64,000 nt of DNA, from NCBI GenBank assembly GCA_903932145.1, contig CAIZFE010000098.1:62001-126000 (forward strand), given 5' to 3'. This document shows, one piece after another, positions 1 through 64,000 of this stretch. The translations under genes and the position numbers were made by a program. Origin of the DNA: an uncultured Rhodopila sp. GTDB taxonomy: Bacteria > Pseudomonadota > Alphaproteobacteria > Acetobacterales > Acetobacteraceae. The number at the start of each line of letters is the position of its first letter. The stretch's first letter is position 1. The notes under the pieces were generated by a model. That model did no database searches and was not told the DNA's origin. It worked only from the letters and a program-made list of their open reading frames with translations.

Positions 1-12
1 CCGGCCATGGAA

Positions 13-798
13 TCAGGGTGGGGCGGTGGCCAGCTCGGGGCCAAACGGGTCCGGCACCGGCGACTCGCCGATCAGACATCCGATCACCTGGCGCACGGTG
101 TCGCGTGCGAAATCCTTCCAGTTGTAGCTCCAGGAGTCCGGGCGCTTGTCCCGCTCTTTCTGGAAGGATTTTTCCCGGTATGCCCGCACCTCACACACGA
201 CCGTCAGGCTGCCGCCGAAACCCCGCAGCGTGTCAAATATCAGGTTCCAGAAATCGCCGGTGCGGAAGCCGGGGATAACGGCGAGGTCCATGCAGATCGC
301 GGCAACGGTGCGGCCGACCGGACGGCGGCGCACCTCGGCGTCGAGTTCCTCCGGTGTTGGGATGCGCAAATCGTCCGGATCGAACGGGCGCCGCTTCGGG
401 ATGCGCTCGTCTTGTGGATCCGGGGATGGTCCCGCCTCTCGCGGTTCGGCCGGCACCTTGGCCGGCGCACGCGGGCGCGGATCCACGAACGCGATCTCGT
501 GGCCTCTGGCGCCGCGGGCCAGCAGGTAACGCTCCAGCGCCATGGCGCGCAGGATGCCGCGCTGCACGCGGGCGAGGATGGTTGGAAGCGAGTAGGTGCC
601 AAACACGGCGGCCAGGGAGGCGAATTCCACTGTGGCGGCGCGATCCGGGACCGTTTCGGCGAGCCGGCGGCCGTGCCCGAGCAGAACCCGGACGACATGC
701 AGCAGCGCGGCGAGGCGAGCGGGCAGCCCGGGGGTGGGCCGGTCCTGTGTTGAATCGGGCGGGGTAGGCTGGGCGGAGGTTGGCGCCGTATGCTCCAT
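13..798 (-). CDS. conserved hypothetical protein (Acetobacteraceae-type)
   Basis: The 261-residue protein has no catalytic motif that I recognise. Residues 1-25 are Pro/Thr-rich. Residues 26-100 are Ala/Leu/Arg-rich and probably helical. A Pro/Arg-rich linker follows (about 105-150). The C-terminal third is the most ordered part, with RRPVGRTVAAICMDL, then GFRTGDFWN and RPDSWSYNWKDFARD. There is no signal peptide or membrane segment. From memory, proteins with this layout are common and multicopy in Acetobacteraceae and carry no assigned function, which is one reason for the taxonomic guess. An AT-rich palindrome lies just upstream of the ATG. A long open frame on the opposite strand is a composition shadow. 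Confidence 0.7.
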   Translation of the reverse strand: MEHTAPTSAQPTPPDSTQDRPTPGLPARLAALLHVVRVLLGHGRRLAETVPDRAATVEFASLAAVFGTYSLPTILARVQRGILRAMALERYLLARGARGHEIAFVDPRPRAPAKVPAEPREAGPSPDPQDERIPKRRPFDPDDLRIPTPEELDAEVRRRPVGRTVAAICMDLAVIPGFRTGDFWNLIFDTLRGFGGSLTVVCEVRAYREKSFQKERDKRPDSWSYNWKDFARDTVRQVIGCLIGESPVPDPFGPELATAPP

Positions 799-814
799 GT
801 CCGTATTACTAACA

Positions 815-824
815 TTAACGTTAA
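815..824. promoter_or_regulatory. AT-rich palindrome upstream of the hypothetical gene
   Basis: A perfect TTAACGTTAA palindrome sits 17 nt upstream of the start at 798 in an AT-rich patch (about 805-832) that contrasts with the GC-rich surroundings. It could be an operator or part of the promoter. No binding protein can be named. Confidence 0.25.
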
Positions 825-921
825 ATAAATATCAACCCCGACGTGCATGCCATGCAGCGAAATCGGATGCATGGACGGATTGCGATGCATCGTGCTGAAG
901 GGTCCATCGGCTTCCATTGCC

Positions 922-1118
922 TCAGCCCGCCGGTCGGAACGCGGGGAGTGCGCTCATTCGACTGACGGCAAGAAGGAGCGATCGATGATGGACAGGACCT
1001 CCGGCCGATTGATCGGATCACCAGCGAACAACGCGGACAGGGCGGCTTTGTCCGCCTTCGTTAAAAGCGAGGCTTGGACTTGTGCCTGGTATGATAGGGT
1101 GAATCTGGCGCGGCTCAT
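922..1118 (-). pseudogene. decayed duplicate of the small-protein/Shedu operon
   Basis: Reading from 1118, a 54-residue ORF (MSRARFTLSYQAQ...) matches the 84-residue protein at 2342-2596 at both ends: FTLSY, LTKADKAALSALFAGDP, and LSIIDRSFLP. It lacks 30 internal residues. The missing 90 bp runs between two CGGCCGGA direct repeats in the full copy, so a simple repeat-mediated deletion explains it. The ribosome-binding region before the ATG is also duplicated. As in the full operon, the stop overlaps a downstream ATG in an ATGA; that second frame begins MSAL like the Shedu gene but ends after 11 codons (922-957). So the nuclease is gone and only its start survives. Confidence 0.75.
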
Positions 1119-1255
1119 GCCAATCTGTCCTTTCAGGGTTCCGGGCCACTTAGGTGCGATATCGCTGTGTCTGGCGTCTTGCGGATAAATCGCCCAATGT
1201 CCGGGCAAAGGCCGCCGAAGAGCCCGGACACGGAGGCCCTGGTTACGCTGATAAG

Positions 1256-1483
1256 CTAGGTGTGTGCCGGGTGATGCCTTGCTGCCTCGGCATTTGAGGC
1301 GCTGGCGTCGATGGATCCGATGGTGCCAACGCCATAAACCTGCGGGCGGCGCTCCGGCCTCTCTGCCATCAGCTTATCCAGCCGGCGCGCCGAAAGCGTG
1401 GTTTGCCGCGAAAACGCCAGCGCGACCGCTATCATCGCCACACCCGCGGCGACAAAGGGTCCCAAGATGGATAGGTCTTGCAT
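1256..1483 (-). CDS. possible small single-pass membrane protein
   Basis: If translation starts at the internal ATG (MQDLSILGPFVAAG), this frame gives about 75 residues with one hydrophobic segment (roughly residues 5-26), then a basic stretch (RRLDKLMAERPERR). There is no recognisable family. The reading frame is not strongly supported, because overlapping frames of similar length are open on both strands. Treat it as a candidate only. Confidence 0.25.
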   Translation of the reverse strand: MQDLSILGPFVAAGVAMIAVALAFSRQTTLSARRLDKLMAERPERRPQVYGVGTIGSIDASASNAEAARHHPAHT

Positions 1484-1504
1484 CAGCGCAATTTCCGATC
1501 TCAC

Positions 1505-1724
1505 GATTGATCAGCCATTTCAGCACTATTGCTTTAATGATGCCAGCCGCCCCGCCGCCATCCATTCCGCCTCCCTTCAGTGTGGTCCCCCGGGTCCAGG
1601 GCTGCGTGCTCAACGGCGTCTCAAAAGCCGCGACATGAGAATTTGTCTCATTTTATGAGGCGTTGGTGTCGATCCTCTGGTCCTCACCGACCGAGGACAG
1701 CCGACACGGCGCCCAATTTTGGCG
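1505..1724. other. 220 nt without a supported gene
   Basis: Only short overlapping frames are open here. Nothing resembling a known family, RNA gene or strong hairpin was seen. The stretch separates the decayed operon copy from the intact Shedu gene. Confidence 0.4.
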
Positions 1725-2345
1725 TCAAACCCAACTCTTCAGCCAGCTCAGATTGTCCTCCATAGTGCGTACCATCTCGTCATAGGTGAGCACCACAGCA
1801 GGCTGGCCTTCCACCCTGAGCGAAGCGCGTCTGTGGGCAAACCGCTTCTCCTCCATATCGTCCCGAAGGCTCATCGTGCGTCCGCAGATCACCGCATAGG
1901 TACTGGTCCCGATCCTGCCGCCGAACCCCGCAACCAGCACACTGTCATTGGGATGATCACTGCGCACCCATGCCCAGTCAACGATCTGGCTGAACCCGTG
2001 CTCGATCCGCGGCGACCAATACCGGTACTGTTTCGTTCCTTTCCTGAAGATACTGTCCGGCATCGCATCTTCGAATTCGATCAGACCAAACTGGCGAAGC
2101 CCGTCGTTGCCGAGGACGAGATCGATGCGGAACATGCCTTTCATCTGCAACTCAAACCGGATCAGGTTCGGCGCACTGAATCCGAGGGTGCCGGCCAGCA
2201 GACAGACCATGTGCGGCCGCGATTTGATCTCCGCGACGATAGGTGTTTCGCCAACAAATCCCGCCGTGGCGAGCCATGCCTTGAACGATGCCAATTCCGA
2301 TGTCGCTGTTGGTAAATCGACCGAGATCGCGTGCAGTGCGCTCAT
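1725..2345 (-). CDS. Shedu-type (SduA/DUF4263) nuclease-like protein
   Basis: This 206-residue protein resembles the DUF4263/SduA domain of the Shedu anti-phage system, a PD-(D/E)xK-fold nuclease. The N-terminal third (residues 1-60) is helical. The catalytic-like core follows: MFRIDLVLGND with the Asp, then FGLIEFEDA with acidic residues in the second strand, then SIFRK and the block WSPRIEHGFSQIVDWAW, which is the signature that led me to this call. A C-terminal part ends TYDEMVRTMEDNLSWL. It is a compact single-domain version. The start is set at MSALHAI because that ATG overlaps the stop of the upstream gene (ATGA), which implies translational coupling; a longer upstream frame is open but would overlap that gene. 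The likely role is defence against phage or foreign DNA. I recognised the family by eye only. Confidence 0.75.
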   Translation of the reverse strand: MSALHAISVDLPTATSELASFKAWLATAGFVGETPIVAEIKSRPHMVCLLAGTLGFSAPNLIRFELQMKGMFRIDLVLGNDGLRQFGLIEFEDAMPDSIFRKGTKQYRYWSPRIEHGFSQIVDWAWVRSDHPNDSVLVAGFGGRIGTSTYAVICGRTMSLRDDMEEKRFAHRRASLRVEGQPAVVLTYDEMVRTMEDNLSWLKSWV

Positions 2346-2596
2346 TCGGCCGCCGGCAAGAAGGAGCGATCGATGATGGACAGGATCTCCGGCCGGCCAT
2401 CGCTGGCTTTGTGCCAAACCACAAGCTTGTTGCCACTCCACGAGACAAAGCGTCCATCTTCAGCCACTTTGGTCACGTCCGGCCGATTGACCGGATCACC
2501 CGCGAACAGCTCGGACAGGGCGGCTTTGTCCGCCTCCGTCAAAAACGCGGCCTGGACACTTGCCAGGTATGACAGGGTGAATCGGTCAGAGGTCAT
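2342..2596 (-). CDS. 84-residue protein coupled to the Shedu-type gene
   Basis: A small soluble protein: FTLSYLASV, a helical LTEADKAALSELFAGDP, then a beta-rich part (GRFVSWSGNKLVVWHK) ending ILSIIDRSFLPAAE. The tail pattern recalls small RelE/ParE-fold proteins, but no family can be assigned with confidence. An AGGAAGGA ribosome-binding site precedes the ATG by about 9 nt. Its stop overlaps the Shedu start, so the two are almost certainly one operon and made together. A partial duplicate lies at 922-1118, with both genes in the same order. That fixed pairing suggests the small protein is a partner of the nuclease, for instance a regulator or immunity protein. This is inference. Confidence 0.7.
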   Translation of the reverse strand: MTSDRFTLSYLASVQAAFLTEADKAALSELFAGDPVNRPDVTKVAEDGRFVSWSGNKLVVWHKASDGRPEILSIIDRSFLPAAE

Positions 2597-2669
2597 GCCA
2601 ATCTGTCCTTCCTGGCTCCACTATAGTCGCACCGGCACCGCATGGGTATGTCAGGCACTGTCTTGCAGC

Positions 2670-2861
2670 TCAGACGTCTAGATCGAAGCCAGGCAGGCTG
2701 CCGCGCGATTGCCTGGCAAAATCCGCGGAAGGGTCCGGCGCCGTCAGGAGACCCGGGGCGAATTCGACCAATTCGGTCGGGTCTGAGAGGCCGGCGCGCG
2801 CCATGGCGAGTTGGAGCGTCTCACGATCTACAGCGACCCGCGTGATCTTATCTGCTGCCAT
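2670..2861 (-). CDS. small antitoxin-like protein
   Basis: A 63-residue ORF from MAADKITRVAVDRE. Residues 1-30 could form a strand-helix-helix element of the ribbon-helix-helix type (ITRVAVDRETLQLAMARAG), followed by SDPTELVEFA. The tail is SRGSLPGFDLDV. This general plan is seen in VapB-like antitoxins, but no PIN or other toxin gene lies next to it, so it would be an orphan. The start is chosen because AAAGGA/CGGAG lies just upstream of this ATG; the upstream extension of the frame has poor coding character. Confidence 0.45.
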   Translation of the reverse strand: MAADKITRVAVDRETLQLAMARAGLSDPTELVEFAPGLLTAPDPSADFARQSRGSLPGFDLDV

Positions 2862-3073
2862 CTCCGGTCCTTTCCCTGCGGCGATCCGTGCCAGTTTTAC
2901 CTCGATACCGTGGAGTATACCGAGCAAAAGTTGATAAAAAGTTAACAGGCGGCAAAAAAGCAGCCGCTGCATCCGATCCCGGTGCCTCGGCATGAATTTT
3001 GAGCCGTTGCCGGCGTCAGCCTCGCGCCACGCCCGCCGATCCCATGACGGCCAACACGCTCGGGCAATGGCCT

Positions 3074-4160
3074 CTACGCGAAGAAGTCCTCATCGACCTT
3101 CTTGATGTGCGGCACCTCCTCAATCCGGCAGCCCACATTATACCGGATCATCAGCCTGGCGAGGTTTTCCCCGTCGATCAGAACAATCCGCTTGCTGAGG
3201 AATGCCGTCGTCTCCTTCGCCGCGAGGCGAGAAGGTCGAGGTCGTCACAAACAGGCCCTTCGTTGCTTTGTGACGGTCGAGGCTGCCAAAGAAATCCCGG
3301 ATCGCCCCGACGCCGATGCTGTTATACCGGTCCGCATTGACATTGACGTACTGCCAATCTGCTTCCGTCATGGCCCGGCTTGTCCGGGCCACCTATCGCG
3401 GCACCGCCATGGCATTGGTGGCCGGGACACGCCGGGCCATGACGATGGGAGGCGAGAGTCGGCATCAACGCGTGCTGGTATTGCCCGCTGCTTACCGTTT
3501 CGCCTGAATAGTGACTCGATCGAGACCGAGTGCGTCCTGGTCGATCACCCCGTCCACACCGTCGTCGTCGCTGCGGCCGATCGTTCGGCCCGCGTCCGCG
3601 GCGGAGCCGCCATAGCCCATTCCGAGCAGCAAATTGACGATGAGACGCTCGAAGAAGGCGGGCGGTGCCGAGCGAATGCGATCGAGCAAATCCTGCCCGA
3701 GCGCTATCTCGACCTGCTTGTGGGCCGCCCGCATGACTTCGTCGGGCGTCTCCGCGCGGCTTACGAGCGGCGGCTCAATCAGTGGAGCGCCCTGTGCGGC
3801 GTCAATGGCCGATTTTTCTTTGAACTGCCGGAATTCGGCGAACTTTTTTGAGAAAGTCATTGTCGATGCGTGAGGGATGGGAGGCGACCACCTGCTGCCC
3901 CCGCTTGATGATCCTGAAATGCCCCCGCAGCGTGCTTTCCAGCAGACCAGCCTTGGTCAGATAGGTCTTGGCCCAATGACTCGGTTTCCGAACAGCGTCT
4001 GTTTGCCGGAGGGCAAGAGTTGGGCTCGATCCTCTGGAGTCAGATTGAGCTGGTCGGCCAGAGAAAGTGGCGAAATGCCTACCGGACGCGAATTGCGGCA
4101 ATGTTATGTCCGCTCGGAGCGCCGATCGAAGTCATTCGAGCCAGTGGCTCTCGTGATGCC
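3074..4160 (-). pseudogene. mrr: mrr-type restriction endonuclease, disrupted
   Basis: The pieces of an Mrr (type IV/modification-dependent restriction) protein lie in order but in different frames. The N-terminal winged-helix part (LADQLNLTPEDRAQLLPSGK, then HWAKTYLTKAGLLEST) lies around 3890-4100. The middle (PPAFFERLIVNLLLGMGYGG, then DGVDGVIDQD and IQAKR) lies around 3492-3800. The catalytic end (AIRDFFGSLDRHKATKGLF, then FLSKRIVLIDGENLARLMIR and KKVDEDFFA) lies around 3074-3340. Lesions seen: frame change near 3978; frame change at a run of six T (A in the gene) at about 3845-3850; an in-frame stop at 3492-3494 after QAKR; an inverted-repeat insertion at 3366-3445; frame change near 3222. 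The homopolymer change alone could be a sequencing error, but together they mean a dead gene. Confidence 0.85.
3366..3445. repeat. REP-like inverted repeat inserted in mrr
   Basis: An 80 nt element whose arms begin CGTCATGGCCCGGCTTGTCC and end with the near inverse complement GCCGGGCCATGACG. It separates the QAKR and AIRDFFGSL blocks of the mrr remnant, which are close together in intact Mrr. The same element occurs at 16.2, 17.2, 23.1 and 52.4 kb, with shorter palindromic versions at 8.8 and 13.4 kb. Confidence 0.8.
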
Positions 4161-4244
4161 TTGCTAGATTATTCCTCATTTGATACATTCCGTATGCAGT
4201 TGGGGGTTGTGGAAGGCATGGTCAAACGAAAGGGGGCACTCCGA

Positions 4245-6071
4245 ATGCCTACTGATACACGCGCTGACTTCTTCGCCGCAATGTCTGGATTGCAGGCGGA
4301 ATTCGTTGCCGCTGCTGCCGACATCGATGCGCGCGAAGCAACGCTACAGAACGCGCTGTCCGATATACGCTACATGCTGCACGACGGCATCGGCGAGACG
4401 GTCCTCGCCCCGTCACACGCGCTCACCCGCTTCATGGCCGATTTCAATGGCGAGCTCGCGAAAATACTACAGGACTGGCTAAGGCGTATCGAGAAGCATG
4501 ACCGCAACACCAAGTTCCGCAAGGGCTTCACCGACAGTCTCGTCGTGTTCGTGCTCGGCAAGGTGAAGGCGGGCAAGAGTTCGCTCGGTAACTACATGGC
4601 CTATGGCTGTAGTAATCCCGAAGGGGTGCCCATCGCCGGAACGCAAGCCAATTTTTTCACCTCCGCTATGGCGCAAGGTGAGGAAGGCCAAGCTGAAGCC
4701 GCCCTTGAGCAGGGCGGCTACTTTCGCGTTGGTGCGCGCGAAACAACGAAATCGATCCAGGGTTTCCGCGTTCCCGGGCTTACCTGGGTCGATTCGCCGG
4801 GGCTGCATTCGGTGACGCGCGAGAACGGGGCTCTTGCCTCTGACTACGCCGACGTCGCCGACCTGATCGTTTATCCGATGCATAGCGGCAATCCCGGCAG
4901 GAAGGGCGACGTCGAGGAAATACAACAACTTCTAAACGCAAAGAAACGTTTCCTTGTAATCATAACGCAGTGCGACAGGCTGGAGGAGGATGAGGCGCCG
5001 GACGGCTCTATCGTCCAGAATTGGGTCATGAAGGACGGGGCCGCCCGCCAGGGGCAGATCGATTACGTGCGCCGCGCCGTCGCTGATGCTGGCGATACAG
5101 TCCCGATCGATCTTCTGAGCCTGTCGGTGCGCTTCGCGGAAACGCATGGCAATAGTCCCGAGGCGCTCGAGGAAAGTGGTCTCGCGGATTTTTTTCGTCT
5201 GCTGACCAGCATCGCCCTTTCAGAAGGCGTGCGCCGCAAGCGCGAAACCCCATCGCGCAATCTCGATCATTTCGTACAGCTTGTACTGGGCACCGATGCG
5301 CGCGGGGGCACTCTGTCGGTCGTGCGGGTTCTCGATCGCCTTCGCAATCTCGAGGAAAAGCTTAACGCCGCTGACGCCGAATTCGACCGGCACACCAACC
5401 GCGTAATCGCGGCCGTCTTAGGCAAGATTGGCCCGATGGTGGCCTATCAGATTAAAATTCACGCCGGCGACAAGGACCAGGCGGGATTCGAGCAGGGGTG
5501 TCGGGACGCATTTCGCCGAATCCTCAGCGAGGAGACGCAAAACGCAATCAGGTCGCTGATTACGTCCACAGATGGCGCGCTCCTGCCAGTTGCGGACTTT
5601 GCCGAAATTTCCGATTTTTTGAAATTCGAGAGTTTCACGATCAAAATTCCGAAGTCAAATCGCAAAACGACCGGTGCGATCGGCGGGGCCGGTGGCGCCG
5701 CCGCTGGTGCCTGGGCTGGCGCGGAACTGGGCGCTATGGCCGGCTCGGTGGTTCCAGGCATTGGTAATCTGATTGGCGGGCTCGTCGGTGGGGCGGTTGG
5801 TGCATTTTTAGGCAGCGCCGTAGGGAGTGCCGCTGGGGAAGCGGCCGGCAGCGACTGGGAACAAAGTATGCAGTCGGGCGACAACCGTGCCGAGGTCGAA
5901 GTAAGTGCCGTCAAGACCTTGCAGGCCGCGGGTCAGGACGCAGTGAAGAAATTCTTCGCAGACATTAACCGCGCCACTATCCAGCCGGTCAGTCAGCGCG
6001 CCGCGCGGCTCGATCACGAACTTTCCCGATTTTCCGACATTCTGAAGAGAAAGGTGCATAGCAATGGCTGA
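4245..6071 (+). CDS. dynamin-like GTPase, first of a pair
   Basis: A 608-residue large GTPase. Residues 1-95 form a helical lead-in. The P-loop GKVKAGKSS is at about 105-113, a likely switch threonine at TTKS (168-169), the G3 motif DSPG at 183-186 and the G4-like TQCD at 241-244. Residues 330-470 are helical stalk-like. Residues 477-535 are a glycine-zipper stretch (repeated GAxxG, GGLVGGAVGAFLG) that could insert in a membrane. The end is charged and helical. This layout fits bacterial dynamin-like proteins, several of which (Eleos/LeoA-LeoBC type) act in phage defence at the membrane. The start at 4245 has AGGGGG about 8 nt upstream; an ATG at 4218 is an alternative. The upstream part of the open frame overlaps the mrr remnant and is not coding. 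It overlaps the next gene by 8 nt. Confidence 0.85.
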   Translation: MPTDTRADFFAAMSGLQAEFVAAAADIDAREATLQNALSDIRYMLHDGIGETVLAPSHALTRFMADFNGELAKILQDWLRRIEKHDRNTKFRKGFTDSLVVFVLGKVKAGKSSLGNYMAYGCSNPEGVPIAGTQANFFTSAMAQGEEGQAEAALEQGGYFRVGARETTKSIQGFRVPGLTWVDSPGLHSVTRENGALASDYADVADLIVYPMHSGNPGRKGDVEEIQQLLNAKKRFLVIITQCDRLEEDEAPDGSIVQNWVMKDGAARQGQIDYVRRAVADAGDTVPIDLLSLSVRFAETHGNSPEALEESGLADFFRLLTSIALSEGVRRKRETPSRNLDHFVQLVLGTDARGGTLSVVRVLDRLRNLEEKLNAADAEFDRHTNRVIAAVLGKIGPMVAYQIKIHAGDKDQAGFEQGCRDAFRRILSEETQNAIRSLITSTDGALLPVADFAEISDFLKFESFTIKIPKSNRKTTGAIGGAGGAAAGAWAGAELGAMAGSVVPGIGNLIGGLVGGAVGAFLGSAVGSAAGEAAGSDWEQSMQSGDNRAEVEVSAVKTLQAAGQDAVKKFFADINRATIQPVSQRAARLDHELSRFSDILKRKVHSNG

Positions 6072-7647
6072 TCCGTTCCGGCTCGCGTTTGATGTCTGGG
6101 CAACGGCGCGCTCGCCACTCGCCCGCCACCTGCCGGCGATCGATATCGAGGAGACCGATGAAGTGCTCGCCGATCGCAGCGGCGCTGCGACGCCACGCAT
6201 CATGGTTTTCGGCACCTACAACGCGGGTAAAAGCACCCTGATAAATGCACTTGTGGGGGAGGAAGTCGCACGCGTCGCCGACCATCCCGAGACCGATCGC
6301 GTGACGAGCTATCCCTGGCGCGGCTTCCTACTCGATGACACACCGGGCATCGACGCGCCGGACACCCACGAGCAGGTTACGCGCAAGCATCTCGACGCCT
6401 CCGACGCCGTGCTCTTCGTGCTCGCCACCGACGGCACGCTTGAGGAGCAGCGCAGCTTTGATGAAATTATCCAGCGTGTGCGCACCGGCAAGCCTATCCG
6501 GGTCATTCTCAACAACAAAAGTGGCTTTCGGTCCGGCAGCCCGGAGTTCCTCAGCTCGCGCGACCGCCTGGCCGATAATCTGCGCCGCGCCGCCGCTGTG
6601 GCGGGGATCGAAGATATTGAAACCCGTGCACCAATTCGGCTTGTCAACGCCGCATCCGGGCTGCGAGCCCGGCTCGAGGGCAAGTTGGCGCTGCTGGCGA
6701 ACAGCGGCCTGCTGGAGCTCGAAGCAGACATTGCAGAACTCTGCGAGACCACTGGCAAAGCGGACATGGCCCGCACGGTATGTCGGCTCATTGCGAAACA
6801 AATCGATCAGGCCCTAAGGGACCTACCGGTAGATGATGCAATGCAGCCCTTCCACGTGCGCGCCGATGCGATCGCCGCGGAGCGCATACGGCTCACCGCA
6901 GTGCTTGACGTCGCATCACAAGAGGCCGCCGCCCATTTTCAGGCGGAGCTGACGCGCGCGTTTGCGAGCCGCGACCCGCAATTTGGCCCGACTGCCGCCA
7001 ACGAAGCAGCTGACGCCGTCAGTGCCATCATCGAACGCGAATTGCACCGGACGCAGCGTGTTTTTGGTGATATCGAAAGCACTTTCGCCGCTCAAATGAT
7101 CGCGATCCGTCCCGTGTCCGGCCCGGGCATCCCGCTGCCTGAAGGACCGGCGCCACAGGATGTCGGTTTTGGTTTCAGTGACGCCGCAAAGCTTCTCACC
7201 CCCACACTGAACCAATTCGACAAGGAAACCCTCGTAGGCGGTTTGATGGTTGCCAAGAGAATACTTCCCAAATCTGTTTTCGCTGGTATAGGTGAAAAAA
7301 CCTTCGGGAAGATTGTCGGGAAGGCGATGCCATTCATCGGCCCCGCCATCCAGGTTGTGACTGGCATCTATGATTCATACTCCGCGCATCGCGAGGCGCA
7401 GAAGGACTTCGAACGCGAGAAAGATCGCCGCATTGCCCTTCAACAGGAGATCACGGATACGGGACGCAAAATGCGCTGGGCGCTCAGTGAGCAATGCCTA
7501 GATGTAATCGAATCCATCTTCGGACCGGTCGAGGACGCGCTTGGGAAGCAAGCCGCCGATGTGAGGGGCGCGGCCGCGAAAGTGGAAGCCGACCGTGCCG
7601 TGCTGATAAAGTGCAAGGGACGGCTCAATATCGCACTGGCAGATTAA
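6064..7647 (+). CDS. dynamin-like GTPase, second of a pair
   Basis: A 527-residue GTPase. The P-loop GTYNAGKST is at 50-58, a threonine of the switch region around 78-82 (TDRVTSY), G3 DTPG at 92-95 and G4 at 150-153, which reads NNKS rather than the usual NKxD, so base recognition may differ. Residues 230-360 are helical. A hydrophobic region (roughly 405-440, including GKAMPFIGPAIQVVTGIY) could bind membrane, followed by charged helices. The start overlaps the end of the first GTPase in ATGGCTGA, so the two are translationally coupled. Two unequal dynamin-like subunits encoded back to back is the arrangement of known bacterial dynamin pairs. The location beside Shedu and mrr genes points to a defence role; that is inference. 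Confidence 0.85.
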   Translation: MADPFRLAFDVWATARSPLARHLPAIDIEETDEVLADRSGAATPRIMVFGTYNAGKSTLINALVGEEVARVADHPETDRVTSYPWRGFLLDDTPGIDAPDTHEQVTRKHLDASDAVLFVLATDGTLEEQRSFDEIIQRVRTGKPIRVILNNKSGFRSGSPEFLSSRDRLADNLRRAAAVAGIEDIETRAPIRLVNAASGLRARLEGKLALLANSGLLELEADIAELCETTGKADMARTVCRLIAKQIDQALRDLPVDDAMQPFHVRADAIAAERIRLTAVLDVASQEAAAHFQAELTRAFASRDPQFGPTAANEAADAVSAIIERELHRTQRVFGDIESTFAAQMIAIRPVSGPGIPLPEGPAPQDVGFGFSDAAKLLTPTLNQFDKETLVGGLMVAKRILPKSVFAGIGEKTFGKIVGKAMPFIGPAIQVVTGIYDSYSAHREAQKDFEREKDRRIALQQEITDTGRKMRWALSEQCLDVIESIFGPVEDALGKQAADVRGAAAKVEADRAVLIKCKGRLNIALAD

Positions 7648-7747
7648 CGGGCGTCCCGCAAGGTAACCGCCCGGCCAATCGCGGCCGGTTGAAGCATCGG
7701 CTGTGGGGAACAGCTTTGGTCGGAACCGCCTCCCCCGCGACCCCCCA

Positions 7748-8605
7748 CTACCGAAACGCCCAGCGCAACGTCCGAGCGATCCCATACGTCCCCGCGCGCA
7801 CAAGCGGGCGGCTCAGCGGCGGCGAACTCAGCCCGTGCATCGCCCTGGCCCAGTCCGGCAGCAAATCGACGCCGGCCTGCATGGTCAGCGTGTGCAACGG
7901 CTGCTGCATCAGGTTCGGCGCGCGTTGCGTCATGACCAACCGGGCGACCTCCCGCGTGCGGGCGTCGCACAGCAAACGCGGCCGGACCCCCTCGATCAGA
8001 GCCAGCGCCTCGGCCTTGGTGCGCGGGATCGGATCGGCACCCAACGGTTCGGCGACACGCACCATCTCGGCGAAGTAGCGATCCTGGTCGGCGGCCGGCA
8101 TGTCCGGTTCGGCGTAGCGCATCCAGGCTTTCAGGAAACTCGTCGTCTCCGTCACATGCACCCAGGCCAGCAGCGCCGGATCGTTCGCCTCATACACCCC
8201 GCCGTCGGGCAGCACGCCGCGGACACGATCGTGAATGCCGCGCACTCGGGCGATGGCGGCGATCGCCTCCTCCCGCCCGCCGAACGTGGTCAGGGAGATA
8301 AACCTCGCAGTGCGCCGCAGCCGCCCGTGCATGTCGTTGCGAAAATTCGAGTGGTCCCACACCCCGGCCAGCACCGCCGGATGCAGCATCTGCAGCAACA
8401 GCCCGGCGATGCCGCCAACCATCATGGACGTCACGTCGCTGTGCACCCGCCACGCCACCGATCCCGGGCCGAACAGCCCATCGGGACGCCGCTTCACCGG
8501 CTTCTCGCCCCGGGACTTGTCGTTGAAAATCGCGACCACGTTGGCGATGATCGCCCGTTTGATCGGCCGCGACAGGAGGTCGAACGACAGCGGGTTTTCG
8601 GGCAT
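7748..8605 (-). CDS. oxygenase MpaB family protein (DUF2236)
   Basis: A 285-residue protein of the ER-bound oxygenase/MpaB/latex-clearing-protein-like family (DUF2236). Typical features are visible: GPGSVAWRVHSD near residue 47-58, GGIAGLLLQMLHPAVLAGV with the conserved His at about 80, the YEANDPALLAWVHVT block with its His at about 150, and a long helical C-terminus. The family's histidines are proposed to hold a heme or metal; substrates are mostly unknown. It is transcribed toward the GTPase pair and is separated from it by 100 nt. Its own operon has no other member. The assignment to family is firm; substrate is unknown. Confidence 0.8.
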   Translation of the reverse strand: MPENPLSFDLLSRPIKRAIIANVVAIFNDKSRGEKPVKRRPDGLFGPGSVAWRVHSDVTSMMVGGIAGLLLQMLHPAVLAGVWDHSNFRNDMHGRLRRTARFISLTTFGGREEAIAAIARVRGIHDRVRGVLPDGGVYEANDPALLAWVHVTETTSFLKAWMRYAEPDMPAADQDRYFAEMVRVAEPLGADPIPRTKAEALALIEGVRPRLLCDARTREVARLVMTQRAPNLMQQPLHTLTMQAGVDLLPDWARAMHGLSSPPLSRPLVRAGTYGIARTLRWAFR

Positions 8606-9037
8606 CAGGCCGCGGCCATCGGCAACGCACGCCGGCGGACTTTATCCGCCGGAACCAGCGAAGCCCCCCCGGAACGGATTCTCCACGATGAAAAAGGGAC
8701 TCGGATGCTGGCCTCCATTTGCCCAACGGAAGTGGTCGGCTGAAATGTCGATGTCAACACAAAGGTGCGAAAGTGGGCACGAACAGAGTGGGGAGGATTA
8801 TCCATCCGTCATGGCCGGGCCAAGCCCGGCCATGACGGAGCGGGAAAAGCCACGTCTGCGGCCTAAACCTTCTCCCCGTTCGCTTATCCTGATGCTTATG
8901 GCGCCAAGCCCGGCGATGACACAGGGGAAGACGCCGCCGCTCAGGGTCAGGCCACCTGTCCTGTTCACCCAGGATCGCCCGGCGTCGCCGATCCGGCCGC
9001 TTGCATCGCGCTTCCCGGCATGGGACAGAACACCATC
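8606..9037. other. 432 nt intergenic region with one palindrome
   Basis: The region lies between divergently transcribed genes, so it should hold both promoters. Apart from the palindrome at 8806-8838 no gene, RNA or clear operator was recognised. Overlapping frames here are short or shadows. Confidence 0.4.
8806..8838. repeat. short perfect palindrome of the CGTCATGGCC repeat family
   Basis: CCGTCATGGCCGGGC, a 3 nt spacer CAA, then the exact inverse complement. Its outer arm CGTCATGGCC is shared with the longer REP-like repeats in the window, so this looks like a single-hairpin member of the family. As RNA it would form a 15 bp stem on either strand. Confidence 0.8.
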
Positions 9038-10048
9038 ATGTTGGCAAAAATTGCGCGAAAAACCGTCCTGCTCGGCCTGCTCTGCGCCTCCCCCGCGCAC
9101 GCCGCCGACCCCGTGCGGCTCGGTCTGCTCCACACCCTGTCCCCGGCGCCGTTCTACATCGCGCAGGAACGCGGCTATTTCCGCGACGAGGGTATCGACC
9201 TGACGTTCCGCTTCTTCGAGGCCGCGCAACCGATCGCCGCCGCCGCCGTCGCGGGCGACATCGATGTCGGCGTCACCGCCCTGACCGGAGGCTTCTTCAA
9301 CCTCGCCGAAAAGGGCGTGCTGAAAGTCATTGGCGGCGGCCTGCACGAGGAAAAAGGCTACGAAGGCTCCGCCATCCTCGTCTCCAACACCGCCTACGAC
9401 GCCGGCCTGACCAGCCTGGACAAACTGCCCGGCCACAGCTTCGCGATCACCCAATACGGCTCGTCGTTCCATTACATGGCCGGACGCATCGCGCAGGCCG
9501 AGGGCTTCGATCTCAAAACCATCACCCTTCGCCCGGTGCAGCAGATCGGCAACATGGTGGCCGCGGTGGCGTCCAACCAAATCGATGCAACGATCGCCAT
9601 CGCCTCCATGGCGAGACCGCTCCAGGAGCAACACCAGGCCCACATCCTGGCCTGGGCCGGCGACATCGTGCCCGAGCAACTGACCGCCCTGTTCACGACG
9701 CCCGCGATGATCGCCGCCAAGCCGGACGTCCTGAAGCACTTCGCCGCCGCCTATCAAAAGGGCGTGGCGGATTACCGCGAGGCATTCCTGCGCCTCGACA
9801 ACACCGGCAAACCAATTACCGACGACAAAACAGAAGCCGTCATCCCGTTGCTGACCAAATACGTCTTCACAGGCGACCCCAACGCCCGCCAAAAGATCCT
9901 CAGCGGCGTCGGCTACTACGATGCCGGCGGCGCCCTGGACGTCGCGGACGTGCTGGACCAGGTGCGCTGGTTCAAGGACCAGGGCCTGGTCAAAGGCGAG
10001 GCCGACGCGGCCACGATGCTGGACACACGGTTCCTGCCGACACGATGA
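9038..10048 (+). CDS. NitT/TauT-type ABC transporter substrate-binding protein
   Basis: The 336-residue protein has a cleavable signal peptide (LLGLLCASPAHA, cleavage near residue 22). The mature protein starts ADPVRLGLLHTLSPAPFYIAQERGYFRDEGIDL, a typical opening of the NMT1/THI5/SsuA-like binding-protein fold. Family hallmarks follow: repeated AAAVAGDIDVGVTAL and AVASNQIDATIAI segments that line the ligand cleft. The ligand cannot be told; relatives bind nitrate, sulfonates, taurine or pyrimidine precursors. No permease or ATPase gene is adjacent, so it is an orphan here. The start at 9038 (MLAKIARK) gives a proper signal peptide; the upstream ATG at 9020 would add six residues. Confidence 0.85.
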   Translation: MLAKIARKTVLLGLLCASPAHAADPVRLGLLHTLSPAPFYIAQERGYFRDEGIDLTFRFFEAAQPIAAAAVAGDIDVGVTALTGGFFNLAEKGVLKVIGGGLHEEKGYEGSAILVSNTAYDAGLTSLDKLPGHSFAITQYGSSFHYMAGRIAQAEGFDLKTITLRPVQQIGNMVAAVASNQIDATIAIASMARPLQEQHQAHILAWAGDIVPEQLTALFTTPAMIAAKPDVLKHFAAAYQKGVADYREAFLRLDNTGKPITDDKTEAVIPLLTKYVFTGDPNARQKILSGVGYYDAGGALDVADVLDQVRWFKDQGLVKGEADAATMLDTRFLPTR

Positions 10049-10176
10049 CCCGATGTCGGCCTCACGCCGACGTTAACCCGGGTGTGAAGCACTCAACAGC
10101 GAGCCGGGCATAGCGGCGGCAAAGTGGCGGAAGCGGCGCAACCAGACCGGGGCGCCCATTCCGAAGGATCGCCGTC

Positions 10177-10866
10177 ATGTCCGTTCCCCGTCGCTCGCGC
10201 TTCAATCGCATTGCTGTTGTTGCCTCCGGTGCCATGCTTCTGTTCGGCGGGGCGGCGTTCGCGCAAACCGTGCAGGTCTTCGACGACGCCCCCTCGATCG
10301 AACAGCTTCGGTCCATCCTGGCCCCGGACTCGAGCCCGACGCATTCCCGATCGATCGTGATCATGCGGCCCGATGCCAGCGCGTCTCCGTCGGGAGTGCA
10401 ACGCGCGTCTGTTCAGGTTCAACCGGCTCCACGAATGGATGTCGCGTCGCAGGATATATCGTCCCAGCCCGAGGCGAAGGCGACGGCTGCCGAACCGATC
10501 CGAACGGCGCCGCCCACACGCAAACATGAGACGGCCACTGACGCGGTGGCATTTCATATCAATTTCGCCTTCAATTCCGCCGCCTTGCCGGACTCCGCGC
10601 AAGAGATGGTCGGACGCATCGCCGAATTCATGAAAGAGGCGCCCGACGTCAAGATCCGCGTTGAAGGGCATACGGATGCCGTTGGAGCGGCGGGCTACAA
10701 TCTGTCGCTGTCGAAACGCCGGGCCTTGTCGGTCGCGGAATATCTGGTCAGCCAGGGGGTTGACCCGTCACGCCTGTTGCCGGTCGGCAAAGGCATGTCG
10801 GAGCCGTTGACCGCCGATCCGTTCGATGCCGCGAACCGGCGCGTGCAGTTCGTTCGCGCGGGGTAA
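10177..10866 (+). CDS. OmpA-family cell-envelope protein
   Basis: A 229-residue protein with a signal peptide (VVASGAMLLFGGAAFAQ). A low-complexity Ser/Ala/Pro linker spans residues 30-120. The C-terminal OmpA-like peptidoglycan-binding domain spans about 122-227, with the strand INFAFNSAALPDSAQEMVGR, then VEGHTDAVGAAGYNLSLSKR and NRRVQF. The domain should tether the outer envelope to peptidoglycan. A caspase-domain repeat protein follows on the same strand after about 520 nt. A GC hairpin with a short T run follows the stop, so the gene is probably its own transcript. Confidence 0.85.
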   Translation: MSVPRRSRFNRIAVVASGAMLLFGGAAFAQTVQVFDDAPSIEQLRSILAPDSSPTHSRSIVIMRPDASASPSGVQRASVQVQPAPRMDVASQDISSQPEAKATAAEPIRTAPPTRKHETATDAVAFHINFAFNSAALPDSAQEMVGRIAEFMKEAPDVKIRVEGHTDAVGAAGYNLSLSKRRALSVAEYLVSQGVDPSRLLPVGKGMSEPLTADPFDAANRRVQFVRAG

Positions 10867-10881
10867 TCGCTTGGCATTGAT

Positions 10882-10915
10882 CGCCCGGCCGGGATTGCGT
10901 CCTTGGCCGGGCGTT
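10882..10915 (+). terminator. hairpin after the ompA-like gene
   Basis: CGCCCGGCC and GGCCGGGCG pair over nine bases around a 14 nt loop, followed by TT. It lies 16 nt after the stop and is a plausible, weak rho-independent terminator. Confidence 0.5.
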
Positions 10916-11389
10916 CGTGTACCAGGACATTATTAAATCGAGCTGAATCCGCTTGCGTGGATCGGCAGGAAAACGGTTTTCCGGCGTCTGGTTCAACATC
11001 CTTCTGGCGCGGCGGTTATCTCGCCAACCATCGATTCGTCTGCGTCATCACCTCACGAAGATGTGGGTCGAAAGAATGCCGGACAATAGCTTAAATTCTA
11101 TACCGGTTCCGCGCGAATTTTTCCCGCGAACACAGCCGCGCCCTCGCGCAGCGACCGGGCCGGCACCCATGGCGAAAGGTTAGCCCGCGCGATGGTGTTG
11201 TTCGTCCTACTGTGCCGGGCTGGATGGCTCCGCGTATTAGGCGGGCCTCGCCACATTCATGCCTTGGAGCGGGGCTATCGCTTACTCCTGCTGAACCGCG
11301 TTGCGCCGGCGTTGGTCGCTTTGCTGGCAACACGCTTGTCTGGACTCACGTCACGTTCGATTAACATTCGGTGTCAGACGCCTCCCGCA
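10916..11389. other. intergenic region before the caspase-domain gene
   Basis: About 470 nt without a supported gene. The frame of the caspase protein stays open upstream to 11192 but codes an unlikely Leu-rich sequence before the signal peptide. The region probably holds the promoter of the downstream gene. Confidence 0.35.
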
Positions 11390-13342
11390 ATGCGCAAATG
11401 GGTCAACTTCATCGCAATAAGCTTTGTTCTGCTGCTGGGCACCGTGTCCGCGGCGGTATCGCAAGAAAAACGTGTCGCGTTGGTCGTTGGGGTGAGTGCC
11501 TATAAACATGCGAATACTTTGCCAAATACTCTGAATGACGCGAAAGACATTGCGGCGGCGTTATCGCGGTTGGGCTTTGAGGTTGAGACCGTGAAGGACC
11601 CGGATCGGGCTGCCCTGGAAGCCAGTGTTCGCCGGTTGGGCGACCGAGCCCGCGGCGCCGATGTGGCGCTGTTCTATTACGCCGGGCACGCGCTGGAATA
11701 TGGAGGCCAGAACTGGCTGGTTCCGGTTCAGGCCGATCTGCACACAGAACGGGATCTCAGGTTCGAAACGCTCGAAGTCGATGCGGTCATGGACCAGATC
11801 GTCGGTCAGGCCCGGATTTCCCTGGTGATGCTGGATTCCTGCCGGGACAACCCGTTTCGCCATGCCCTGACAGGATCATTTCGAGATATGCCGGTCGGAC
11901 GCGGGCTGGCGGCGCCGCTGACCGGTGCCTCCGGGACATTGGTTGTCTATGCCACCGCGCCGGGCAGCGTGGCGGATGACGGCGGCGGCCCGCATAGCCC
12001 GTTCACCGCTGCCCTGCTGCGGCACATTGAGGAGCCCGGTGTCGAGATCCGCGAGTTGATTACCAGGGTCCGGCGGGATGTGCGCCAGGCAACCGGTGGG
12101 CGGCAGACTCCCTGGGACAGTTCGTCACTGGAGGGGCAGTTCTTCCTGCGTCCGGTGTCGGCGGACGGTGAGACGGTCTATTGGAGCTCCGTCCAAAACA
12201 GCAACGATCCTGCTGCCATACAGTCCTATCTGTCCCGCTATCCGAACGGGGTGTTCGCTGATCTGGCTCTAAGCCGAATCGAACAGATTCGGCTGGTGAG
12301 TTCGAGCGCGTCGGTCAAAGCAAAACCTGTAGCAGATCCAAAGGCCGCCGCTGAGGCAAAAAAACTGGCGGACCAGCAGGCGGCCGCCGAGGCAGGGCAA
12401 ATTCTGGCCGAACAAAAGGCGGCGGCGGAAGCGAAGCGGCTTGCGGATCACCGGGCGGCGGTGGAGGCAAAGCGGCTTGCCAATGAGCAGGCTGAGGCGG
12501 CGCAAAGCATGCAAGCGAAAAGGTTTGCGGATCACACGGCCGCAGCCGAGGCCACAAGGCTCGCGGACGAAAAGGCAACTGCCGATGCCGCCCGGCGGTT
12601 TGCGGAGCAGAGGGCGGACGCGGCACAGCAATTGGCCGAACCCGATGTCGAAGCCGCGCAGCGATTTGCCGAACAACGCGCGGCGGCGGAAGCGGCTTTG
12701 CGGACGACAGATGAACGAGAGGCTGCCCGTAAGCAGATGGCTCGGAGATTGGCGGATCAACGGGCGGCTGCCGAAGCGGTACGCAAGCCAGCGGAACAGA
12801 CCTCACTGTCGGCACCGAGCCGGGAACAATCGGCCGGGGCGGAGTTCGAGGACGCCGCGCAGCGCTTTGCGGATCAAAGAGCCGCTGCCGAGGAGGCCCG
12901 TCAATTTGCGATCCGGAGGGCCGCCGGGGAACCGTCAAGGCAGGTTGCCGAACTCGCAGCTCAGCCGGGATCATCGCGAACGTTGGGCGACCCGCCGGGG
13001 GACAGTCAGCGTCTTGCCATGATCGTACCGCAGCCCAATCCACCGGCCGCCCCGCGGCTTTCAGCCGGGACAATTTTTGGAACCTGGTGCTCCGGACCGG
13101 TCAAGATGACGCTCACGGCCAGTCAGTGGAAATTCCATTACCGGAACGGAACCGCGGCGAGCTATCCGATCGATCATTATAGCATTGAGGCTGATCGCGT
13201 CGTCATTCAGTCCAGCATCGCGTCCCAAAGGGTGGTCACGGAGTTTTCCGGAATCACGCCAAACGGATTGATTCAATTGCGCGGCAGGAATGACGCCTCT
13301 GATTGGGTGACCTACAATCGCGCGTTCAGCCGCTGCAATTAG
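11390..13342 (+). CDS. secreted caspase-family (peptidase C14) repeat protein
   Basis: The protein is 650 residues from the ATG at 11390, chosen because it opens a clean signal peptide (NFIAISFVLLLGTVSAAVSQ). The caspase-like p20 domain follows at about 27-250: VALVVGVSAYKH, the catalytic His in FYYAGHALEYG (His 100), and the catalytic Cys in LVMLDSCRDNPF (Cys 151). Next comes a long coiled-coil-like low-complexity stretch (about 305-600) built from variants of AAAEAKRLADQ. The final 90 residues form a small domain beginning FGTWCSGPVKMTL, with beta-rich spacing. The catalytic pair is intact, so it may be an active protease in the periplasm. The Ala/Lys/Gln repeats resemble TolA-like spacers that bridge the periplasm. 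The function is unknown. Confidence 0.8.
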   Translation: MRKWVNFIAISFVLLLGTVSAAVSQEKRVALVVGVSAYKHANTLPNTLNDAKDIAAALSRLGFEVETVKDPDRAALEASVRRLGDRARGADVALFYYAGHALEYGGQNWLVPVQADLHTERDLRFETLEVDAVMDQIVGQARISLVMLDSCRDNPFRHALTGSFRDMPVGRGLAAPLTGASGTLVVYATAPGSVADDGGGPHSPFTAALLRHIEEPGVEIRELITRVRRDVRQATGGRQTPWDSSSLEGQFFLRPVSADGETVYWSSVQNSNDPAAIQSYLSRYPNGVFADLALSRIEQIRLVSSSASVKAKPVADPKAAAEAKKLADQQAAAEAGQILAEQKAAAEAKRLADHRAAVEAKRLANEQAEAAQSMQAKRFADHTAAAEATRLADEKATADAARRFAEQRADAAQQLAEPDVEAAQRFAEQRAAAEAALRTTDEREAARKQMARRLADQRAAAEAVRKPAEQTSLSAPSREQSAGAEFEDAAQRFADQRAAAEEARQFAIRRAAGEPSRQVAELAAQPGSSRTLGDPPGDSQRLAMIVPQPNPPAAPRLSAGTIFGTWCSGPVKMTLTASQWKFHYRNGTAASYPIDHYSIEADRVVIQSSIASQRVVTEFSGITPNGLIQLRGRNDASDWVTYNRAFSRCN

Positions 13343-13353
13343 GGCATTTCGTG

Positions 13354-13384
13354 ATCGTCATGGCCCGGACCGGGCCATGACGAT
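13354..13384. repeat. short palindrome of the CGTCATGGCC family, possible bidirectional terminator
   Basis: ATCGTCATGGCCCGG, one A, then CCGGGCCATGACGAT: a perfect inverted repeat between two convergent genes, 12 nt after the stop of the caspase-domain gene. It shares its arms with the longer repeats at 16, 17, 23 and 52 kb. Confidence 0.75.
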
Positions 13385-13432
13385 ACGTTTGTCGAACGGC
13401 CGACAGGAACGCCGTCCCGACACACCCGCCTA

Positions 13433-14584
13433 TCACCGAAAGGCCGGCATCACCGCTTCCGACACCCATTGGAACTGATCCAGCATGATCGCCTCGGGCG
13501 TGCCCATAGGCGTGCTTAAATTGATGTCCTCCATGCCGGGGTAACGGTCTTCCAGTTCCTTCAGGTAAGCGACCAGATCGTCTGGCGTTCCCGCGAACCA
13601 GGCGCCGGTCTTCAGGTAGTCTTCCAGTTTGGGAACCCCTGCCTCATACCAGCCGCCGCGTTTGCCGATCGCCTCCACCTGAGCTGGTGTGGCCCCCGGC
13701 AGAAATCCCAGAGGCGCAAACATCTTGGCATGCTCCTCATATAAAGGCCGCAGCGCCGCAATGGCCTTTTCTTTCGTATCGGCAACATGGAAGAAAATGC
13801 CCAGCATCAGGTTCTCGCCGAGTTGCAGATCCTGCCCGGCGCGGGCGGCGGCTTCCCGATAAGCGGTGATCGGGCCTTGCTGCAACGTCGCCGCGCCGCC
13901 CCCGACCGCACCTTTGATGCCATGCCGGACCATGAAGTCCAGTCCGCGCGCGCTGGCACTGACCACCGGTTGCCAACAAGGCACCGGGCGGTTGACCGGC
14001 CGGGGCACCAGCGTCAGTTCCTTGAGCTGATAGCCGCGATAGGGAACCTCGGGAGGCAGCGTGTAATACTTGCCCTTGTGGCTGAACGATTCGTTGTTGA
14101 ACGCCTTGAAGATGATATCGACCTGCTCTTCAAACAATGCGCGATTGGCGTCCTGATCGAGCATCGGCGCGCCGAAGGTTTCGACCTCCCGCGTGTGGTA
14201 ACCGCGGCCGACGCCGAACACGGTGCGGCCCTTGGTCAGGATGTCGGCAACGGCGTAATCCTCGGCCAGCCGCAGCGGGTGCCACATCGGTGCGATGTTG
14301 AAGCCGCAGCCGATCTTCAGGGTCTTGGTCAGGTGCGCCAAATGCACAGCCACCATCAACAAGTTTGGAATGGCCTCGTAGCCTTCGTACTGGAAATGGT
14401 GCTCCGCCATCCACAGCGTGTCCCAGCCAAGCCGGTCGATCAGCGTGGCGATGTGCTCGGTCTTGTCGAATACACCGGCCAGCGCCTCGTTGGAGAAGCG
14501 GCGCTCATTGGCGGGCGTGGCATTCTGGCCGCGATCCGGGAGGTCGATATGACCTGGATAGACGGTCGAGAATTTCGTTATCAT
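13433..14584 (-). CDS. LLM-class flavin-dependent monooxygenase
   Basis: A 383-residue luciferase-like monooxygenase (bacterial luciferase/F420 TIM-barrel family). It shows LIDRLGWDTLWMAEHHFQ near residues 48-65, the IPNLLMVAVHLAHLTKTLKI strand and helix, AEDYAVADILTKGRTVFGVG, and HTREVETFG. These enzymes use reduced FMN and oxygen to oxidise an organic substrate. The gene lies 21 nt downstream of a flavin reductase gene in the same direction, so the two probably form a two-component oxygenase. GGGAGGAA precedes the ATG. The substrate is unknown. Confidence 0.85.
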   Translation of the reverse strand: MITKFSTVYPGHIDLPDRGQNATPANERRFSNEALAGVFDKTEHIATLIDRLGWDTLWMAEHHFQYEGYEAIPNLLMVAVHLAHLTKTLKIGCGFNIAPMWHPLRLAEDYAVADILTKGRTVFGVGRGYHTREVETFGAPMLDQDANRALFEEQVDIIFKAFNNESFSHKGKYYTLPPEVPYRGYQLKELTLVPRPVNRPVPCWQPVVSASARGLDFMVRHGIKGAVGGGAATLQQGPITAYREAAARAGQDLQLGENLMLGIFFHVADTKEKAIAALRPLYEEHAKMFAPLGFLPGATPAQVEAIGKRGGWYEAGVPKLEDYLKTGAWFAGTPDDLVAYLKELEDRYPGMEDINLSTPMGTPEAIMLDQFQWVSEAVMPAFR

Positions 14585-14605
14585 CTCGTTTCCTCCCGGT
14601 TGGTT

Positions 14606-15109
14606 TCAGCCGCCGTAATAAACCGTGTCGCCCAGGTCCTTCATCTCCAAAATCGCCGCGTCCGCTCGGCCGGCCGGGGCTTTCATGACGTAGGCATCGG
14701 TGACTTCGGCGATGACGATGTGGTGGTCGCCCAGTTCGACGATCTGCTGCACGGCGCACTCAACGGCGGCGATGGCGTCATCCAGGATCGGGCAACCGTT
14801 GGCGCCGGTGTGGAAGGTTTGGCCGGACAGTTTGCCGTCCTCGACCTTGGCGGGTTTGAAAAAAGTGAAGGCGAGGCTCTTTTGGTCCTTACCCAGCATG
14901 TTGAGGGCGAATTTGCCGGTACCCTTGACGACGGTGTGGGCGCCGGAATCGGCTTTGACACCAACGACGACCAGCGGCGGCGCGAACGAGCCCTGGGTGA
15001 CCCAGTTGACCGTGGCGGCCCCGACATTGCCTTTGTGGTCGTCGGCCGTGAGGACGTAAATCCCGTATGGGATCATGCGGAGGGCGGTCTTCTTGGCGTC
15101 GGCGTCCAT
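14606..15109 (-). CDS. flavin reductase domain protein
   Basis: A 167-residue member of the flavin reductase-like (FMN-binding split barrel) family: ALRMIPYGIYVLTADD at the start, NVGAATVNWVTQGSFAPPLV, then HTVVKGTGKFALNMLG, and a later acidic strand. Such proteins reduce FMN with NAD(P)H and hand it to a monooxygenase. The partner is very likely the LLM-class oxygenase immediately downstream. Confidence 0.85.
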   Translation of the reverse strand: MDADAKKTALRMIPYGIYVLTADDHKGNVGAATVNWVTQGSFAPPLVVVGVKADSGAHTVVKGTGKFALNMLGKDQKSLAFTFFKPAKVEDGKLSGQTFHTGANGCPILDDAIAAVECAVQQIVELGDHHIVIAEVTDAYVMKAPAGRADAAILEMKDLGDTVYYGG

Positions 15110-15359
15110 GATTTTCGCCTTTTCGTTGGCGGTCGGAGAAACCTTAACCGCGCGTCGCGCGATTGCCCAGAGCGAGAGGCCTGCGTTTTGGAGGAGGGCC
15201 GCATATCATCAATAGTGCGGGAGAATCGCCCTCACGCGCCGCCCGGGCCAAGTACAGGCACCGGACACCAAGAGCAAAATCTCGCTGTGTTACCAAACTT
15301 CTGCTAATTTATCCGAATACCGGCACGCAAACGGCGCACTTGAGCGAAGGGAGAAACCA

Positions 15360-16148
15360 ATGCCGATCACCCACTCCGTACCATCCATGCCCTACGCCCA
15401 TCATGTCCGACACATCTCCCCGGGAGAGCCGTTCCGCTGGCTGGCTGCCGGGTGGCGGGATCTCACGGCGGCACCGGTGGCGAGCCTGTGTTACGGATTG
15501 CTGTTTGTCATCGCCGGGTATGTTCTGACTTTCGGACTGTGGAAAATCCACGCGATTTTCCTGATTCTGCCGCTCATCAGCGGCTTCTTGCTGCTTGGGC
15601 CGGCGCTGACACTGGGTTTTCAGTCGATCAGTCGTGATCTGGAACGTCATCGGCAGCCAACCTTTGCCAGCGCGTTGTTTGCGTGGCAGCAAAATAGGGG
15701 GCCGATTTTCTATGCCGGCGCGGCGTTCATGTTCCTGTTTCTGGTCTGGTTCCGGCTCTCCGAGTATATATTCGCGCTGAGCTTCCCGGATGCGATCGAC
15801 GTGTATCAGCAGGGCATGGTTAACGCCTTGCTGCACACGACAAGCGGGCAGACGTTCATTGCGTTGTTCATTGCGCTCGGGGCGATCATTGCCATGCTGG
15901 CGTTCGCTGGCGGGGCTTTCGCATTGCCCATTCTGCTGGACCGAAAGGTCGGCATGGCCGAGGCGATCGCGACCAGTTTCACGGCGGTGATGGTGAACCT
16001 ACCGGCGATGGTCGTGTGGGCGGCACTGCTGGTGGCGCTGACCCTGGCGGGGATGGCCGTCTTCTACGTCGGTCTGGTCATCGCTCTGCCGTTGGCCGGG
16101 CACGCGACGTGGCACGCGTATCGGGCGGTGATCAGGTCGAATTGGTAG
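15360..16148 (+). CDS. DUF2189 integral membrane protein
   Basis: A 262-residue protein with about six hydrophobic segments. The N-terminus HHVRHISPGEPFRWLAAGWRD is typical of DUF2189: the W-rich amphipathic stretch precedes the first membrane helix, LCYGLLFVIAGYVLT. Other helices include IFLILPLISGFLLLGPALT, the FYAGAAFMFLFLVWF helix, and a last one around AGMAVFYVGLVIALP. The function of the family is unknown. GGGAGAAACC precedes the ATG. It stands alone. Confidence 0.8.
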   Translation: MPITHSVPSMPYAHHVRHISPGEPFRWLAAGWRDLTAAPVASLCYGLLFVIAGYVLTFGLWKIHAIFLILPLISGFLLLGPALTLGFQSISRDLERHRQPTFASALFAWQQNRGPIFYAGAAFMFLFLVWFRLSEYIFALSFPDAIDVYQQGMVNALLHTTSGQTFIALFIALGAIIAMLAFAGGAFALPILLDRKVGMAEAIATSFTAVMVNLPAMVVWAALLVALTLAGMAVFYVGLVIALPLAGHATWHAYRAVIRSNW

Positions 16149-16222
16149 CTTTTCCGAGCCCCGAGCTGCGCAGCCAGAGGAGTCCGCTATCTCGTTTCGA
16201 CAGAGATGTATATTGCCCCAAT

Positions 16223-16316
16223 CCGTCATGGCCCGGCTTGTCCGGGCCACCTATGCGGCACAGGCGGTTTGTGCAACTCACCGGTTCTTAGCTCCGAAAC
16301 AAACCGGGCCATGACA
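16223..16316. repeat. REP-like inverted repeat
   Basis: It begins CCGTCATGGCCCGGCTTGTC and ends with ACCGGGCCATGAC. The inner arms have diverged and the internal spacer is longer than in the other copies. It lies between convergent genes (DUF2189 and phoB). Confidence 0.7.
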
Positions 16317-16357
16317 GAAGTAAATTAGCGGTGGGTCGATGTCATCGCCGATCGGTA

Positions 16358-17074
16358 TTATAGCGGTTCCGTGTCCAGCGCGTAGCCTGCCGTGCGCACG
16401 GTGCGGACGACGTCCAGTTCAGCCTCGCCATTGATCGACTTGCGCAGCCGGCGGATATGCACATCGACCGTTCTTGGCTCGACATGGATGTCCTTGCCCC
16501 ACACGGCGTCGAGTAGTTCCTCGCGTGAGAACACCCGGCGCGGATGCTGCATAAAGAATTCCAGCAGCCGGAACTCGGTCGGACCCAGATGCACCCGGCG
16601 CTCATTACGGGTGACACGATGCGACGCCAGGTCCATTTCGATATCGTGGAAAGACAGTTGCCCCTTGACCGGCATCGCGTTGGACCGGCGCAGCAGGGCG
16701 CGCATACGGGCCAGCAGGGCTTCGATGTTGAACGGTTTGGTAATGTAATCGTCGGCGCCGGTATTCAGGCCGCGCACGGCGTCCTGGTCCTCGGTGCGCG
16801 CCGTCACCATGATCACCGGCAGGTCGCGGGTCGAGGCCTTGCGCCGGATCTGGCGGCAAACCTCGATCCCGGACATCACGGGCAGCATCCAATCCAGCAA
16901 CACCAGATCCGGCTGGGTCTCGGCGATGCGGGTCAGCGCTTCCTGGCCGTCGCCGGCTTCCTCCACCCGAAAACCCTGTTTTTCCAGGTTATAGCGCAGC
17001 ATCGTCGCCAGCGCGGCCTCATCCTCAACCACCAGGATCAGCGGCTTGGGTAAACTGGATATGGCGTCGAGCAT
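16358..17074 (-). CDS. phoB: phosphate regulon response regulator PhoB
   Basis: A 238-residue OmpR/PhoB-type regulator. The receiver domain (10-128) has the acidic pair in LVVEDEA, the phosphoacceptor Asp 61 in LVLLDWMLP, the Thr of MVTART, and the Lys of YITKPF. The C-terminal winged helix (about 140-235) has HLGPTEFRLLEFFMQHPRRV and REELLDAVWG, which matches PhoB. It should bind Pho boxes, one of which lies upstream of pstS here. It is last in the pst-phoU-phoB cluster, separated from phoU by a REP-like element. No phoR sensor gene lies in the window beside it. Confidence 0.93.
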   Translation of the reverse strand: MLDAISSLPKPLILVVEDEAALATMLRYNLEKQGFRVEEAGDGQEALTRIAETQPDLVLLDWMLPVMSGIEVCRQIRRKASTRDLPVIMVTARTEDQDAVRGLNTGADDYITKPFNIEALLARMRALLRRSNAMPVKGQLSFHDIEMDLASHRVTRNERRVHLGPTEFRLLEFFMQHPRRVFSREELLDAVWGKDIHVEPRTVDVHIRRLRKSINGEAELDVVRTVRTAGYALDTEPL

Positions 17075-17179
17075 TACACTCTCCCGAGTTACGTCTTTAG
17101 ACTGGTTGAGGCGGTGGCGCTATTGGTCGAACGGCTCGGCGAGTCCCAACGTTCAGCGAAACGGCCGTCGCATGTATTT

Positions 17180-17258
17180 CGTCATGGCCCGTTTGGTCCG
17201 GGCCACCCGTGTCCTGACGGTGTCGCGCCAGGTGGCCCGGACAAGCCGGGCCATGACA
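17180..17258. repeat. REP-like inverted repeat between phoU and phoB
   Basis: A 79 nt element with arms CGTCATGGCCCGTTTGGTCC and GGACAAGCCGGGCCATGACA; the inner arms GGGCCACC and GGTGGCCC also pair. In the operon mRNA it would fold into a long hairpin between the two genes and may reduce read-through or protect upstream mRNA. Confidence 0.85.
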
Positions 17259-17272
17259 ATCGTGAAAGGTCT

Positions 17273-17983
17273 TTAGTCTTTCGGCCGAACGACCGCATAC
17301 GCGGCGGAAGTGCCCTTGGGCCGAATATCCGGAATGACCTCGCCTTCGACCACGTAGTAGATCGTCTCGGCGATATTGGTCGTGTGATCGCCGATCCGTT
17401 CCAGGTTTTTGGCGATGAACAGCAGATGCGTGCAGGGCGTGATGTTGCGCGGATCTTCCATCATGTAGGTGATCAACTCGCGGAACAGCGCGTTGTAGAT
17501 ATCATCCACCACCTGATCCGACCGCCACACTTCGAGCGCTTTCGCGGTGTCGTTGTTGCCCAGCGCATCGATGATCGACTTCAACTGCTCCTGCACCAAA
17601 GATGCCATATGGCCGAGTCCGGTCAGCGAGTAGGGCAGGTTGAACTGCCCCAGCACGATGCTGCGCTTGGCGACGTTGGCGGCATAATCGCCGATGCGTT
17701 CCAGATCGCTGGTGATCTTCAGCGCGGCGACGACCTGACGCAGATCCCCCGCCATCGGCTGGCGCAGGGCCAGCATCCGGATCACGAACTGCTCGACCTC
17801 GTGCTCCAACGCATCGACCTTGGGGTCATCCGCCACCGCGCGGGTTGCCGCTTCATTGTCGCGGTTCATAACGGCCGCGGACGCCATCACGAGCTGGCTT
17901 TCCACGATGCCACCCATCTCGGTCAGCATATCGCGCAGTCGCTTTAGGTCGGTATCGAAACCCTTCACCAGGTGTTCGGTCAT
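17273..17983 (-). CDS. phoU: phosphate signalling protein PhoU
   Basis: A 236-residue all-helical protein with the two tandem PhoU repeats: DTDLKRLRDMLTEMGGIVES at the start, the metal-binding-like acidic motif in LERIGDYAANVA (about residue 95-106), and again LERIGDHTTNIAE (about 195-207). It couples the Pst transporter to the PhoR/PhoB pair and keeps the regulon off under phosphate sufficiency. It sits directly after pstB. Confidence 0.93.
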   Translation of the reverse strand: MTEHLVKGFDTDLKRLRDMLTEMGGIVESQLVMASAAVMNRDNEAATRAVADDPKVDALEHEVEQFVIRMLALRQPMAGDLRQVVAALKITSDLERIGDYAANVAKRSIVLGQFNLPYSLTGLGHMASLVQEQLKSIIDALGNNDTAKALEVWRSDQVVDDIYNALFRELITYMMEDPRNITPCTHLLFIAKNLERIGDHTTNIAETIYYVVEGEVIPDIRPKGTSAAYAVVRPKD

Positions 17984-18002
17984 TGCATAAGTCCTTTATG
18001 TC

Positions 18003-18833
18003 TCAGCCGAACCGGCCGGTGACGTATTCCTGGGTGCGCTTTTGCTTGGGCGAGGTGAAGATCTGCGCGGCGGGCGTGCATTCCACCATCTCGCCAAGGT
18101 AGAAGAAGGCGACCTGATCGGCACAGCGGGCCGCTTGCTGCATGTTGTGGGTCACGATCGCGATGGTGAAGTCGTGCTTCAACTCATCGATCAGTTCCTC
18201 GATCTTCAGCGTGCTGATCGGGTCGAGCGCGCTGGTCGGTTCGTCCAGCAGGATAACGTCCGGCCGCACCGCGATGGTCCGCGCGATACACAGGCGCTGT
18301 TGCTGGCCGCCGGACAGGCCCATGGCGGAGCTGTGCAGGCGGTCCTTCACTTCCCCCCACAGCGCGGCGCGAGTCAGCGACCATTCAATCCGCTCTTCCA
18401 TTGCCGACTTTGACAGTTTCTCGTGCAACTTCACGCCGAACGCGATGTTTTCAGCGATCGTCATGGGAAACGGTGTGGGCTTTTGGAACACCATGCCGAT
18501 GCGCGCGCGCAACGCGTTCACGTCCACGCCGGCATCGATGATGTTGGTGTCCTCCATCATCACCTGACCGGTCGCGCGTTGGCCGGGATACAAATCGTAC
18601 ATCCGGTTCAGCACCCGCAGCAGGGTCGATTTGCCGCAGCCGGAGGGGCCGATCATACCGGTGACCTGGCGTTCCGGCAGATCCAGACCGATTGCCTTCA
18701 ACGCGCGATGGTCGCCGTAAAAGAAGTCCAGGTTGCGGATCGCGATCTTGGCCGGGTTCATGGTCGAGGTCGCGCGGGCCTGAATGTTGCCGAAGCTCGC
18801 ATTCTGGCGTGTTGATTCGGATGTCATGCTCAT
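18003..18833 (-). CDS. pstB: phosphate ABC transporter ATP-binding protein PstB
   Basis: A 276-residue ABC ATPase. Walker [10 protein letters not shown], the Q-loop in [14 protein letters not shown], the signature LSGGQQQR, Walker [14 protein letters not shown] and the switch His in IVTHNMQQA are all present. [13 protein letters not shown] and YLGEMVE are typical of PstB. The N-terminus may start later (an ATG at residue 25 opens [16 protein letters not shown]). It follows pstA by 7 nt. Confidence 0.93.
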
Positions 18834-18840
18834 AACTGCC

Positions 18841-19737
18841 TCATTTCCCCCGGCGAAGTAACAGCCGAGCCGCGATGTTGATAGCCAGCACGCCGAAGGT
18901 GATCAGCAGGGCGCCAACCCAGGCGAGTTGCACCCAGTCCTCGAACGCCGAACCGGCATACTGGTAGATGGTGACGGGAAGGCTGGCCATCGGCTGACCC
19001 AGTGAAATCGACCAGTTCAGGTTGCCCAGGCTGGTGAACAGCAGCGGCGCGGTCTCACCGGCGATGCGGGCGACGGCCAGCAGCACGCCGGTGACGATGC
19101 CGTCCATCGCGGAGCGGTAGCAGATCTGCACGATGACTTTGTATTTGGGCGCACCCAGGCCGATCGCCGCTTCGCGCAGGGCGGGGGTGATCAGGCTCAG
19201 CATGTCCTCGGTCGTGCGGACGACGATGGGGATGACAATGATGGCCAGCGCGATGCAGCCGGCGATCCCGGAAAAGCCGCCGAACGGCTCCACGGCGATC
19301 TCGTAAACGAACAGGCCGATCAGGATGGACGGGGCGGACAGCAGGATGTCCGACACGAAGCGAACCGTATTGGCGAGTGGGGAACCGCGGCCGTATTCCG
19401 CGAGGTAGGTGCCGACCATCAGCCCGATCGGCGTGCCGACCGCGGTGCCGATCACGGTTTGGATCAACGTGCCCACGATGGCATTCAGCAGGCCGCCGCC
19501 GGAGCCGGGGGGTTTGGTATTATGAGTGAATACGGTCAGCGAAATGCCCGCGGCGCCACGCCAGATCAGGCTCAGCAGGATCGAAGCCAATAGAACCATG
19601 CCCAACACGGTGGCTGCGATGCAGGCCACTTTGACGATCGTGTTGGTCAGGTGCCGGCGGCGGCCAAGCGCGCGGGCGACGTTCAGGTCTTTGCTGGCAC
19701 CCGGAATGCCGCGAGCGGAGGATGTTGTCGCGCTCAT
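18841..19737 (-). CDS. pstA: phosphate ABC transporter permease PstA
   Basis: A 298-residue permease with about six membrane helices. Family landmarks are SIPGASKD near the start, the [16 protein letters not shown] segment, GTYLAEYG, and the EAA loop around [19 protein letters not shown]. It forms the inner-membrane channel with PstC. The gene ends 7 nt before pstB and begins 2 nt after the pstC stop. Confidence 0.93.
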
Positions 19738-19739
19738 GG

Positions 19740-20699
19740 TCAGACCTTCAACTTCGGACGCAGCAGCGTGCGGGAGATCGCCAGCACGATGAACGAGATG
19801 ACGAACAGAATGAACCCAAGCGCCAGCAGCGATGCCAGCTTCAGGCTGCCGGTACCGCTTTCCGGAAACTCCAGCGCGACGATGGAGGCGATGGTGTTGC
19901 CGGAGGAGAACAGGCTGGCGTTGATATGATCGGAATTCCCGATCACGAACGTCACCGCCATCGTCTCACCCAGCGCTCGGCCGAAGCCCAGCATGATGCC
20001 GCCGACGACCGACACGCGGGTGTAGGGGATGACGATGGAGCGCATCACTTCCCACGTTGTGCAGCCGACGCCGTAAGCGGATTCCTTGAAGACGGGGGGG
20101 ACCGTTTCGAACACGTCGCGCATGGTTGCGGCGATGAACGGCACGACCATGACGGTCAGGACCAGGGCGGCGGTGAAGATGCCCGTGCCGAACGGCGGGC
20201 CGGCGAACATGTCCTCCAGCACCGGGATGCCGTCGAACGTGTCGATCAGGACGGGTTCGACATATTGGGACATGATCGGGACGATTACGAAGAAGCCCCA
20301 CATGCCGTAGATGATTGATGGAACCGCGGCGAGCAGCTCGACCGCGGTGCCGACCGGGCGGCGCAGCCAGTTGGGCGCCAGTTCGGTCAGGTAGAAGGCG
20401 ATCCCGAAGGCCAGCGGGACCGCGAGGACCATCGCCAGGATGGAGGTCATCACGGTGCCATAGACCGAGACGCCGGCGCCGAAGACCTCTTTAACCGGGT
20501 CCCAGGTGGTGGACCACAGGAAGCTGGCGCCGAACTGACGGAAGGCGGGCAGGCCGCCAATGAACAGCGAGAGGATCAGGCTGCCAAGCAGCAGCAGGAC
20601 CAGAATGCCGGACGCGCGGGCGATGCCGGCGAAAATCGCGTCGCCGGGGCTGCTGCGTCTGGTGGCCGGCGAACCGGAAAGGGCGACCGCTTGCTGCAC
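19740..20699 (-). CDS. pstC: phosphate ABC transporter permease PstC
   Basis: A 319-residue permease with about six membrane helices. Landmarks are [39 protein letters not shown], the [21 protein letters not shown] block, and the EAA-type loop [16 protein letters not shown]. It pairs with PstA. Between it and pstS lie about 260 nt packed with hairpins. Confidence 0.93.
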
Positions 20700-20726
20700 G
20701 GGGCGGAAAATCCTTGGTTATCCAGG

Positions 20727-20912
20727 GTGCGGGAGAGGTCCCGCACATCCTTGGTTCTTATTCGGTCGTCGTGGTGCGCCTTCGCGCACCACCTTGATCG
20801 CCATGGTGCGCGAAAGCGCACCCGTCTTCGGTCGTCATGGTGCGCGAAGGCGCACCATCCACGTCTTGATCCCGTGGAATAAAAAGACGTGGATGCCGGC
20901 CTTCGCCGGCAT
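20727..20912. repeat. cluster of tetraloop hairpins between pstS and pstC
   Basis: Five perfect short inverted repeats in under 190 nt: GTGCGGGA/TCCCGCAC (20727-20746), GTGGTGCGC/GCGCACCAC with CTTC loop (20771-20792), GGTGCGC/GCGCACC with GAAA loop (20805-20822), ATGGTGCGC/GCGCACCAT with GAAG loop (20837-20858) and ATGCCGGC/GCCGGCAT with CTTC loop (20893-20912). A longer pair, ATCCACGTCTT and AAGACGTGGAT (20857-20894), overlaps the last two. Three share the core GGTGCGC. Lying between the binding-protein gene and the permease gene, they probably stabilise pstS mRNA and lower expression of the membrane genes. Confidence 0.8.
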
Positions 20913-20957
20913 GACGGACAGGCACGCTCAGAGAGTCGAAGTCAAAGACGGTTAGTC

Positions 20958-21971
20958 TTACATACCGCCGGGGACGGCCTTCCAGGCAGCGCGAATCTCA
21001 TCCTGGATCTTCGCCGGCAGCGGGATGTAGAGGAGGCTGGTGGCGATATCGTTGCCATGAGTGAAGCCCCAGTCGAAGAACTTCTTCACCGAAGCGCTCT
21101 GCTTCTCGTCCTTAGGATCGGTCGGCAGCAGCACGAACGTGGCGGATTCGATCGGCCAGCTTGCGGCTCCGGGCTGATCGTTCAGATCGATGGCGAAGTT
21201 TTTCACCTTGGACCAATCGGCATTCGCGGCGGCGGCAGCGAAGGCGGGCATGGTCGGGGCGACGAACTTGCCGTCGAAGTTGCGCATCATGGTCGTGGTC
21301 AGGTGGTTCTGTTCGGCATAGGCGCTCTCGTCATAGCCAATGCCGCCGGGGATCTGACGCACCGTCGCGGCAACGCCGTCGCTGCCCTTGGCGCCCGCGC
21401 CGACCGGCCAGCTAACGCTGGTGGACGCGCCGACCTTGGACTTCCACTCGGGGCTCTGCATGCTCAGGTAGTCGGTGAACACGAACGTCGTGCCCGAACC
21501 GTCAGCGCGATGGACCGTGGCGATCGCGGTGGAGGGCAGTTTGACGCCGGGGTTGATCTCGGCGATCGCCTTGTCGTTCCATTTGGTGATGGTGCCGAGA
21601 TAGATGTCGGCCAGGATCGGGCCGGTCAGCTTGATCTCGTTCGACTTGATGCCGGGCAGGTTGATGATGACGTCCACGCCGCCGATGACGCTCGGGAACT
21701 GCATTTCCTTGTGTTCGGCGAGCTTGTCAGCCGCGACGGGCATGTCCGACGCGCCGAAATCGACGGTGCGGTTGTTGATCTGGTTGATACCGGCGCCGGA
21801 ACCGACGGCCTGGTAGTTCAGTTGCAGCCCGGTGGCGCTGCTGGAGGCCTCGCCCCACTTGCCATAAATTGGCGCGGCGAAGCTGGAGCCGGCGCCGGTG
21901 ATCTGTTGCGCTTCGGCGGCTACTGTGAAACCGGCCAGGCTGACAGCCAGGGCCGTTAATGCGATCTTCAT
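20958..21971 (-). CDS. pstS: periplasmic phosphate-binding protein PstS
   Basis: A 337-residue protein with signal peptide (LTALAVSLAGFTVAAEA) and the PstS start of the mature chain, ITGAGSSFAAPIYGKW, whose Ser residues bind phosphate. Further ligand residues are expected in DFGASDMP and in RADGSGTTFVFTDYL, both of which are present. GGAGGA precedes the ATG. A Pho box lies about 80 nt upstream, so this is the promoter-proximal gene of the phosphate operon. Confidence 0.95.
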   Translation of the reverse strand: MKIALTALAVSLAGFTVAAEAQQITGAGSSFAAPIYGKWGEASSSATGLQLNYQAVGSGAGINQINNRTVDFGASDMPVAADKLAEHKEMQFPSVIGGVDVIINLPGIKSNEIKLTGPILADIYLGTITKWNDKAIAEINPGVKLPSTAIATVHRADGSGTTFVFTDYLSMQSPEWKSKVGASTSVSWPVGAGAKGSDGVAATVRQIPGGIGYDESAYAEQNHLTTTMMRNFDGKFVAPTMPAFAAAAANADWSKVKNFAIDLNDQPGAASWPIESATFVLLPTDPKDEKQSASVKKFFDWGFTHGNDIATSLLYIPLPAKIQDEIRAAWKAVPGGM

Positions 21972-22049
21972 ACTGGTTCCTCCAAGGGAGACTCGCGCTG
22001 TGCGCCGCCGGAACTTAGGAGTGAAGCGTGAAGGCTCTATTGCAGTTTT

Positions 22050-22067
22050 GTGACAGTTGGATGACAG
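22050..22067 (-). promoter_or_regulatory. Pho box upstream of pstS
   Basis: On the minus strand: CTGTCAT, four bases CCAA, then CTGTCAC. This is the alphaproteobacterial PhoB site of two 7 nt direct repeats with 11 nt periodicity, with one mismatch to the ideal. It lies 79 nt before the pstS start on the coding strand. It predicts induction of pstS-pstCAB-phoU-phoB by phosphate starvation, including autoregulation of phoB. Confidence 0.9.
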
Positions 22068-22136
22068 CGGCCGATTCCGGTGCAGTTCATTCTGCTGACG
22101 CGACGGACCGGATGTCCGTCGCTATCAGGCCGGCGA

Positions 22137-22994
22137 TCAATCGCGGAACACCACCGTGCGCACGCCATTGACCAAAATCCGGCCGTCCAACTGCCAGCGC
22201 AGGGCACGGGACAGCACCCGGCGCTCGATGTCGCGCCCCTGACGCACCAGATCGTCGGGTGAATCGGCGTGGCTGATCCGCTCCACGTCCTGCTCGATGA
22301 TCGGACCTTCATCGAGGTCGGCTGTCACATAATGTGCCGTCGCGCCGATCAGTTTGACGCCGCGCTGGTGCGCCTGGTGGTACGGCTTGGCGCCCTTGAA
22401 GCCCGGCAGGAACGAGTGGTGGATGTTGATACAGCGCCCCGACAGCTTGCCGGCCAGATCATCCGACAGCACCTGCATATAGCGTGCGAGAATGACCATC
22501 TCGGTGCCGGTTTCCTGTACCAGCGCCCAGATCCGGGCTTCCTGGTCGGCTTTCGTGGCCTTGGTCACCGGCAGGTGGTGGAACGGGATGCCGTCGAAAT
22601 CGATGTGCCGATAGGTTTCGCGCGGGTGATTGGAGATCACGCCGGTCACCTCCATCGGCAGTTCGCCGATGCGCCAGCGATACAGGATGTCGGTCAGGCA
22701 ATGGTCGAATTTAGAGACCAACAGCATGACACGCTGCTTCTCGGCGCGGTCACGCAGCGTCCAGGTCATGCTGAACCGAACCGCTACCGCGTTCAGGGCG
22801 TCTGACAGTTTCGCCACGTCCAGCCGATCGTCCGGGTGGTCGAGCACGATGCGGGCGAAAAAGCGGCCGCTTTCGGTGTCATCGAACTGCTGCGACTCCC
22901 GGATGTTGCCGCCATGCTCGAAGATGGTGGTCGCGACGGCGGCGACGATCCCGGGGCGGTTCTCGCACGATAAGGTAAGGATGAACTGGGTCAC
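22137..22994 (-). CDS. purU: formyltetrahydrofolate deformylase PurU
   Basis: A 285-residue protein with an N-terminal ACT domain (1-80; [20 protein letters not shown], then [10 protein letters not shown]) and a formyltransferase-fold domain (about 85-285). The catalytic region shows [18 protein letters not shown] with its His, and [18 protein letters not shown] with His and Asp. It hydrolyses 10-formyl-THF to THF and formate, balancing one-carbon pools. It is transcribed alone, downstream of the pstS promoter region but in the same direction as the pst operon. Confidence 0.93.
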
Positions 22995-23489
22995 GGAAGC
23001 GCGTCTCCTGAGCGGTGCCGGCGATTTAGGCTGTCGGCGGCGAATGCGCCACTGGGTTTATGACAGTGCGCGCCATATCTCGGGGGGGGCACCAATCCCG
23101 TCGTCATGGCCGGGCTCGTCCGGGCCACCTGTCGCGGCACCGTCAGGTCACGGGTGGCTCGGACAAGCATGGCCATGACGGAAGTGGAAGAGCCGCACAT
23201 CGCCATCAACAGCGGCTGACATAATCTGTCCCATCCGGCCCACGGGAGCCAACGGATAGCCGCGCCAGACCCCGCACAAGTCGGCCTCGACAAACCGGAA
23301 CGTTTCATTAGGGGCGGGTTTCGCGCCGCGATTTGATAATGCGCACGGGCGATAATGTTGATTCAATCAAGTTGATTGCAACAACAAACGACTCCGTATA
23401 TTCGAATCTGTTGCGATTGACCCTTGTAAAGTTCGCGTGATGCCTGTTATAGACGCCGAAATTGCCGAAATTCAGGAGTATCGCGGAAC
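22995..23489. other. intergenic region between purU and the FOXRED2-like gene
   Basis: About 495 nt between divergent genes. It holds the REP-like repeat at 23101-23179 and an AT-richer stretch at 23330-23480 that probably contains the promoter of the flavoprotein gene. No gene was recognised. Confidence 0.4.
23101..23179. repeat. REP-like inverted repeat
   Basis: A 79 nt element with arms CGTCATGGCCGGGCTCGTCC and GGACAAGCATGGCCATGACG; the inner GGGCCACC and GGTGGCTC partly pair. It is a copy of the family at 3.4, 16.2, 17.2 and 52.4 kb. Confidence 0.8.
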
Positions 23490-25307
23490 ATGATTTTTCA
23501 CGATTATATCGTCGTCGGAGCGGGTCCCGCAGGCCTTCAGATGAGCTACCTGCTTGAGTCCGCCGGCCGCGATTACCTCATGCTCGAAGGCAGCGAGCGG
23601 GCCGGCAAGTTTTTCACGAAGTTCCCTCGCCACCGCCGCCTGAACTCCTTCAACAAGCGGTTCAACTGGTTCGACGAAGCCGACTTCAATATGCGCTTCG
23701 ACTGGCATTCGCTGTTGACGCATGATTTTTCGTTCCAGTTCCGTCCGTATTCGAAGGACCTGTTTCCGCTCGCCGATAAGCTGGCAGAGTATTTCGCCGA
23801 TTTCAGTGAGCACTTTGCTCTCAAGGTCCAGTACAACACCCGCGTGACCTACATCGACCGGGATGCCGAAACCGGCAATTTCATCCTCACCACCGGCGAC
23901 GGGACCGAATATCGCTGCCGCAAGCTGATGATGGCGACCGGCCCGGTGAAGCCGAATATTCCGGACATCCCCGGGATCGAATTTGCCACCGGCTACGAGG
24001 ATCACGAAACCGACCTCGAGCTGTATGAGAACAAGCGCGTTCTGATCATGGGCGCCGGCAACTCGGCGTTCGAAACCGCCAACCACCTTGCCAACGCCGC
24101 CGCGGTCGTCACGATCGCACTGGGCAACAGCTTTATGAAGCATGCCTGGCAGACCCATTACGTCGGCGACGTGCGGTCCTCGGGCAACGCGCTGCTGGAT
24201 ATGACCCAGCTCAAGATGATGCACAGCATGTTCGGCATCATCCCGACGCGCATCACCAAGCAGGACGACGGGGTGCTGCGGGTTTATTACCGGGAGGAAT
24301 TCCCGCACTGGACGTCCCCCGGTGTCGCCGAAGGCTGGATGCCGGTCGATCACGTCATTCGCTGCACCGGCTGGAAGTATATCGACGAAGCGATGTACGC
24401 GCCGGCAATTTGCCCGCAGACCGTGCAGCACGGCAAATACCCGCTGATGAGCTCGGCGTGGGAATCCACGACGCCGGACCTGTTCATCCTGGGTGCCGCC
24501 ATGGACGGCCGCAACAAGCGCGGCCCCAACACCTCCATCCATGGGTTCCGCTACGCGGTCCGTGCGGTGTTTAACTTCACCGAACAGCGCTATCACAGCG
24601 TCCCGACGCCTAATCAGGTGTTCCCGCTGAAGACGACGGAAGATCTGCGGACGCTGGGGCTGTCGATGATCAAGCGCATCAGCATTTCCTCGGGTCTGTA
24701 CGAGGGCCACAGCCTGATGTCCGACGCCCTGGTGTTCGATCCGGAAGCCGGCGTGGCTCGGGTCTTCTACGAAATGCCGATCGATTATTTCCTGGAGAAC
24801 CCGTACTTCACCGGCAAGACGGTGATGCTGTTCACCCTGGAATTTGGCCATCATCAGTTCCCCGGTGCCAATCCGAACGTCTTCGTCCGCCGCAACGACC
24901 CCGAACGTCCGGGTTGCGTGGCGCATCTGCACCCGGTCTTCCGGGTCTATGAAAACGGCAAGTTCGTGAAGGGCCGCAACATTCGCAGCGCCACGACGAT
25001 CCGCTACGATGCCGATTCGAGCAGCTTCGAGGGCGATCTCAGCGATGAGGCGCCGCGCAACATCCTGCTGAACTTCATCAATGAAGTGGCGAACGTCACC
25101 GATGAGGTCTTCACCCAGGAGCATTTCCACAATACCGAGGATCGCGGTGGTTTCCGTGAACTTGATCCGGGTGAGATGTTGCGCAATCCGGGTCTGCCGG
25201 AATGCGGGCTGGTGGTCGGTGGACCGCAGGTCATGGATTTCGATCACCTCAGCCAGGTGAGCCGGCGCGAAGACGGCACGATCCCGCCCTGGCAGCATTG
25301 CAGCTAA
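23490..25307 (+). CDS. FOXRED2-like FAD/NAD(P)-dependent oxidoreductase
   Basis: A 605-residue flavoprotein. The N-terminal Rossmann FAD motif is VVGAGPAGLQMSYLLESAGR (residues 7-26), followed by FFTKFPRHRRLNSFNK and a second dinucleotide motif, VLIMGAGNSAFETANHL (about 186-202). The second half (about 400-605) has no motif that I can name and carries the run FGHHQFPGANPNVF. The opening resembles animal FOXRED2/ERFAD closely (DY-VVGAGPAGLQM, then R-DWNSLL-H-type blocks), and is related to flavin monooxygenases. A substrate cannot be assigned. A strong hairpin follows the stop. An antisense frame of 614 codons is a shadow. Confidence 0.75.
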   Translation: MIFHDYIVVGAGPAGLQMSYLLESAGRDYLMLEGSERAGKFFTKFPRHRRLNSFNKRFNWFDEADFNMRFDWHSLLTHDFSFQFRPYSKDLFPLADKLAEYFADFSEHFALKVQYNTRVTYIDRDAETGNFILTTGDGTEYRCRKLMMATGPVKPNIPDIPGIEFATGYEDHETDLELYENKRVLIMGAGNSAFETANHLANAAAVVTIALGNSFMKHAWQTHYVGDVRSSGNALLDMTQLKMMHSMFGIIPTRITKQDDGVLRVYYREEFPHWTSPGVAEGWMPVDHVIRCTGWKYIDEAMYAPAICPQTVQHGKYPLMSSAWESTTPDLFILGAAMDGRNKRGPNTSIHGFRYAVRAVFNFTEQRYHSVPTPNQVFPLKTTEDLRTLGLSMIKRISISSGLYEGHSLMSDALVFDPEAGVARVFYEMPIDYFLENPYFTGKTVMLFTLEFGHHQFPGANPNVFVRRNDPERPGCVAHLHPVFRVYENGKFVKGRNIRSATTIRYDADSSSFEGDLSDEAPRNILLNFINEVANVTDEVFTQEHFHNTEDRGGFRELDPGEMLRNPGLPECGLVVGGPQVMDFDHLSQVSRREDGTIPPWQHCS

Positions 25308-25331
25308 CCGGGTCATTTCGGCACGTTGAGT

Positions 25332-25374
25332 AAGTCTGCGCCGCCCGGGAGGTTCTCAGTCCCGGGCGGACTTG
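25332..25374 (+). terminator. strong GC hairpin after the flavoprotein gene
   Basis: AAGTC then CCGCCCGGGA pairs with TCCCGGGCGG then GACTT around a 9 nt loop. It lies 25 nt after the stop and is likely the transcript end, though the T run is short. Confidence 0.65.
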
Positions 25375-25449
25375 ATTCTGACCCAGTGGCGCGGCCTGCG
25401 CGATGGCTTCGCCTTGCCTTTGCGTGGTTCGGCACGGCACACTGATCCG

Positions 25450-25893
25450 ATGTCGATCCCCATTCAAATTCGCCGTTTGCCGCACGCCGATGGCCTGCCG
25501 CTCCCCTCGTATGCCACCGCCGGTGCCGCCGGCATGGACCTGATCGCCGCGGTTCAGGACCCGGTCACGATCGGGCCGGGTCAGCGAGCCTTGATCCCGA
25601 CCGGCCTGACCATCGCGCTGCCGGCCGGGTATGAGCTGCAGATCCGTCCACGCTCCGGCCTCGCGCTGCGGTATGGCATCACGCTGCCGAACACGCCGGG
25701 GACGATCGACGAGGATTATCGCGGCGAAATTGGCGTCATCATCCTGAATACCGGCAGCGAGGCGTTCGTGATCGAACGGGGCGCCCGCATTGCCCAGGCG
25801 GTGCTGGCGCCGGTCGTCCGAGCGGTGTGGCAAGAGGTGGCTAACCTGGATGAGACGGTGCGGAGTGCGGGCGGCTTTGGCAGCACCGGCTGA
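25450..25893 (+). CDS. dut: deoxyuridine triphosphatase
   Basis: A 147-residue trimeric-type dUTPase with all five motifs in order: AGAAGMDL (1), [12 protein letters not shown] (2), [16 protein letters not shown] with the uracil-pocket residues (3), [13 protein letters not shown] (4) and the C-terminal [10 protein letters not shown] (5). It hydrolyses dUTP to dUMP, preventing uracil in DNA and feeding dTMP synthesis. The ATG at 25450 ([10 protein letters not shown]) is chosen because homologues start there; the upstream frame has no coding character. Confidence 0.95.
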
Positions 25894-26010
25894 GTCGCCG
25901 AACACCACACGGGAAATTGAAATCGAAACCAGTGTTAAATCGAACCTGTTCCCGTAAGGTAAGTGTATCGTCGTCGCAAGGACGGCGCGCTTTCCGCGGA
26001 GGACCCGGTG

Positions 26011-26202
26011 ATGGACACACAGCTTGCGGACGTAGCGCCTGTCGATAGCAGAGCGGCGGCGGTGCCCGCATACGCGGGCTTCGAAACCGACCCACTGCCG
26101 GACGACGACGGGATGACGGTGGCACGGGGCATTGTGTCCGCTGTCCTGATCGCAACCCCGTTTTGGGGATTGCTGGCTTTCACCGCTTATTTGCTCTTCT
26201 AG
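26011..26202 (+). CDS. small protein with C-terminal membrane anchor
   Basis: A 63-residue ORF: an acidic, soluble N-terminus (DTQLADVAPVDSRAAAVPAY, then ETDPLPDDDG) followed by one membrane helix near the end (IVSAVLIATPFWGLLAFTAY). GGAGGACC precedes the ATG, a good ribosome-binding site. It is a tail-anchored type of layout; no family recognised. Confidence 0.55.
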   Translation: MDTQLADVAPVDSRAAAVPAYAGFETDPLPDDDGMTVARGIVSAVLIATPFWGLLAFTAYLLF

Positions 26203-26298
26203 ATTGTGGGCGCTTCGGCGATCGACCGTGGCTGACGGTTCGGCGGATACGTTCAAATTTCTGTTGACCGGGACGGAGTTTTTGGCGTTCTGAGGCGT

Positions 26299-27201
26299 AT
26301 GCGCCAACGAGTGTCCCAGCTTGCGAGTCGTGTATCCCGCTGGTTAACGTTAGGCTTTTTCCTGCTGCCGCAGGCACAATTGGCTCAGGCGCAGGCGTTG
26401 CCCGCTTCGGTCACCGACCACTTCTTCATGTCCAGCGACGGCGTGCGCCTGCATTACCTCGAAGCCGGCTCGCCCTCGGCCCACACTTTGGTGTTCGTGC
26501 CGGGGTGGACGATGCCGGCCTGGATCTGGATGCCGCAAATCCTGGCGTTCTCGCGCACCTATCACGTCGTGGCGTTCGATCCGCGCGGGCAGGGCGATTC
26601 CGCTGTTCCGGCGGAGGGTTACGAACCGGTTCGCCGCGGGCGTGATGTGTCCGAGATGATCGCCCGGTTGGGATCGGTGCCGGTCGTTGTCGTGGGGTGG
26701 TCGCTGGGTGTTCTGGATGCGCTGGCATCGATTCACATCGCGGGTGACGAGCATCTGGCCGGGTTGGTGCTGGTGGACAACTCAGTGGGAGAGGATCCGG
26801 CGCCGGTGTTCAAACCGGGACCGCGCCGTGTCGCGCCACCGCTGACTCATGCGCAGGCGATGAGGCGCTTCGTGTCTCAGATGTTCAGCCGCAAGCCGGC
26901 CCCAAGTTATATTGACCGGCTGACCGAGGCGACCCTGAAGACACCCGAAGCGGCCAGCCGCTTGCTGTTGGCCTATCCAGTGCCCAGGTCTTACTGGAAA
27001 GAGGCACTTTATGCAACTAAAGTGCCGGTTTTATATATCGTGCGGCAACGCTGGGTTGCGCAGGGGACGACACTCGTGCGAAACCGCCCGAATACTGAGA
27101 TGGACGTTTTCAATGATTCCGGCCATGCCCTGTTCGTCGATGATGCGGCGCGCTTTAACAGCGTGACCGATCTTTTTCTCCGCCGTCGCGTTTGGCCGTA
27201 A
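26299..27201 (+). CDS. secreted alpha/beta hydrolase
   Basis: A 300-residue protein with signal peptide (LGFFLLPQAQLAQAQA). The alpha/beta-hydrolase fold shows the oxyanion region VFVPGWTMPAW, the DPRGQGDS strand and turn, the nucleophile elbow VVGWSLGVLD with the catalytic Ser, a likely acid near the later strands, and the catalytic His in NDSGHALFVDD. It is probably a periplasmic esterase or a related hydrolase. Its stop overlaps the next start by one base (TAATG), so it is coupled to the membrane protein downstream. Confidence 0.85.
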   Translation: MRQRVSQLASRVSRWLTLGFFLLPQAQLAQAQALPASVTDHFFMSSDGVRLHYLEAGSPSAHTLVFVPGWTMPAWIWMPQILAFSRTYHVVAFDPRGQGDSAVPAEGYEPVRRGRDVSEMIARLGSVPVVVVGWSLGVLDALASIHIAGDEHLAGLVLVDNSVGEDPAPVFKPGPRRVAPPLTHAQAMRRFVSQMFSRKPAPSYIDRLTEATLKTPEAASRLLLAYPVPRSYWKEALYATKVPVLYIVRQRWVAQGTTLVRNRPNTEMDVFNDSGHALFVDDAARFNSVTDLFLRRRVWP

Positions 27202-29660
27202 TGGTGAACAAGCGGGCGCTCAATCTGCTGCCATTGTTTCTCGTGTCGATGGCCGCGGTTGGCTATGAGACGGCGCTGACACGATACTTCGCGGTCGCGA
27301 AATGGTCGGAGTATGGCTACTGGGTGATCTCCATCGTGATGGTGGGGTTTGCCCTGAGCGGCGTGGTGCTGGCGCTGTGGCGTGACGTGTTTGCTCGGCG
27401 GGCACAGGACCTGATGGCGACGCTGCCGGCCGTTTTGGTGCTGACCGCGGCGATCGGATACCATTTCACCACCACCAATCCGTTCAACCCGCTGCAACTG
27501 CAAAATCCGGTGACGTGGCAGCCGCAGATCTGGAACATCGCCGGGTATTATGCGGCGTTGCTGCCGTTCTTCTTCCTCGCCGGCCTGTTCATAAGCCTTA
27601 GTTTCGTGCGCTACGCCGATCGCATAGGCTTGGTCTATGCGTTCGATCTGACCGGCGCCGGGGCAGGGGCGGCGAGTGTGCTGGCGGCGATGTATGTCGT
27701 GCATGCATTCGGGCTGGTGCCGCTTTTGCTGATCCCGTTGGCGCTGGCCTCGGCGTTTCTGCGCGGGCCGCACCGGTTGCAATCGATGCTGGCGGCGCTG
27801 TGCGCGTTGGGTGTGGCGGAAGCGTTGCTGCTGTTGGACAACGAGGCCGCCTACAACGATTTCAAGGCGATCTACGCGCCGCTGCATACGCCCGATGCCA
27901 AGATCGTCGCGGCGGTGAACTCCCCGCGTGGCGATTACGCGTTGCTGGATGATTTTACCGAACGGGTCGATACCGACATCTCTAACAACGCCGGGATGCT
28001 GGGGGTCGAAGGGCCGCCGCGCAGCTATGGGCTGTATCGCGACGGCAACCGGATCGCCGCGCTGCCAAAGCAGCGGCCGGTTTTCGCGGAGTATGCCGGG
28101 GCTGCGCTGGATGGCCTACCGTATCAACTGATCCCGCACGCAAGGACGATGCTCGCGGGTGGGTCCGGGGGATTCCGGACGGCCGAAGTGCTGGCACTGG
28201 GGGCGTCGCAGGTGCGGGTATTGGAGCCGGAACCGGAACTGTTGCGTATTATGCGCGACGGTCTCGATCCGGTGACGCCGATTCCGCCGTCGCCGCGCGT
28301 GCATGTGATCGGGTCCGGACCGCTGGCTGACACCGAACGCGGCGTTTACGACGTGGTCGATCTGTCGGCCGACTTCCTGGATGCGGCGGAGACCAACGCC
28401 ACCGCGTTTACGCGTGAGGCGGTCGTGTCCTATCTGCACGTCCTCGCGCCGAACGGCATGGTGTCGATCCCGGTGTCGATCCGTGACTTTCCCGTCTATG
28501 CGCTGCGGATGCTGTCCACGGTAAGATCGGCCTTGCTGGCGACCGGCATTGCAGACCCTGCCGCGCACGTGATCGTTTACCGGTCGGCGTGGAATGTCCG
28601 CATTCTCGTCTCCCGCGAGGGCTGGACGGCCGCGGATATCAGTGGTGTCAAAAAATTCTGCGACGACCGGTCGTTCGATGTGTCGTGGTATCCCGGCCTG
28701 GATGTCGTGAAGGCTCGGGAAGGACTGTACAACGACCTCCCCGCCGTTTCCTTCGACAAGGGCGAGGTTGAATCCGGCGGTCCCGACGACGCGATCGCGG
28801 ACGAGGCTCAGGCGGTGCTGTCCGGCCAGACCTCACCATCCGCCGAACAGTTCAACCTGTCGCCGATGACGCTGGACAAGCCGTTCTTCTACGCCGTGCT
28901 GCGGCTGGACCAGCTTGGCACCATCCTGAAGCGGTTGGAGATTCTGCCGCAGGCCGAGGTTGGCGCACTGGTCAATCTGGCGGTGCTCGCCCAGGCCGTG
29001 GTGATTGCCGCGCTGGTGTTGCTGGTGCCGCTGGCCGCACCCGGCCGGATCGGTGCGCCGCGGACCGGTGTGCTGCGGGCGGTGATCTATTTCCCGGCAC
29101 TGGCGTTGGGTTTCCTGTTCATCGAAATCTATCTCATTGAGAAGGCAAGCTTCTGGCTGGGTGACCGGACCAACGGGTTCGCCATCGTACTGACCGGAAT
29201 GCTGGTGTTCTCCGGCCTCGGCAGTTTGCTGTCAGAGCGCTTTGCCGCCGCCCCGCTGCGCGGCATGGCGATGGTCACCGGCGTGGTGATGGTGTGGTGT
29301 CTGGCGGCTTTGCTCTGGCTGGAGCCGCTGATCCTGGCGACCCTGGATTGGCCGTTCGTGATTCGGGGTGCTTTGCTGCTGATATTGGTGGCGCCGGTGT
29401 CGGTGGCGCTGGGTCTGCCGTTCCCGTTGGGCCTGAGTCGGGCCGGCAACGGCGGGTTTTTGCCTTGGGCCTGGGCACTGAACGGGGCGTTTTCCGTTGT
29501 GGCGACACCGCTCGCGAATCTGATTGCACGCGAATTCGGCTTCAGCAGGGTTCTGTTATGCGCCGCGATCGTTTATGGGGTCGCCCTTATTACATTTCCG
29601 GCTATGAGGAAGACCTCGGTTTGGCACGATATAGCAGCACCATCTCCCGCCGCGGAGTAA
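27201..29660 (+). CDS. spermidine synthase-like integral membrane protein
   Basis: The protein is 819 residues. The N-terminal part (1-215) has about six membrane helices (ALNLLPLFLVSMAAVGYETA, then YWVISIVMVGFALSGVVLAL). The middle (about 250-560) is a soluble part similar in plan to spermidine-synthase-like methyltransferase folds (TMLAGGSGGFRTAEVLALGA, then RVLEPEPELL). The C-terminal part (about 600-800) has about six more helices. Such proteins are widespread fused transporter/SpeE-like proteins with mostly unknown substrates. The classical polyamine synthase active-site motif is not obvious, so enzyme activity is uncertain. It follows the hydrolase by a one-base overlap and overlaps the next gene's start. 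Confidence 0.75.
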   Translation: MVNKRALNLLPLFLVSMAAVGYETALTRYFAVAKWSEYGYWVISIVMVGFALSGVVLALWRDVFARRAQDLMATLPAVLVLTAAIGYHFTTTNPFNPLQLQNPVTWQPQIWNIAGYYAALLPFFFLAGLFISLSFVRYADRIGLVYAFDLTGAGAGAASVLAAMYVVHAFGLVPLLLIPLALASAFLRGPHRLQSMLAALCALGVAEALLLLDNEAAYNDFKAIYAPLHTPDAKIVAAVNSPRGDYALLDDFTERVDTDISNNAGMLGVEGPPRSYGLYRDGNRIAALPKQRPVFAEYAGAALDGLPYQLIPHARTMLAGGSGGFRTAEVLALGASQVRVLEPEPELLRIMRDGLDPVTPIPPSPRVHVIGSGPLADTERGVYDVVDLSADFLDAAETNATAFTREAVVSYLHVLAPNGMVSIPVSIRDFPVYALRMLSTVRSALLATGIADPAAHVIVYRSAWNVRILVSREGWTAADISGVKKFCDDRSFDVSWYPGLDVVKAREGLYNDLPAVSFDKGEVESGGPDDAIADEAQAVLSGQTSPSAEQFNLSPMTLDKPFFYAVLRLDQLGTILKRLEILPQAEVGALVNLAVLAQAVVIAALVLLVPLAAPGRIGAPRTGVLRAVIYFPALALGFLFIEIYLIEKASFWLGDRTNGFAIVLTGMLVFSGLGSLLSERFAAAPLRGMAMVTGVVMVWCLAALLWLEPLILATLDWPFVIRGALLLILVAPVSVALGLPFPLGLSRAGNGGFLPWAWALNGAFSVVATPLANLIAREFGFSRVLLCAAIVYGVALITFPAMRKTSVWHDIAAPSPAAE

Positions 29661-30538
29661 TCTCCGCCGCGCTTCTGCCTTTGATCCCGGCGGGGGCGAA
29701 GGCCGCTCCGGTATGGACCAAGGCCGCCTATGAGCAGGCGATGCGCGAGTCCGGCCGTCCGGTCAGCCTGAGCGACGCGCAGTTCGATGCCATCCAGAAG
29801 CGCAAACCGGCCGCGATGAAGCAGATCGAGGCGTATCTGAAATCGCATCTCGGCAGCGCCGATCCGGCGGTTCTGGCGGCGTTCGAGGCGGTGCCGCGCG
29901 AATATTACCACTACGAATACCCCGAACATCGGGCGACCCCGGGGGACGCCTACGAGGAGAATCCGAAGCCCTGGGCGTTGGGCTACGGGTCGGCGTTGTC
30001 CGATTACCTCGGCCAGGCCTACATGACCCAGATATGCAAGCCCGCACCGGGTGAGATCACCCTGGAAGTCGGCACCGGCAGCGGATTCCAGAGCAGCCTG
30101 TTGTCGCGGATCGTCAAGACGTCCTACTCGATCGAGATCATCGAGCCGTTGGGCAAGGCGGTCGGCAAAATCTTCGCGCCGATCGGCTACGACAATGTGC
30201 ATTCCCGGGTAGGGGACGGCTATTACGGCTGGCCGGAGGTTGAGGGCGGTTTCGACATCATCATCGTGACATGTGCTGCCACGTTCGCGCCGCCCGATCT
30301 GTTCAAGCAGCTCAAGCCCGGCGGCCGGATGATCATCCCGATCGGGCAGCCGTTCAAGCGCGGACAGGTTTTGTATGTCTATACGAAGGATGCCGAGGGG
30401 AAGATCCACTCGCGCCGCGACATCGGCGTGTTCTTCATCCCGATGACGGGGGCGATCGCGAAAAACGCACCGGTGAAGCCCGAGACGGTGTCGGATCACC
30501 CGGCGCCGTCGGTGGTGGAGAAGCCTGCTACCGAGTAG
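29621..30538 (+). CDS. protein-L-isoaspartate O-methyltransferase-like, Tat signal
   Basis: About 305 residues if started at the TTG at 29621, where GAGGAAG lies upstream; an ATG at 29558 in the same frame is the other option. The start has a Tat-type leader: SRRGVISAALLPLIPAGAKA. The methyltransferase core shows LYGY-like ALSDYLGQAYMTQI, the SAM-binding ITLEVGTGSGFQSSLLS, and VRVGDGYYGW-like RVGDGYYGWPEVEGGFDIII, matching PCMT. Usual PCMTs are cytoplasmic, so an exported one is unusual. It overlaps the end of the membrane-protein gene, making a three-gene unit with it and the hydrolase. Confidence 0.8.
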   Translation: MARYSSTISRRGVISAALLPLIPAGAKAAPVWTKAAYEQAMRESGRPVSLSDAQFDAIQKRKPAAMKQIEAYLKSHLGSADPAVLAAFEAVPREYYHYEYPEHRATPGDAYEENPKPWALGYGSALSDYLGQAYMTQICKPAPGEITLEVGTGSGFQSSLLSRIVKTSYSIEIIEPLGKAVGKIFAPIGYDNVHSRVGDGYYGWPEVEGGFDIIIVTCAATFAPPDLFKQLKPGGRMIIPIGQPFKRGQVLYVYTKDAEGKIHSRRDIGVFFIPMTGAIAKNAPVKPETVSDHPAPSVVEKPATE

Positions 30539-30589
30539 GGACTACAGGCCGGGCGGCAGAGAATCGTGCCGTCGCCCGTTCGCCTCCGC

Positions 30590-33082
30590 TCAAGCCGCCC
30601 CGCGCAGCAACTCGCCTTCCGGGCCCAGGCTCCGCGCGACCGGCAGCAGCGTGAAGTAGCGCCGCGACACCCGATCGGCCACCGCGCCGATCGCCTGCTC
30701 CAACTTCTTCAACCGTGGCGGCAGACGCGCTGTCGTCGCCATCTGGTCGGGCGAGCCCAGCACCTCGGCGACGATGTCGCGGGTTTCCTGCAGCAACGGC
30801 TCCATCGACATCAGCAGCCAGTCGCTGCCCTCGACGATCTCGTGCAACAACTCCCGCGCCGCCACCAGTTGGAAGGCCAGCCCGCGCGGATTGCCTTCGT
30901 CGGCCAGAATCAAATCCAATGCCGGTGCCGGCTGTAGCACCGCCAAATAGCGTGACCGGTAGGTGATCACGGAGTCCCGGAGTTCCAGCGCCAGGCGAAG
31001 CCCCGCCTCCACCCGGCCGGGTTGCGTCATCGCGCCGGGCTGATCCAGGACCTGTGCCAGTTCGGCGGTCACCGCCTGGGCGCGCTCCATCCGGCGGCCG
31101 AAATCCAGGAACAGCCGGCCGCCGCCGCGAACCATATTCTCCGCTGCCAGACCCGCCACGGTGGCGGCGAATTCCAGGATTTCCGTCGTCAGATTGGACG
31201 CATGTTCCAGCGACCGCGCGTTGGATTCCGCCGGTAGCTTACGCATGTCCTCGCCCAGAATGCGCAGCGAGCGTGTCAGGACGGTGTGCAATTCCCCGGT
31301 CAGGCGGTCGCGCAGTTGCTCGACCTGGCGGGCGACATGCCCGAGCACGCGGCGCATGCCGCCGTCGCGGCGGAAGGCGCGCATGACAGCAGACGACAGC
31401 ATGCCGACGCCGAGCACGCTGGCATCCTCCGCGTCCATCATTTTCACGCTGGTCAGGCTGGCGACCAGGATCTGGATCTCGGCGATTTCGCGGGCGGTGG
31501 GAGACGGCCGCAGGATGCGGGCGATCAAGGCGCGTTGCAGGCGGGCGGCTTCCTCGAGCCGCTCCAGATAGCGGCCGAGCCAGTAGAAATTGTCGGCAAC
31601 GCGGGACGGCAGGTCGCCGGCGGTGCGGCGGATCGTCAGGGTCGGGATCACCAGCCCGGATGCGCCCTGCACCTTGCTGGTTTCGTCCTCCATCACCCAG
31701 ACGTCTTTGGACAGCGCGTTGCGCGGCAGGCGGCCGGCGAGGGCATCTTCCTCGGACAAGGCCCGCGCCAGACCACCGGGGAAGGCGCGCCATCTTGTGC
31801 CGTCGAACGTCATGAACATGCGCAGCGCGACGGGTTTCGCCTCCAACCCATTTGGTCCGGCGCAGGGCGCGACCGATGGTGTCGGGGCAACGGAGGCGGT
31901 GAAGGCGCCGGGATTGGCCTCCATCGCGGCCGCCAGTTTCGCGCGTTCCTCGGTGGACAGCAGCATCGGCACGACGGGCGGGGTGCTGCCGTCGGTGGAC
32001 TTGCGGACCAGCCAGCCTTCCAGATCGCGCAGCACGGTGCGGACGACCGCGCCTTCGCCGAGCCAGAGGGTTGCCTGGCTGGGGAGTTGCAGGTCCTCGC
32101 CGAGCAGGCGGCGGGCCAGAGTCGGCAGGAATGCCGCCAGGCCGGGCGCTTCGGCCAGCGCCGAACCGGGGTCGTTGACCATACGGACGGAGCCGCCGCG
32201 CATCGCGTCGAGCAGGCCGGGAATGCCGCCGCCGGCTGACAATTCCAGCGAATCGACGCGGTTGCCCTCTTTACGGCGCAGCAGCACGCCAATGCGTTGC
32301 AAGCCGCGCAGGGTTTTCAGGAACACCTGACCGTTGCGGAGTGTCAGGTCTCCCGCCTCCACGAGGCCGATCGACAGTTCGCGGGAGAGCAACACATGCT
32401 CAAACCACAGCGGATCGGAGTGGCCGCCGCTGAGCAGCGCGACGCCGGCCCCGTCGGCGGGGGACAGCGCCTGGAGCGCGTCGCCGGTGATTTCGAGGTG
32501 TTGGCGCAGCGGCTGGATGCGCTGCGACTGGAACAGCTCCGGCACGATGCGGGACAGGATGCGCCGGTTTTCCAGCGCATAGGCGATGCCTTGCGCCTGA
32601 CCGGTGCGATCCGCCAGTACCCGCCACGCGCCGTCCGGGCCGCGCAACATGTCGGCGGCGTAGAACGACAAATACCGGTCGGTCCGGCGCCCATCGACGG
32701 TGCGGCAGGGACGCAGGTAGGCGGGGTTGCCGTAGATGATTTCGGGCGGGATCAGACCTTCGGCCATCAGCTCGCGCGGGCCGTACAGGTCGGCCAGGAT
32801 CAGTTCCATCAGCTCGGCGCGCTGGGCCAGCCCGGCTTCGAGCGATGAAAATTCGGCCGCCGACATCAGCAGCGGGATCGGGTCGCAGCGCCAGTTGACG
32901 GCGCGTTCACCGGGCAGGATGGCGGTTATGCCTTCCTCGGCGAAGGCCTGATCCAGCAGGCCGGCGCGCTGGGCCAGCGTCTCGTGGCCGAGGGCGAACA
33001 TGGTCGACAGCAGCGAGCGCCAATGCGGTTTGGCGCGGCCCGAGCCATCGGCCATCTCATCAAGGGGACTCTCGCCACTCAT
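30590..33082 (-). CDS. circularly permuted ATP-grasp / alpha-E domain fusion
   Basis: An 830-residue fusion. The N-terminal ATP-grasp-like part (about 1-470; LLSTMFALGHETLAQRAGLL, then ADLYGPRELMAEGLIPPEII) is a circularly permuted ATP-grasp type 2 domain. The C-terminal all-helical alpha-E domain (about 510-820) opens SRVADNFYWLGRYLERLEEA. In many bacteria these are two adjacent genes beside a transglutaminase and a proteasome-like hydrolase, a proposed peptide-modification system. Here the two are fused and no such neighbour is visible. It may form amide bonds with ATP. The product is unknown. Confidence 0.85.
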   Translation of the reverse strand: MSGESPLDEMADGSGRAKPHWRSLLSTMFALGHETLAQRAGLLDQAFAEEGITAILPGERAVNWRCDPIPLLMSAAEFSSLEAGLAQRAELMELILADLYGPRELMAEGLIPPEIIYGNPAYLRPCRTVDGRRTDRYLSFYAADMLRGPDGAWRVLADRTGQAQGIAYALENRRILSRIVPELFQSQRIQPLRQHLEITGDALQALSPADGAGVALLSGGHSDPLWFEHVLLSRELSIGLVEAGDLTLRNGQVFLKTLRGLQRIGVLLRRKEGNRVDSLELSAGGGIPGLLDAMRGGSVRMVNDPGSALAEAPGLAAFLPTLARRLLGEDLQLPSQATLWLGEGAVVRTVLRDLEGWLVRKSTDGSTPPVVPMLLSTEERAKLAAAMEANPGAFTASVAPTPSVAPCAGPNGLEAKPVALRMFMTFDGTRWRAFPGGLARALSEEDALAGRLPRNALSKDVWVMEDETSKVQGASGLVIPTLTIRRTAGDLPSRVADNFYWLGRYLERLEEAARLQRALIARILRPSPTAREIAEIQILVASLTSVKMMDAEDASVLGVGMLSSAVMRAFRRDGGMRRVLGHVARQVEQLRDRLTGELHTVLTRSLRILGEDMRKLPAESNARSLEHASNLTTEILEFAATVAGLAAENMVRGGGRLFLDFGRRMERAQAVTAELAQVLDQPGAMTQPGRVEAGLRLALELRDSVITYRSRYLAVLQPAPALDLILADEGNPRGLAFQLVAARELLHEIVEGSDWLLMSMEPLLQETRDIVAEVLGSPDQMATTARLPPRLKKLEQAIGAVADRVSRRYFTLLPVARSLGPEGELLRGAA

Positions 33083-33263
33083 AAAGCGCCGCCGACCTGG
33101 CCGGATTGGCTTACAAGCGCCGCCAAACCTAAGCAGGCACGCACACTTTTCTCCTGTTTATGTCGCAATGCGGCAAAGTGCCACGAGGGGGGTGCGTTGT
33201 CCAGGAGGGGCTGGCACATTTGAAACGAACCGGTGGCGCGCGCGCCGGTCGTCGCCCGCGGCA

Positions 33264-34304
33264 TTATGTGGGGTTCATCAAATCCGGCCAGAACCGCGCG
33301 AGCGGGGACCCCGCGACCACCGAACGCACCGCATCCTGGTCGGCGGCTGGCATGGTCGTCCGCCATTGAGTCGCCGCGGCGGCGGCGTCGCGGACAATCG
33401 CGTAGTACCCCGCTTTGCCCTGATGACCGCTGCTGCTTGCGACGAAGTTCTTCGTCTGCTGGGTCCAACTGAGGCCGGTAAACATCATGATCTGCCTAAC
33501 CAGCGTGTCAGGTTGGGCGCACAGGGCTTCGTACAGAACGATATGAACGTTGCTCTGCGCGGACAGCGCGGCATAGGCCGGTTCGTTGAAGGCACGCCAG
33601 CTCCATGCGTATTTCGCCGCAGCGGGCAACGCCTGAAAACCCGCCGCGCCGATTCCATGCTCCGCCGCGAAGCGGACCGCCGCGACTTCATCGAACGGCA
33701 TGTCGGTGCCGGGCGTACCCAGGTCGAACCGGCGGTGGCGGTTGCCGCGCATGACCGAATCGACCTGGCCGCAGGGGTGCCGCAGTATGAAGATGGTGCG
33801 GCTATGCGGCATCGTCCGCGCCAGGACGGCGGCGTCCTTCCCCCAGCCGATCGACTTGATCGCGACCCGCGGTGCGGCCCGCCCGACCAGATCCGGTATC
33901 GGCAGTTTGGCCAGCGCCCGGGCGGGCCATGGCATGCGACCCGCCGCGCGGGCGGCGGTCGTCAGCGCGGTTCGCACCTAACGCCGCCATCGTGGCTGCC
34001 AGGACTTGGCAAAGAAGGGCTGCTTGCCGACCGTGCGCAAGCTTCGGTCGCCAACCCAGAGCGCCAGTAATCCTGGCAAATCGGCTTCGGACAAGGGCGA
34101 CGGGCTGGGCCGGGTCATATCCGGCTCGTGCCGGTAGAGCACGTCGGGGTGGCTGTCGATAATCTTCGCCAGCCACGTTGTGCCGGAGCGCGCTGCCCCC
34201 AAAATCAGAATAAGGGACGCGATGGCTTCGGGGCCGGCCGAACCCGGGACAGGACGCGATGTCGCGGCTTGTATTGCGGCCAGGGAGGTCACGCTATGCC
34301 ACAT
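33264..34304 (-). pseudogene. sulfotransferase-family gene with in-frame TAG
   Basis: The N-terminal part has the PAPS 5' phosphosulfate loop GAARSGTTWLAK and FDSHPDVLYRHEPD-like IDSHPDVLYRHEPD. The C-terminal part has the 3' phosphate-binding TIFILRHPCGQVDS and AYALSWRAFNE-like AWSWRAFNEPA. Between them a TAG at 33978-33980 interrupts the frame (reading ...KSWQPRWRR, stop, VRTALTT...) with no frameshift. The paralogue at 44798-45793 is continuous across the equivalent place. One base change from CAG or TGG would make this stop. Most likely a recent nonsense mutation. The start at 34304 (MWHSVT) is a guess. Confidence 0.75.
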
Positions 34305-34633
34305 GAACGTGCCGCCCGGCGTGCGCGGCCCTGACACCGGGTCACGCGGCTGAAGGGGGGCGCGAGATTGAGGCGACCATTCAAAACTCCCCAACGGCGA
34401 TCCGGTCAGGAAGGCCGGGATCAGCCGGATTCGCATAGGACCCGCTGGCGTCGAGGTCAATCGGACAGGACGTTGCTGCAGCGAGAGGCAACGAACTGAG
34501 GTGGCCCATAGTCCTCGACGCTAATGGTTCGCGGTTCTCCGGTGGCGAGGCTCGTGCTGAACCAGGGTGCGGTGTGGATCGCAGGTTGCCGCCCCGTTCT
34601 CTGCCGCCTATAGCGTTGCTCCAAGGAGCACGC

Positions 34634-36670
34634 ATGGCTGACTCTGCCGAGTTGTCGTTCGACCATCCCATACTGGCCCTGCAGGCCGAAATTTTGGCGC
34701 GTCCGGTGACTCCTGCGCGCCGCATGGCGGATGCGATTCGCGCTTTGGCGATTGACGCCATTGAGCAGGCGAAGTCCGGTCATCCCGGATTGCCACTCGG
34801 CATGGCGGACGTCGTTACCGCGCTCTGGACCCGATTTCACAAATTCGACGCGGCCGACTCACGTTGGCCCGACCGGGACCGGTTCGTCCTGTCGGCCGGG
34901 CATGGATCGATGTTGCTGTATGCGCTGCTCTATCTCACCGGCCATGACGGACTGACGATCGACGCGGTCCGAAACTTCCGGCGGTTGCACTCGCCCGCCG
35001 CCGGTCACCCGGAATACGGGGCGCACCCTGCCATTGAAACCACGACCGGGCCGTTGGGCCAGGGGCTGGCAACCGGTGTCGGCATGGCGATCGCCGAACG
35101 CGCCATGGCGGCTCGGTTTGGCAAATCGCTGGTGGATCACCGGACCTGGGTCCTCGTGTCCGACGGCGATCTGATGGAAGGCGTTAGTCACGAGTCGGCG
35201 GCGCTGGCCGGGCACCTCGGGTTGTCAAAGCTGACCGTCCTGTATGACGATAACCGCATCTCGATCGACGGCGACACGGCGCTATCGTCCTCGGAAGACG
35301 TGCTGAAGCGCTTTGCCGCCTACGGCTGGGCCGTCAAGCAGGTCGATGGCCATGACCCCGGGCAGATCAATGCCGCATTGTCATTCGCCGTGCGATCCAC
35401 CAAGCCGACTATGATTTCCTGCCGCACCATTATTGGCTTCGGTGCGCCCAATAAGGCGGGAACCAACGGTGTTCACGGCTCCCCGCTGGGCTCCAGCGAG
35501 GCGGATGGCGCACGGTTTCTGCTGGGCTGGAACGAGGACCCGTTCGTCACACCCGCGGACCTGCTGGAGCGTTGGCGGGTCGTCGGCCATCGCGGCGCCA
35601 GCGCCCGCCGGTCCTGGCTGAAGCGACTCACCCGGCATGCGCAGCGTGGCGAGTTCGAACGGGTCATGGCCGGGCGGCTGCCGGATACCTTGCATGAGAC
35701 CTTGGCCAACCTCAGGCAGGAAATCGCTGACCGCCGTCCCCGGATGGCGAGCCGAGCCTCCGGGCAGATGTGTTTGGAGGCGCTGGCGGGGGCGATGCCG
35801 GAGTTGGTTGGCGGGTCGGCGGACCTGACCAGTTCCAACTTGACATGGGTACCGGGAATGGGCGCGCTCTCAGCGGGGAACTATGGTGGCCGGTATATCC
35901 ACTATGGCATCCGCGAGCATGCGATGGCCGCCGCGGCCAACGGGATGGCGCTGCATGGCGGCATCGTTCCGTATATCGGCACGTTCCTGGTATTCAGCGA
36001 TTATCTGCGGCCGGCTTTGCGGATGGCGGCGATGATGCGGCAGCGTGTGCTGTATGTGCTGACGCACGACTCCATCGGACTGGGGGAGGACGGCCCGACG
36101 CATCAGCCGGTGGAGCAGCTCGCCAGCCTGCGAGCGATGCCTAACGTGCATGTGTTCCGGCCGGCCGATGCGATGGAAACGGCCGAGTGCTGGGAACTCG
36201 CGATGCGGCGAACCGAGGGGCCAAGCCTGCTGGTGTTATCGCGCCAGGCGCTGCCGGCGCTGCGAGCGGACACGGCGGAGAACCGCTGCGCCCGGGGCGG
36301 CTATGTGCTGGCCGAGGCCGATGGCGCTCGGCAGGCCACGATCATTGCGACCGGTTCGGAAGTGGCGATTGCGATGATCGCGCGGGAGAAGCTGGCGGGG
36401 GACAACATCGCGGTGGCGGTCGTGTCGCTGCCATGCTGGGAGGCGTTCGTCCAGCAGGACGAATCGTACCGCGCCCAGGTGCTGGGTGGCGCGCCGCGCG
36501 TCGGGATCGAGGCCGCCGGAGATTTCGGATGGGAGCGGTGGCTGGGACCGGACGGTATTTTTATCGGCATGACCGGGTTCGGCGCATCGGCGCCGTGTGA
36601 TGATCTTTATAGTCATTTTGGCATCACGGCGGAGGCCGTGGTCGCGGCGGTGATGCGCCGGCTGGGATAA
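34634..36670 (+). CDS. tkt: transketolase
   Basis: A 678-residue transketolase. The thiamine-diphosphate domain shows SGHPGLPLGMADV near residue 44, the GHGSMLLYALLYL block, TTGPLGQGLATGVGMA, and the TPP motif DGDLMEGVSHE with NRISIDG. The pyrimidine domain shows GIREHAMAAAANGMALHGG and LTHDSIGLGEDGPTHQP. It transfers two-carbon units in the pentose phosphate or Calvin cycle. AAGGAG lies 7 nt before the ATG. It is followed by gap and, after an insertion, pgk. Confidence 0.95.
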   Translation: MADSAELSFDHPILALQAEILARPVTPARRMADAIRALAIDAIEQAKSGHPGLPLGMADVVTALWTRFHKFDAADSRWPDRDRFVLSAGHGSMLLYALLYLTGHDGLTIDAVRNFRRLHSPAAGHPEYGAHPAIETTTGPLGQGLATGVGMAIAERAMAARFGKSLVDHRTWVLVSDGDLMEGVSHESAALAGHLGLSKLTVLYDDNRISIDGDTALSSSEDVLKRFAAYGWAVKQVDGHDPGQINAALSFAVRSTKPTMISCRTIIGFGAPNKAGTNGVHGSPLGSSEADGARFLLGWNEDPFVTPADLLERWRVVGHRGASARRSWLKRLTRHAQRGEFERVMAGRLPDTLHETLANLRQEIADRRPRMASRASGQMCLEALAGAMPELVGGSADLTSSNLTWVPGMGALSAGNYGGRYIHYGIREHAMAAAANGMALHGGIVPYIGTFLVFSDYLRPALRMAAMMRQRVLYVLTHDSIGLGEDGPTHQPVEQLASLRAMPNVHVFRPADAMETAECWELAMRRTEGPSLLVLSRQALPALRADTAENRCARGGYVLAEADGARQATIIATGSEVAIAMIAREKLAGDNIAVAVVSLPCWEAFVQQDESYRAQVLGGAPRVGIEAAGDFGWERWLGPDGIFIGMTGFGASAPCDDLYSHFGITAEAVVAAVMRRLG

Positions 36671-36809
36671 ACGCACGTCAAACCTTTGATAGGCGGCGGG
36701 TGACCGTTGATCTATCTCAATGATTGGGGCGATAAGCCCGTGTGCGTTACGCTGGCTCCAATGAGATTGGTGCCGGTGATTTTGGGAAGTAGCGGAAAGG
36801 AAGCAGGCC

Positions 36810-37823
36810 ATGGCCGTAAAGGTCGCGATTAACGGATTCGGACGGATCGGGCGCCTCGTGTTGCGCGCCATTGTAGAGAGCGGGCGCGAGGACGTTATTC
36901 CCGTCGCCATCAACGATTTGGGCAGCGTCGAGGCGAACGCTCATCTGTTCGCATACGACAGCGTGCATGGCCGGTTTCCGGGCCAGATCGAGGTGTCCGG
37001 CGACACCATCACCATCCGTCACAACGGCAAGGTGTATGGCCCGCTGAAGGTCTCGGCCGAACGTGATCCGACGAAGGTTCCGTATCAGGGCGTCGATGTC
37101 GCGCTGGAATGTACCGGGATTTTCGCCAGCAAGGCGAAGGCGTCCGCGCTGCTGACGGCCGGCGCGCGCAAGGTGCTGATCTCGGCCCCGGCGGATGAGG
37201 TCGATGCGACCATCGTGTACGGCGTGAACCACAAGACGATCACGTCCGATATGACGGTGATTTCGAACGCGTCCTGCACCACCAACTGCCTGGCGCCGAT
37301 GGCGAAGGTGCTGCATGAGCGGTTCGGCATCCTGCGCGGGTATATGGTGACGATCCACGCCTATACCGGCGATCAGAACACCGTCGATACGTTGCACAAG
37401 GACCTGCATCGCGCTCGTGCGGCGGCGGTGTCGGCGATTCCGACCTCCACCGGCGCGGCCAAGGCCGTTGGTCTGGTGTTGCCGGAGTTGGCGGGCAAGC
37501 TGGATGGCACGGCGATCCGTATCCCGACGCCGAACGTGTCGCTGGTCTCGCTGGACGTGAACCTGTCGAAGCACGCGACCAAGGCCGAGATCAACGCCGC
37601 GATGCAGGATGCCTCAAAGGGCGAGCTGGCCGGGATCATGGACTACAATACGGTGCCGCTGGTCAGCATCGACTTCAACCACAACCCGGCGTCCTGCACC
37701 TTCGACGCGACCCAAACCGCGGTCGTGGATGGGGCGATGGCTCGGGTTATGGGCTGGTATGACAATGAGTGGGGCTTCTCGAACCGCATGTCGGATACGG
37801 CTGCGCTGTTCGGGAGTTTGTAA
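36810..37823 (+). CDS. gap: glyceraldehyde-3-phosphate dehydrogenase
   Basis: A 337-residue type I GAPDH. The NAD-binding start is INGFGRIGRLVLRA; the catalytic Cys lies in SNASCTTNCLAPM; the conserved TAVDGAMARVMGWYDNEWG-like end is present (WYDNEWGFSNRM). The IND motif after the first Rossmann unit favours NAD. It carries out the oxidative step of glycolysis. AGGAAG/AGCAGG precedes the ATG. A strong terminator follows. Confidence 0.95.
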   Translation: MAVKVAINGFGRIGRLVLRAIVESGREDVIPVAINDLGSVEANAHLFAYDSVHGRFPGQIEVSGDTITIRHNGKVYGPLKVSAERDPTKVPYQGVDVALECTGIFASKAKASALLTAGARKVLISAPADEVDATIVYGVNHKTITSDMTVISNASCTTNCLAPMAKVLHERFGILRGYMVTIHAYTGDQNTVDTLHKDLHRARAAAVSAIPTSTGAAKAVGLVLPELAGKLDGTAIRIPTPNVSLVSLDVNLSKHATKAEINAAMQDASKGELAGIMDYNTVPLVSIDFNHNPASCTFDATQTAVVDGAMARVMGWYDNEWGFSNRMSDTAALFGSL

Positions 37824-37883
37824 GTCTGGTCTGGCGACCGAGCCGGGTTGCTGGCACGGCCGCTGTATTCGCGATTTTGAGAG

Positions 37884-37914
37884 ACGGCGCCTGTTTGCGG
37901 CGCCGTTTTAATTT
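37884..37914 (+). terminator. rho-independent terminator after gap
   Basis: ACGGCGCC and GGCGCCGT pair over eight bases with a 7 nt loop, followed by TTTAATTTT. It lies about 60 nt after the gap stop. Confidence 0.9.
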
Positions 37915-38120
37915 TGGGATGATTTACGATAAGCTTGCGCGAATTGGATGCGGAAGCACCTGACGTACGAAGGGCACCATGTTCTGGTCGGTCAAGATCG
38001 AGGGCTACAGAGAATGTGCCGACTACGAGATGTGTGATGTCGGCCGGCTAAAGCTGCTCATCTCGTAGCCCGCAGCATCGTCCATTCCACAGCCAAACCG
38101 AGAACCCACGGGAAATCATC
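37915..38120. other. region before the tail-tube genes
   Basis: About 200 nt. A 29-codon frame from the ATG at 37979 (MFWSVKIEGYREC) ends at 38068 but has no supporting site. It probably holds the promoter, or a remnant of lost genes. Confidence 0.3.
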
Positions 38121-38567
38121 ATGAGCGGAACTTCCAGCGCCACCCAATGGCCGTTACTTAAATTCTATTTCTCGGTCACCGGCTTCTCCGACACACCGAT
38201 TACCTTCCAGGAGGTGACCGGCCTGGAGAAAGAAGTCCAGGACGTCGAATACCGCGACGGCGCCGGTCCAAACCTGTTTCCGATCAAAATGCCCGGGTTG
38301 TCGAAAGTGGGCAATGTGACATTCAAGAAGGGGATCTTCCTTGGCGACCATGCCTTCTGGACATGGCTCAACGGAATCCAGATCGCCGCCCCCACCCGCA
38401 CGACCGTCGTCGTGTCGTTGATCGACGAGTCCGCTGCCGTGCAGTCCAAATGGACGCTCAACAACGCATTCCCGACCAAATACGCCGGCACCGATCTGAA
38501 ATCGGACGGCAACGAGGTCGCGATTGAAAGCCTCGAAGTCGCCTATGAATACCTGACCGTGGGATAG
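38121..38567 (+). CDS. contractile-injection tail-tube protein (gp19-like, first)
   Basis: A 148-residue protein of the T4 gp19/phage tail-tube family. The opening KFYFSVTGFSDTPITFQEVT is typical of the inner-tube proteins of extracellular contractile injection systems (Afp1/PVC-type) and tailed phages. Further features are GLEKEVQDVEYRDG, the LPIKMPGLSKVGNVTFKKGI-like ITFKKG strand, and EVAYEYLTVG at the end. It would form the tube delivered by the injection system. No sheath, baseplate, spike, ATPase or LysM gene is present nearby, so it is an isolated fragment. Confidence 0.8.
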   Translation: MSGTSSATQWPLLKFYFSVTGFSDTPITFQEVTGLEKEVQDVEYRDGAGPNLFPIKMPGLSKVGNVTFKKGIFLGDHAFWTWLNGIQIAAPTRTTVVVSLIDESAAVQSKWTLNNAFPTKYAGTDLKSDGNEVAIESLEVAYEYLTVG

Positions 38568-38576
38568 GCATTCCTG

Positions 38577-39062
38577 ATGTCCTCCACGAGCTATTATTCG
38601 CCGCCGGCGTTCGCCTTCTCGGTCTCCATCGCCTCGGGGTCTTCACCGTCAATGTCGGTGGATGCGGCGTTTCAAGAGATTTCGGGGATCGATCCAAAGG
38701 TAGAGGTCGAGGAGGAGACCGAGGGCGCCACCAACAGCTACGTGCATCAATTGCCGGGGGTGACCAAACATTCCAACCTCGTGCTGAAACGTGGCTATGT
38801 CACACAGGGGTCGGCGTTGGCCCAATGGGCGGCACAAACCGTTGGGTCGGACCTCACAACCCCGATCGAAACAAAGGTCTTGAACGTCTTCCTCCTCGGC
38901 CCCGGCGATAAGGTGCTGGTGACATGGACGTTCGCCAACGCCTGGCCCGTGAAGTGGGAGATCGGCACGCTCGACGCCAACAACACGTCGACCGTGCTGA
39001 CCCAAACGCTAGAGATCGCCTACACCACCGTGACCAGCGTCAATGCCCCGGTCCCGGATTAG
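38577..39062 (+). CDS. contractile-injection tail-tube protein (second)
   Basis: A 161-residue protein with the same fold and similar landmarks: FAFSVSIASG, DAAFQEISGIDPKVEVEEE, LPGVTKHSNLVLKRGYV, and LEIAYTTVTSV near the end. Injection systems commonly encode two tube homologues, one capping the tube (Afp5-type). It follows the first by 9 nt, so they form one unit. Confidence 0.8.
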   Translation: MSSTSYYSPPAFAFSVSIASGSSPSMSVDAAFQEISGIDPKVEVEEETEGATNSYVHQLPGVTKHSNLVLKRGYVTQGSALAQWAAQTVGSDLTTPIETKVLNVFLLGPGDKVLVTWTFANAWPVKWEIGTLDANNTSTVLTQTLEIAYTTVTSVNAPVPD

Positions 39063-39123
39063 CTGACTTACCCCGGACAACCCGGAACGATTAGTCTGTC
39101 CGGACGTTTAAGGAGCGACCAGG

Positions 39124-39330
39124 ATGCCTTTGGAAATCAGCGAAATCGGCGTGCTCATAGCCGTCGGCGAACCCGCATCGTCCGTGGAGAGCGCGTCACG
39201 CGCCAGCGCGGCCGATGCCGGTGAAGGGATCGCGGGCGCAGTCCCGTATCAAATCGAGGACGCGAGGCACGTTCGCACGGTCTTGCGTGTTCCGCCACAT
39301 GAAGCCGTATTGGAGCCGGCGGGTCGATAA
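39124..39330 (+). CDS. DUF5908-like small protein of injection systems, probably truncated
   Basis: A 68-residue frame. The first 35 or so residues (MPLEISEIGVLIAVGEPA) resemble the small DUF5908-type proteins encoded after tail-tube genes in contractile injection clusters. The rest (VPYQIEDARHVRTVLRVPPH) looks unrelated and overlaps a toxin-gene scrap in another frame, so the C-terminus is probably replaced. AAGGAGCGACCAGG precedes the ATG. I recognised it mainly by context. Confidence 0.5.
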   Translation: MPLEISEIGVLIAVGEPASSVESASRASAADAGEGIAGAVPYQIEDARHVRTVLRVPPHEAVLEPAGR

Positions 39331-39415
39331 GACGCACCGTCTGATTTACGAAACAGCCGGAAAAGGCGCCTCGCATCAGATCATGATAATCGCCTGCCGG
39401 GGCCACTACACGTAG
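39284..39415 (+). pseudogene. 3' remnant of a YoeB-type toxin gene
   Basis: The frame encodes YWSRRVDKTHRLIYET and, after a short insertion-like stretch, [10 protein letters not shown]. These are the final conserved blocks of the Txe/YoeB mRNA-interferase family (YWSRRI-EHRLVY and I-ACR-HY). The N-terminal half and an antitoxin gene are not found, so it is dead. Confidence 0.65.
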
Positions 39416-39488
39416 GTCCGCCCTCCCGCATTGGCGTCCCGCGCGTCAGGCTGTAATAAAAGCTCGCCAACACCAAGGACCTACGCCC

Positions 39489-40679
<1,191 letters not shown>

Positions 40680-40718
40680 GCGCCACCTGTCGCGCCCGGC
40701 CTCAAGGAGCGATGCGGC

Positions 40719-41285
40719 ATGAGGGTCTATCTCGCCGGCCCGGACGTCTTCCTGCCCGATGCCATCGGATGGATGGAGCGGAAGAAGGCGATCTGTGCCG
40801 GCTACGGTCTGACCGGGGTATCGCCGCTCGACGCCCTGGCGGATGAACCGGCGGACTGGGCGGATATGCCCGAATGGCGCCGGATCGCGCTGCGCAATGA
40901 AGCCCACATCCGAAGCTGCGCCGCGATCATCGCCAACCTGACGCCGTTCCGCGGACCCAGCGCCGACGTCGGCACGGTGTACGAGGTTGGCTTCGCCCGA
41001 GGCCTGGGGCTGAAGATTTTCGGTTACGCCACGATAGCGGCCCCGTTCCTCGATCGCACGCTGTCGCATGTCGGTGGCGGACGGCAGGCCCCGGACGGGT
41101 CCTGGTGGGACCAGGACGGAATGCTGGTCGAACAGTTCGGGCTGTTCGACAATCTGATGATCGAGGGCGGGATCACCGGGTCCGGCGGCGCTCTGATCCG
41201 TGAGGACCAGGACCGCTGGTCCGATCTGTCGGTGTTCGAAAGATCCGTGCAGGCAGCGGCGCTGGTGCTGCTCCAGAAGCCATAG
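40719..41285 (+). CDS. nucleoside 2-deoxyribosyltransferase family protein
   Basis: A 188-residue protein. The start RVYLAGPDVFLPD is the family's first strand, the middle shows SCAAIIANLTPFRGPSAD, and VGTVYEVGFARGLGLKI holds the Glu expected to act as nucleophile. Such enzymes move deoxyribose between nucleobases or hydrolyse nucleotides. AAGGAGCG precedes the ATG. A terminator follows. Confidence 0.85.
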   Translation: MRVYLAGPDVFLPDAIGWMERKKAICAGYGLTGVSPLDALADEPADWADMPEWRRIALRNEAHIRSCAAIIANLTPFRGPSADVGTVYEVGFARGLGLKIFGYATIAAPFLDRTLSHVGGGRQAPDGSWWDQDGMLVEQFGLFDNLMIEGGITGSGGALIREDQDRWSDLSVFERSVQAAALVLLQKP

Positions 41286-41291
41286 CAAGGT

Positions 41292-41320
41292 AAGCCATCG
41301 GAAGTTATACGATGGCTTTT
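41292..41320 (+). terminator. rho-independent terminator
   Basis: AAGCCATCG and CGATGGCTT pair over nine bases around the 9 nt loop GAAGTTATA, followed by TT. It lies just after the deoxyribosyltransferase stop. Confidence 0.85.
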
Positions 41321-41372
41321 GGTAAATATACATCGTAAAAACTATCCGCACCCGTTCATGCGGAGGGTTTTC

Positions 41373-42569
41373 GTGAACCGCGCCTTGCTCTCCCATCAGG
41401 TCCGCGCGGCGCTGAAGCGGCTGCCGCCGCCATATGCCAGCCATTACGGCGTGGTTCCGTATCCGCCACCCGCCACGTCGCCGACGATTACGCCGGTCGC
41501 CGCCCGGTGCGAGGCCGCCCGAACCGCGTTGGCACGGCTTGAGGCTGTGGTAACAGAACTGGGCGATCCCTGGCTCGTCAGCCGTATTCTGATGCGGCGC
41601 GAGGCGGTCAGCAGTTCGGCCATCGAAGGCACCAACAGCACCCTCGATGAACTGCTCGCGGTCGAGGAAACGGGCAACACGTTGGGGCAGGAAACGGCGG
41701 CGCAAGTCAAACACTACGCGCTGTGCCTGGACGTCGTGGTGCCGGATGCAACGGCGGTCGGGGCGCGCATATTCACCGGTCGGCTGGTGCGCGATCTGCA
41801 CCGCTCGGTCATGAAAAGCGAAGATGGATACGCCGATGCGCCGGGCGAGCCGCGCACTAAGGTCGTCTGGATCGGCGGACGCGGCGACATCGCCTATTCC
41901 ACTTACAACCCGACGCCGCCCGAGGACATCGCTCGCTGCCTCGCCGACAACATCGCCTATATGCGCGGCGACACGGACGAACTGTATGCTCCCCACATTC
42001 TGACCCGCATGGCGGTGGCGCATGCGCATTTTGAGGCGGTGCATCCGTTCATTGACGGCAATGGCCGCGTGGGCCGCTTGCTGCTGCCGCTCATGATGGC
42101 GGCGCAAGGACATGCTCCGCTGTATCTGTCGCCTTATATCGAGGCGAACCGGACGGCCTATTACGAGGCACTGAAGGTGGCCCAGCAAAGACTGCTGTGG
42201 CACGAAATGATCGGGTTCATCGCCGACGCGGTGACCGGTTCGGTCGCCGAACTGCTGGCGACACGCAAGGCATTGCAGCATCTGCGCGCGATCTGGTTGC
42301 AGCGACGCCGGTTCCGAGCCGGATCGGCCGCACTGCGGGGGCTGGATGTGCTGCCGCATTACCCCGTGATCACCGCCGCTCGGCTGGCGTCGGTGCTGCA
42401 TGTCAGCGCGGCGCAGGCTTTGGTGGCGATCCGCCAGTTGATGGAGGCCGGCATCCTGCACGAACGCACCGGCTACCGTCGCAACCGTCTGTTTGCCGCG
42501 ACCGAGGCGCTGTCGATCATCAACCGTCCGTTCGGCGAGGACCCGATCTTGCCGCCGGCGATCCCATAA
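41373..42569 (+). CDS. Fic-domain protein (AMPylase-type)
   Basis: A 398-residue Fic protein. An inhibitory-type helix lies N-terminally at SSSAIEGTN, matching the (S/T)xxxE(G/N) pattern that blocks ATP binding (class II). The core motif HPFIDGNGRVGRLLLP is complete, so it should be able to transfer AMP or another nucleotide to a protein. A winged-helix-like C-terminus follows (ASVLHVSAAQALVAIRQLM). The GTG at 41373 is chosen because CGGAGGG lies 6 nt upstream; the frame is open further up to 41319. No antitoxin gene is needed because the inhibitor is built in. Confidence 0.88.
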   Translation: MNRALLSHQVRAALKRLPPPYASHYGVVPYPPPATSPTITPVAARCEAARTALARLEAVVTELGDPWLVSRILMRREAVSSSAIEGTNSTLDELLAVEETGNTLGQETAAQVKHYALCLDVVVPDATAVGARIFTGRLVRDLHRSVMKSEDGYADAPGEPRTKVVWIGGRGDIAYSTYNPTPPEDIARCLADNIAYMRGDTDELYAPHILTRMAVAHAHFEAVHPFIDGNGRVGRLLLPLMMAAQGHAPLYLSPYIEANRTAYYEALKVAQQRLLWHEMIGFIADAVTGSVAELLATRKALQHLRAIWLQRRRFRAGSAALRGLDVLPHYPVITAARLASVLHVSAAQALVAIRQLMEAGILHERTGYRRNRLFAATEALSIINRPFGEDPILPPAIP

Positions 42570-42594
42570 CGTTGCGGCTTCTAGCCGCCCTCTT

Positions 42595-42622
42595 TTGCCG
42601 ATCCGCCGCGGCGGATCGGCAA
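42595..42622. terminator. bidirectional hairpin between convergent genes
   Basis: TTGCCGATCCGCCG and CGGCGGATCGGCAA form a perfect 28 nt palindrome preceded by TCTTTT. It can end transcription of the Fic gene (+) and of the cytochrome gene (-). Confidence 0.7.
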
Positions 42623-42633
42623 GGTCCAACCGC

Positions 42634-43374
42634 TTACTGCGGCGGGGCCGGGTTGGGGCAGTCGCTGGTATTCGGATAAGCGTAATTGGCCGATGTTGCG
42701 GCGTCCCCGGAATAACCCGGGCAGCCATTGGCGACCGTGTTGCAAGCCGTGGCGGCTGGAATAGCACTCAGATAGGCATACATTGCCCGCAGATGAGCAT
42801 CCGTCATGCCGTGATAGGTGGACCAGGGCATAACCTGAAGTAAAGGCGTCGGAGGCCCAAGTGCGCAGATCGGATCGTTCGCAAATTTATCGCAATGCAC
42901 ATCTGCGCCAGTGCGTATCACCGTGATGAATTCATCCTGCGTCAACCCCTCGACCGGACCGTATTGGTCGGGTGTCAGATTGCGAGCCATAAACGGACCG
43001 AAGCACTGGCCTCCGCCCATGTAGTGCGACACATTGAAATTCGCGACCAATTGTCCGGAGACGCTCTGCGTCGATGGGATGCCCTCGAAGGGATCGCCAG
43101 CCGAGGGATTGTTTCCGGCACCGCCTTTTTCGAGGAATTGTGGAAACGAATGGCAACCGCTACAGTCTCCGACCGCGTTGACAAGGTAGCTGCCCAGTCC
43201 AACGGCGGTTGTGCTTTTGCCAGTCAAATTCAGTTGGTCCCGGGGGATGGGCGAAATTTTATAACCTTGCTCCACCAGCGTCGATGAAATCGTATCGTCA
43301 TCGGCAAACGCGACGCCGCTGGAGGCGATCATGACCGACAAAGCCAGAGTAAGTGGCAGGAATGGCGTGTACAT
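42634..43374 (-). CDS. secreted mono-heme cytochrome c-like protein
   Basis: A 246-residue protein with signal peptide (LPLTLALSVMIASSGVAFA). The heme-binding motif is CSGCH, near residue 75, in a context AVGDCSGCHSFPQF. Several Met residues (NFNVSHYMGG, VMPWSTYHGM) could be the axial ligand. The rest is rich in short loops. It may be an electron carrier or a subunit of a periplasmic dehydrogenase; no partner enzyme is adjacent. AGGAGG lies 6 nt before the ATG at 43374 and sets the start. Confidence 0.8.
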   Translation of the reverse strand: MYTPFLPLTLALSVMIASSGVAFADDDTISSTLVEQGYKISPIPRDQLNLTGKSTTAVGLGSYLVNAVGDCSGCHSFPQFLEKGGAGNNPSAGDPFEGIPSTQSVSGQLVANFNVSHYMGGGQCFGPFMARNLTPDQYGPVEGLTQDEFITVIRTGADVHCDKFANDPICALGPPTPLLQVMPWSTYHGMTDAHLRAMYAYLSAIPAATACNTVANGCPGYSGDAATSANYAYPNTSDCPNPAPPQ

Positions 43375-44797
43375 CTTAATCCTCCTAATATTTTTTAGCA
43401 TGACGGATTAGCCGCGTCCGACGTTCCGTCGGGTTGCGCCAGCGATGACGCCCGGGCCGCAGGCAGGTGTTTGGGATGGCCCGATCGGGCCGCGGCAAAG
43501 AAGTATTGATTGCTTTCGTTTACGGCCGGCCGGGCTCGGGCAGCCGTCTATATCCTGTATCCGACTAGAACATTATGAAGTTTGACTGTCCATACCCATT
43601 CGAAAGCGACAACGGTAAGTTGAAACTGGTGGTCTATTGTGATTTTTTGGACCGTTCGGGGTAGTGCGATCCGAGGAGATATCATCGTCCTCAATCGAGG
43701 CCGGATTGAAAGCTCACCCGATGAAGCGATGTTAAATGGGCGCCCGTCCTTGAGGATGTTTCCGTGGCCACCCCTCCATCGCACGTCGGCGGATGACCAT
43801 CTCCTATGGTGTCCATTCAAGGATCTGGGGACTGGGCGCGGAGGGCTTCCGGGCTATGCGGTGCGCCCGGGCCTGTAGCGACCTGCACCTGGAACCCCGC
43901 CTGAGCCGCCGCAAGAGTGTGCTGCTGGCGATCCTCCCCGTTCAGATTTTTGGCGCCGATCAGAGTATTAGTCTCAAACAGACGCGCGAACTCTCAACGC
44001 TCGTGCGGATCGTCGCGGCGCCAGAGGCCGAAGTCTCGGCTCGGACGTCGCATTCCGAAGACCTGGAACGGCGTTACCGCCAGGCGTGATCGAGCGCGAG
44101 GTGGCATGGAACTGTCGCCGCTTCCGAATGCTTTCATCCAAGCCCGGGCCGGAGGTTTGGGACCGATGAGCGAGCGCACGCGTTCTGCGACGCCCGCAAC
44201 CCAATGTGGTGTCGCTGGTCCGCATGGTGAACAACCCGACAGGCACCTGCCCTGGCACCAACAATGGGTCGCAGCCCACGAGGCCGTACCCCTGCATGGC
44301 TGCCTGGACCTCCCGGTTCGTTCCCCCGGCACGGGCCAAAATGTTTGGCGGCGCGCTCATATTCCGTCCACAACGCTCAAACCGAGCATCGCCGGCCCCG
44401 GGGTTCGATAGTGGTGGTGGTTTGCGCCGGGCGGATCGCAACGGCATACACGATCGCCCCGGTCATTGATTTGGCCCGAACCGGCTCAGCGCCCCGTGCT
44501 GGACGGATTCCAGGCGGTGGGTTCTGACATCGGCCGAGCGGCCATCGATCCCGGCACCACCGGTTCCGCACCGGACTCTGATCTCCCCGGCGCGACAGGG
44601 CCGATCCCCAATCATCGACTTATGTCGTTACAATTTGACCTAAGGCAACCATTTTGGCGGACAAAACCTGCCGATTCTGCTTGCGCTCCCTGGTAGTTAC
44701 GCTTTATTACATGATTCAGATAGAGAACAGTCCTATTGTTTCAGTTCGCAATCCTCAAGCCGGAACACACCCTTACGGGTTCGGCAGTTAGCCCAAT
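43375..44797. other. 1.4 kb without an intact gene, possibly decayed
   Basis: No frame has a coherent protein. Overlapping frames up to about 160 codons occur on both strands. Weak resemblances only: GDIIVLNRGRIE near 43680 recalls the end of an ABC ATPase, and MTISYGVHSRIW near 43793 recalls the start of a sugar-isomerase-like protein. Neither continues. The base composition is less GC-rich and the stretch may be an old gene graveyard. Confidence 0.4.
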
Positions 44798-45793
44798 GTG
44801 GAGTCGGTGTTGATTTTTTTGGTAGGCGCTCCCAGGTCGGGGACGACATGGCTCGGGAAGATTTTCGACAGCCATCCAGATGTCCTTTACCGGCACGAGC
44901 CGGATAAGGAGCTTCCGTCGGCCGCATCGCTGGACGAAGCGGCTGCGCTGCTGCTCGTTCAGAGCTGGGCTTCCGACCGAACGATCAGGACCGCCGGCAA
45001 ACCGCCGTCTTTTCCAAAATCCTGGCGGACCACCGCAGGCAATCTCGTACATCCGCTGCTGGCCGGCCTGATCCGCGGCGCGAGCCCCTGGGGTGGTCCG
45101 ACCATTCCGGACATGGGCGATATCGGCAAAGCCAACATCGTGATCAAAAGCGTTCACTGGAGCGAAGGTATCCACCTTGGCACGCGCGACGTACCCACCA
45201 ATCGCACGATCCTGATCGTCCGTGACGCGTGCGGCCACGTCTGGTCGATGATGCGCGGCATGCGGCAGAACCGGTTCGAACTGCGCAACGGCGGGGCCTT
45301 GCCCATCAATGCGATTGCGGCGATGGCCTGTGCCGAGCGGTATGGCGTCACAAGCCGCCAATTCGATGATCTGCCCGATGTCGCGCGATACGCCTGGGGC
45401 TGGGTTGCTTTCAACGAGAGCGCCCTGACCAGCCTGGACGGATTGGCGAATTTCAAGGTCCTTCGTTACGAAGATCTGTGCGAACAGCCCGAGGCCGTGG
45501 CGCGCGACCTGTTCGCTTTCGCCGGTCTGGGGTGGCATGCGCAGACTGAGAACTTCCTGAACCGAAGCACCCACTACGAGGGACCGTCGCGCTATTATGG
45601 CGTGTTTCAGGATACCCAAGCGGTGGCGCATCGCTGGCGCACGGAAATGGACCCGGCGGATATTAGCGCTGTCGAGGAGATCGTCGCTTTGTCTCCGGCG
45701 TCCCGCTGGTTTTCGACGCTGCCGGAAACCCGGGCTGTGGGTGAGCGACATGTGGCCGAAGCTGAAAGCCTCGGTTCGACCCAGCTTGTTTGA
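44798..45793 (+). CDS. sulfotransferase-family protein
   Basis: A 331-residue protein with the PAPS 5' phosphosulfate loop GAPRSGTTWLGK near the start, DSHPDVLYRHEPDKE, then the 3' phosphate region TILIVRDACGHVWSM and YAWGWVAFNESAL. A GTG start at 44798 is used; no better ATG exists in frame. The acceptor is unknown; relatives modify carbohydrates or lipids. A disrupted paralogue lies at 33264-34304. Confidence 0.8.
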   Translation: MESVLIFLVGAPRSGTTWLGKIFDSHPDVLYRHEPDKELPSAASLDEAAALLLVQSWASDRTIRTAGKPPSFPKSWRTTAGNLVHPLLAGLIRGASPWGGPTIPDMGDIGKANIVIKSVHWSEGIHLGTRDVPTNRTILIVRDACGHVWSMMRGMRQNRFELRNGGALPINAIAAMACAERYGVTSRQFDDLPDVARYAWGWVAFNESALTSLDGLANFKVLRYEDLCEQPEAVARDLFAFAGLGWHAQTENFLNRSTHYEGPSRYYGVFQDTQAVAHRWRTEMDPADISAVEEIVALSPASRWFSTLPETRAVGERHVAEAESLGSTQLV

Positions 45794-46086
45794 GTCCGCG
45801 GCAGCTTCGTTGACTCTGAGGCTGCGACGCAAGGCCTCGCGCGCCTTCTGATAAAGGAACGTCGGCGACTTCTCCGGATGCACCAATCGGCCAGCACCCG
45901 ACCCGAACCCCGATACCCGCCCATCTAACGGAACACCAAAGTCCTCCCGCTTACTGATCGCTTCCCTGGACGGGTATGAATCCGCCTGAGAGGCTTGCAG
46001 AAACCGGCGGCGCGGCGTGCATGGTATTTCCTTCAGGTCGACCGGAAGAGAGGGCAGGGACTGGTTCACATAAGGCTTTATAAGTG
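45794..46086. other. intergenic region after the sulfotransferase gene
   Basis: About 290 nt without a supported gene. A frame on the minus strand stays open across it but continues as a shadow of the sulfotransferase. Confidence 0.35.
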
Positions 46087-46111
46087 GCGGCGACACTTTC
46101 GCCGCTTTTTT
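46087..46111 (+). terminator. rho-independent terminator
   Basis: GCGGCGA and TCGCCGC form a perfect 7 bp stem with a CACTT loop, followed by six T. On the plus strand it is a standard terminator, about 290 nt after the sulfotransferase gene, and it overlaps the last codons of the minus-strand gene at 46110. Confidence 0.7.
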
Positions 46112-46514
46112 ATGCCGCCTCAAACACCGGCAGCGTCAGATCGTCCTTCACCCGATCGAACACCACTTTCACCGGCAGCCCCATTCGCAACGCCGACGCC
46201 TCGATCCCGCGCGCCTGAGCGTTCATCCGCACGCCCTCCGGTAGATCCACTGTCAGTAATATGTAGGGGAGATCCCCCTTGAAGCCGGGGTGGAACGCGT
46301 AATGCGTGATGGTCCAGCTATGCACCGTCCCAACGCCGGCCGCATCGACCCAGTCCGTTTTCATCGACCAGCACGCATCGCACATCGGCCGCGGATAATG
46401 CCGGACCTTGCCGCATTCGCCGCAGCATTGCAGGCGTAACCGGTTTTCGTTCAGTCCATCCCAGTACGGCTGCGTTTCCGGACTCGGTGACGGCACCAGT
46501 TTGTCATAGGACAT
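46110..46514 (-). CDS. Zn-ribbon/OB-fold DUF35 protein
   Basis: A 134-residue protein. A zinc ribbon is made by C31-x2-C34 and C45-x2-C48 (CGECGKVRHYPRPMCDAC). The OB-fold part follows (VGTVHSWTITHY, ILLTVDLPEGVRMNAQ, and RMGLPVKVVF). DUF35 proteins are obligate partners of thiolase-like enzymes (ChsH2/Ltp2-type and acyl-transfer complexes). It starts 2 nt after the thiolase stop, consistent with a complex. Confidence 0.88.
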   Translation of the reverse strand: MSYDKLVPSPSPETQPYWDGLNENRLRLQCCGECGKVRHYPRPMCDACWSMKTDWVDAAGVGTVHSWTITHYAFHPGFKGDLPYILLTVDLPEGVRMNAQARGIEASALRMGLPVKVVFDRVKDDLTLPVFEAA

Positions 46515-46516
46515 CG

Positions 46517-47662
46517 TCAGGCTCTCCGCATGATGGCCAGGGCGCCGTCGCCCATGTCGCCGTAGCCCGTCACCAATCCGATCTCGGCGTCCTGCACCTG
46601 CGCATCCGCTTCGCCACGCAATTGCCGGGCAAGTTCGACGATGTGGTTCATGCCGGCCATGTGCGCCTGCGACAGCAACCCGCCGTGCGTGTTCACCGGC
46701 AGGCGTCCGTTCAGACCCAGCGCACCGCCTTCCACGAAGGCTCCGCCCTCGCCTTTCTTGCAGAACCCGAGGTCCTCCAACTGACACATCACGATATAGG
46801 TGAAGCAGTCATAGACCTCGGCCACATCGATATCGCCGCGTTCAATCCCGGCCATCGCGAACGCTTTCGGTGCCGCCTTGGCCAAACCGAGCGTGGTCAG
46901 GTCCGGGCGTTGGGTGATGGCGGACGGCGAGTCCGGGTGTCCCTCCGCCACGCCCATCACCATGATCGGCCGCTTCGCCAAGTCCCGCGCTCGGTCGGGC
47001 GCGCTGATAACCACCGCGGCGCCGCCGTCGCTTTCCAGCGAGCAATCCAGCAGCCGCAGCGGATCGGAGATCATGCGGGAGGACTGATGGTCCTCGATGG
47101 TGATCGGGGTCCTCATCGTGGCATTGCGTTGCAATGAGGCGTGGTGGCGCGTGGTGACCGCGATTTCGGCCAACTGGCGGGAGGTGGTGCCGTACATCTC
47201 CATGTGCCGCCGCGCCATTGGGGCGTAGAGCTGCGCCGGAGCGATGGCACCGAGCGGCATTTCGAACTCGCCGATAACTTTGAACTGGGGCATCTGTTGC
47301 ACGCGGGTGCCGATGCGGCCGCCTGAGTAGCCGGTGCGACCGAGCGAGATCAGCACGTGCTTGCAGATGCCGGCCTGGATGACGGCGAGGGCGCACTGGA
47401 TCGCCGCGACGGCGGAGGCGCCGCCCATCGGCGTGGTGGCGGAAAACCGCAGGTCCTTGATGCCGAAATTGGTGATGAAGTCCTCGGCGACGGCGCCGTG
47501 ACCGTATGGGATCAGGCCGTCAATGTCGGACGGCCTCAGCCCGGCGTCGCGGATGGCGTTCAACGACGCTTCGAGTTGAAACGACAGCGCGGTGCGATCG
47601 GTTCCGCGCAGGTATTGGGTTTCCCCGACGCCGGTGATGGCACCTGCTTCGCGCAGCGACAT
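46517..47662 (-). CDS. thiolase-fold protein without the usual catalytic Cys
   Basis: A 381-residue thiolase-like protein. Conserved parts are present: RDAGLRPSDIDGLI, ITQRPDLTTLGLAKAAPKAF, DVAEVYDCFTY, and NTHGGLLSQAHMAGM near the end with its His. Where thiolases carry the nucleophile Cys, this protein reads SATTPMGGASAVAAI (about 75-87), with no Cys. That is the SCP2/Ltp2 type, where the partner of a DUF35 protein is an aldolase or acyl transfer enzyme in sterol or aromatic side-chain breakdown. A specific substrate cannot be given. Confidence 0.85.
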   Translation of the reverse strand: MSLREAGAITGVGETQYLRGTDRTALSFQLEASLNAIRDAGLRPSDIDGLIPYGHGAVAEDFITNFGIKDLRFSATTPMGGASAVAAIQCALAVIQAGICKHVLISLGRTGYSGGRIGTRVQQMPQFKVIGEFEMPLGAIAPAQLYAPMARRHMEMYGTTSRQLAEIAVTTRHHASLQRNATMRTPITIEDHQSSRMISDPLRLLDCSLESDGGAAVVISAPDRARDLAKRPIMVMGVAEGHPDSPSAITQRPDLTTLGLAKAAPKAFAMAGIERGDIDVAEVYDCFTYIVMCQLEDLGFCKKGEGGAFVEGGALGLNGRLPVNTHGGLLSQAHMAGMNHIVELARQLRGEADAQVQDAEIGLVTGYGDMGDGALAIMRRA

Positions 47663-47986
47663 GTGACGGTTTCCTTTCCTTGGACCGCCCCAGGTTGCGC
47701 TACTTCGGCGCGTTGGTGAAGAGCGGCTTCTCGCGATGACAGCGGAGGCCGCGACTGGTCCCTTGGAGCAGCCTCGCTACGGCTTGGACATCGTTGAACG
47801 CCCCGACGACCAAACAACCGAGCCGTCGACTGAGGCCCCGTTGGAGTCAGCCTGTTCGCATCGCACAGCATGTCGCCTTGCCCGAGTTGGTGAGGGTCGC
47901 CAAAAACCGGGCACTGGCACCGCACGGTCGGATTGCCGATGGTCTTTATCCCATTGCGCGTCGGGGTAACGACTTCGCCCCTCTGT
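47663..47986. other. intergenic region
   Basis: 324 nt without a supported gene. A 167-codon minus-strand frame starting at 48063 overlaps it but has no family and no ribosome-binding site. Confidence 0.35.
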
Positions 47987-48082
47987 CTAGGGACGGCGCG
48001 ACAGCCAAAGGCCGCCGAAGCCAACGACCGTCGCAACGGCAGCGGGCCAGATGAACCAAACAATGATATAGTTCCAGGTCAT
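47987..48082 (-). CDS. 31-residue single-pass membrane protein
   Basis: MTWNYIIVWFIWPAAVATVV followed by GFGGLWLSRRP: one hydrophobic helix and a basic end, the shape of a small inner-membrane protein. Its ATG overlaps the stop of the preceding gene (ATGA at 48079-48082), which implies translational coupling. It is below common gene-caller cut-offs. Unknown function. Confidence 0.6.
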   Translation of the reverse strand: MTWNYIIVWFIWPAAVATVVGFGGLWLSRRP

Positions 48083-48273
48083 TGTTTCAGACCTCCGAGG
48101 ATGGACCGGGCCAATAAATGTAGCCCGATTCCAACGCCGATCCAAGCGATAGCACCAAATGTTAGCTGTCCGTTGGCTTCTGGCGCGATGAAGCCCGCGA
48201 CGATAAATGCCGCCGCGAGGTTGTTCACAATGGTGGCCGTTAGCGTGGTTTGTGCATTGTGGACGGAATTCAT
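48079..48273 (-). CDS. 64-residue two-helix membrane protein
   Basis: It starts MNSVHNAQTTLTATIVNNL. Two hydrophobic segments follow (NNLAAAFIVAGFIAP and FGAIAWIGVGIGLHLLARSI), ending LGGLKQ. The ATG at 48273 is chosen as the first in frame after unlikely sequence; the frame is open back to 48345. With the 31-residue gene behind it, it forms a small operon. Confidence 0.6.
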   Translation of the reverse strand: MNSVHNAQTTLTATIVNNLAAAFIVAGFIAPEANGQLTFGAIAWIGVGIGLHLLARSILGGLKQ

Positions 48274-48602
48274 CTGGCTCCGGGCAATTTCAGGTTGGCC
48301 GGGGAGGCAAGTGGGCGTGCGCTCATGCGGAGTATTATGCCGCAAATTGGTTAATATGAAGTTAACGGCTTAAGCCGTCCTGGATTTCGAGTGCTTTCCA
48401 GACCCATTGGTATGGTGAGCCGACCGGCCCGCTTTTGAGTCTCCCACAATCTGGGCTAGCCTTGATTTCATCGGCGATGACAAGCCCTGATCGCCACGAT
48501 CCATCAGCAACCCGACGGCGCCGCCCTCGCAACGGTGACCCGGGCGATCCGGTCCATGCGGCCGTGGAATACCAATACGCCAGCGTGAAACGGCAGCAGG
48601 TC
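48274..48602. other. intergenic region after the nitrile hydratase operon
   Basis: About 330 nt between operons transcribed in the same direction. It must hold the promoter of the small membrane proteins. No gene recognised; an 87-codon minus frame here has no family. Confidence 0.35.
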
Positions 48603-48914
48603 TTACAAAACCACCGGCTTGCCATGCGGGGTATGCTCGTAGGCGTGTTCCCAGGCTTCGGTGCGCGCGTCCAGCGTTGCCAGATCGGTCAGCCCTTTGG
48701 CCAGACTGAGCTTTTCCAGCGCTTTCAGCCAGGATTCGTAATAATGCGAGCCATCGTCCTCCCCGGCCGCGCGCAATTCCGCGCCGAGTATTTCCGCCCA
48801 TTCCGGCGCGGTAAAATACCCGGCGCGCTGAAGTTGCACGACCAGCGCGAAGGCCTGCGCCTGCCAGGGTTCGGCGAACACCGGCTGGCCCGGCGCTGCC
48901 TCACGCGGGATCAA
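48603..48914 (-). CDS. nitrile hydratase accessory protein
   Basis: A 103-residue protein of the nitrile hydratase activator family (related to the N-terminal part of the beta subunit): EPWQAQAFALVVQLQRAGYF, then WAEILGAELR, YYESWLKALEKL and HTPHGKPV. It helps insert cobalt into the alpha subunit. It overlaps the end of the beta gene by 14 nt. Confidence 0.9.
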   Translation of the reverse strand: MIPREAAPGQPVFAEPWQAQAFALVVQLQRAGYFTAPEWAEILGAELRAAGEDDGSHYYESWLKALEKLSLAKGLTDLATLDARTEAWEHAYEHTPHGKPVVL

Positions 48915-49560
48915 GGTAGGACTCCCATAGATCGAGATAGACGGCGTCGGCTTCGTTGCGCGCCGAACCCCAGAGTTCGCGCGCGGCGAAACGGACGGTG
49001 TAGAGCGTCTGCGGCGCTTCCCCTTGGTGATGGGCGTTGGAGTCCGGCAAGACGTGCGCCCCGTGATCGCGCTCGATGGTGCCGATATGGCCCCGGACGT
49101 AGCGCGGCAGGCGGGTATGGCCCTCCGGGTGGATGTTGCGGGCTCGAACCGTGTCGCCAGCGGTAAAGCGGGGGTTGGCGCCGGTGTCGCGCTGGAAGGA
49201 ACCGACAGGGGCGATCGACTTCGCCACGTTCGCGATGGTGATGGGCGGGGTGGCGACAGGGACGCCGGCGGCGTTCCGGCCGCTGGTCAGTTCCTGAGGC
49301 GTGATCGTGCCGCTTGCGATCATTTGGTCGATCAGCGACTGGAACCATTTCTGGTAGTAGGTGAAGCCCAGATAATCGACCGGCGGCAAGCGTTCGATCG
49401 CGTGACGGCCGGCATCGATATTATAGCCCGGCCAGGCGCCCATCAGGCGGCGCATCGCGATGACGCGGCCTTCCCAGGGCGCATGGAACACCGGCTCATT
49501 CGCTTCGGGGCGCACCGGGCCGAAGCCGTGCATGCCGCCCAGATCGTGCACCCCGTTCAT
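48901..49560 (-). CDS. nthB: nitrile hydratase subunit beta
   Basis: A 219-residue beta subunit. It opens [16 protein letters not shown], the hallmark start, then [18 protein letters not shown] and [14 protein letters not shown]. The C-terminal SH3-like half has [20 protein letters not shown] with [11 protein letters not shown]. Together with alpha it hydrates nitriles to amides. Its ATG overlaps the alpha stop (ATGA). Confidence 0.93.
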
Positions 49561-50189
49561 GGCGCGACCACCTTGGCGACGCCGACCATCGAATCACGGG
49601 TCACAAGCGCCGCCAGCGCCTCTTCGTCCATGCCTTCGGTGCCCTCGGGGCGTTCGGGCAGCACGAGGTAGCGGGTTTCGGCGGTGGAATCCCAGACCCG
49701 CACCGCGACGTCGTCGCCCAAAGTCAGCCCGAAATCGTTCAGAACGCCACGCGGGTCGATCACCGCGCGCGACCGGTAGGCGGTGGATTTGTACCAGACC
49801 GGCGGCAAACCCAGCACCAGCCACGGATAGCAGGAACAGAGAGTGCAAACGACGAGGTTATGCGTACCGGGCGTGTTCTCCACCACGATCATGTGCGGCC
49901 GTTCGGACCCCGTGAAGCCGATCTCCGAGATCGCGGAGGAGGCATCTTGCATCAGCCGCGCCTTGTAGGCGGGATCGGTCCATGCCCTCGCCACCACGCG
50001 GGCACCGTTGCGCGGGCCGATCTTGGTTTCGTACGCATCGACGATGGCGTCCAGTGCGGCCGGATCGATGAGGCCTTTCTCCACCAGGAGCGATTCCAGC
50101 GCCTTCACCCGCAGCGCGGTGGCGGAGGGAATATCCTGGCCCCCATGATCGTGGTCATGGTCGTGATCGTGGTGGTGTTCGCCGCTCAT
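49557..50189 (-). CDS. nthA: nitrile hydratase subunit alpha, cobalt type
   Basis: A 210-residue alpha subunit. The metal-binding claw is [10 protein letters not shown]; the Thr between the first two Cys marks the cobalt type rather than the iron type (which has Ser). Before the usual domain comes a stretch of alternating His and Asp (residues 5-16) that could bind or buffer metal. Flanking conserved blocks are [28 protein letters not shown] and [10 protein letters not shown]. It is first in the nthA-nthB-activator operon, with 4 nt and 14 nt overlaps. Confidence 0.93.
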
Positions 50190-50371
50190 GCCAGCGCTCC
50201 TTTTTGGTGCGGCGACTATGGATCAAAATCCAGCCGCCGTCACCGGGGGCGGACGGCCTTCCCGGTCGTCCGACCTTCAAGGGTGCGGCACGCCGTACGA
50301 TCAGTTCCGCATAGATATCGTGTGTGCGCGACGCCGATTATGGCCCGTGCCGCGCAACTCACATTCGAAAT

Positions 50372-50959
50372 TTAGCCGAAATCGCCGGCCAATTCCGCCC
50401 GCACCGCCTCGCTGACGATCGTCATGTGCCCATAGTTCGCATGACCGAATCCCAGCACAACTTCTGCATCCGGCTTCGAAAACGCCGCGATCTGCGCCGC
50501 CGTGAACGGGAAATGCACGAACTGTACCGACGATGCCTTGCCTGTCGCTGACGTCCGGTCCGCATCGGCTTCCGGCACGCCGAGGATCGTTTCGCCGGCC
50601 ACCCGCAGGAACGCGGTTTCCTCAATCCCGCCCAATCCATCCAGCACGCGCTTGCGGCGGATCGGCTCGTCGATCTCGATCATGAACGTCGCGGTCAGTT
50701 CGGACCCGTTCGGGACCAGCGGGTTGTAGGCTTCCAGCTCACCCGGAATCTGTTCGGCGCCGCCCTTTTCGATGTGCAGCATTTCCTGCACCTGCACCCA
50801 CATCGTGTCGTAGCATTCGAAGTAGAACGTAATATTCGGCCCGACATCGACCCGCCGGTGCTTTTTCTTCGCCGTAATCTTCTGCCGCCACTCCATCCGC
50901 ACCTTGGCATACTCAGCCGCCGGCATGACATCGGCTTCAGTCAGAACGCGCTTGGCCAT
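50372..50959 (-). CDS. DUF3501 protein
   Basis: A 195-residue protein of the DUF3501 family: VLTEADVMPAAEYAKVRMEW, then FYFECYDTMWVQVQEML and EIDEPIRRKRVL. The family is nearly always encoded after a heterodisulfide-reductase-like Fe-S protein and a rubrerythrin, as here, which points to peroxide or oxygen-stress defence. The biochemical role is unknown. It is 39 nt after the Fe-S gene. Confidence 0.85.
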   Translation of the reverse strand: MAKRVLTEADVMPAAEYAKVRMEWRQKITAKKKHRRVDVGPNITFYFECYDTMWVQVQEMLHIEKGGAEQIPGELEAYNPLVPNGSELTATFMIEIDEPIRRKRVLDGLGGIEETAFLRVAGETILGVPEADADRTSATGKASSVQFVHFPFTAAQIAAFSKPDAEVVLGFGHANYGHMTIVSEAVRAELAGDFG

Positions 50960-50998
50960 GAAAACCCCGTGTTGTTACGTTTCGCGTGCGGCAAAAAA

Positions 50999-52339
50999 CT
51001 ACACGCCGCCTTCATAGGAACGAGCCAAAATCTGGATCGGATGGGTTACTAATGTCGGCTTCGGTCCATCGCCGCCCAGGCTGTCGATGCCCTGCTGGAT
51101 ATGCACGCCCGCCAACGGGCACTCCGACATCACGAAGCCGGCGCCGTTCTGCGCTGCCTGACGCGCGACCGGACGCCCGACCCGCATGCCGACCTCAAAG
51201 AAGTCCTTCTTGAACCCCCACGATCCGCCGTGCCCGGAACAGCGTTCAATCACCTTGACCTTCGCCTGAGGCACCAGACGCAGCATCTCCGCCGCCTTCT
51301 GCCCCATATTCTGTGCCCTTGCATGACACGCCATATGCACGGTCAGGCTCGCCGGAACCGGCGACAGACCGGGGGCCAGACCTTCCTTTTTGGCGATATC
51401 GACCACGTATTCGCTGATGTCGTAGGTTGCCCGGGCCAACGCCTTGACATCGGGATCGTCCGGCAGGATCAGCGGCCACTCGGCCTTCAGCATCAGTGCG
51501 CAGGACGGCACCAGGGCGATCACGTCATACCCTTTGTCGATCCACGCCTTCATGCCCAGGGCAACCTCGCGGGCGTTGTCAGCGACATCCGCGATGCGGC
51601 CTTGCTCCAGTAGCGGCATGCCGCAGCATTTTGGATAGGCCACTTCCGTTTCGACGCCGTTCCTGGCCAACACCGCCCGGGTGTCGATACCGACGTCGGG
51701 CGAATTGTAGTTGCCGAAACACGTCGCGTACAATACCGCCTTGCGCCCGAACGCCGGGGCATCGCGGTTCAGCACCGGCGTTGCCGCAGACAGATTAACC
51801 AGCGTTTGTCCGGAAAATTTCGGCAGTTCCGCATCCGGATGCAATCCGGCCGCTGACCGCAGCAAAGGCCCGACAATCGTGTTGTCGCGTCCTGTCGCCC
51901 AGTTCGCTATCGGCGCCACCAGCCCGGCCAGCACGCCATTACGATCAGTTTCCGCTAGCTGCTTGTCCGCAAATGTAACGGACCCCTGCTTTTCCTCCAT
52001 GGCGCGATACCGCAGCATCAAATGGGGGAAATCGAGGTTGAATTCGTGCGGCGGAACGTACGGGCACTTCGTCAGGAAGCACATGTCGCACAGCGTGCAG
52101 GCATCCACGACCGACTTGAATTGCGCCTTATCGACCCCGTCGAGTTCCTGCGTCGGCGATTCATCACACAGGTCGAACAACCGCGGAAACGAGTCGCACA
52201 GATTGAAACACCGGCGGCAGCCATGACAGATGTCGAAAACCCGCTCCAGTTCCTTCTCGACCGACGCGGGGTCGTAGAAATCCGGGTCCTGCCAGGCAAT
52301 CGGATGCCGGGTCGGCGCCTCGAGGCTGCCTTCTCTCAT
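50999..52339 (-). CDS. heterodisulfide-reductase-like Fe-S protein
   Basis: A 446-residue protein. Two [4Fe-4S] ferredoxin motifs are near the start: CHGCRRCFNLCDSF and CTLCDMCFLTKCPY. Two CCG (cysteine-rich) domains follow: TCFGNYNSPDVG with KCCGMPLLEQG, and ACHARAQNMG with ERCSGHGGSWG. This is the GlpC/HdrD type. It probably passes electrons to the rubrerythrin system. The ATG at 52339 (MREGSLEAP) is used because the upstream frame runs into the repeat at 52402-52483. Confidence 0.88.
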   Translation of the reverse strand: MREGSLEAPTRHPIAWQDPDFYDPASVEKELERVFDICHGCRRCFNLCDSFPRLFDLCDESPTQELDGVDKAQFKSVVDACTLCDMCFLTKCPYVPPHEFNLDFPHLMLRYRAMEEKQGSVTFADKQLAETDRNGVLAGLVAPIANWATGRDNTIVGPLLRSAAGLHPDAELPKFSGQTLVNLSAATPVLNRDAPAFGRKAVLYATCFGNYNSPDVGIDTRAVLARNGVETEVAYPKCCGMPLLEQGRIADVADNAREVALGMKAWIDKGYDVIALVPSCALMLKAEWPLILPDDPDVKALARATYDISEYVVDIAKKEGLAPGLSPVPASLTVHMACHARAQNMGQKAAEMLRLVPQAKVKVIERCSGHGGSWGFKKDFFEVGMRVGRPVARQAAQNGAGFVMSECPLAGVHIQQGIDSLGGDGPKPTLVTHPIQILARSYEGGV

Positions 52340-52401
52340 GTCGGGATATTCCGTCTGTCCGGGGTCATACTGAAGGGCGTTGGCGCTGATTTTTACGCAA
52401 T

Positions 52402-52483
52402 CGTCATGGCCCGGCTTGTCCGGGCCACCTATGCCCTGACGGTGCCGCGAGAGGTGGCCCGGACAAGCCGGGCCATGACGATG
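52402..52483. repeat. REP-like inverted repeat, best-conserved copy
   Basis: 82 nt with arms TCGTCATGGCCCGGCTTGTC and GACAAGCCGGGCCATGACGA that match perfectly, with inner GGGCCACC and GGTGGCCC. It lies between the rubrerythrin gene and the Fe-S gene of the same operon. Confidence 0.85.
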
Positions 52484-52557
52484 GGGCGGGAGTAGTCGCA
52501 ACGATCGCTTGGTAAAAGTCAGTCCTCCCCGCGCGACGGCGGGGAGGGGCTCGTCGC

Positions 52558-52980
52558 TTACGCTTCGAGTTCGTTCAAAGCCTTCTGGAACCGGCCAGCG
52601 TGCGAGCGCTCGGCCTTCGCCAGTGTCTCAAACCATGCCGCGATCTCGTCGAAGCCTTCATCACGCGCGGTGCGGGCCATGCCGGGATACATGTCGGTGT
52701 ATTCGTGAGTCTCACCCGCCACAGCGGCGGCGAGGTTCAGCGCGGTCGGGCCGATCGGCAGGCCGGTCGCCGGATCGCCGGACTCTTCCAGGTATTCCAG
52801 ATGGCCGTGCGCATGGCCGGTTTCGCCTTCGGCGGTGGAGCGGAACACGACCGCGACATCGTTGTGGCCTTCAACGTCGGCCTTCTGTGCGAAATACAGA
52901 TACCGGCGGTTTGCCTGCGATTCGCCAGCGAACGCGGCCTTCAAATTGTCTTCGGTCTTGCTACCCTTGAGCCCAGACAT
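52558..52980 (-). CDS. rubrerythrin family protein
   Basis: A 140-residue ferritin-like diiron protein. Ligand-bearing helices are visible: [39 protein letters not shown], and a second pair [32 protein letters not shown], which together provide the Glu/His set. No rubredoxin domain is present at the end. It probably reduces peroxide. It is the first gene of the rubrerythrin/Fe-S/DUF3501 set. Confidence 0.93.
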
Positions 52981-53226
52981 GTCGATTTCCTTTTAGCTTC
53001 CGGATCGATGAGTCGAACGCAACCAGGCGCCTTGCGAACAAGGCGTCTGTCTGAGTCCTCACCTGAACAAGTTAGACCATATGCCGGTTCAATTGAAAGT
53101 CGCGGGTCGATGAATTTTTTCGATCATTCCAAGTGAGACGAACGATCACCGGCCATCGTTTTCCCCCTGGTCGCGCTACCATTCCCGCCGTAGTCTCCGA
53201 TTAAATAAACTCTGGGGAATACGTCC

Positions 53227-55281
53227 ATGCCCAATCTGTCTCGCCCCCATCTTTCGCGCAGGGGCCTTCTGGCCACGCTTGCCGCCAGCCCGGTCGCCAT
53301 GGCCTTGCTGACCGAGGCCGCTCGCGCCGCCGATTTGGCCGCCTCCGGTCTGGTCGGGGAATTGCAGGGCCCGACCATGATCACCGACCCGGCGAAATGG
53401 CCGACAAAATTCCAGGAAGCCCCGATGCTGGCCGAACGGGTCAAGGCCGGCAAGCTGCCGCCGGTCGCCGAACGCATCCCGGCCGAACCAATGGTATGGC
53501 AGCCGCTGAACGAAACCGGCAAATACGGCGGCACCTGGCGCCGCGCCTTCACCGGCCCCGGCGACGTGGAAAACGCCAACCGCATCAATGCGTCCGATAA
53601 GTGCTTCTTCTGGAGCGCCGATGGCAGCAAGATCGTCCCTTGCGTCGCCAAGGCGTACGAACTCAGCGACGACGGCAAGACCTACACGATGCACCTGCGC
53701 AAGGGCATGAAATGGTCCGACGGGTCCCCGTTCACCGCCGATGATTTCGTGTTCTGGTTTGAGGATATCTACGGCAACAAGGAGATCGTTCCGACGCCAA
53801 CGACGGACATGAGCCCGCAGGGCAAGCCGGGCCGTATCGTCAAGGTCGATGAGGTCACGGTTCGCTTCGAATTCGACGTGCCGTACTATCTGTTTGAGGA
53901 AATGATGGCCGGCGACACCCTGATCGGTGGCGGCCAGTCGGTAAGGCAGTCACAAAAACTCAGCTTCGGCGCGTATTCCCCCGGTCATTACCTGAAGCAG
54001 TTCCTGCCGAAATATTCCTCGCTGGAGGAAGTCAACGCCCGCGCCAAGAAAGAGGGTTTCGAGAATTGGCTGCAGATGCTGCACTTCAAGAAGGATTGGT
54101 CGCTGAATACGGAACTGCCGACGCTGGGTCCGTGGAAGACCGTCCAATCCATCAACAATCCCATTTGGCTGCTGGAGCGCAATCCGTTCTATTATGCGAT
54201 TGATACCGCGGGCAATCAGCTTCCCTACATGGACAAGGTGCAGTTGACGCTCGGCGAAAACCTGGAGGTCATCAATCTGCGTGCCATGGCCGGCGATTAT
54301 GACGAACAGGAACGCCACATCGACATCAGCAAGCTGCCGGTGCTGTTGGATAACCAGGATAAGGGCAACTACAAAGTCCATCTGGACCTGGGGTTTGCCG
54401 GCTCCGACTTCATCCTGCAGATCAACCAGAGCTACAAGGCCGACCCTGAAATTCGTAAATGGCTGACCAATGCGGATTTCCGCCGAGCGCTGTCGTTGGG
54501 TATCGACCGGGATCAGTTGAACGACACGTTCTGGCTCGGCGTCGGAACCCCTGGATCGCCTGTCCCCGGTGAATCGATGCCGCAGAATCCCGGGCCGGAA
54601 TGGCGCAAGAAATGGTCCGTGCTGGATGTCAGGCAAGCCAATGCCATGCTGGACAAGATCGGTCTGGCGAAGAAGGACAGCGCCGGCTTTCGCGTCCGCA
54701 CCGATAATGGGGAGCGGCTGCGCATCCAGATCGTGGCCATTCAGGCGTTCATGCCGTTTCCGAAGATGTCGGAAATGGTCGGCGATCAGTGGCAGAAGAT
54801 CGGCATTCAGGCCGACGTGCGCGAGATGGAACGCAACCTGGCGACAACCCGGGTGCGCAACAACGAGACGCATATTTACACCTGGAACAATGGCGGCACC
54901 GAACTGCTGTACCTGTTCCCGCGTCACGCCATCCCGGTCGATCCGACCGAGGCGTATATGGGACCGGAATACGCAAATTATTACGCCTCCGGCGGCACCC
55001 AAGGTATGAAGCCGGACGACCCGAACATTCTGCGCATATGGGAGCTGTTCACCGAGGCCGCCGGCCTGAAAGCCGAGGGCCGCAACCATAATGCGCAGGA
55101 GATCTGGAAAATCCTGGCCGATCAGCAATACGGCATCGGCACAGTCGGGCAATCACCCGCCGGCCTGGGTGTACGTCTGGTCAGTAACAAACTCGGGAAT
55201 ATCGCCTCGCGCGTCTGCAATGCCCAGCATTGCCGCACGCCGGGCAATTCGCATGCCGAAACCTGGTATTTCAAAGCCTGA
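53227..55281 (+). CDS. peptide-type ABC transporter substrate-binding protein
   Basis: A 684-residue family-5 binding protein with a Tat signal (SRRGLLATLAASPVAMAL, ending ARA). Family features include the KYGGTWRRAF start of the lobe, LSDDGKTYTMHLRKGMKWSD, the DFRRALSLGIDRDQLN helix, and SPAGLGVRLVSNKLGN near the end. It is larger than DppA/OppA, similar to those for longer or modified peptides. Its stop overlaps the first permease start (TGATG). Confidence 0.9.
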   Translation: MPNLSRPHLSRRGLLATLAASPVAMALLTEAARAADLAASGLVGELQGPTMITDPAKWPTKFQEAPMLAERVKAGKLPPVAERIPAEPMVWQPLNETGKYGGTWRRAFTGPGDVENANRINASDKCFFWSADGSKIVPCVAKAYELSDDGKTYTMHLRKGMKWSDGSPFTADDFVFWFEDIYGNKEIVPTPTTDMSPQGKPGRIVKVDEVTVRFEFDVPYYLFEEMMAGDTLIGGGQSVRQSQKLSFGAYSPGHYLKQFLPKYSSLEEVNARAKKEGFENWLQMLHFKKDWSLNTELPTLGPWKTVQSINNPIWLLERNPFYYAIDTAGNQLPYMDKVQLTLGENLEVINLRAMAGDYDEQERHIDISKLPVLLDNQDKGNYKVHLDLGFAGSDFILQINQSYKADPEIRKWLTNADFRRALSLGIDRDQLNDTFWLGVGTPGSPVPGESMPQNPGPEWRKKWSVLDVRQANAMLDKIGLAKKDSAGFRVRTDNGERLRIQIVAIQAFMPFPKMSEMVGDQWQKIGIQADVREMERNLATTRVRNNETHIYTWNNGGTELLYLFPRHAIPVDPTEAYMGPEYANYYASGGTQGMKPDDPNILRIWELFTEAAGLKAEGRNHNAQEIWKILADQQYGIGTVGQSPAGLGVRLVSNKLGNIASRVCNAQHCRTPGNSHAETWYFKA

Positions 55282-56273
55282 TGCTGGCCTATCTCGTCCG
55301 GCGCGTGGGTTTGGCGGTGATCACCATATGGGCGATCACCATCGTCACCTTCATCATCCTGCAGTTGCCACCGGGCGACTTCGTGGACGCCTATGTGGCG
55401 CAAGCGTCCGCCATGGGCACCGCGATTTCGGCCGGGGAGGCCGCGGCGTTGCGCCACGCCTATGGCCTGGATCAGTCGGTCTGGGTGCAGTATTACAAGT
55501 GGATGGCGCACATCGTGCACGGTGAGTTCGGCCAGTCGTTCGAATATGGCCGGCCGGTGACCGAGGTGATTGGCGACAGATTGTGGCTGACGATTTTGCT
55601 GTCGATCGGCGCGATCATCGTCACATGGGGGCTGGCGCTGCCGATCGGGATTTACTCGGCGGTGCGGCAATACTCGATCGGCGACTACATCTTCACGTTT
55701 ATCGGATTTGTCGGGTTGGCGGTCCCGAATTTTCTGCTGGCTCTGATCATCATGTATGTCGGCCTGCGGGTCTTCAACGTCAGCGTCGGCGGTCTGTTTT
55801 CGTCGGAGTTCCAGTTGGCGCCCTGGTCGTGGGCGAAGGTCTGGGATCTGGCCGGGCATTTACCGGTTCCGATGCTGATCCTGGCCCTGGCCGGCACCGC
55901 GCAATTGGTACGAATCATGCGCGCCAACCTGCTGGACGAACTGCGTCGCCCCTACGTCGTGACGGCCCGAGCGCGCGGGCTGTCCGAACGGCGGGTGATC
56001 ATGAAATACCCTGTGCGGGCGGCGCTGAATCCGTTCGCCTCTACGATCGGCTATCTGTTGCCGTACACCGTGTCCGGTAGCGTGATTATTTCCGTCGTGC
56101 TGAGCCTGCCGACGGTCGGGCCGCTGTTGCTGCATTCGCTGATCTCCCAGGACATGCTGCTGGGATCGACCATTATCCTGATGCTGGGCGTATTGACCGT
56201 GTTCGGCACCTTATTGTCCGACCTGCTGCTGATGTGGATCGATCCCCGCATCCGGCTGGGGCAGCTCAAATGA
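55281..56273 (+). CDS. ABC transporter permease, DppB/OppB type
   Basis: A 330-residue permease. The first helix is AYLVRRVGLAVITIWAITI, then VTFIILQLPPGDFV. The central part has LLSIGAIIVTWGLALPIGIY and the EAA loop TARARGLSERRVIMKYPVRA. About six membrane helices. Part of a five-gene importer with 1-8 nt overlaps. Confidence 0.92.
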   Translation: MLAYLVRRVGLAVITIWAITIVTFIILQLPPGDFVDAYVAQASAMGTAISAGEAAALRHAYGLDQSVWVQYYKWMAHIVHGEFGQSFEYGRPVTEVIGDRLWLTILLSIGAIIVTWGLALPIGIYSAVRQYSIGDYIFTFIGFVGLAVPNFLLALIIMYVGLRVFNVSVGGLFSSEFQLAPWSWAKVWDLAGHLPVPMLILALAGTAQLVRIMRANLLDELRRPYVVTARARGLSERRVIMKYPVRAALNPFASTIGYLLPYTVSGSVIISVVLSLPTVGPLLLHSLISQDMLLGSTIILMLGVLTVFGTLLSDLLLMWIDPRIRLGQLK

Positions 56274-57376
56274 GCGCCACGACAGCCGAGAATAAGGTTG
56301 CGGTCGCATCGCAACGGCAATTGATCTGGTGGCGCTTTCGCAAACACAAACTGGCCCTGGTCAGCGCGTTCATCGTGGCGGCATTCTATCTGGTGGCGAT
56401 GTTCGCCGATACGATCGCCTATACAGAGCCGTTCGATACCCAATCCGCCCGCAGCTACATCCCGCCGCAGCCGATCACCTGGTTCGACGCGGACGGACAT
56501 TTTCATCCGACGGTCAACGCGCTGAAAGGCAAGCGCGACCCGCGCACGTTCAAGCTGTCGTATGCGCCCGACCCCGGCGAAACGCGCGACCTGGTCTTGT
56601 TCGGTCACGGCTATGAGTATCGCCTGTTCGGCCTGATTCCGACCGACATCCACCTGCTGGGTGTGTCCAACAGCCGTCCACAGGATGCACTTTTCCTGCT
56701 CGGCACCGACCAGCTTGGCCGGGATGTGTTTTCGCGGTTGGTCCTGGCAAGCCGTACATCGCTGACCATCGGTCTGGTCGGTGTCGTGATGTCCCTGGTG
56801 TTGGGCGTTCTGTTGGGCGGCATATCCGGCCTGTACGGCGGTTGGATCGACGTCGTCATCCAGCGCGTCATCGAAATCTTGCGATCCATTCCGACCATTC
56901 CGTTGTGGATGGGCCTCGCCGCGGCGGTGCCGAACAGTTGGACACCGCAACAGGTTTATTTCGTGATCACGCTGATTATCAGCCTGATCGGCTGGACCGA
57001 ACTCGCCCGGGTGGTCCGGGGCCGCTTCCTGGCGCTTCGAGAGGAAGACTTCATTACCGCCGCCGAACTGGCCGGCGCGTCACAAATGAGGATCATCTTC
57101 AAGCACATGGTCCCCAGCTTCCTGTCGCACATCATCGCCGCCGTCAGTCTGGCGTTGCCGGCGATGATCATCAGTGAAACGACCCTGTCATTCCTCGGGC
57201 TGGGTTTGCGGCCGCCGGCGATTTCCTGGGGCGTGCTGTTGCAAGACGCGCAGAATCTGCAAACCCTCGCCCTGGCCCCGTGGCTGCTGGTGGTCGCCCT
57301 TCCGGTGATCGTCGTCATCCTCGCCTTCAACTTCCTCGGCGACGGCCTGAGAGACGCGGCAGATCCCTATGGCTGA
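56270..57376 (+). CDS. ABC transporter permease, DppC/OppC type
   Basis: A 368-residue permease. An N-terminal region with one helix (VSAFIVAAFYLVAMFADTIA) is followed by a large periplasmic stretch (about 50-140) typical of OppC-type subunits of this class, then FLLGTDQLGRDVFSRLVLAS and five more helices with the EAA loop ITAAELAGASQMRIIFKHMV. Its ATG overlaps the previous stop (ATGA). Confidence 0.92.
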   Translation: MSATTAENKVAVASQRQLIWWRFRKHKLALVSAFIVAAFYLVAMFADTIAYTEPFDTQSARSYIPPQPITWFDADGHFHPTVNALKGKRDPRTFKLSYAPDPGETRDLVLFGHGYEYRLFGLIPTDIHLLGVSNSRPQDALFLLGTDQLGRDVFSRLVLASRTSLTIGLVGVVMSLVLGVLLGGISGLYGGWIDVVIQRVIEILRSIPTIPLWMGLAAAVPNSWTPQQVYFVITLIISLIGWTELARVVRGRFLALREEDFITAAELAGASQMRIIFKHMVPSFLSHIIAAVSLALPAMIISETTLSFLGLGLRPPAISWGVLLQDAQNLQTLALAPWLLVVALPVIVVILAFNFLGDGLRDAADPYG

Positions 57377-58373
57377 TGAACCCATCTTGAGCGTGCGCGA
57401 CCTGCACACGCATTTCTTCGCCGATGAGGGCGTGGTGCGCGCCGTCGATGGCACATCGTTCGACCTGCACAGCGGTCGAACGTTGGGGATTGTCGGCGAG
57501 TCCGGCTGCGGCAAGAGCGTCACCGCGAAGTCTATCTTGCGTATTGTCGAGCGTCCCGGCCGCATTGTCAGCGGTCAGATCATGCTGCGGCGACAAAATG
57601 GATCGACCGTAGACCTGACGACGCTGCCCACCGACGGGCGCGAGATGCGCAGTATTCGCGGCGGCGAGATCGGGCTGGTGTTCCAGGAACCGATGAGTTC
57701 GCTGTCGGCCTTCCACACCATCGGTAACCAACTGATGGAAGGCATCCGTCTGCATAAAGACCTGAGCAAGCGGGCGATCCGCGAGCAGGCGATCGAACTG
57801 CTCAACATGGTGGGCATCCCCCGCCCGGCGCAACGGATCGATTCGTATTCGTTCGAACTCTCCGGCGGCCTGCGTCAACGTGTCATGATTGCAATGGCGT
57901 TGGCGGCCGAACCGCGTGTGCTGATCGCCGACGAACCCACGACCGCGCTGGATGTGACGACGCAGGCGCAGATTCTCGATCTGATCCGCCGTTTGCAGCA
58001 GGAGCGCGACCTGGCGGTGATGCTGATCACCCACGACATGGGGGTGATCGCCGAGATGGCGGACGACGTGGTCGTCATGTACCTCGGCAAGGAAGTCGAA
58101 AAAGGCCCGGTGGACGAGATTTTCCACGCGCCACGGCATCCTTATACACAATCCCTGCTGCGCTCGATCCCCAGCGTTCTGGCCGAACCGAGATCGCGTC
58201 TGGCAACGATTACCGGATCGATACCGCATCCATTTGCCCGGCCCGGCGGTTGTCCGTTCCACCCGCGCTGTCCGGATCGCCATGACGTCTGCGAAATCAT
58301 CGTGCCGGCTGAAGTCGTGATCGGCGAGAACCACGTCACTGCCTGCCATCTTTACACCAAGGTGCCGGCATGA
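57369..58373 (+). CDS. ABC transporter ATPase, DppD/OppD type
   Basis: A 334-residue ATPase. Walker A is GESGCGKSV, the Q-loop [10 protein letters not shown], the signature [15 protein letters not shown], Walker [14 protein letters not shown] and the switch His [11 protein letters not shown]. The C-terminal region has [14 protein letters not shown], which holds Cys residues typical of the Fe-S-like domain of OppD/DppD. It overlaps the permease by 8 nt. Confidence 0.93.
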
Positions 58374-59377
58374 CGGTTCTCGACGTCCGACACTTGCGGA
58401 AGCATTTTCCCTTGCGACGGGGTCTGCTTGGTCGCACGGCCGGCTACGTGAAGGCTGTGGATGACGTTTCGTTTTCGATCGAAGCGGGGGAGACGTTGTC
58501 GCTGGTCGGCGAATCCGGCTGCGGCAAAACCACGACGTCTCGCTGTATCCTGCGCGCGATCAGACCGTCCAGCGGCGAAATTCTGTTTCGCACCGGAACC
58601 GGCGAGCAGGTTGACGTGGCGCCGCTGGAGAAGAAACAACTGCGGCCGCTGCGGCGGCAAATGCAGATGATTTTTCAGGATCCGTTTTCTTCGCTGAACC
58701 CGCGCATGACGATTTCCGAAATCATCGGCGAGCCGATGCTGGTGAACGGGATGACCGACACCACGATACGCAACAAACGCGTCGCGGACCTGCTGGAGTT
58801 GGTGCAACTTCCCAGTGCCTATCTCAATCGCTTCCCACACGCGTTCTCCGGCGGCCAACGTCAGCGCATCGGCATCGCCCGTGCCCTGGCGCTGAACCCG
58901 TCGCTGATTGTGGCGGATGAACCGGTGTCGGCGCTGGACGTTTCGGTGCAGGCGCAGATCGTCAATCTGATGCTGGACCTGCAGGACCGGCTCGGTCTCG
59001 CCTACTTGTTTGTCGCGCACGACCTTTCTGTGGTGAAACATGTCAGTCACCGCGTGGCGGTGATGTATGTCGGCCGCATTGTCGAAATCGCGCCGACGAC
59101 GGGTCTCTTCAACACGCCGCGGCATCCGTACACCGAGGCGCTGCTGTCCGCCGTGCCGGTGCCCGATCCTCGCCGCAGAGCGCAACGCATCGTGCTGGAG
59201 GGGGATGTGGCGGATCCGTCCAATCCGCCGTCCGGCTGCCATTTTCACCCGCGTTGCCAATACGCGACGGACCAATGCCGGATCGAAACGCCGGCGTTGC
59301 GCGAAATCGCCCCCGGCCACAGTGTGCGCTGCCTGCGGGCAGAGGAATTGTCGCTCGTGGGCGTTCCGGCCGCGTAG
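58370..59377 (+). CDS. ABC transporter ATPase, DppF/OppF type
   Basis: A 335-residue ATPase. Walker [11 protein letters not shown]-loop [15 protein letters not shown], signature [15 protein letters not shown], Walker [14 protein letters not shown] and switch His [10 protein letters not shown]. The C-terminal Cys domain is [15 protein letters not shown]. It overlaps the DppD-type gene (ATGA). It is last in the transporter operon. Confidence 0.93.
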
Positions 59378-59417
59378 CCAGCTTGCGCCGTTCGGCGCGC
59401 CATGCCAGGGTCCATGA

Positions 59418-60587
59418 ATGGCGCGCCCGGAAGACATCCCCCAGCCGACCCGCGATGTGGTTTTGAACCTGCCGTGCCCGGCGTTCGACACAACGCCCTT
59501 CGTCGCCGGCCCACCGCTATCGCAACGACGCATCGCGATCGTGACCAGCGCCGCCCTGATCGTCCGCGGCGACAAGCCGTTCGCATTCGGCTCCGGCGAG
59601 GCTCGTTTTATACCCGCTGACACCGCACCCGGCGATTTGTTGCTCAGTCATGTCTCGATCAACTTCGATCGCGCCGGCTGGCAGCGTGACATCAACGTCG
59701 TGTATCCGATCGACCGGCTGCGGGACCTCGCCGCGCTCGGCGAAATCGGCGGCGTGGCGGACACGCATTACACGGTCATGGGGTCCACCGACCCGGCCGC
59801 GATGGACGCGGCGGTGGACCAGATAGTGGGGCAGTTGAAGCAGGAGCGGATCGATTCCGTCCTGCTCACACCTGTCTGACCGCTTTGCACGCGCGCCGTG
59901 TGCGCGCTTTCACACAAGCTTGAAGAACGCGGTTTCTCGACGGTGGCGATAGCCAGCGCGCGGGGGCAGGCCGAGAAAACCCGCCCGCCGCGTGCCCTGT
60001 GGACCCCGGCCATGCTGGGACGCCCGGTGTGCGAGCCGTCGGACCCGGCGTTCCAATTGCGCGTTCTGCGGATGGCGCTGGCGTTGCTGGAACGAACGGA
60101 TGGACCGGTCATCCTGGAAGACTTCCCGGATGATCCGCCGGGCTGGTTGGACAACCCGGACTGGACCGCGCCGGTCACAGACCCGTCCACAGCCTTCGCT
60201 GCGGAACTGCGTGCCATTCTACCACTCTGGGAAACCGCACAGGCGCGGTTTGGCCGAACATCGGTCGGGTTGAGTTTTCAGGCTCCGTCGGCATGGCCTG
60301 ACTTCGCCGCCGCCATCCTGGCCGGAGAACTGCAGGTGGTGCCGCAATTGGACACCACCGCGCTGTCGGTGCGCTTCCTGTGCGACGACATCAAGGCGCT
60401 GTATGGCGAGGCCGCGCAGGCTGTCGGGCCAGCTCCATCCGCCAAACAGGTGGACACCTGGTTCTGGCGGCACACGGCGGCCGGCGCACTGCTACAGGCA
60501 TTGCGTCGCACGGCGATGGACAGCGAGAACAACGCACTGAAAACCGTCGGCGGCCGGTTTTTTGTGCCGACGCCTTGGGTTGCATAG
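59418..60587 (+). CDS. GrdB/PrdB-related selenoprotein B family reductase, in-frame UGA
   Basis: Two frames, 59418-59879 and 59898-60587, are one reading frame divided only by a TGA at 59877-59879. Read through, it gives 389 residues with Sec at 154 in the motif U-P-L-C-T-R, which matches the U-x-x-C-T-R redox motif of glycine/betaine/sarcosine/D-proline reductase selenoprotein B. The strand before it (ERIDSVLLTPV) and the helix after (SHKLEERGFSTVAI) fit that family, as do RIAIVTSAALIV near residue 40 and the HVSINFDRAGWQRDINVVYP block. A hairpin follows the TGA (see next entry). The UGA is best read as selenocysteine. It follows the peptide transporter operon by 40 nt. No selA, selB, selC or selD gene is in the window. 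Confidence 0.8.
59877..59907 (+). promoter_or_regulatory. candidate bacterial SECIS hairpin
   Basis: After the UGA come 11 nt, then a hairpin: GCGCGC (59891-59896), loop CGTGT (59897-59901), GCGCGC (59902-59907). The spacing and the 17 nt size match the minimal upper stem-loop known for E. coli fdhF, and the loop has G then U in its apex. A bulged U as in fdhF is not present. This is a by-eye fold. Confidence 0.6.
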
Positions 60588-60639
60588 GCGACCTGTTTAC
60601 GGCGTCAATAAGACGAACAGGTAACGAGGACCCGTCCCG

Positions 60640-61080
60640 ATGAAGTCCGTGTTCGGCCTGTTGCTTTGCCTGTGGGCGTGTCCAGCCCTCGCACAAATGA
60701 CCCCCGTCGGTTTGTGGAAAACCATTGATGATGCAACCGGCCGGGAAAAAGGTCTGGTGCGGATCGTCGATGAGAACGGTGTGTTGTCCGGCCGGATCGA
60801 GGGCACCCTCGGCCCCAACCCGCCCGAACGCCGTATCTGCGACCTGTGTTCGGATGACCGGAAGAATAAACCGCTGTTGGGAATGACCATTCTGCGCGGT
60901 GTGCGGGCGTCCGCGGACGAAACCGGTCAATGGGACGGCGGCGACATCCTGGATCCGGATTCCGGCAAGGTTTACCGGGTTCGCCTGCGCCCGAAAAATG
61001 GCGGCAAGCAACTGGAGGTTCGAGGTTACATGGGCATTTCGCTGCTGGGCCGCACGCAAACCTGGATACGCGCCGAATGA
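60640..61080 (+). CDS. secreted DUF2147 protein
   Basis: A 146-residue protein with signal peptide (VFGLLLCLWACPALAQ). The DUF2147 domain follows: PVGLWKTIDDATGREKGLVR, then PLLGMTILRGV, DPDSGKVYRVRLRP, and LEVRGYMGISLLGRTQTW. Periplasmic, unknown function; usually linked to membrane stress or envelope lipids only by context. Confidence 0.85.
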   Translation: MKSVFGLLLCLWACPALAQMTPVGLWKTIDDATGREKGLVRIVDENGVLSGRIEGTLGPNPPERRICDLCSDDRKNKPLLGMTILRGVRASADETGQWDGGDILDPDSGKVYRVRLRPKNGGKQLEVRGYMGISLLGRTQTWIRAE

Positions 61081-61137
61081 TCCAAGGTTGGCGCGTCGCT
61101 CTGGGTTTGGCTATCCTGTCCGGAACGGAGGACCTCG

Positions 61138-61698
61138 ATGAACGCACTTGACCTGATGCTCAGCCGTGAATCGGCATTGAAACTCGTATCACCTGGCCCC
61201 TCAGCCGAGGAACTGGATCAGATGTTCGCGACCGCAGTGCGGGCACCGGATCACGGCCGGCTACGGCCGTGGCGGTTTGTGGTCATCAACGAGGACCGGC
61301 GGGCAGCGTTCGGCGACCTGATGGCGGACTCGTTGCGACGTCGCGACCCGGCGGCGACCGAACCGGCGTTGCAGCGGGAGCGGGACAAGGCGTTTCGGTC
61401 GCCGGTGATCGTCGTGGTCGCGGCCAAGGTGAAACGCGGCTTGCCCATTCCGGAGATCGAACAGATCGCCTCCGCGTCGGCGGCGGCGCAGACGATCATG
61501 TTAGCGGCGCCCGCGTTGGGCTTTGGCGCGGTCTGGAAGACCGGCGCTCCAGCCTATGACCCGGCGGTGAAGCTGGCGTTGGGACTGGCCGCCGAGGACG
61601 ACATCATTGGTTTTCTGTATATCGGCACGCGAGCCGGCGGTTCGTCGCCGATCCCACGTCCTGAGGCGAAGGATTTCGTGACCACCTGGGCGGGATAG
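61138..61698 (+). CDS. nitroreductase family protein (YdjA-like)
   Basis: A 186-residue FMN-binding nitroreductase of the short YdjA type: AVRAPDHGRLRPWRFVV gives the FMN phosphate-binding Arg set, then ASAAAQTIMLAAPALGFGAVWKTG with the second FMN loop, and DIIGFLYIGT near the end. Probably dimeric; the substrate is unknown. A terminator follows. Confidence 0.88.
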   Translation: MNALDLMLSRESALKLVSPGPSAEELDQMFATAVRAPDHGRLRPWRFVVINEDRRAAFGDLMADSLRRRDPAATEPALQRERDKAFRSPVIVVVAAKVKRGLPIPEIEQIASASAAAQTIMLAAPALGFGAVWKTGAPAYDPAVKLALGLAAEDDIIGFLYIGTRAGGSSPIPRPEAKDFVTTWAG

Positions 61699-61780
61699 CG
61701 GGTGGCGGCACCGATTTCGCGACCGTTTACGTCAATGCCGTTCGTCCAGTCAACGCAGAATAATTAATCATCAGTACAAT

Positions 61781-61814
61781 ACACCGGTTCAATAGATCTC
61801 TATTGAATCGGTGT
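61781..61814. terminator. bidirectional terminator hairpin
   Basis: ACACCGGTTCAATA and TATTGAATCGGTGT pair with one mismatch around the loop GATCTC, followed by GTTTAT. It lies between the convergent nitroreductase and VOC genes. Confidence 0.75.
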
Positions 61815-61831
61815 GTTTATTGACTATCGGA

Positions 61832-62359
61832 TCACACAGCTTCCGCCATCTGATTCGCTTCGATCTTGCGGCGGGCAGCCTCACGCCGCTCATCGAACTT
61901 GGCCAAACGCCGATGCGGGTTCGGGTGCGTTTCGTTCTCGGCTTCACCCGGGCGTTTCTGGGAACCGGCCCAGCCGTGCGCGGCGATGTCGAAGATGATG
62001 CCGGACAGGTCGGTGTGCTTGACCTCATACCCGTCGGGGTTGTTCGGATCGCCCATGATCCATTTCCCGCCCGCGGCCCGCGCCTGTTTGCCGGACACGA
62101 TGATGTCGTCCACCCAGAAACCGATATGGTGAATGCCGACGAAATCGACGCCAGTGCCTTGCGCGGCTTCCTCGTCCTTGAAATGCAGGATCGCGAGATT
62201 GACAACGCCGTCGGTCAGGAACACGCCTTCGGCCAGCGGGCCATCAAGTTCGGCCACCTCCTCCAGGCCGACGGTGGCTTTGTAGTATTCGGCGGTCTCC
62301 CACGGATCGGCGACGCTGAGTGCGACGTGGCGGAGATATCCTTTGCTCTTGACAGTCAT
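61832..62359 (-). CDS. VOC/glyoxalase-fold protein
   Basis: A 175-residue vicinal-oxygen-chelate protein. RHVALSVADPWETAEYY gives the first metal His, GIHHIGFWVDD a second His, and DPNNPDGYEVKHTDLSG the final Glu-containing strand (YEVKH). One domain pair; the tail is charged. It could be a dioxygenase, isomerase or resistance protein. The ATG at 62359 is used because the conserved fold begins there; the upstream frame is open to 62491. Confidence 0.85.
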   Translation of the reverse strand: MTVKSKGYLRHVALSVADPWETAEYYKATVGLEEVAELDGPLAEGVFLTDGVVNLAILHFKDEEAAQGTGVDFVGIHHIGFWVDDIIVSGKQARAAGGKWIMGDPNNPDGYEVKHTDLSGIIFDIAAHGWAGSQKRPGEAENETHPNPHRRLAKFDERREAARRKIEANQMAEAV

Positions 62360-62595
62360 GGCTTGGCTCCCTCGGTTATTGTGGTGGAGGGAGTGTGACT
62401 CCGGGTTGCGCAAAAGCGCAAGTTTTGCGGAGCATATCCCATGCCCGAACGCGGCATCGCAATACCCGCTTCTTCCCGGGTAGTTCATCATGTCCGGATG
62501 GCGGATTGGCGATAACCGAAGCAGGTTTGCTGTCCAATGACCAATAAGATGGCCAGCGTAAACGATTTGTTAATACATTACGGTCAATATGAAGA

Positions 62596-62620
62596 AGCCG
62601 GCGGGATTTCCCCGCCGACT
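62596..62620 (+). other. hairpin before the 26-codon ORF
   Basis: GGCGGG and CCCGCC pair around ATTTC or so, in CCGGCGGGATTTCCCCGCCG, ending just 14-20 nt before the GGAGG of the small ORF. The spacing suggests an RNA element that could hide or expose that ribosome-binding site. Confidence 0.5.
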
Positions 62621-62639
62621 TTAACACCCGGAGGTCGCT

Positions 62640-62720
62640 ATGTTTCAACCAGACGACTTCCTGGCGCTAATGATGGTGATCGTGATCATAAAAGTCAAGA
62701 TAATCATCAGAAAACGTTAG
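62640..62720 (+). CDS. 26-residue hydrophobic peptide ORF
   Basis: MFQPDDFLALMMVIVIIKVK then IIIRKR: a short acidic start, a run of Met/Val/Ile that can span a membrane, and a basic end. GGAGG stands 6 nt before the ATG, an excellent site. A hairpin precedes it and another follows the stop (GGGTCGGTCC/GGGCCGGCCC, about 62729-62757). The nearest downstream gene is on the opposite strand, so it is not a leader of a neighbour. It could be a type I toxin-like or small membrane protein. Confidence 0.5.
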   Translation: MFQPDDFLALMMVIVIIKVKIIIRKR

Positions 62721-62862
62721 GGGAGCGGGTCGGTCCTTCAGGAGGGGCCGGCCCACCCCGGGTGCCCGATGCCTCCAGCTTATGCCGGGGCGAACGGTAG
62801 CTCGCCCTGTGTCGCGTGCTTCCTGACAGACCGGCGCAAAACGCCGATCCGTTCGAAGGCTT

Positions 62863-63750
62863 CTAAACCTGTTTCCGCTCGATCAAACTGCGGCGGATCT
62901 TACGCCCGCGTTCGACCTTGTCTTCGATATACGCCGTGTCGCCCCAGCGCACCGCGCGCGCCATGGCCTGCGCGTCTTCCATGAAGCGCTGTAGCATCTC
63001 CAGCAGAGCCTCGCGGTTGTTCAGGAAAATGTCGCGCCACATCACCGGATCCGACGCTGCGATGCGGGTGAAATCGCGGAAGCCGGAGGCGGCAAAGTTC
63101 ACAACTTCCTGGCGGCTTTCGTTGCCCAGATCGTCGGCCGTGCCGCAGATCGTGAACGCAATCAAATGCGGCAGATGCGACACGATCGCCAGAACCCGAT
63201 CATGATGGCTCGGTTCCATCCGCTCGGTCTGCGCGCCGCAGCGCTGCCACAACGCCTCGACCTTGGCGATCGACGCCTCGTCGGTGCCGGGGATGGGGGT
63301 CAGCAGCGTCCAGCGGTTCTGGAACAATTCCACGAAACCGGAATCCGGGCCGGAGTGTTCGGTGCCCGCGATTGGATGCGCCGGCACGAAGTGCACGCCC
63401 GCGGGAACCAGCGGCCCGACATCGCGGATAACCGACTGCTTGGTCGATCCCACGTCCGTCAGAACCGCGCCCGGCATCAGGTGAGGGGCAATCCGAGCGG
63501 CGAGGTCGGCGAAGGCGCCAACGGGGGCGCAGAGCATGACGCAGTCCGCGCCCTCCACGGCCTTCGCCGGGTCCAGTTCCACGCGGTCGGCGAAGCCAAG
63601 CTCCATTACCCGGTCCAAAGTGGCCTGGGTGCGGGCGTTGACGACGATCTCCGCCGCGATGTCGCCGCGTTCGCGTGCGATGCGGGCGACCGACGAACCG
63701 ATCAGTCCGACACCCAGCAGTGCGAGACGCTTGAAGACCGGGTCAGCCAC
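62863..63750 (-). CDS. prephenate/arogenate dehydrogenase
   Basis: A 295-residue TyrA-type dehydrogenase. The NAD motif is LALLGVGLIGSSVARIARE; further conserved parts are LTDVGSTKQSVI, HFVPAHPIAGTEHSG, and HDRVLAIVSHLPHLIAF. It makes the tyrosine precursor. A GTG at 63750 (VADPVFKRLALLG) is favoured because it places the dinucleotide motif at the usual distance from the start; an ATG at 63795 would overlap hisC more. Overlaps hisC by 8 nt. Confidence 0.9.
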   Translation of the reverse strand: MADPVFKRLALLGVGLIGSSVARIARERGDIAAEIVVNARTQATLDRVMELGFADRVELDPAKAVEGADCVMLCAPVGAFADLAARIAPHLMPGAVLTDVGSTKQSVIRDVGPLVPAGVHFVPAHPIAGTEHSGPDSGFVELFQNRWTLLTPIPGTDEASIAKVEALWQRCGAQTERMEPSHHDRVLAIVSHLPHLIAFTICGTADDLGNESRQEVVNFAASGFRDFTRIAASDPVMWRDIFLNNREALLEMLQRFMEDAQAMARAVRWGDTAYIEDKVERGRKIRRSLIERKQV

Positions 63751-64000
63751 GGGCTTGCCGCATGAATTCAGCGAAGCCATCGACCACCAAGCCAACTTCC
63801 TCGGCGGTTCCGACCGTCACGCGCAGGCAGTGCGGCAATCCGTAGCCGGCGACCTTGCGGATAATGATGCCATTGGTGCGCAGAAAGGCGTCGGCGGCGT
63901 TGGCGGCCTCAACCGTTTCCAGCTCGACCAGCACGAAATTGCCTTCGCTTGGCCAGACCTTCAGGCCGGTCGCCGCGATCCCGGCGGCCAGCTTCGGGCG
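63743..64000 (-). CDS. hisC: histidinol-phosphate aminotransferase, C-terminal part
   Basis: The last 85 codons are visible; the rest lies beyond the window edge. GLKVWPSEGNFVLVEL, then FLRTNGIIIRKVAGYGLPH and LRVTVGTAEEV are the C-terminal blocks of HisC, with the phosphate-binding Arg. It is transcribed into the TyrA-type gene, a common pair in this order of bacteria. Confidence 0.88.
   Translation of the reverse strand, partial: RPKLAAGIAATGLKVWPSEGNFVLVELETVEAANAADAFLRTNGIIIRKVAGYGLPHCLRVTVGTAEEVGLVVDGFAEFMRQARG

What the first reader, a model, noticed from the sequence alone, without database searches (positions are those of the whole stretch)
4245..7647. Coupled pair of unequal dynamin-like GTPases beside Shedu and mrr: candidate membrane-acting defence system
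Seen: two overlapping genes (8 nt overlap), each with P-loop and DxPG motifs, the first with a glycine-zipper segment, the second with a non-canonical NNKS in place of NKxD. Known: bacterial dynamin pairs such as Eleos (LeoA/LeoBC) protect against phage. The pair stands between a Shedu operon, a dead mrr and ordinary genes. Inference: a two-component dynamin defence system, possibly a variant not covered by known profiles, since the lead-in and the glycine-zipper differ from the LeoA plan as far as I can recall.
Basis: partly seen in the sequence, partly recalled or inferred. Interest (0 to 1): 0.72.

Follow-up and report, generated by a model that had tools for sequence, protein, structure and literature searches.

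The report
Stripped-down dynamin pair from defence cassette
Two overlapping genes encode a pair of membrane-shaping dynamin-like proteins that look like the core of a previously unnamed four-gene set found beside other anti-virus genes in many bacteria, here reduced to two genes.

Summary
DLP1 (4245 or 4218 to 6071) and DLP2 (6064-7647) overlap by 8 nt and are two different dynamin-like GTPases next to a Shedu gene and a broken mrr. They are not canonical Eleos: they score 62 and 96 bits where a canonical LeoBC/LeoA pair scores 344 and 351, and they form clades apart from it.

What is new: in 44 of 56 related loci the pair is the end of a four-gene cassette. The order is small GTPase, N-terminally anchored coiled-coil protein, DLP1, DLP2. 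The cassette can sit beside type III CRISPR, BREX, type I restriction and WYL regulators. The window carries a two-gene form, which arose at least twice, both times in Acetobacteraceae; the small GTPase is absent from those genomes. The pair is under purifying selection, rare and patchy. I read it as a membrane-acting anti-phage effector driven by GTP. Defence is inferred from context; nothing here tests it.

The parts
4245..6071 (+). DLP1, dynamin-like GTPase (608 aa; 617 aa if the start is ATG 4218)
   Evidence: ORF and translation; Pfam Dynamin_N 1e-8; AlphaFold2 model pLDDT 79.5, matches BDLP and LeoA over much of its length; start uncertainty from Rhodopila orthologues
4557..4580 (+). DLP1 P-loop GKVKAGKS (residues 105-112)
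   Evidence: sequence; G105, V107, K108, K111, S112 invariant in 39 DLP1 rows
4791..4802 (+). DLP1 DSPG motif (residues 183-186)
   Evidence: D183, P185, G186 invariant in 39 rows
4965..4976 (+). DLP1 G4-like TQCD (residues 241-244)
   Evidence: D244 invariant, T241 nearly invariant; resemblance to the TKxD of dynamins is recalled
5664..5846 (+). DLP1 glycine-zipper tip, predicted membrane paddle (residues 474-534)
   Evidence: pLDDT below 50, between trunk helices; G+A 0.29-0.58 in 36 of 39 DLP1 rows, 0.12-0.16 in L029, L058, L069
6064..6071 (+). 8-nt overlap of the two genes
   Evidence: coordinates
6064..7647 (+). DLP2, dynamin-like GTPase (527 aa)
   Evidence: ORF and translation; Pfam MMR_HSR1 5e-15 and Dynamin_N 5e-13; AlphaFold2 model pLDDT 78.1 with matches to IniA, mitofusin-1, BDLP
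6211..6234 (+). DLP2 P-loop GTYNAGKS (residues 50-57)
   Evidence: G50, Y52, N53, G55, K56, S57 invariant in 39 rows
6337..6348 (+). DLP2 DTPG (residues 92-95)
   Evidence: invariant in 39 rows
6511..6522 (+). DLP2 NNKS in the G4 place (residues 150-153)
   Evidence: N150 invariant, K152 nearly invariant in 39 rows: a family trait, not a lesion
7102..7374 (+). DLP2 tip region, low confidence, hydrophobic peak at residues 417-435
1725..2441 (-). Shedu SduA (context, not part of the pair)
   Evidence: Pfam SduA_C 7e-12, PADLOC 2e-37
3138..3860 (-). broken mrr-type restriction gene, two pieces at 3492-3860 and 3138-3392 (context)
   Evidence: Mrr_cat 1e-10 and PADLOC mREase_IV positions 116-229 and 222-266; repeat copies at 3367-3443

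Best explanation
The pair is a reduced, two-gene form of a four-gene cassette: small GTPase, N-terminally anchored coiled-coil protein, DLP1, DLP2. Proposed mechanism: DLP1 and DLP2 assemble together at the inner membrane, DLP1 inserting its glycine-zipper tip. Assembly and GTP turnover are set off when phage infection disturbs the membrane. The assembled coat holds or reshapes the membrane so that release of phage is delayed or blocked, as reported for Bacillus DynA. In the four-gene form the small GTPase and the anchor would recruit and gate the dynamins; in this host the pair must find the membrane on its own. Shown here: two dynamin-like proteins, conserved pairing, the cassette, absence of two genes in this family, purifying selection, defence surroundings in a number of relatives. 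Inferred: hetero-assembly, membrane insertion, trigger and outcome.
For: Both predicted structures match bacterial dynamins and mitofusin beyond the G domain. Order DLP1-DLP2 and tight coupling in 56 loci; small GTPase upstream in 44 of 56, anchor in 43 of those 44, and in the other one (L068) a GTPase with an N-terminal hydrophobic extension takes both places. The two-gene state needs 2 changes on the 48-row tree and starred branches force 2. A small-GTPase profile scores 307-336 bits in 3 of 3 four-gene genomes, while in 7 of 7 two-gene genomes its best hit is DLP2 itself, 67-97 bits, and nothing else exceeds about 41 bits. dN/dS about 0.16-0.22 among three orthologues (from dN and dS). Defence setting: inside a type III CRISPR locus, beside Cas6/CARF/Cmr1, CARF nucleases, BrxB/BrxC, type I restriction, AbiE; WYL regulators in 13 of 141 neighbour genes against 0 of 138 control genes. 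The pair's relatives are on 29 Klebsiella, Raoultella and Citrobacter plasmid records. Precedents: DynA delays lysis and needs its P-loop lysines (PMC8844932, discussion section); a Campylobacter DLP pair forms hetero-tetramers that tether membranes (PMC6104087, passages).
Against: No functional test. Apart from WYL, the neighbour excess over control is modest and could not be counted per protein (the tool lists only 25 of 39 families). Several relatives stand among ordinary genes: L036, L060, L067, L071 by reading of their ORFs. In the window only Shedu, the dead mrr and the pair make up the visible island. The window's flanks could not be compared with an empty site in the genus. Absence of the two other genes leaves their role open. 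The neighbour and control sets come from different mixes of genomes.
Confidence: 0.5

Rival explanations
1. Abortive effector: the assembled pair permeabilises or depolarises the inner membrane and kills the infected cell before phage matures. The four-gene form keeps it off with the small GTPase and WYL control.
For: Glycine-zipper tip in most DLP1 rows; WYL regulators beside many four-gene copies, which fits tight control of something harmful.
Against: No toxicity data. The two-gene form persists in two lineages without the presumed control genes.
Confidence: 0.27
2. It is simply Eleos: a divergent LeoBC-LeoA pair, with DLP1 = LeoBC and DLP2 = LeoA.
For: PADLOC's best hits are LeoBC for DLP1 and LeoA for DLP2, and both profiles match all 8 rows of each early alignment; same gene order and overlap as the canonical pair in L102.
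Against: 62 and 96 bits against 344 and 351 for the canonical pair. The same LeoA profile also hits the small GTPases. BLASTP of DLP1 with LeoBC E = 0.01. LeoA and LeoBC fall outside the DLP1 and DLP2 clades (one reference pair only, on long branches). NF041922 scores 19 bits against a cut-off of 325.
Confidence: 0.13
3. Not defence: an envelope-maintenance or vesicle-release pair that travels with islands and plasmids.
For: LeoABC is reported to raise vesicle release (PMC4159319, passages). Some copies sit among housekeeping genes.
Against: Rare and patchy: 2 of 398 genomes. Embedded in a CRISPR locus and beside several unrelated defence systems.
Confidence: 0.15
4. A decaying remnant of a four-gene system that no longer works.
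For: Two of four genes are missing here, and the small GTPase is missing from the genomes of 7 of 7 two-gene carriers tested.
Against: dN/dS about 0.16-0.22 across three orthologues, intact motifs, and the same two-gene form kept in two lineages.
Confidence: 0.07

Closest known systems
Eleos (LeoBC + LeoA)
   Same: Two dynamin-like GTPases, same order, short overlap; PADLOC profiles match at 62-96 bits
   Different: Far below canonical scores (344-351 bits); separate clades; most relatives carry a small GTPase and an anchored protein in addition
LeoABC of E. coli (NF041922 LeoA/HP0731 family)
   Same: Dynamin fold; glycine-rich paddle and paired genes (PMC4159319, passages); structure match of DLP1 to 4aur Z 15.1 over 417 residues, rmsd 13.6
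   Different: 19 bits against a cut-off of 325
Bacillus subtilis DynA
   Same: Two dynamin units acting together; GTPase-dependent phage phenotype reported (PMC8844932, abstract and discussion section)
   Different: DynA is one fused protein; here two genes in an island; NF052648 only 13 bits
Campylobacter Cj-DLP1/Cj-DLP2
   Same: Hetero-oligomeric dynamin pair that tethers membranes (PMC6104087, passages); best solved-structure hit of the DLP1 profile, 31 bits
   Different: Low sequence similarity; no small GTPase or anchor described in the passages seen

Membership tests
Eleos | Proteins match LeoBC and LeoA profiles at the level of canonical members | tested here: not met
   62 and 96 bits against 344 and 351 for L102. 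PADLOC's own reporting cut-offs were not available.
Eleos | DLP1 groups with LeoBC and DLP2 with LeoA in a tree | tested here: inconclusive
   Leo rows fall outside both clades (D1 support 100, D2 86), but only one Leo pair, on long branches
Eleos | Protects against phage | not testable with these tools
   needs a bench assay
LeoA/HP0731 (NF041922) | Score over the curated cut-off of 325 bits | tested here: not met
   DLP2 19 bits; DLP1 no hit
Dynamin-like proteins | Dynamin_N GTPase domain over the Pfam cut-off | tested here: met
   35.9 and 49.9 bits, cut-off 27
Dynamin-like proteins | GTPase head followed by helical neck/trunk with a membrane tip | tested here: met
   Predicted models; DLP1 to BDLP Z 16.2 over 425 residues (rmsd 37.5, so domains are placed differently); DLP2 to mitofusin-1 Z 17.6 over 283 residues, rmsd 6.1. 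Tips are low confidence.
Heterotypic bacterial DLP pair | Two unlike DLPs in one operon | tested here: met
   DLP1 and DLP2 are separate clades, paired in 56 loci
Heterotypic bacterial DLP pair | Physical hetero-oligomer with stimulated GTP hydrolysis | not testable with these tools
   only single chains could be folded
Four-gene cassette found here | DLP1 and DLP2 of the cassette families | tested here: met
   720 and 649 bits to the 8-row family profiles, which include these two proteins; nested in the cassette tree
Four-gene cassette found here | Small GTPase and anchored coiled-coil gene upstream | tested here: not met
   not found upstream in the window, and the small GTPase not found in the genome

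The most novel reading that the evidence does not exclude
A new multi-GTPase immune system: a small GTPase switch and a membrane-anchored coiled-coil adaptor gate a hetero-dynamin membrane machine. It is sometimes wired into type III CRISPR loci, often under WYL control, often with a CxxCxxCC metal-binding protein. Acetobacteraceae have twice stripped it to the bare dynamin pair.
Probability: 0.45. Interest if true: 0.8.

Novelty: new variant of a known kind. Interest (0 to 1): 0.6.

Why it matters
How bacterial dynamins protect against phage is little known. This cassette offers natural four-part and two-part versions, so the need for a GTPase switch and an anchor can be tested directly. It would also give a bacterial parallel to membrane-acting immune GTPases of animals, and a candidate partner of type III CRISPR. 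It shows that a LeoA/LeoBC profile hit can hide a different system.

Tried and rejected
Single-protein scan of genome contigs with DLP2 found no relative; the profile scan then gave 60 loci. Phage records: no match for DLP1 or a Pseudomonas DLP2; viral contigs gave 3 weak GTPase matches. E. coli genomes: no match for one Enterobacteriaceae DLP2 gene. NF041922 in 299 Pseudomonadota genomes: none, and the control did not ring, so this shows nothing. An empty-site test failed: the nearest right-hand gene has no match in 10 relatives, and around the next one, found in 7 of 10, nothing else matches the window. Acinetobacter and Caballeronia pairs (L083, L084) score low on the family profiles and were left out. 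Rejected: NNKS as a lesion; the glycine zipper as a novelty; the reading that the pair is housekeeping.

Rows dropped: one search used 43 of 56 modules (L040 DLP1 failed the P-loop pattern, so 42 DLP1); one search used 48 of 56; the neighbour set used 41 modules and 141 of 142 genes; the control used 138 of 149 genes. L064 is counted as without small GTPase but has another GTPase between DLP1 and DLP2. L022 is fragmented and was not counted as a module.

That I found no description of the four-gene cassette in print rests only on ten searches of the open library; database families for the anchor are absent. The original Eleos paper was not seen; what I say of it is recalled.
Full report
What is there. 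Window 4245-6071 and 6064-7647 (plus strand) are two open genes that overlap by 8 nt. Both are dynamin-like GTPases by Pfam. DLP1 has GKVKAGKS, DSPG and TQCD; DLP2 has GTYNAGKS, DTPG and NNKS. DLP1 may start at 4218: both Rhodopila orthologues carry an ATG at that alignment position. To the left are SduA of Shedu (1725-2441, minus) and an mrr-type gene in two pieces with repeat copies between or over them. To the right is an MPAB/Lcp-family gene.

Structure. AlphaFold2 models with 37-row family alignments reach mean pLDDT 79.5 (DLP1) and 78.1 (DLP2). DLP1 aligns with BDLP (Z 16.2, 425 residues, rmsd 37.5), LeoA (Z 15.1, 417 residues, rmsd 13.6) and IniA (Z 15.1, 276 residues, rmsd 8.1). DLP2 aligns with IniA (Z 19.1, 263 residues, rmsd 10.2), mitofusin-1 (Z 17.6, 283 residues, rmsd 6.1) and BDLP (Z 17.1, 360 residues, rmsd 20.1). 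Many ordinary GTPases score similarly through the G domain alone, so the long alignments matter more than Z. The glycine-rich stretch of DLP1 (474-534) and residues 347-437 of DLP2 are low confidence and lie where dynamin tips lie.

Relatives. A profile scan of the species-genome collection gave 60 loci. With plasmid loci and the window, 56 hold a DLP1-DLP2 module; this count includes near-copies. In 44 of 56 a small GTPase (about 270-320 aa in most; 427 aa in L068) lies upstream; in 9 it does not; 3 are cut by a contig end. In 43 of the 44, a small protein lies between; of 32 aligned (128-206 aa), 26 have a strongly hydrophobic N-terminus, usually followed by an acidic or serine-rich linker and a coiled-coil-like tail. 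In L068 a 427-aa protein joins a hydrophobic N-terminus to the GTPase. A CxxCxxCC protein (PF03692 in L070) accompanies 15 loci by BLAST cluster and up to 25 of 56 by a loose cysteine pattern. No Pfam family over its cut-off, PADLOC or NCBIfam family fits the anchor.

Reduction. A tree of GTPase domains puts DLP1, DLP2, small GTPase and the Leo reference pair each on one side of a branch (quick method, long Leo branches). A joint DLP1+DLP2 tree of 48 modules shows the two-gene form in two places, the Rhodopila group with the window and the acetic-acid bacteria, and starred branches force two changes. Whether these are losses or gains depends on the root; nesting among four-gene forms favours losses. 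A small-GTPase profile finds true members at 307-336 bits in three four-gene genomes, while in seven two-gene genomes DLP2 itself is the best hit and nothing else passes about 41 bits. The anchor was not sought genome-wide.

Selection and spread. dN 0.17-0.20 and dS 0.83-1.26 between the window and two Rhodopila orthologues and between these two give dN/dS of about 0.16-0.22. Only the pair, not its flanks, is shared with those Rhodopila loci. DLP1 is in 6 of 299 genomes of the order, none of the 8 other same-genus genomes listed among them. DLP2 is in 2 of 398 genomes of the phylum. Both counts include the window's own genome. GC3 of the pair is 0.68, as for SduA, against 0.74-0.87 for four nearby genes.

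Setting of relatives. On a Photobacterium plasmid the cassette stands inside a type III CRISPR locus, between cas1-cas2 and RAMP genes. L047 is followed by Cas6, a CARF protein and Cmr1; L026 and L028 have CARF genes upstream; L030 has BrxB and BrxC. L037 has a type I restriction enzyme next to the pair. The pair's relatives occur on 23 Klebsiella, 4 Raoultella and 2 Citrobacter plasmid records; in the one whose surroundings I opened, an S-4TM effector and a TrlF ATPase are near. Among 141 genes within two of 41 modules, PADLOC at 1e-15 rings 39 families, WYL in 13 genes; among 138 control genes, 9 families and no WYL. Without WYL the excess is smaller and could not be counted per gene. L036, L060, L067 and L071 look like ordinary surroundings.

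Known systems. A canonical Eleos pair found on the way (L102) scores 351 (LeoA) and 344 (LeoBC) bits; the window pair scores 96 and 62. NF041922 gives 19 bits against 325. LeoA is described as having a glycine-rich paddle and LeoABC as raising vesicle release (PMC4159319, passages). DynA delays lysis and needs P-loop lysines (PMC8844932, discussion section). The Campylobacter pair forms 2:2 hetero-tetramers that tether membranes (PMC6104087, passages). One survey grouped Eleos and Dynamins as one type (PMC11811056, passages).

Reading. The pair is a distinct dynamin pair, best seen as the effector core of a four-gene cassette. That it acts at membranes and against phage is inferred from fold, tip, company and precedent. 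My commitment is to a GTP-driven membrane machine that delays or blocks phage release, with abortive membrane damage as the main rival.

Noticed in passing
window 3367-3443, 17181-17257, 23103-23179, 52403-52479: Paired inverted copies of a 25-base palindromic repeat (10 matches with up to 3 mismatches in the window, 0 expected); one pair lies in the broken mrr gene.
   Followed up: partly
window 954-1208 and 2342-2596 (minus): Two similar 84-aa ORFs near SduA, the first lacking an internal part; DNA 85-90% alike over two blocks of 136 and 71 bases. Possibly a small Shedu partner and a degenerate copy.
   Followed up: partly
L017 4627-5352 and 5798-6586 (contig left of the window): Two similar ORFs with a shared RSVFINCPFD stretch and no Pfam hit at 0.01.
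   Followed up: no
window 11192-13342: Long ORF with a caspase-like N-terminal part (recalled, not searched) and a long alanine-rich repeat region.
   Followed up: no
L044 9884-11023 and similar genes in 7 loci: A further GTPase with a DUF697 domain close to the cassette in several Pseudomonas and in Gluconobacter.
   Followed up: partly
L011 713-2458: Two further related GTPase genes upstream of csm6 in the Photobacterium CRISPR locus.
   Followed up: no
L029 4466-4864, L068 4358-4756: TerB-like gene directly upstream of the cassette in L029 (PF05099) and a similar-looking ORF in L068.
   Followed up: partly

What the first reader, a model, noticed from the sequence alone, without database searches (positions are those of the whole stretch)
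59418..60587. Probable selenoprotein: a GrdB/PrdB-related gene read through an in-frame UGA with a SECIS-like hairpin
Seen: two frames that look like separate hypothetical genes are one frame, split only by TGA at 59877-59879. Read through, the stop lies in U-P-L-C-T-R, aligned by eye with the U-x-x-C-T-R redox motif of selenoprotein B of glycine/betaine/D-proline reductases. Eleven nt after the UGA is a perfect 6 bp stem with a CGTGT loop. Known: bacterial SECIS hairpins sit just 3' of the UGA, with a short stem and G/U in the loop. Inference: a clostridial-type Stickland redox module, in an aerobic-looking alphaproteobacterium, placed directly behind a peptide importer. A standard gene caller would split it into two pseudo-genes.
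Basis: partly seen in the sequence, partly recalled or inferred. Interest (0 to 1): 0.88.

Follow-up and report, generated by a model that had tools for sequence, protein, structure and literature searches.

The report
Selenocysteine protein split by a stop codon
What looks like two short unknown genes is one gene for a selenium-containing enzyme whose internal UGA codon is read as selenocysteine; it belongs to a long-form relative of the clostridial proline-reductase subunit that is widespread in alphaproteobacteria and is split in two by ordinary gene calling.

Summary
Frame 59418-60587 is interrupted only by UGA 59877-59879. Within its genus, 18 of 33 genomes carry the full-length gene, all with UGA at that codon; a class-wide scan found 33 long-form UGA copies in about 15 families. 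The UGA aligns with the Sec of D-proline reductase PrdB. Five codons downstream are almost frozen at synonymous sites and form a 6-bp hairpin 11 nt after the UGA, with compensatory changes. The genome has selA, selB, selC and an NDH-SelD fusion. Three natural Cys versions have lost the hairpin and their genomes lack selA; 28 of 29 class genomes with the UGA form have selA. The 'Stickland module behind a peptide importer' reading is not supported: the pyruvoyl partner (PrdA/GrdE) was not found, GrdB/PrdB models score below cut-off, an extra conserved C-terminal domain is present, and the importer is next to it only in this species and one close relative. Best view: a stand-alone PrdB-like selenoprotein reductase of unknown substrate. 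PrdB selenoproteins in seawater were reported in 2005 and 2008, so this is a variant of a known kind.

The parts
59418..60587 (+). Selenoprotein gene (389 aa with Sec154), PrdB-like long form; stop TAG at 60585-60587
59877..59879 (+). In-frame UGA read as selenocysteine (residue 154)
   Evidence: same codon is UGA in all Sec relatives, TGC/TGT in three Cys relatives, and aligns with Sec of PrdB
59886..59888 (+). Cys157 of the UxxC redox pair
   Evidence: invariant in alignment A2
59891..59907 (+). Bacterial SECIS hairpin: 6-bp stem, 5-nt loop CGTGT containing GU, 11 nt after UGA
   Evidence: lost in Cys homologues
59466..60098 (+). PrdB/GrdB-related domain (residues 17-227)
   Evidence: PF07355 1.7e-8 (residues 17-151), TIGR04483 8.9e-27 (33-227):
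60135..60584 (+). Family-specific C-terminal helical domain (residues ~240-389; invariant F320, D323, D324, K326, E331, D346, W348, F349, W350), no Pfam or NCBIfam match
   Evidence: confident helical model
59407..59410 (+). AGGG, possible ribosome-binding site 7 nt before the ATG
   Evidence: read from the sequence; not tested
53227..59377 (+). Upstream Opp/Dpp-type ABC importer (SBP_bac_5 protein, two permeases, two ATPases), ends 40 nt before the gene; possibly co-transcribed here but not a conserved neighbour
61138..61698 (+). Nitroreductase-family gene downstream; among the loci compared, also next to the gene only in close relative L085

Best explanation
One gene encodes a 389-residue selenoprotein. 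During translation, SelB with Sec-tRNA(Sec) binds the hairpin at 59891-59907 and decodes UGA 59877-59879 as selenocysteine (comparative evidence, not measured). The N-terminal part (residues ~17-227) is a PrdB-like domain with Sec154 and Cys157 as a redox pair, plus residues shared with PrdB (H78, D84, D91, R192). The last ~150 residues are a helical domain special to this family. Inferred mechanism: the Sec selenolate attacks a small electrophilic or oxidised substrate, Cys157 resolves the adduct to a selenenylsulfide, and cellular thiols re-reduce it. Because no pyruvoyl subunit (PrdA/GrdE) was found, it probably does not run proline or glycine reduction by the Stickland mechanism; the C-terminal domain may supply substrate binding instead. 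Confidence by step: selenoprotein 0.97; not a Stickland reductase 0.85; stand-alone selenol/thiol reductase about 0.5; substrate unknown.
For: UGA at the same codon in 18 of 18 full-length genus copies, in 31 genome-contig loci including Burkholderiales and a Chloroflexota genome at 39% identity, and in 33 long-form copies of a class-wide scan. The U column aligns with Sec of PrdB and with C or U of shorter proteobacterial paralogues. Codons 159-163 lie in the most synonymously constrained stretch of the gene. SECIS stem: 92.7% of cells paired, four pairs with compensatory change, 0 of 500 shuffles as high; the Chloroflexota copy keeps 6 of 6 pairs with two double changes. selA, selC, selD and selB over cut-off in this genome. 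Three Cys forms make one clade within the Sec forms (100/100), have lost the hairpin, and their genomes lack selA (0 of 3), against 28 of 29 for UGA-form genomes. selA lies within 16 kb in 12 of 28. An NDH-SelD fusion gene is the neighbour in eight distinct loci of four families. PF09338 absent with ringing controls.
Against: No direct protein evidence. The single-sequence hairpin is not more stable than shuffles, and one stem pair (columns 17-29) is unpaired in 14 of 41 sequences. Two genus genomes with the UGA gene (G004, G026) show neither selA nor selC, and one class genome (G298) shows no selA; fragmented or misbinned assemblies are the likely cause but were not proven. Stand-alone action and substrate are inference; the neighbours are too varied to name a pathway. 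A PrdA-like partner too diverged for PF09338 is possible.
Confidence: 0.85

Rival explanations
1. It is a genuine D-proline/glycine/betaine reductase subunit: the Sec protein of a Stickland-type reductase fed by the upstream peptide importer.
For: Homology to PrdB (8.9e-27) and GrdH/GrdF (5e-15, 1e-13); UxxC and surrounding residues shared with PrdB; Opp importer 40 nt upstream.
Against: Scores far below equivalog cut-offs (94 vs 300; 55 vs 775); no PF09338 partner in this genome or five relatives although the model finds it in PrdA-bearing plasmids; importer not a conserved neighbour; extra C-terminal domain; GrdB's UxxCxxC not present (UPLCTRA).
Confidence: 0.06
2. The protein is a selenoprotein, but of detoxification or antioxidant metabolism working with glutathione (reductive removal of a leaving group or of a peroxide). 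This is a narrower version of the best explanation.
For: A glutathione S-transferase gene sits directly upstream in L067 (32 nt) and near the gene in L066 and in L132, L133 and L139/L150; most selenoproteins of known function are redox defence enzymes (PMC9312934).
Against: GST neighbours occur in only two lineages; other neighbours are unrelated (dehydrogenases, BacA, MFS, APH, enoyl-CoA hydratase).
Confidence: 0.3
3. UGA is a true stop: two adjacent genes, or a pseudogene made by one mutation.
For: Table-11 callers would find two ORFs; the second has a GTG start inside the hairpin.
Against: The same UGA in more than 50 relatives, including other classes and a Chloroflexota genome, purifying selection on both sides, Cys at the same codon in a nested clade, and frozen synonymous sites.
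Confidence: 0.02
4. UGA is read as tryptophan or by leaky read-through rather than as Sec.
For: None beyond the in-frame UGA.
Against: No aligned relative has Trp here; relatives have Sec (PrdB) or Cys (TGC/TGT); tRNA-Sec and SelA/B/D present; UGA forms track selA.
Confidence: 0.01

Closest known systems
D-proline reductase subunit PrdB (TIGR04483)
   Same: Homologous over residues 33-227; Sec aligned; UxxC; shared His/Asp/Arg positions
   Different: 29-31% identity, 94 bits vs cut-off 300; 389 vs ~240 residues, extra conserved C-terminal domain; no PrdA partner found; no prd genes next to it
PrdB-family selenoproteins reported from ocean metagenomes (PMC1088965, PMC2398784; pfam07355, UxxC)
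   Same: Same superfamily and motif, Sec and Cys forms, from seawater rather than clostridia
   Different: Those reports do not describe the long form, its extra domain or its context in the passages I read; some of their sequences may be this family, which I could not check
Short proteobacterial 'glycine/sarcosine/betaine reductase selenoprotein B family protein' (e.g. Roseomonas WP_207415257.1, Haematobacter WP_035710215.1; paralogue G000:C92)
   Same: Same PrdB-like domain, Cys or Sec at the same position, no pyruvoyl partner found in the own genome
   Different: About 30-35% identity, separate clade (100/100), PNCPVCHQT instead of PVUPxCTR, lacks the C-terminal domain, mostly Cys in this genus
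Glycine/betaine/sarcosine reductase GrdB/GrdH/GrdF
   Same: C-terminal half homologous (profile positions ~200-420), Sec aligned
   Different: Lacks the ~200-residue N-terminal part and the UxxCxxC motif; no GrdE found

Membership tests
Bacterial selenoprotein | In-frame UGA conserved, aligned with Sec/Cys in homologues | tested here: met
Bacterial selenoprotein | bSECIS hairpin just 3' of the UGA with GU in the loop | tested here: met
Bacterial selenoprotein | selA, selB, selC, selD in the genome | tested here: met
   all over cut-off
Bacterial selenoprotein | Sec present in the protein | not testable with these tools
   needs 75Se labelling or mass spectrometry
PF07355 GRDB superfamily | Score above gathering cut-off | tested here: met
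   34.6 vs 22 bits
D-proline reductase PrdB | TIGR04483 above cut-off 300 | tested here: not met
   94 bits; real PrdB L097 scores 422.6
D-proline reductase PrdB | PrdA pyruvoyl partner (PF09338) in the genome | tested here: not met
   none in G000 and five relatives, controls W01/W02 ring
D-proline reductase PrdB | UxxC with Sec | tested here: met
   UPLC
[quoted passage not shown]
   needs enzyme assay
GrdB/GrdF/GrdH | Equivalog/exception model above cut-off, full-length ~430 aa architecture | tested here: not met
   39-55 bits vs 602-800, only profile positions ~201-418 covered
GrdB/GrdF/GrdH | UxxCxxC motif | tested here: not met
   UPLCTRA; motif as given in PMC13188914
GrdB/GrdF/GrdH | GrdA (PF04723) partner | not tested

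The most novel reading that the evidence does not exclude
An undescribed long-form PrdB-like selenoprotein subfamily with a new fused C-terminal domain is one of the main users of the Sec machinery in Alphaproteobacteria (often in a selenium island with selA and NDH-SelD) and catalyses a partner-free selenol reduction unlike the pyruvoyl-dependent reductases.
Probability: 0.5. Interest if true: 0.65.

Novelty: new variant of a known kind. Interest (0 to 1): 0.52.

Why it matters
Selenoprotein genes are often split or truncated by gene callers. A 2006 census listed only one selenoprotein family (FdhA) for Alphaproteobacteria (PMC1794560). Here another is found in nearly a tenth of a class-wide genome sample (33 genomes with a Sec or Cys long form of 385), linked to selA and selD genes and with a natural Sec-to-Cys replacement that coincides with absence of selA and loss of the SECIS. 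It gives a clean system for testing what drives Sec retention, and it points to an unassigned reductase activity.

Tried and rejected
Single-sequence folding of the UGA region: no signal above shuffles; dropped as evidence. Rfam scan of the window: nothing. PDB sequence search: nothing convincing; Foldseek against PDB: no match with E <= 0.001, so the fold gave no functional lead. Neighbour-based assignment: neighbours too varied; Opp link specific to two species. Presence/absence of selC against the gene within the genus: weak test, because most of the genus has selC anyway (16 of 18 with the gene, 11 of 15 without); the class-wide Sec/Cys comparison was informative. IMG/VR scan: no viral relatives. 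Pseudogene, sequencing error and UGA=Trp rejected on comparative grounds.

Full report
Observation. The window frame starting ATG 59418 runs to TAG 60585-60587 with a single interruption, TGA 59877-59879. Ordinary gene calling gives two ORFs, 59418-59879 and 59898-60587. On its own it is not more stable than shuffled sequence, so comparison with relatives is what decides.

Sec decoding: conservation. A search of 58 relatives plus the own genome found 17 further full-length copies in the same genus, 59-86% identical, every one with exactly one in-frame UGA at the same codon. A scan of GTDB species genomes gave 32 loci, of which 31 cover the UGA codon, all with TGA there, mostly Acetobacteraceae (with titles such as Rhodopila sp. 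and Acidisphaera sp.), plus Burkholderiales, Desertibaculum and one Chloroflexota genome at 39% identity. These overlap in part with the genus copies. A scan of 385 genomes of the class found 33 long-form copies with the UGA, in about 15 families, and three without it; one of the 33 is partial and one also carries an in-frame TAG. Selection on the protein continues past the UGA: dN/dS is 0.11-0.29 downstream and 0.07-0.20 upstream against relatives of moderate distance. The U column aligns with the Sec of clostridial and lactobacillar PrdB, and with Cys or Sec of a shorter proteobacterial paralogue. The three long forms without UGA have TGC or TGT there.

Sec decoding: the SECIS. In 30 orthologues, codons 159-163 (CGC GCC GTG AGC GCG) are almost completely frozen at synonymous positions (only one GTA among the GTG), z 3.0-4.0 against the gene's own background, and the 10-codon window starting at 158 is the most constrained of the whole gene. 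These codons are the hairpin. Over 41 distinct sequences the six pairs are 92.7% paired; four pairs carry changes on both sides, and none of 500 shuffles reaches that. The Chloroflexota copy keeps a 6-bp stem at the same distance with different letters, GCACAC-CTGTG-GTGTGC. A caveat: related sequences can exceed shuffles without structure, and one pair is unpaired in 14 of 41. The three Cys forms no longer have the hairpin, and they make one well-supported clade nested among Sec forms, so Sec was probably replaced by Cys once in this sample.

Sec decoding: machinery. The own genome has selA (C4:61623-62954) with selC 22 nt downstream (71.8 bits), selB (C2, 409 bits) and a selD (C86, 300 bits), which is an NDH-SelD fusion, a fusion type known from many bacteria (PMC4561486). 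In the class sample, 28 of 29 genomes with the UGA long form have selA, against none of the three with the Cys long form and none of six chosen genomes with only short Cys forms (Fisher 6e-8, not corrected for relatedness). The exception, G298, holds the gene at the same coordinates and with the same sequence as L067, a contig whose gene is Acetobacteraceae-like, so misbinning is likely. In 12 of the 28, selA lies within 16 kb of the gene, in two only 131-133 nt away. In eight distinct loci from four families the neighbouring gene belongs to the NDH-SelD fusion cluster; two members were scored directly (L133/L151 and L139/L150 are the same places). The gene therefore tends to travel with selenium genes. 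Two genus genomes with the gene, G004 and G026, show neither selA nor selC, probably gaps in fragmented assemblies.

What it is. Residues 17-227 match PF07355 (1.7e-8) and PrdB TIGR04483 (8.9e-27), but all curated PrdB/GrdB models of NCBIfam stay below their cut-offs, while a true PrdB scores 422.6. The residues shared with PrdB and the short forms include H78, D84, D91, U154, C157 and R192, which suggests a common active site (inference). Residues ~240-389 form a helical domain in a confident model (mean pLDDT 89), strongly conserved down to the Chloroflexota copy, with no family match. No solved structure resembles the protein by sequence or fold.

What it does. Proline and glycine reductases need a pyruvoyl subunit (PrdA/GrdE; established knowledge of these enzymes). 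PF09338 finds none in this genome or five relatives and does find PrdA in two control plasmids. The GrdB motif UxxCxxC is not present. The Opp-type importer directly upstream is shared only with L085; elsewhere the neighbours are 2-hydroxyacid dehydrogenases, GST, EamA, BacA, MFS, APH, enoyl-CoA hydratase, D-aminopeptidase and others. The most likely mechanism is a partner-free selenol/thiol reductase: Sec154 attacks the substrate, Cys157 resolves, thiols recycle (inference). Substrate unknown. GST genes nearby in two lineages make glutathione-linked detoxification a reasonable sub-hypothesis.

What is known. PrdB-type selenoproteins with UxxC were reported from the Sargasso Sea (42 genes, PMC1088965) and GOS (235 Sec, 110 Cys, PMC2398784). 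A 2006 survey listed one selenoprotein family for Alphaproteobacteria and names FdhA as the only selenoprotein of Sec-decoding members (PMC1794560). Reviews of 2022 and 2026 list PrdB and GrdB (PMC9312934, PMC13188914), and I found no mention of a long form in the passages read. The long form is thus a new variant of a known kind as far as I could check; whether some ocean sequences already belong to it could not be checked.

Noticed in passing
G000:C92:6705-7403 (L087); L088-L092; many: A shorter PrdB-like paralogue (PNCPVCHQT / ANUPVCHQT) is in nearly every genome of the genus, mostly Cys, but with UGA at the same codon in several; some class genomes (G393, G221, G315) have three matches of the short form with UGA plus one long form.
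   Followed up: partly
L141, L142, L143: Three long forms with Cys instead of Sec, one clade, hairpin lost, genomes without selA: a natural Sec-to-Cys replacement.
   Followed up: yes
G321:C12, G228:C147 and ten more: The gene lies 0.13-16 kb from selA in 12 of 28 genomes: an alphaproteobacterial selenium island.
   Followed up: partly
L150, L151: Order Mo-hydroxylase large subunit - GST - selenoprotein - convergent NDH-SelD fusion in family f102.
   Followed up: partly
G000:C89:7570-9594: The only full-length formate dehydrogenase alpha above cut-off in this genome has no in-frame UGA, so FdhA does not appear to be what keeps the Sec machinery here.
   Followed up: partly
L067 / G298:C98: An Acetobacteraceae-like contig is filed under a MAG titled Candidatus Kuenenia stuttgartiensis: probable misbinning.
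   Followed up: no
L136 / L145 (G068:C4:226389-227573): A long-form copy with an additional in-frame TAG: possible decaying copy or assembly error.
   Followed up: no
L098:5776-7248: In Roseomonas haemaphysalidis the short Cys form lies next to a SelO (protein adenylyltransferase) gene.
   Followed up: no
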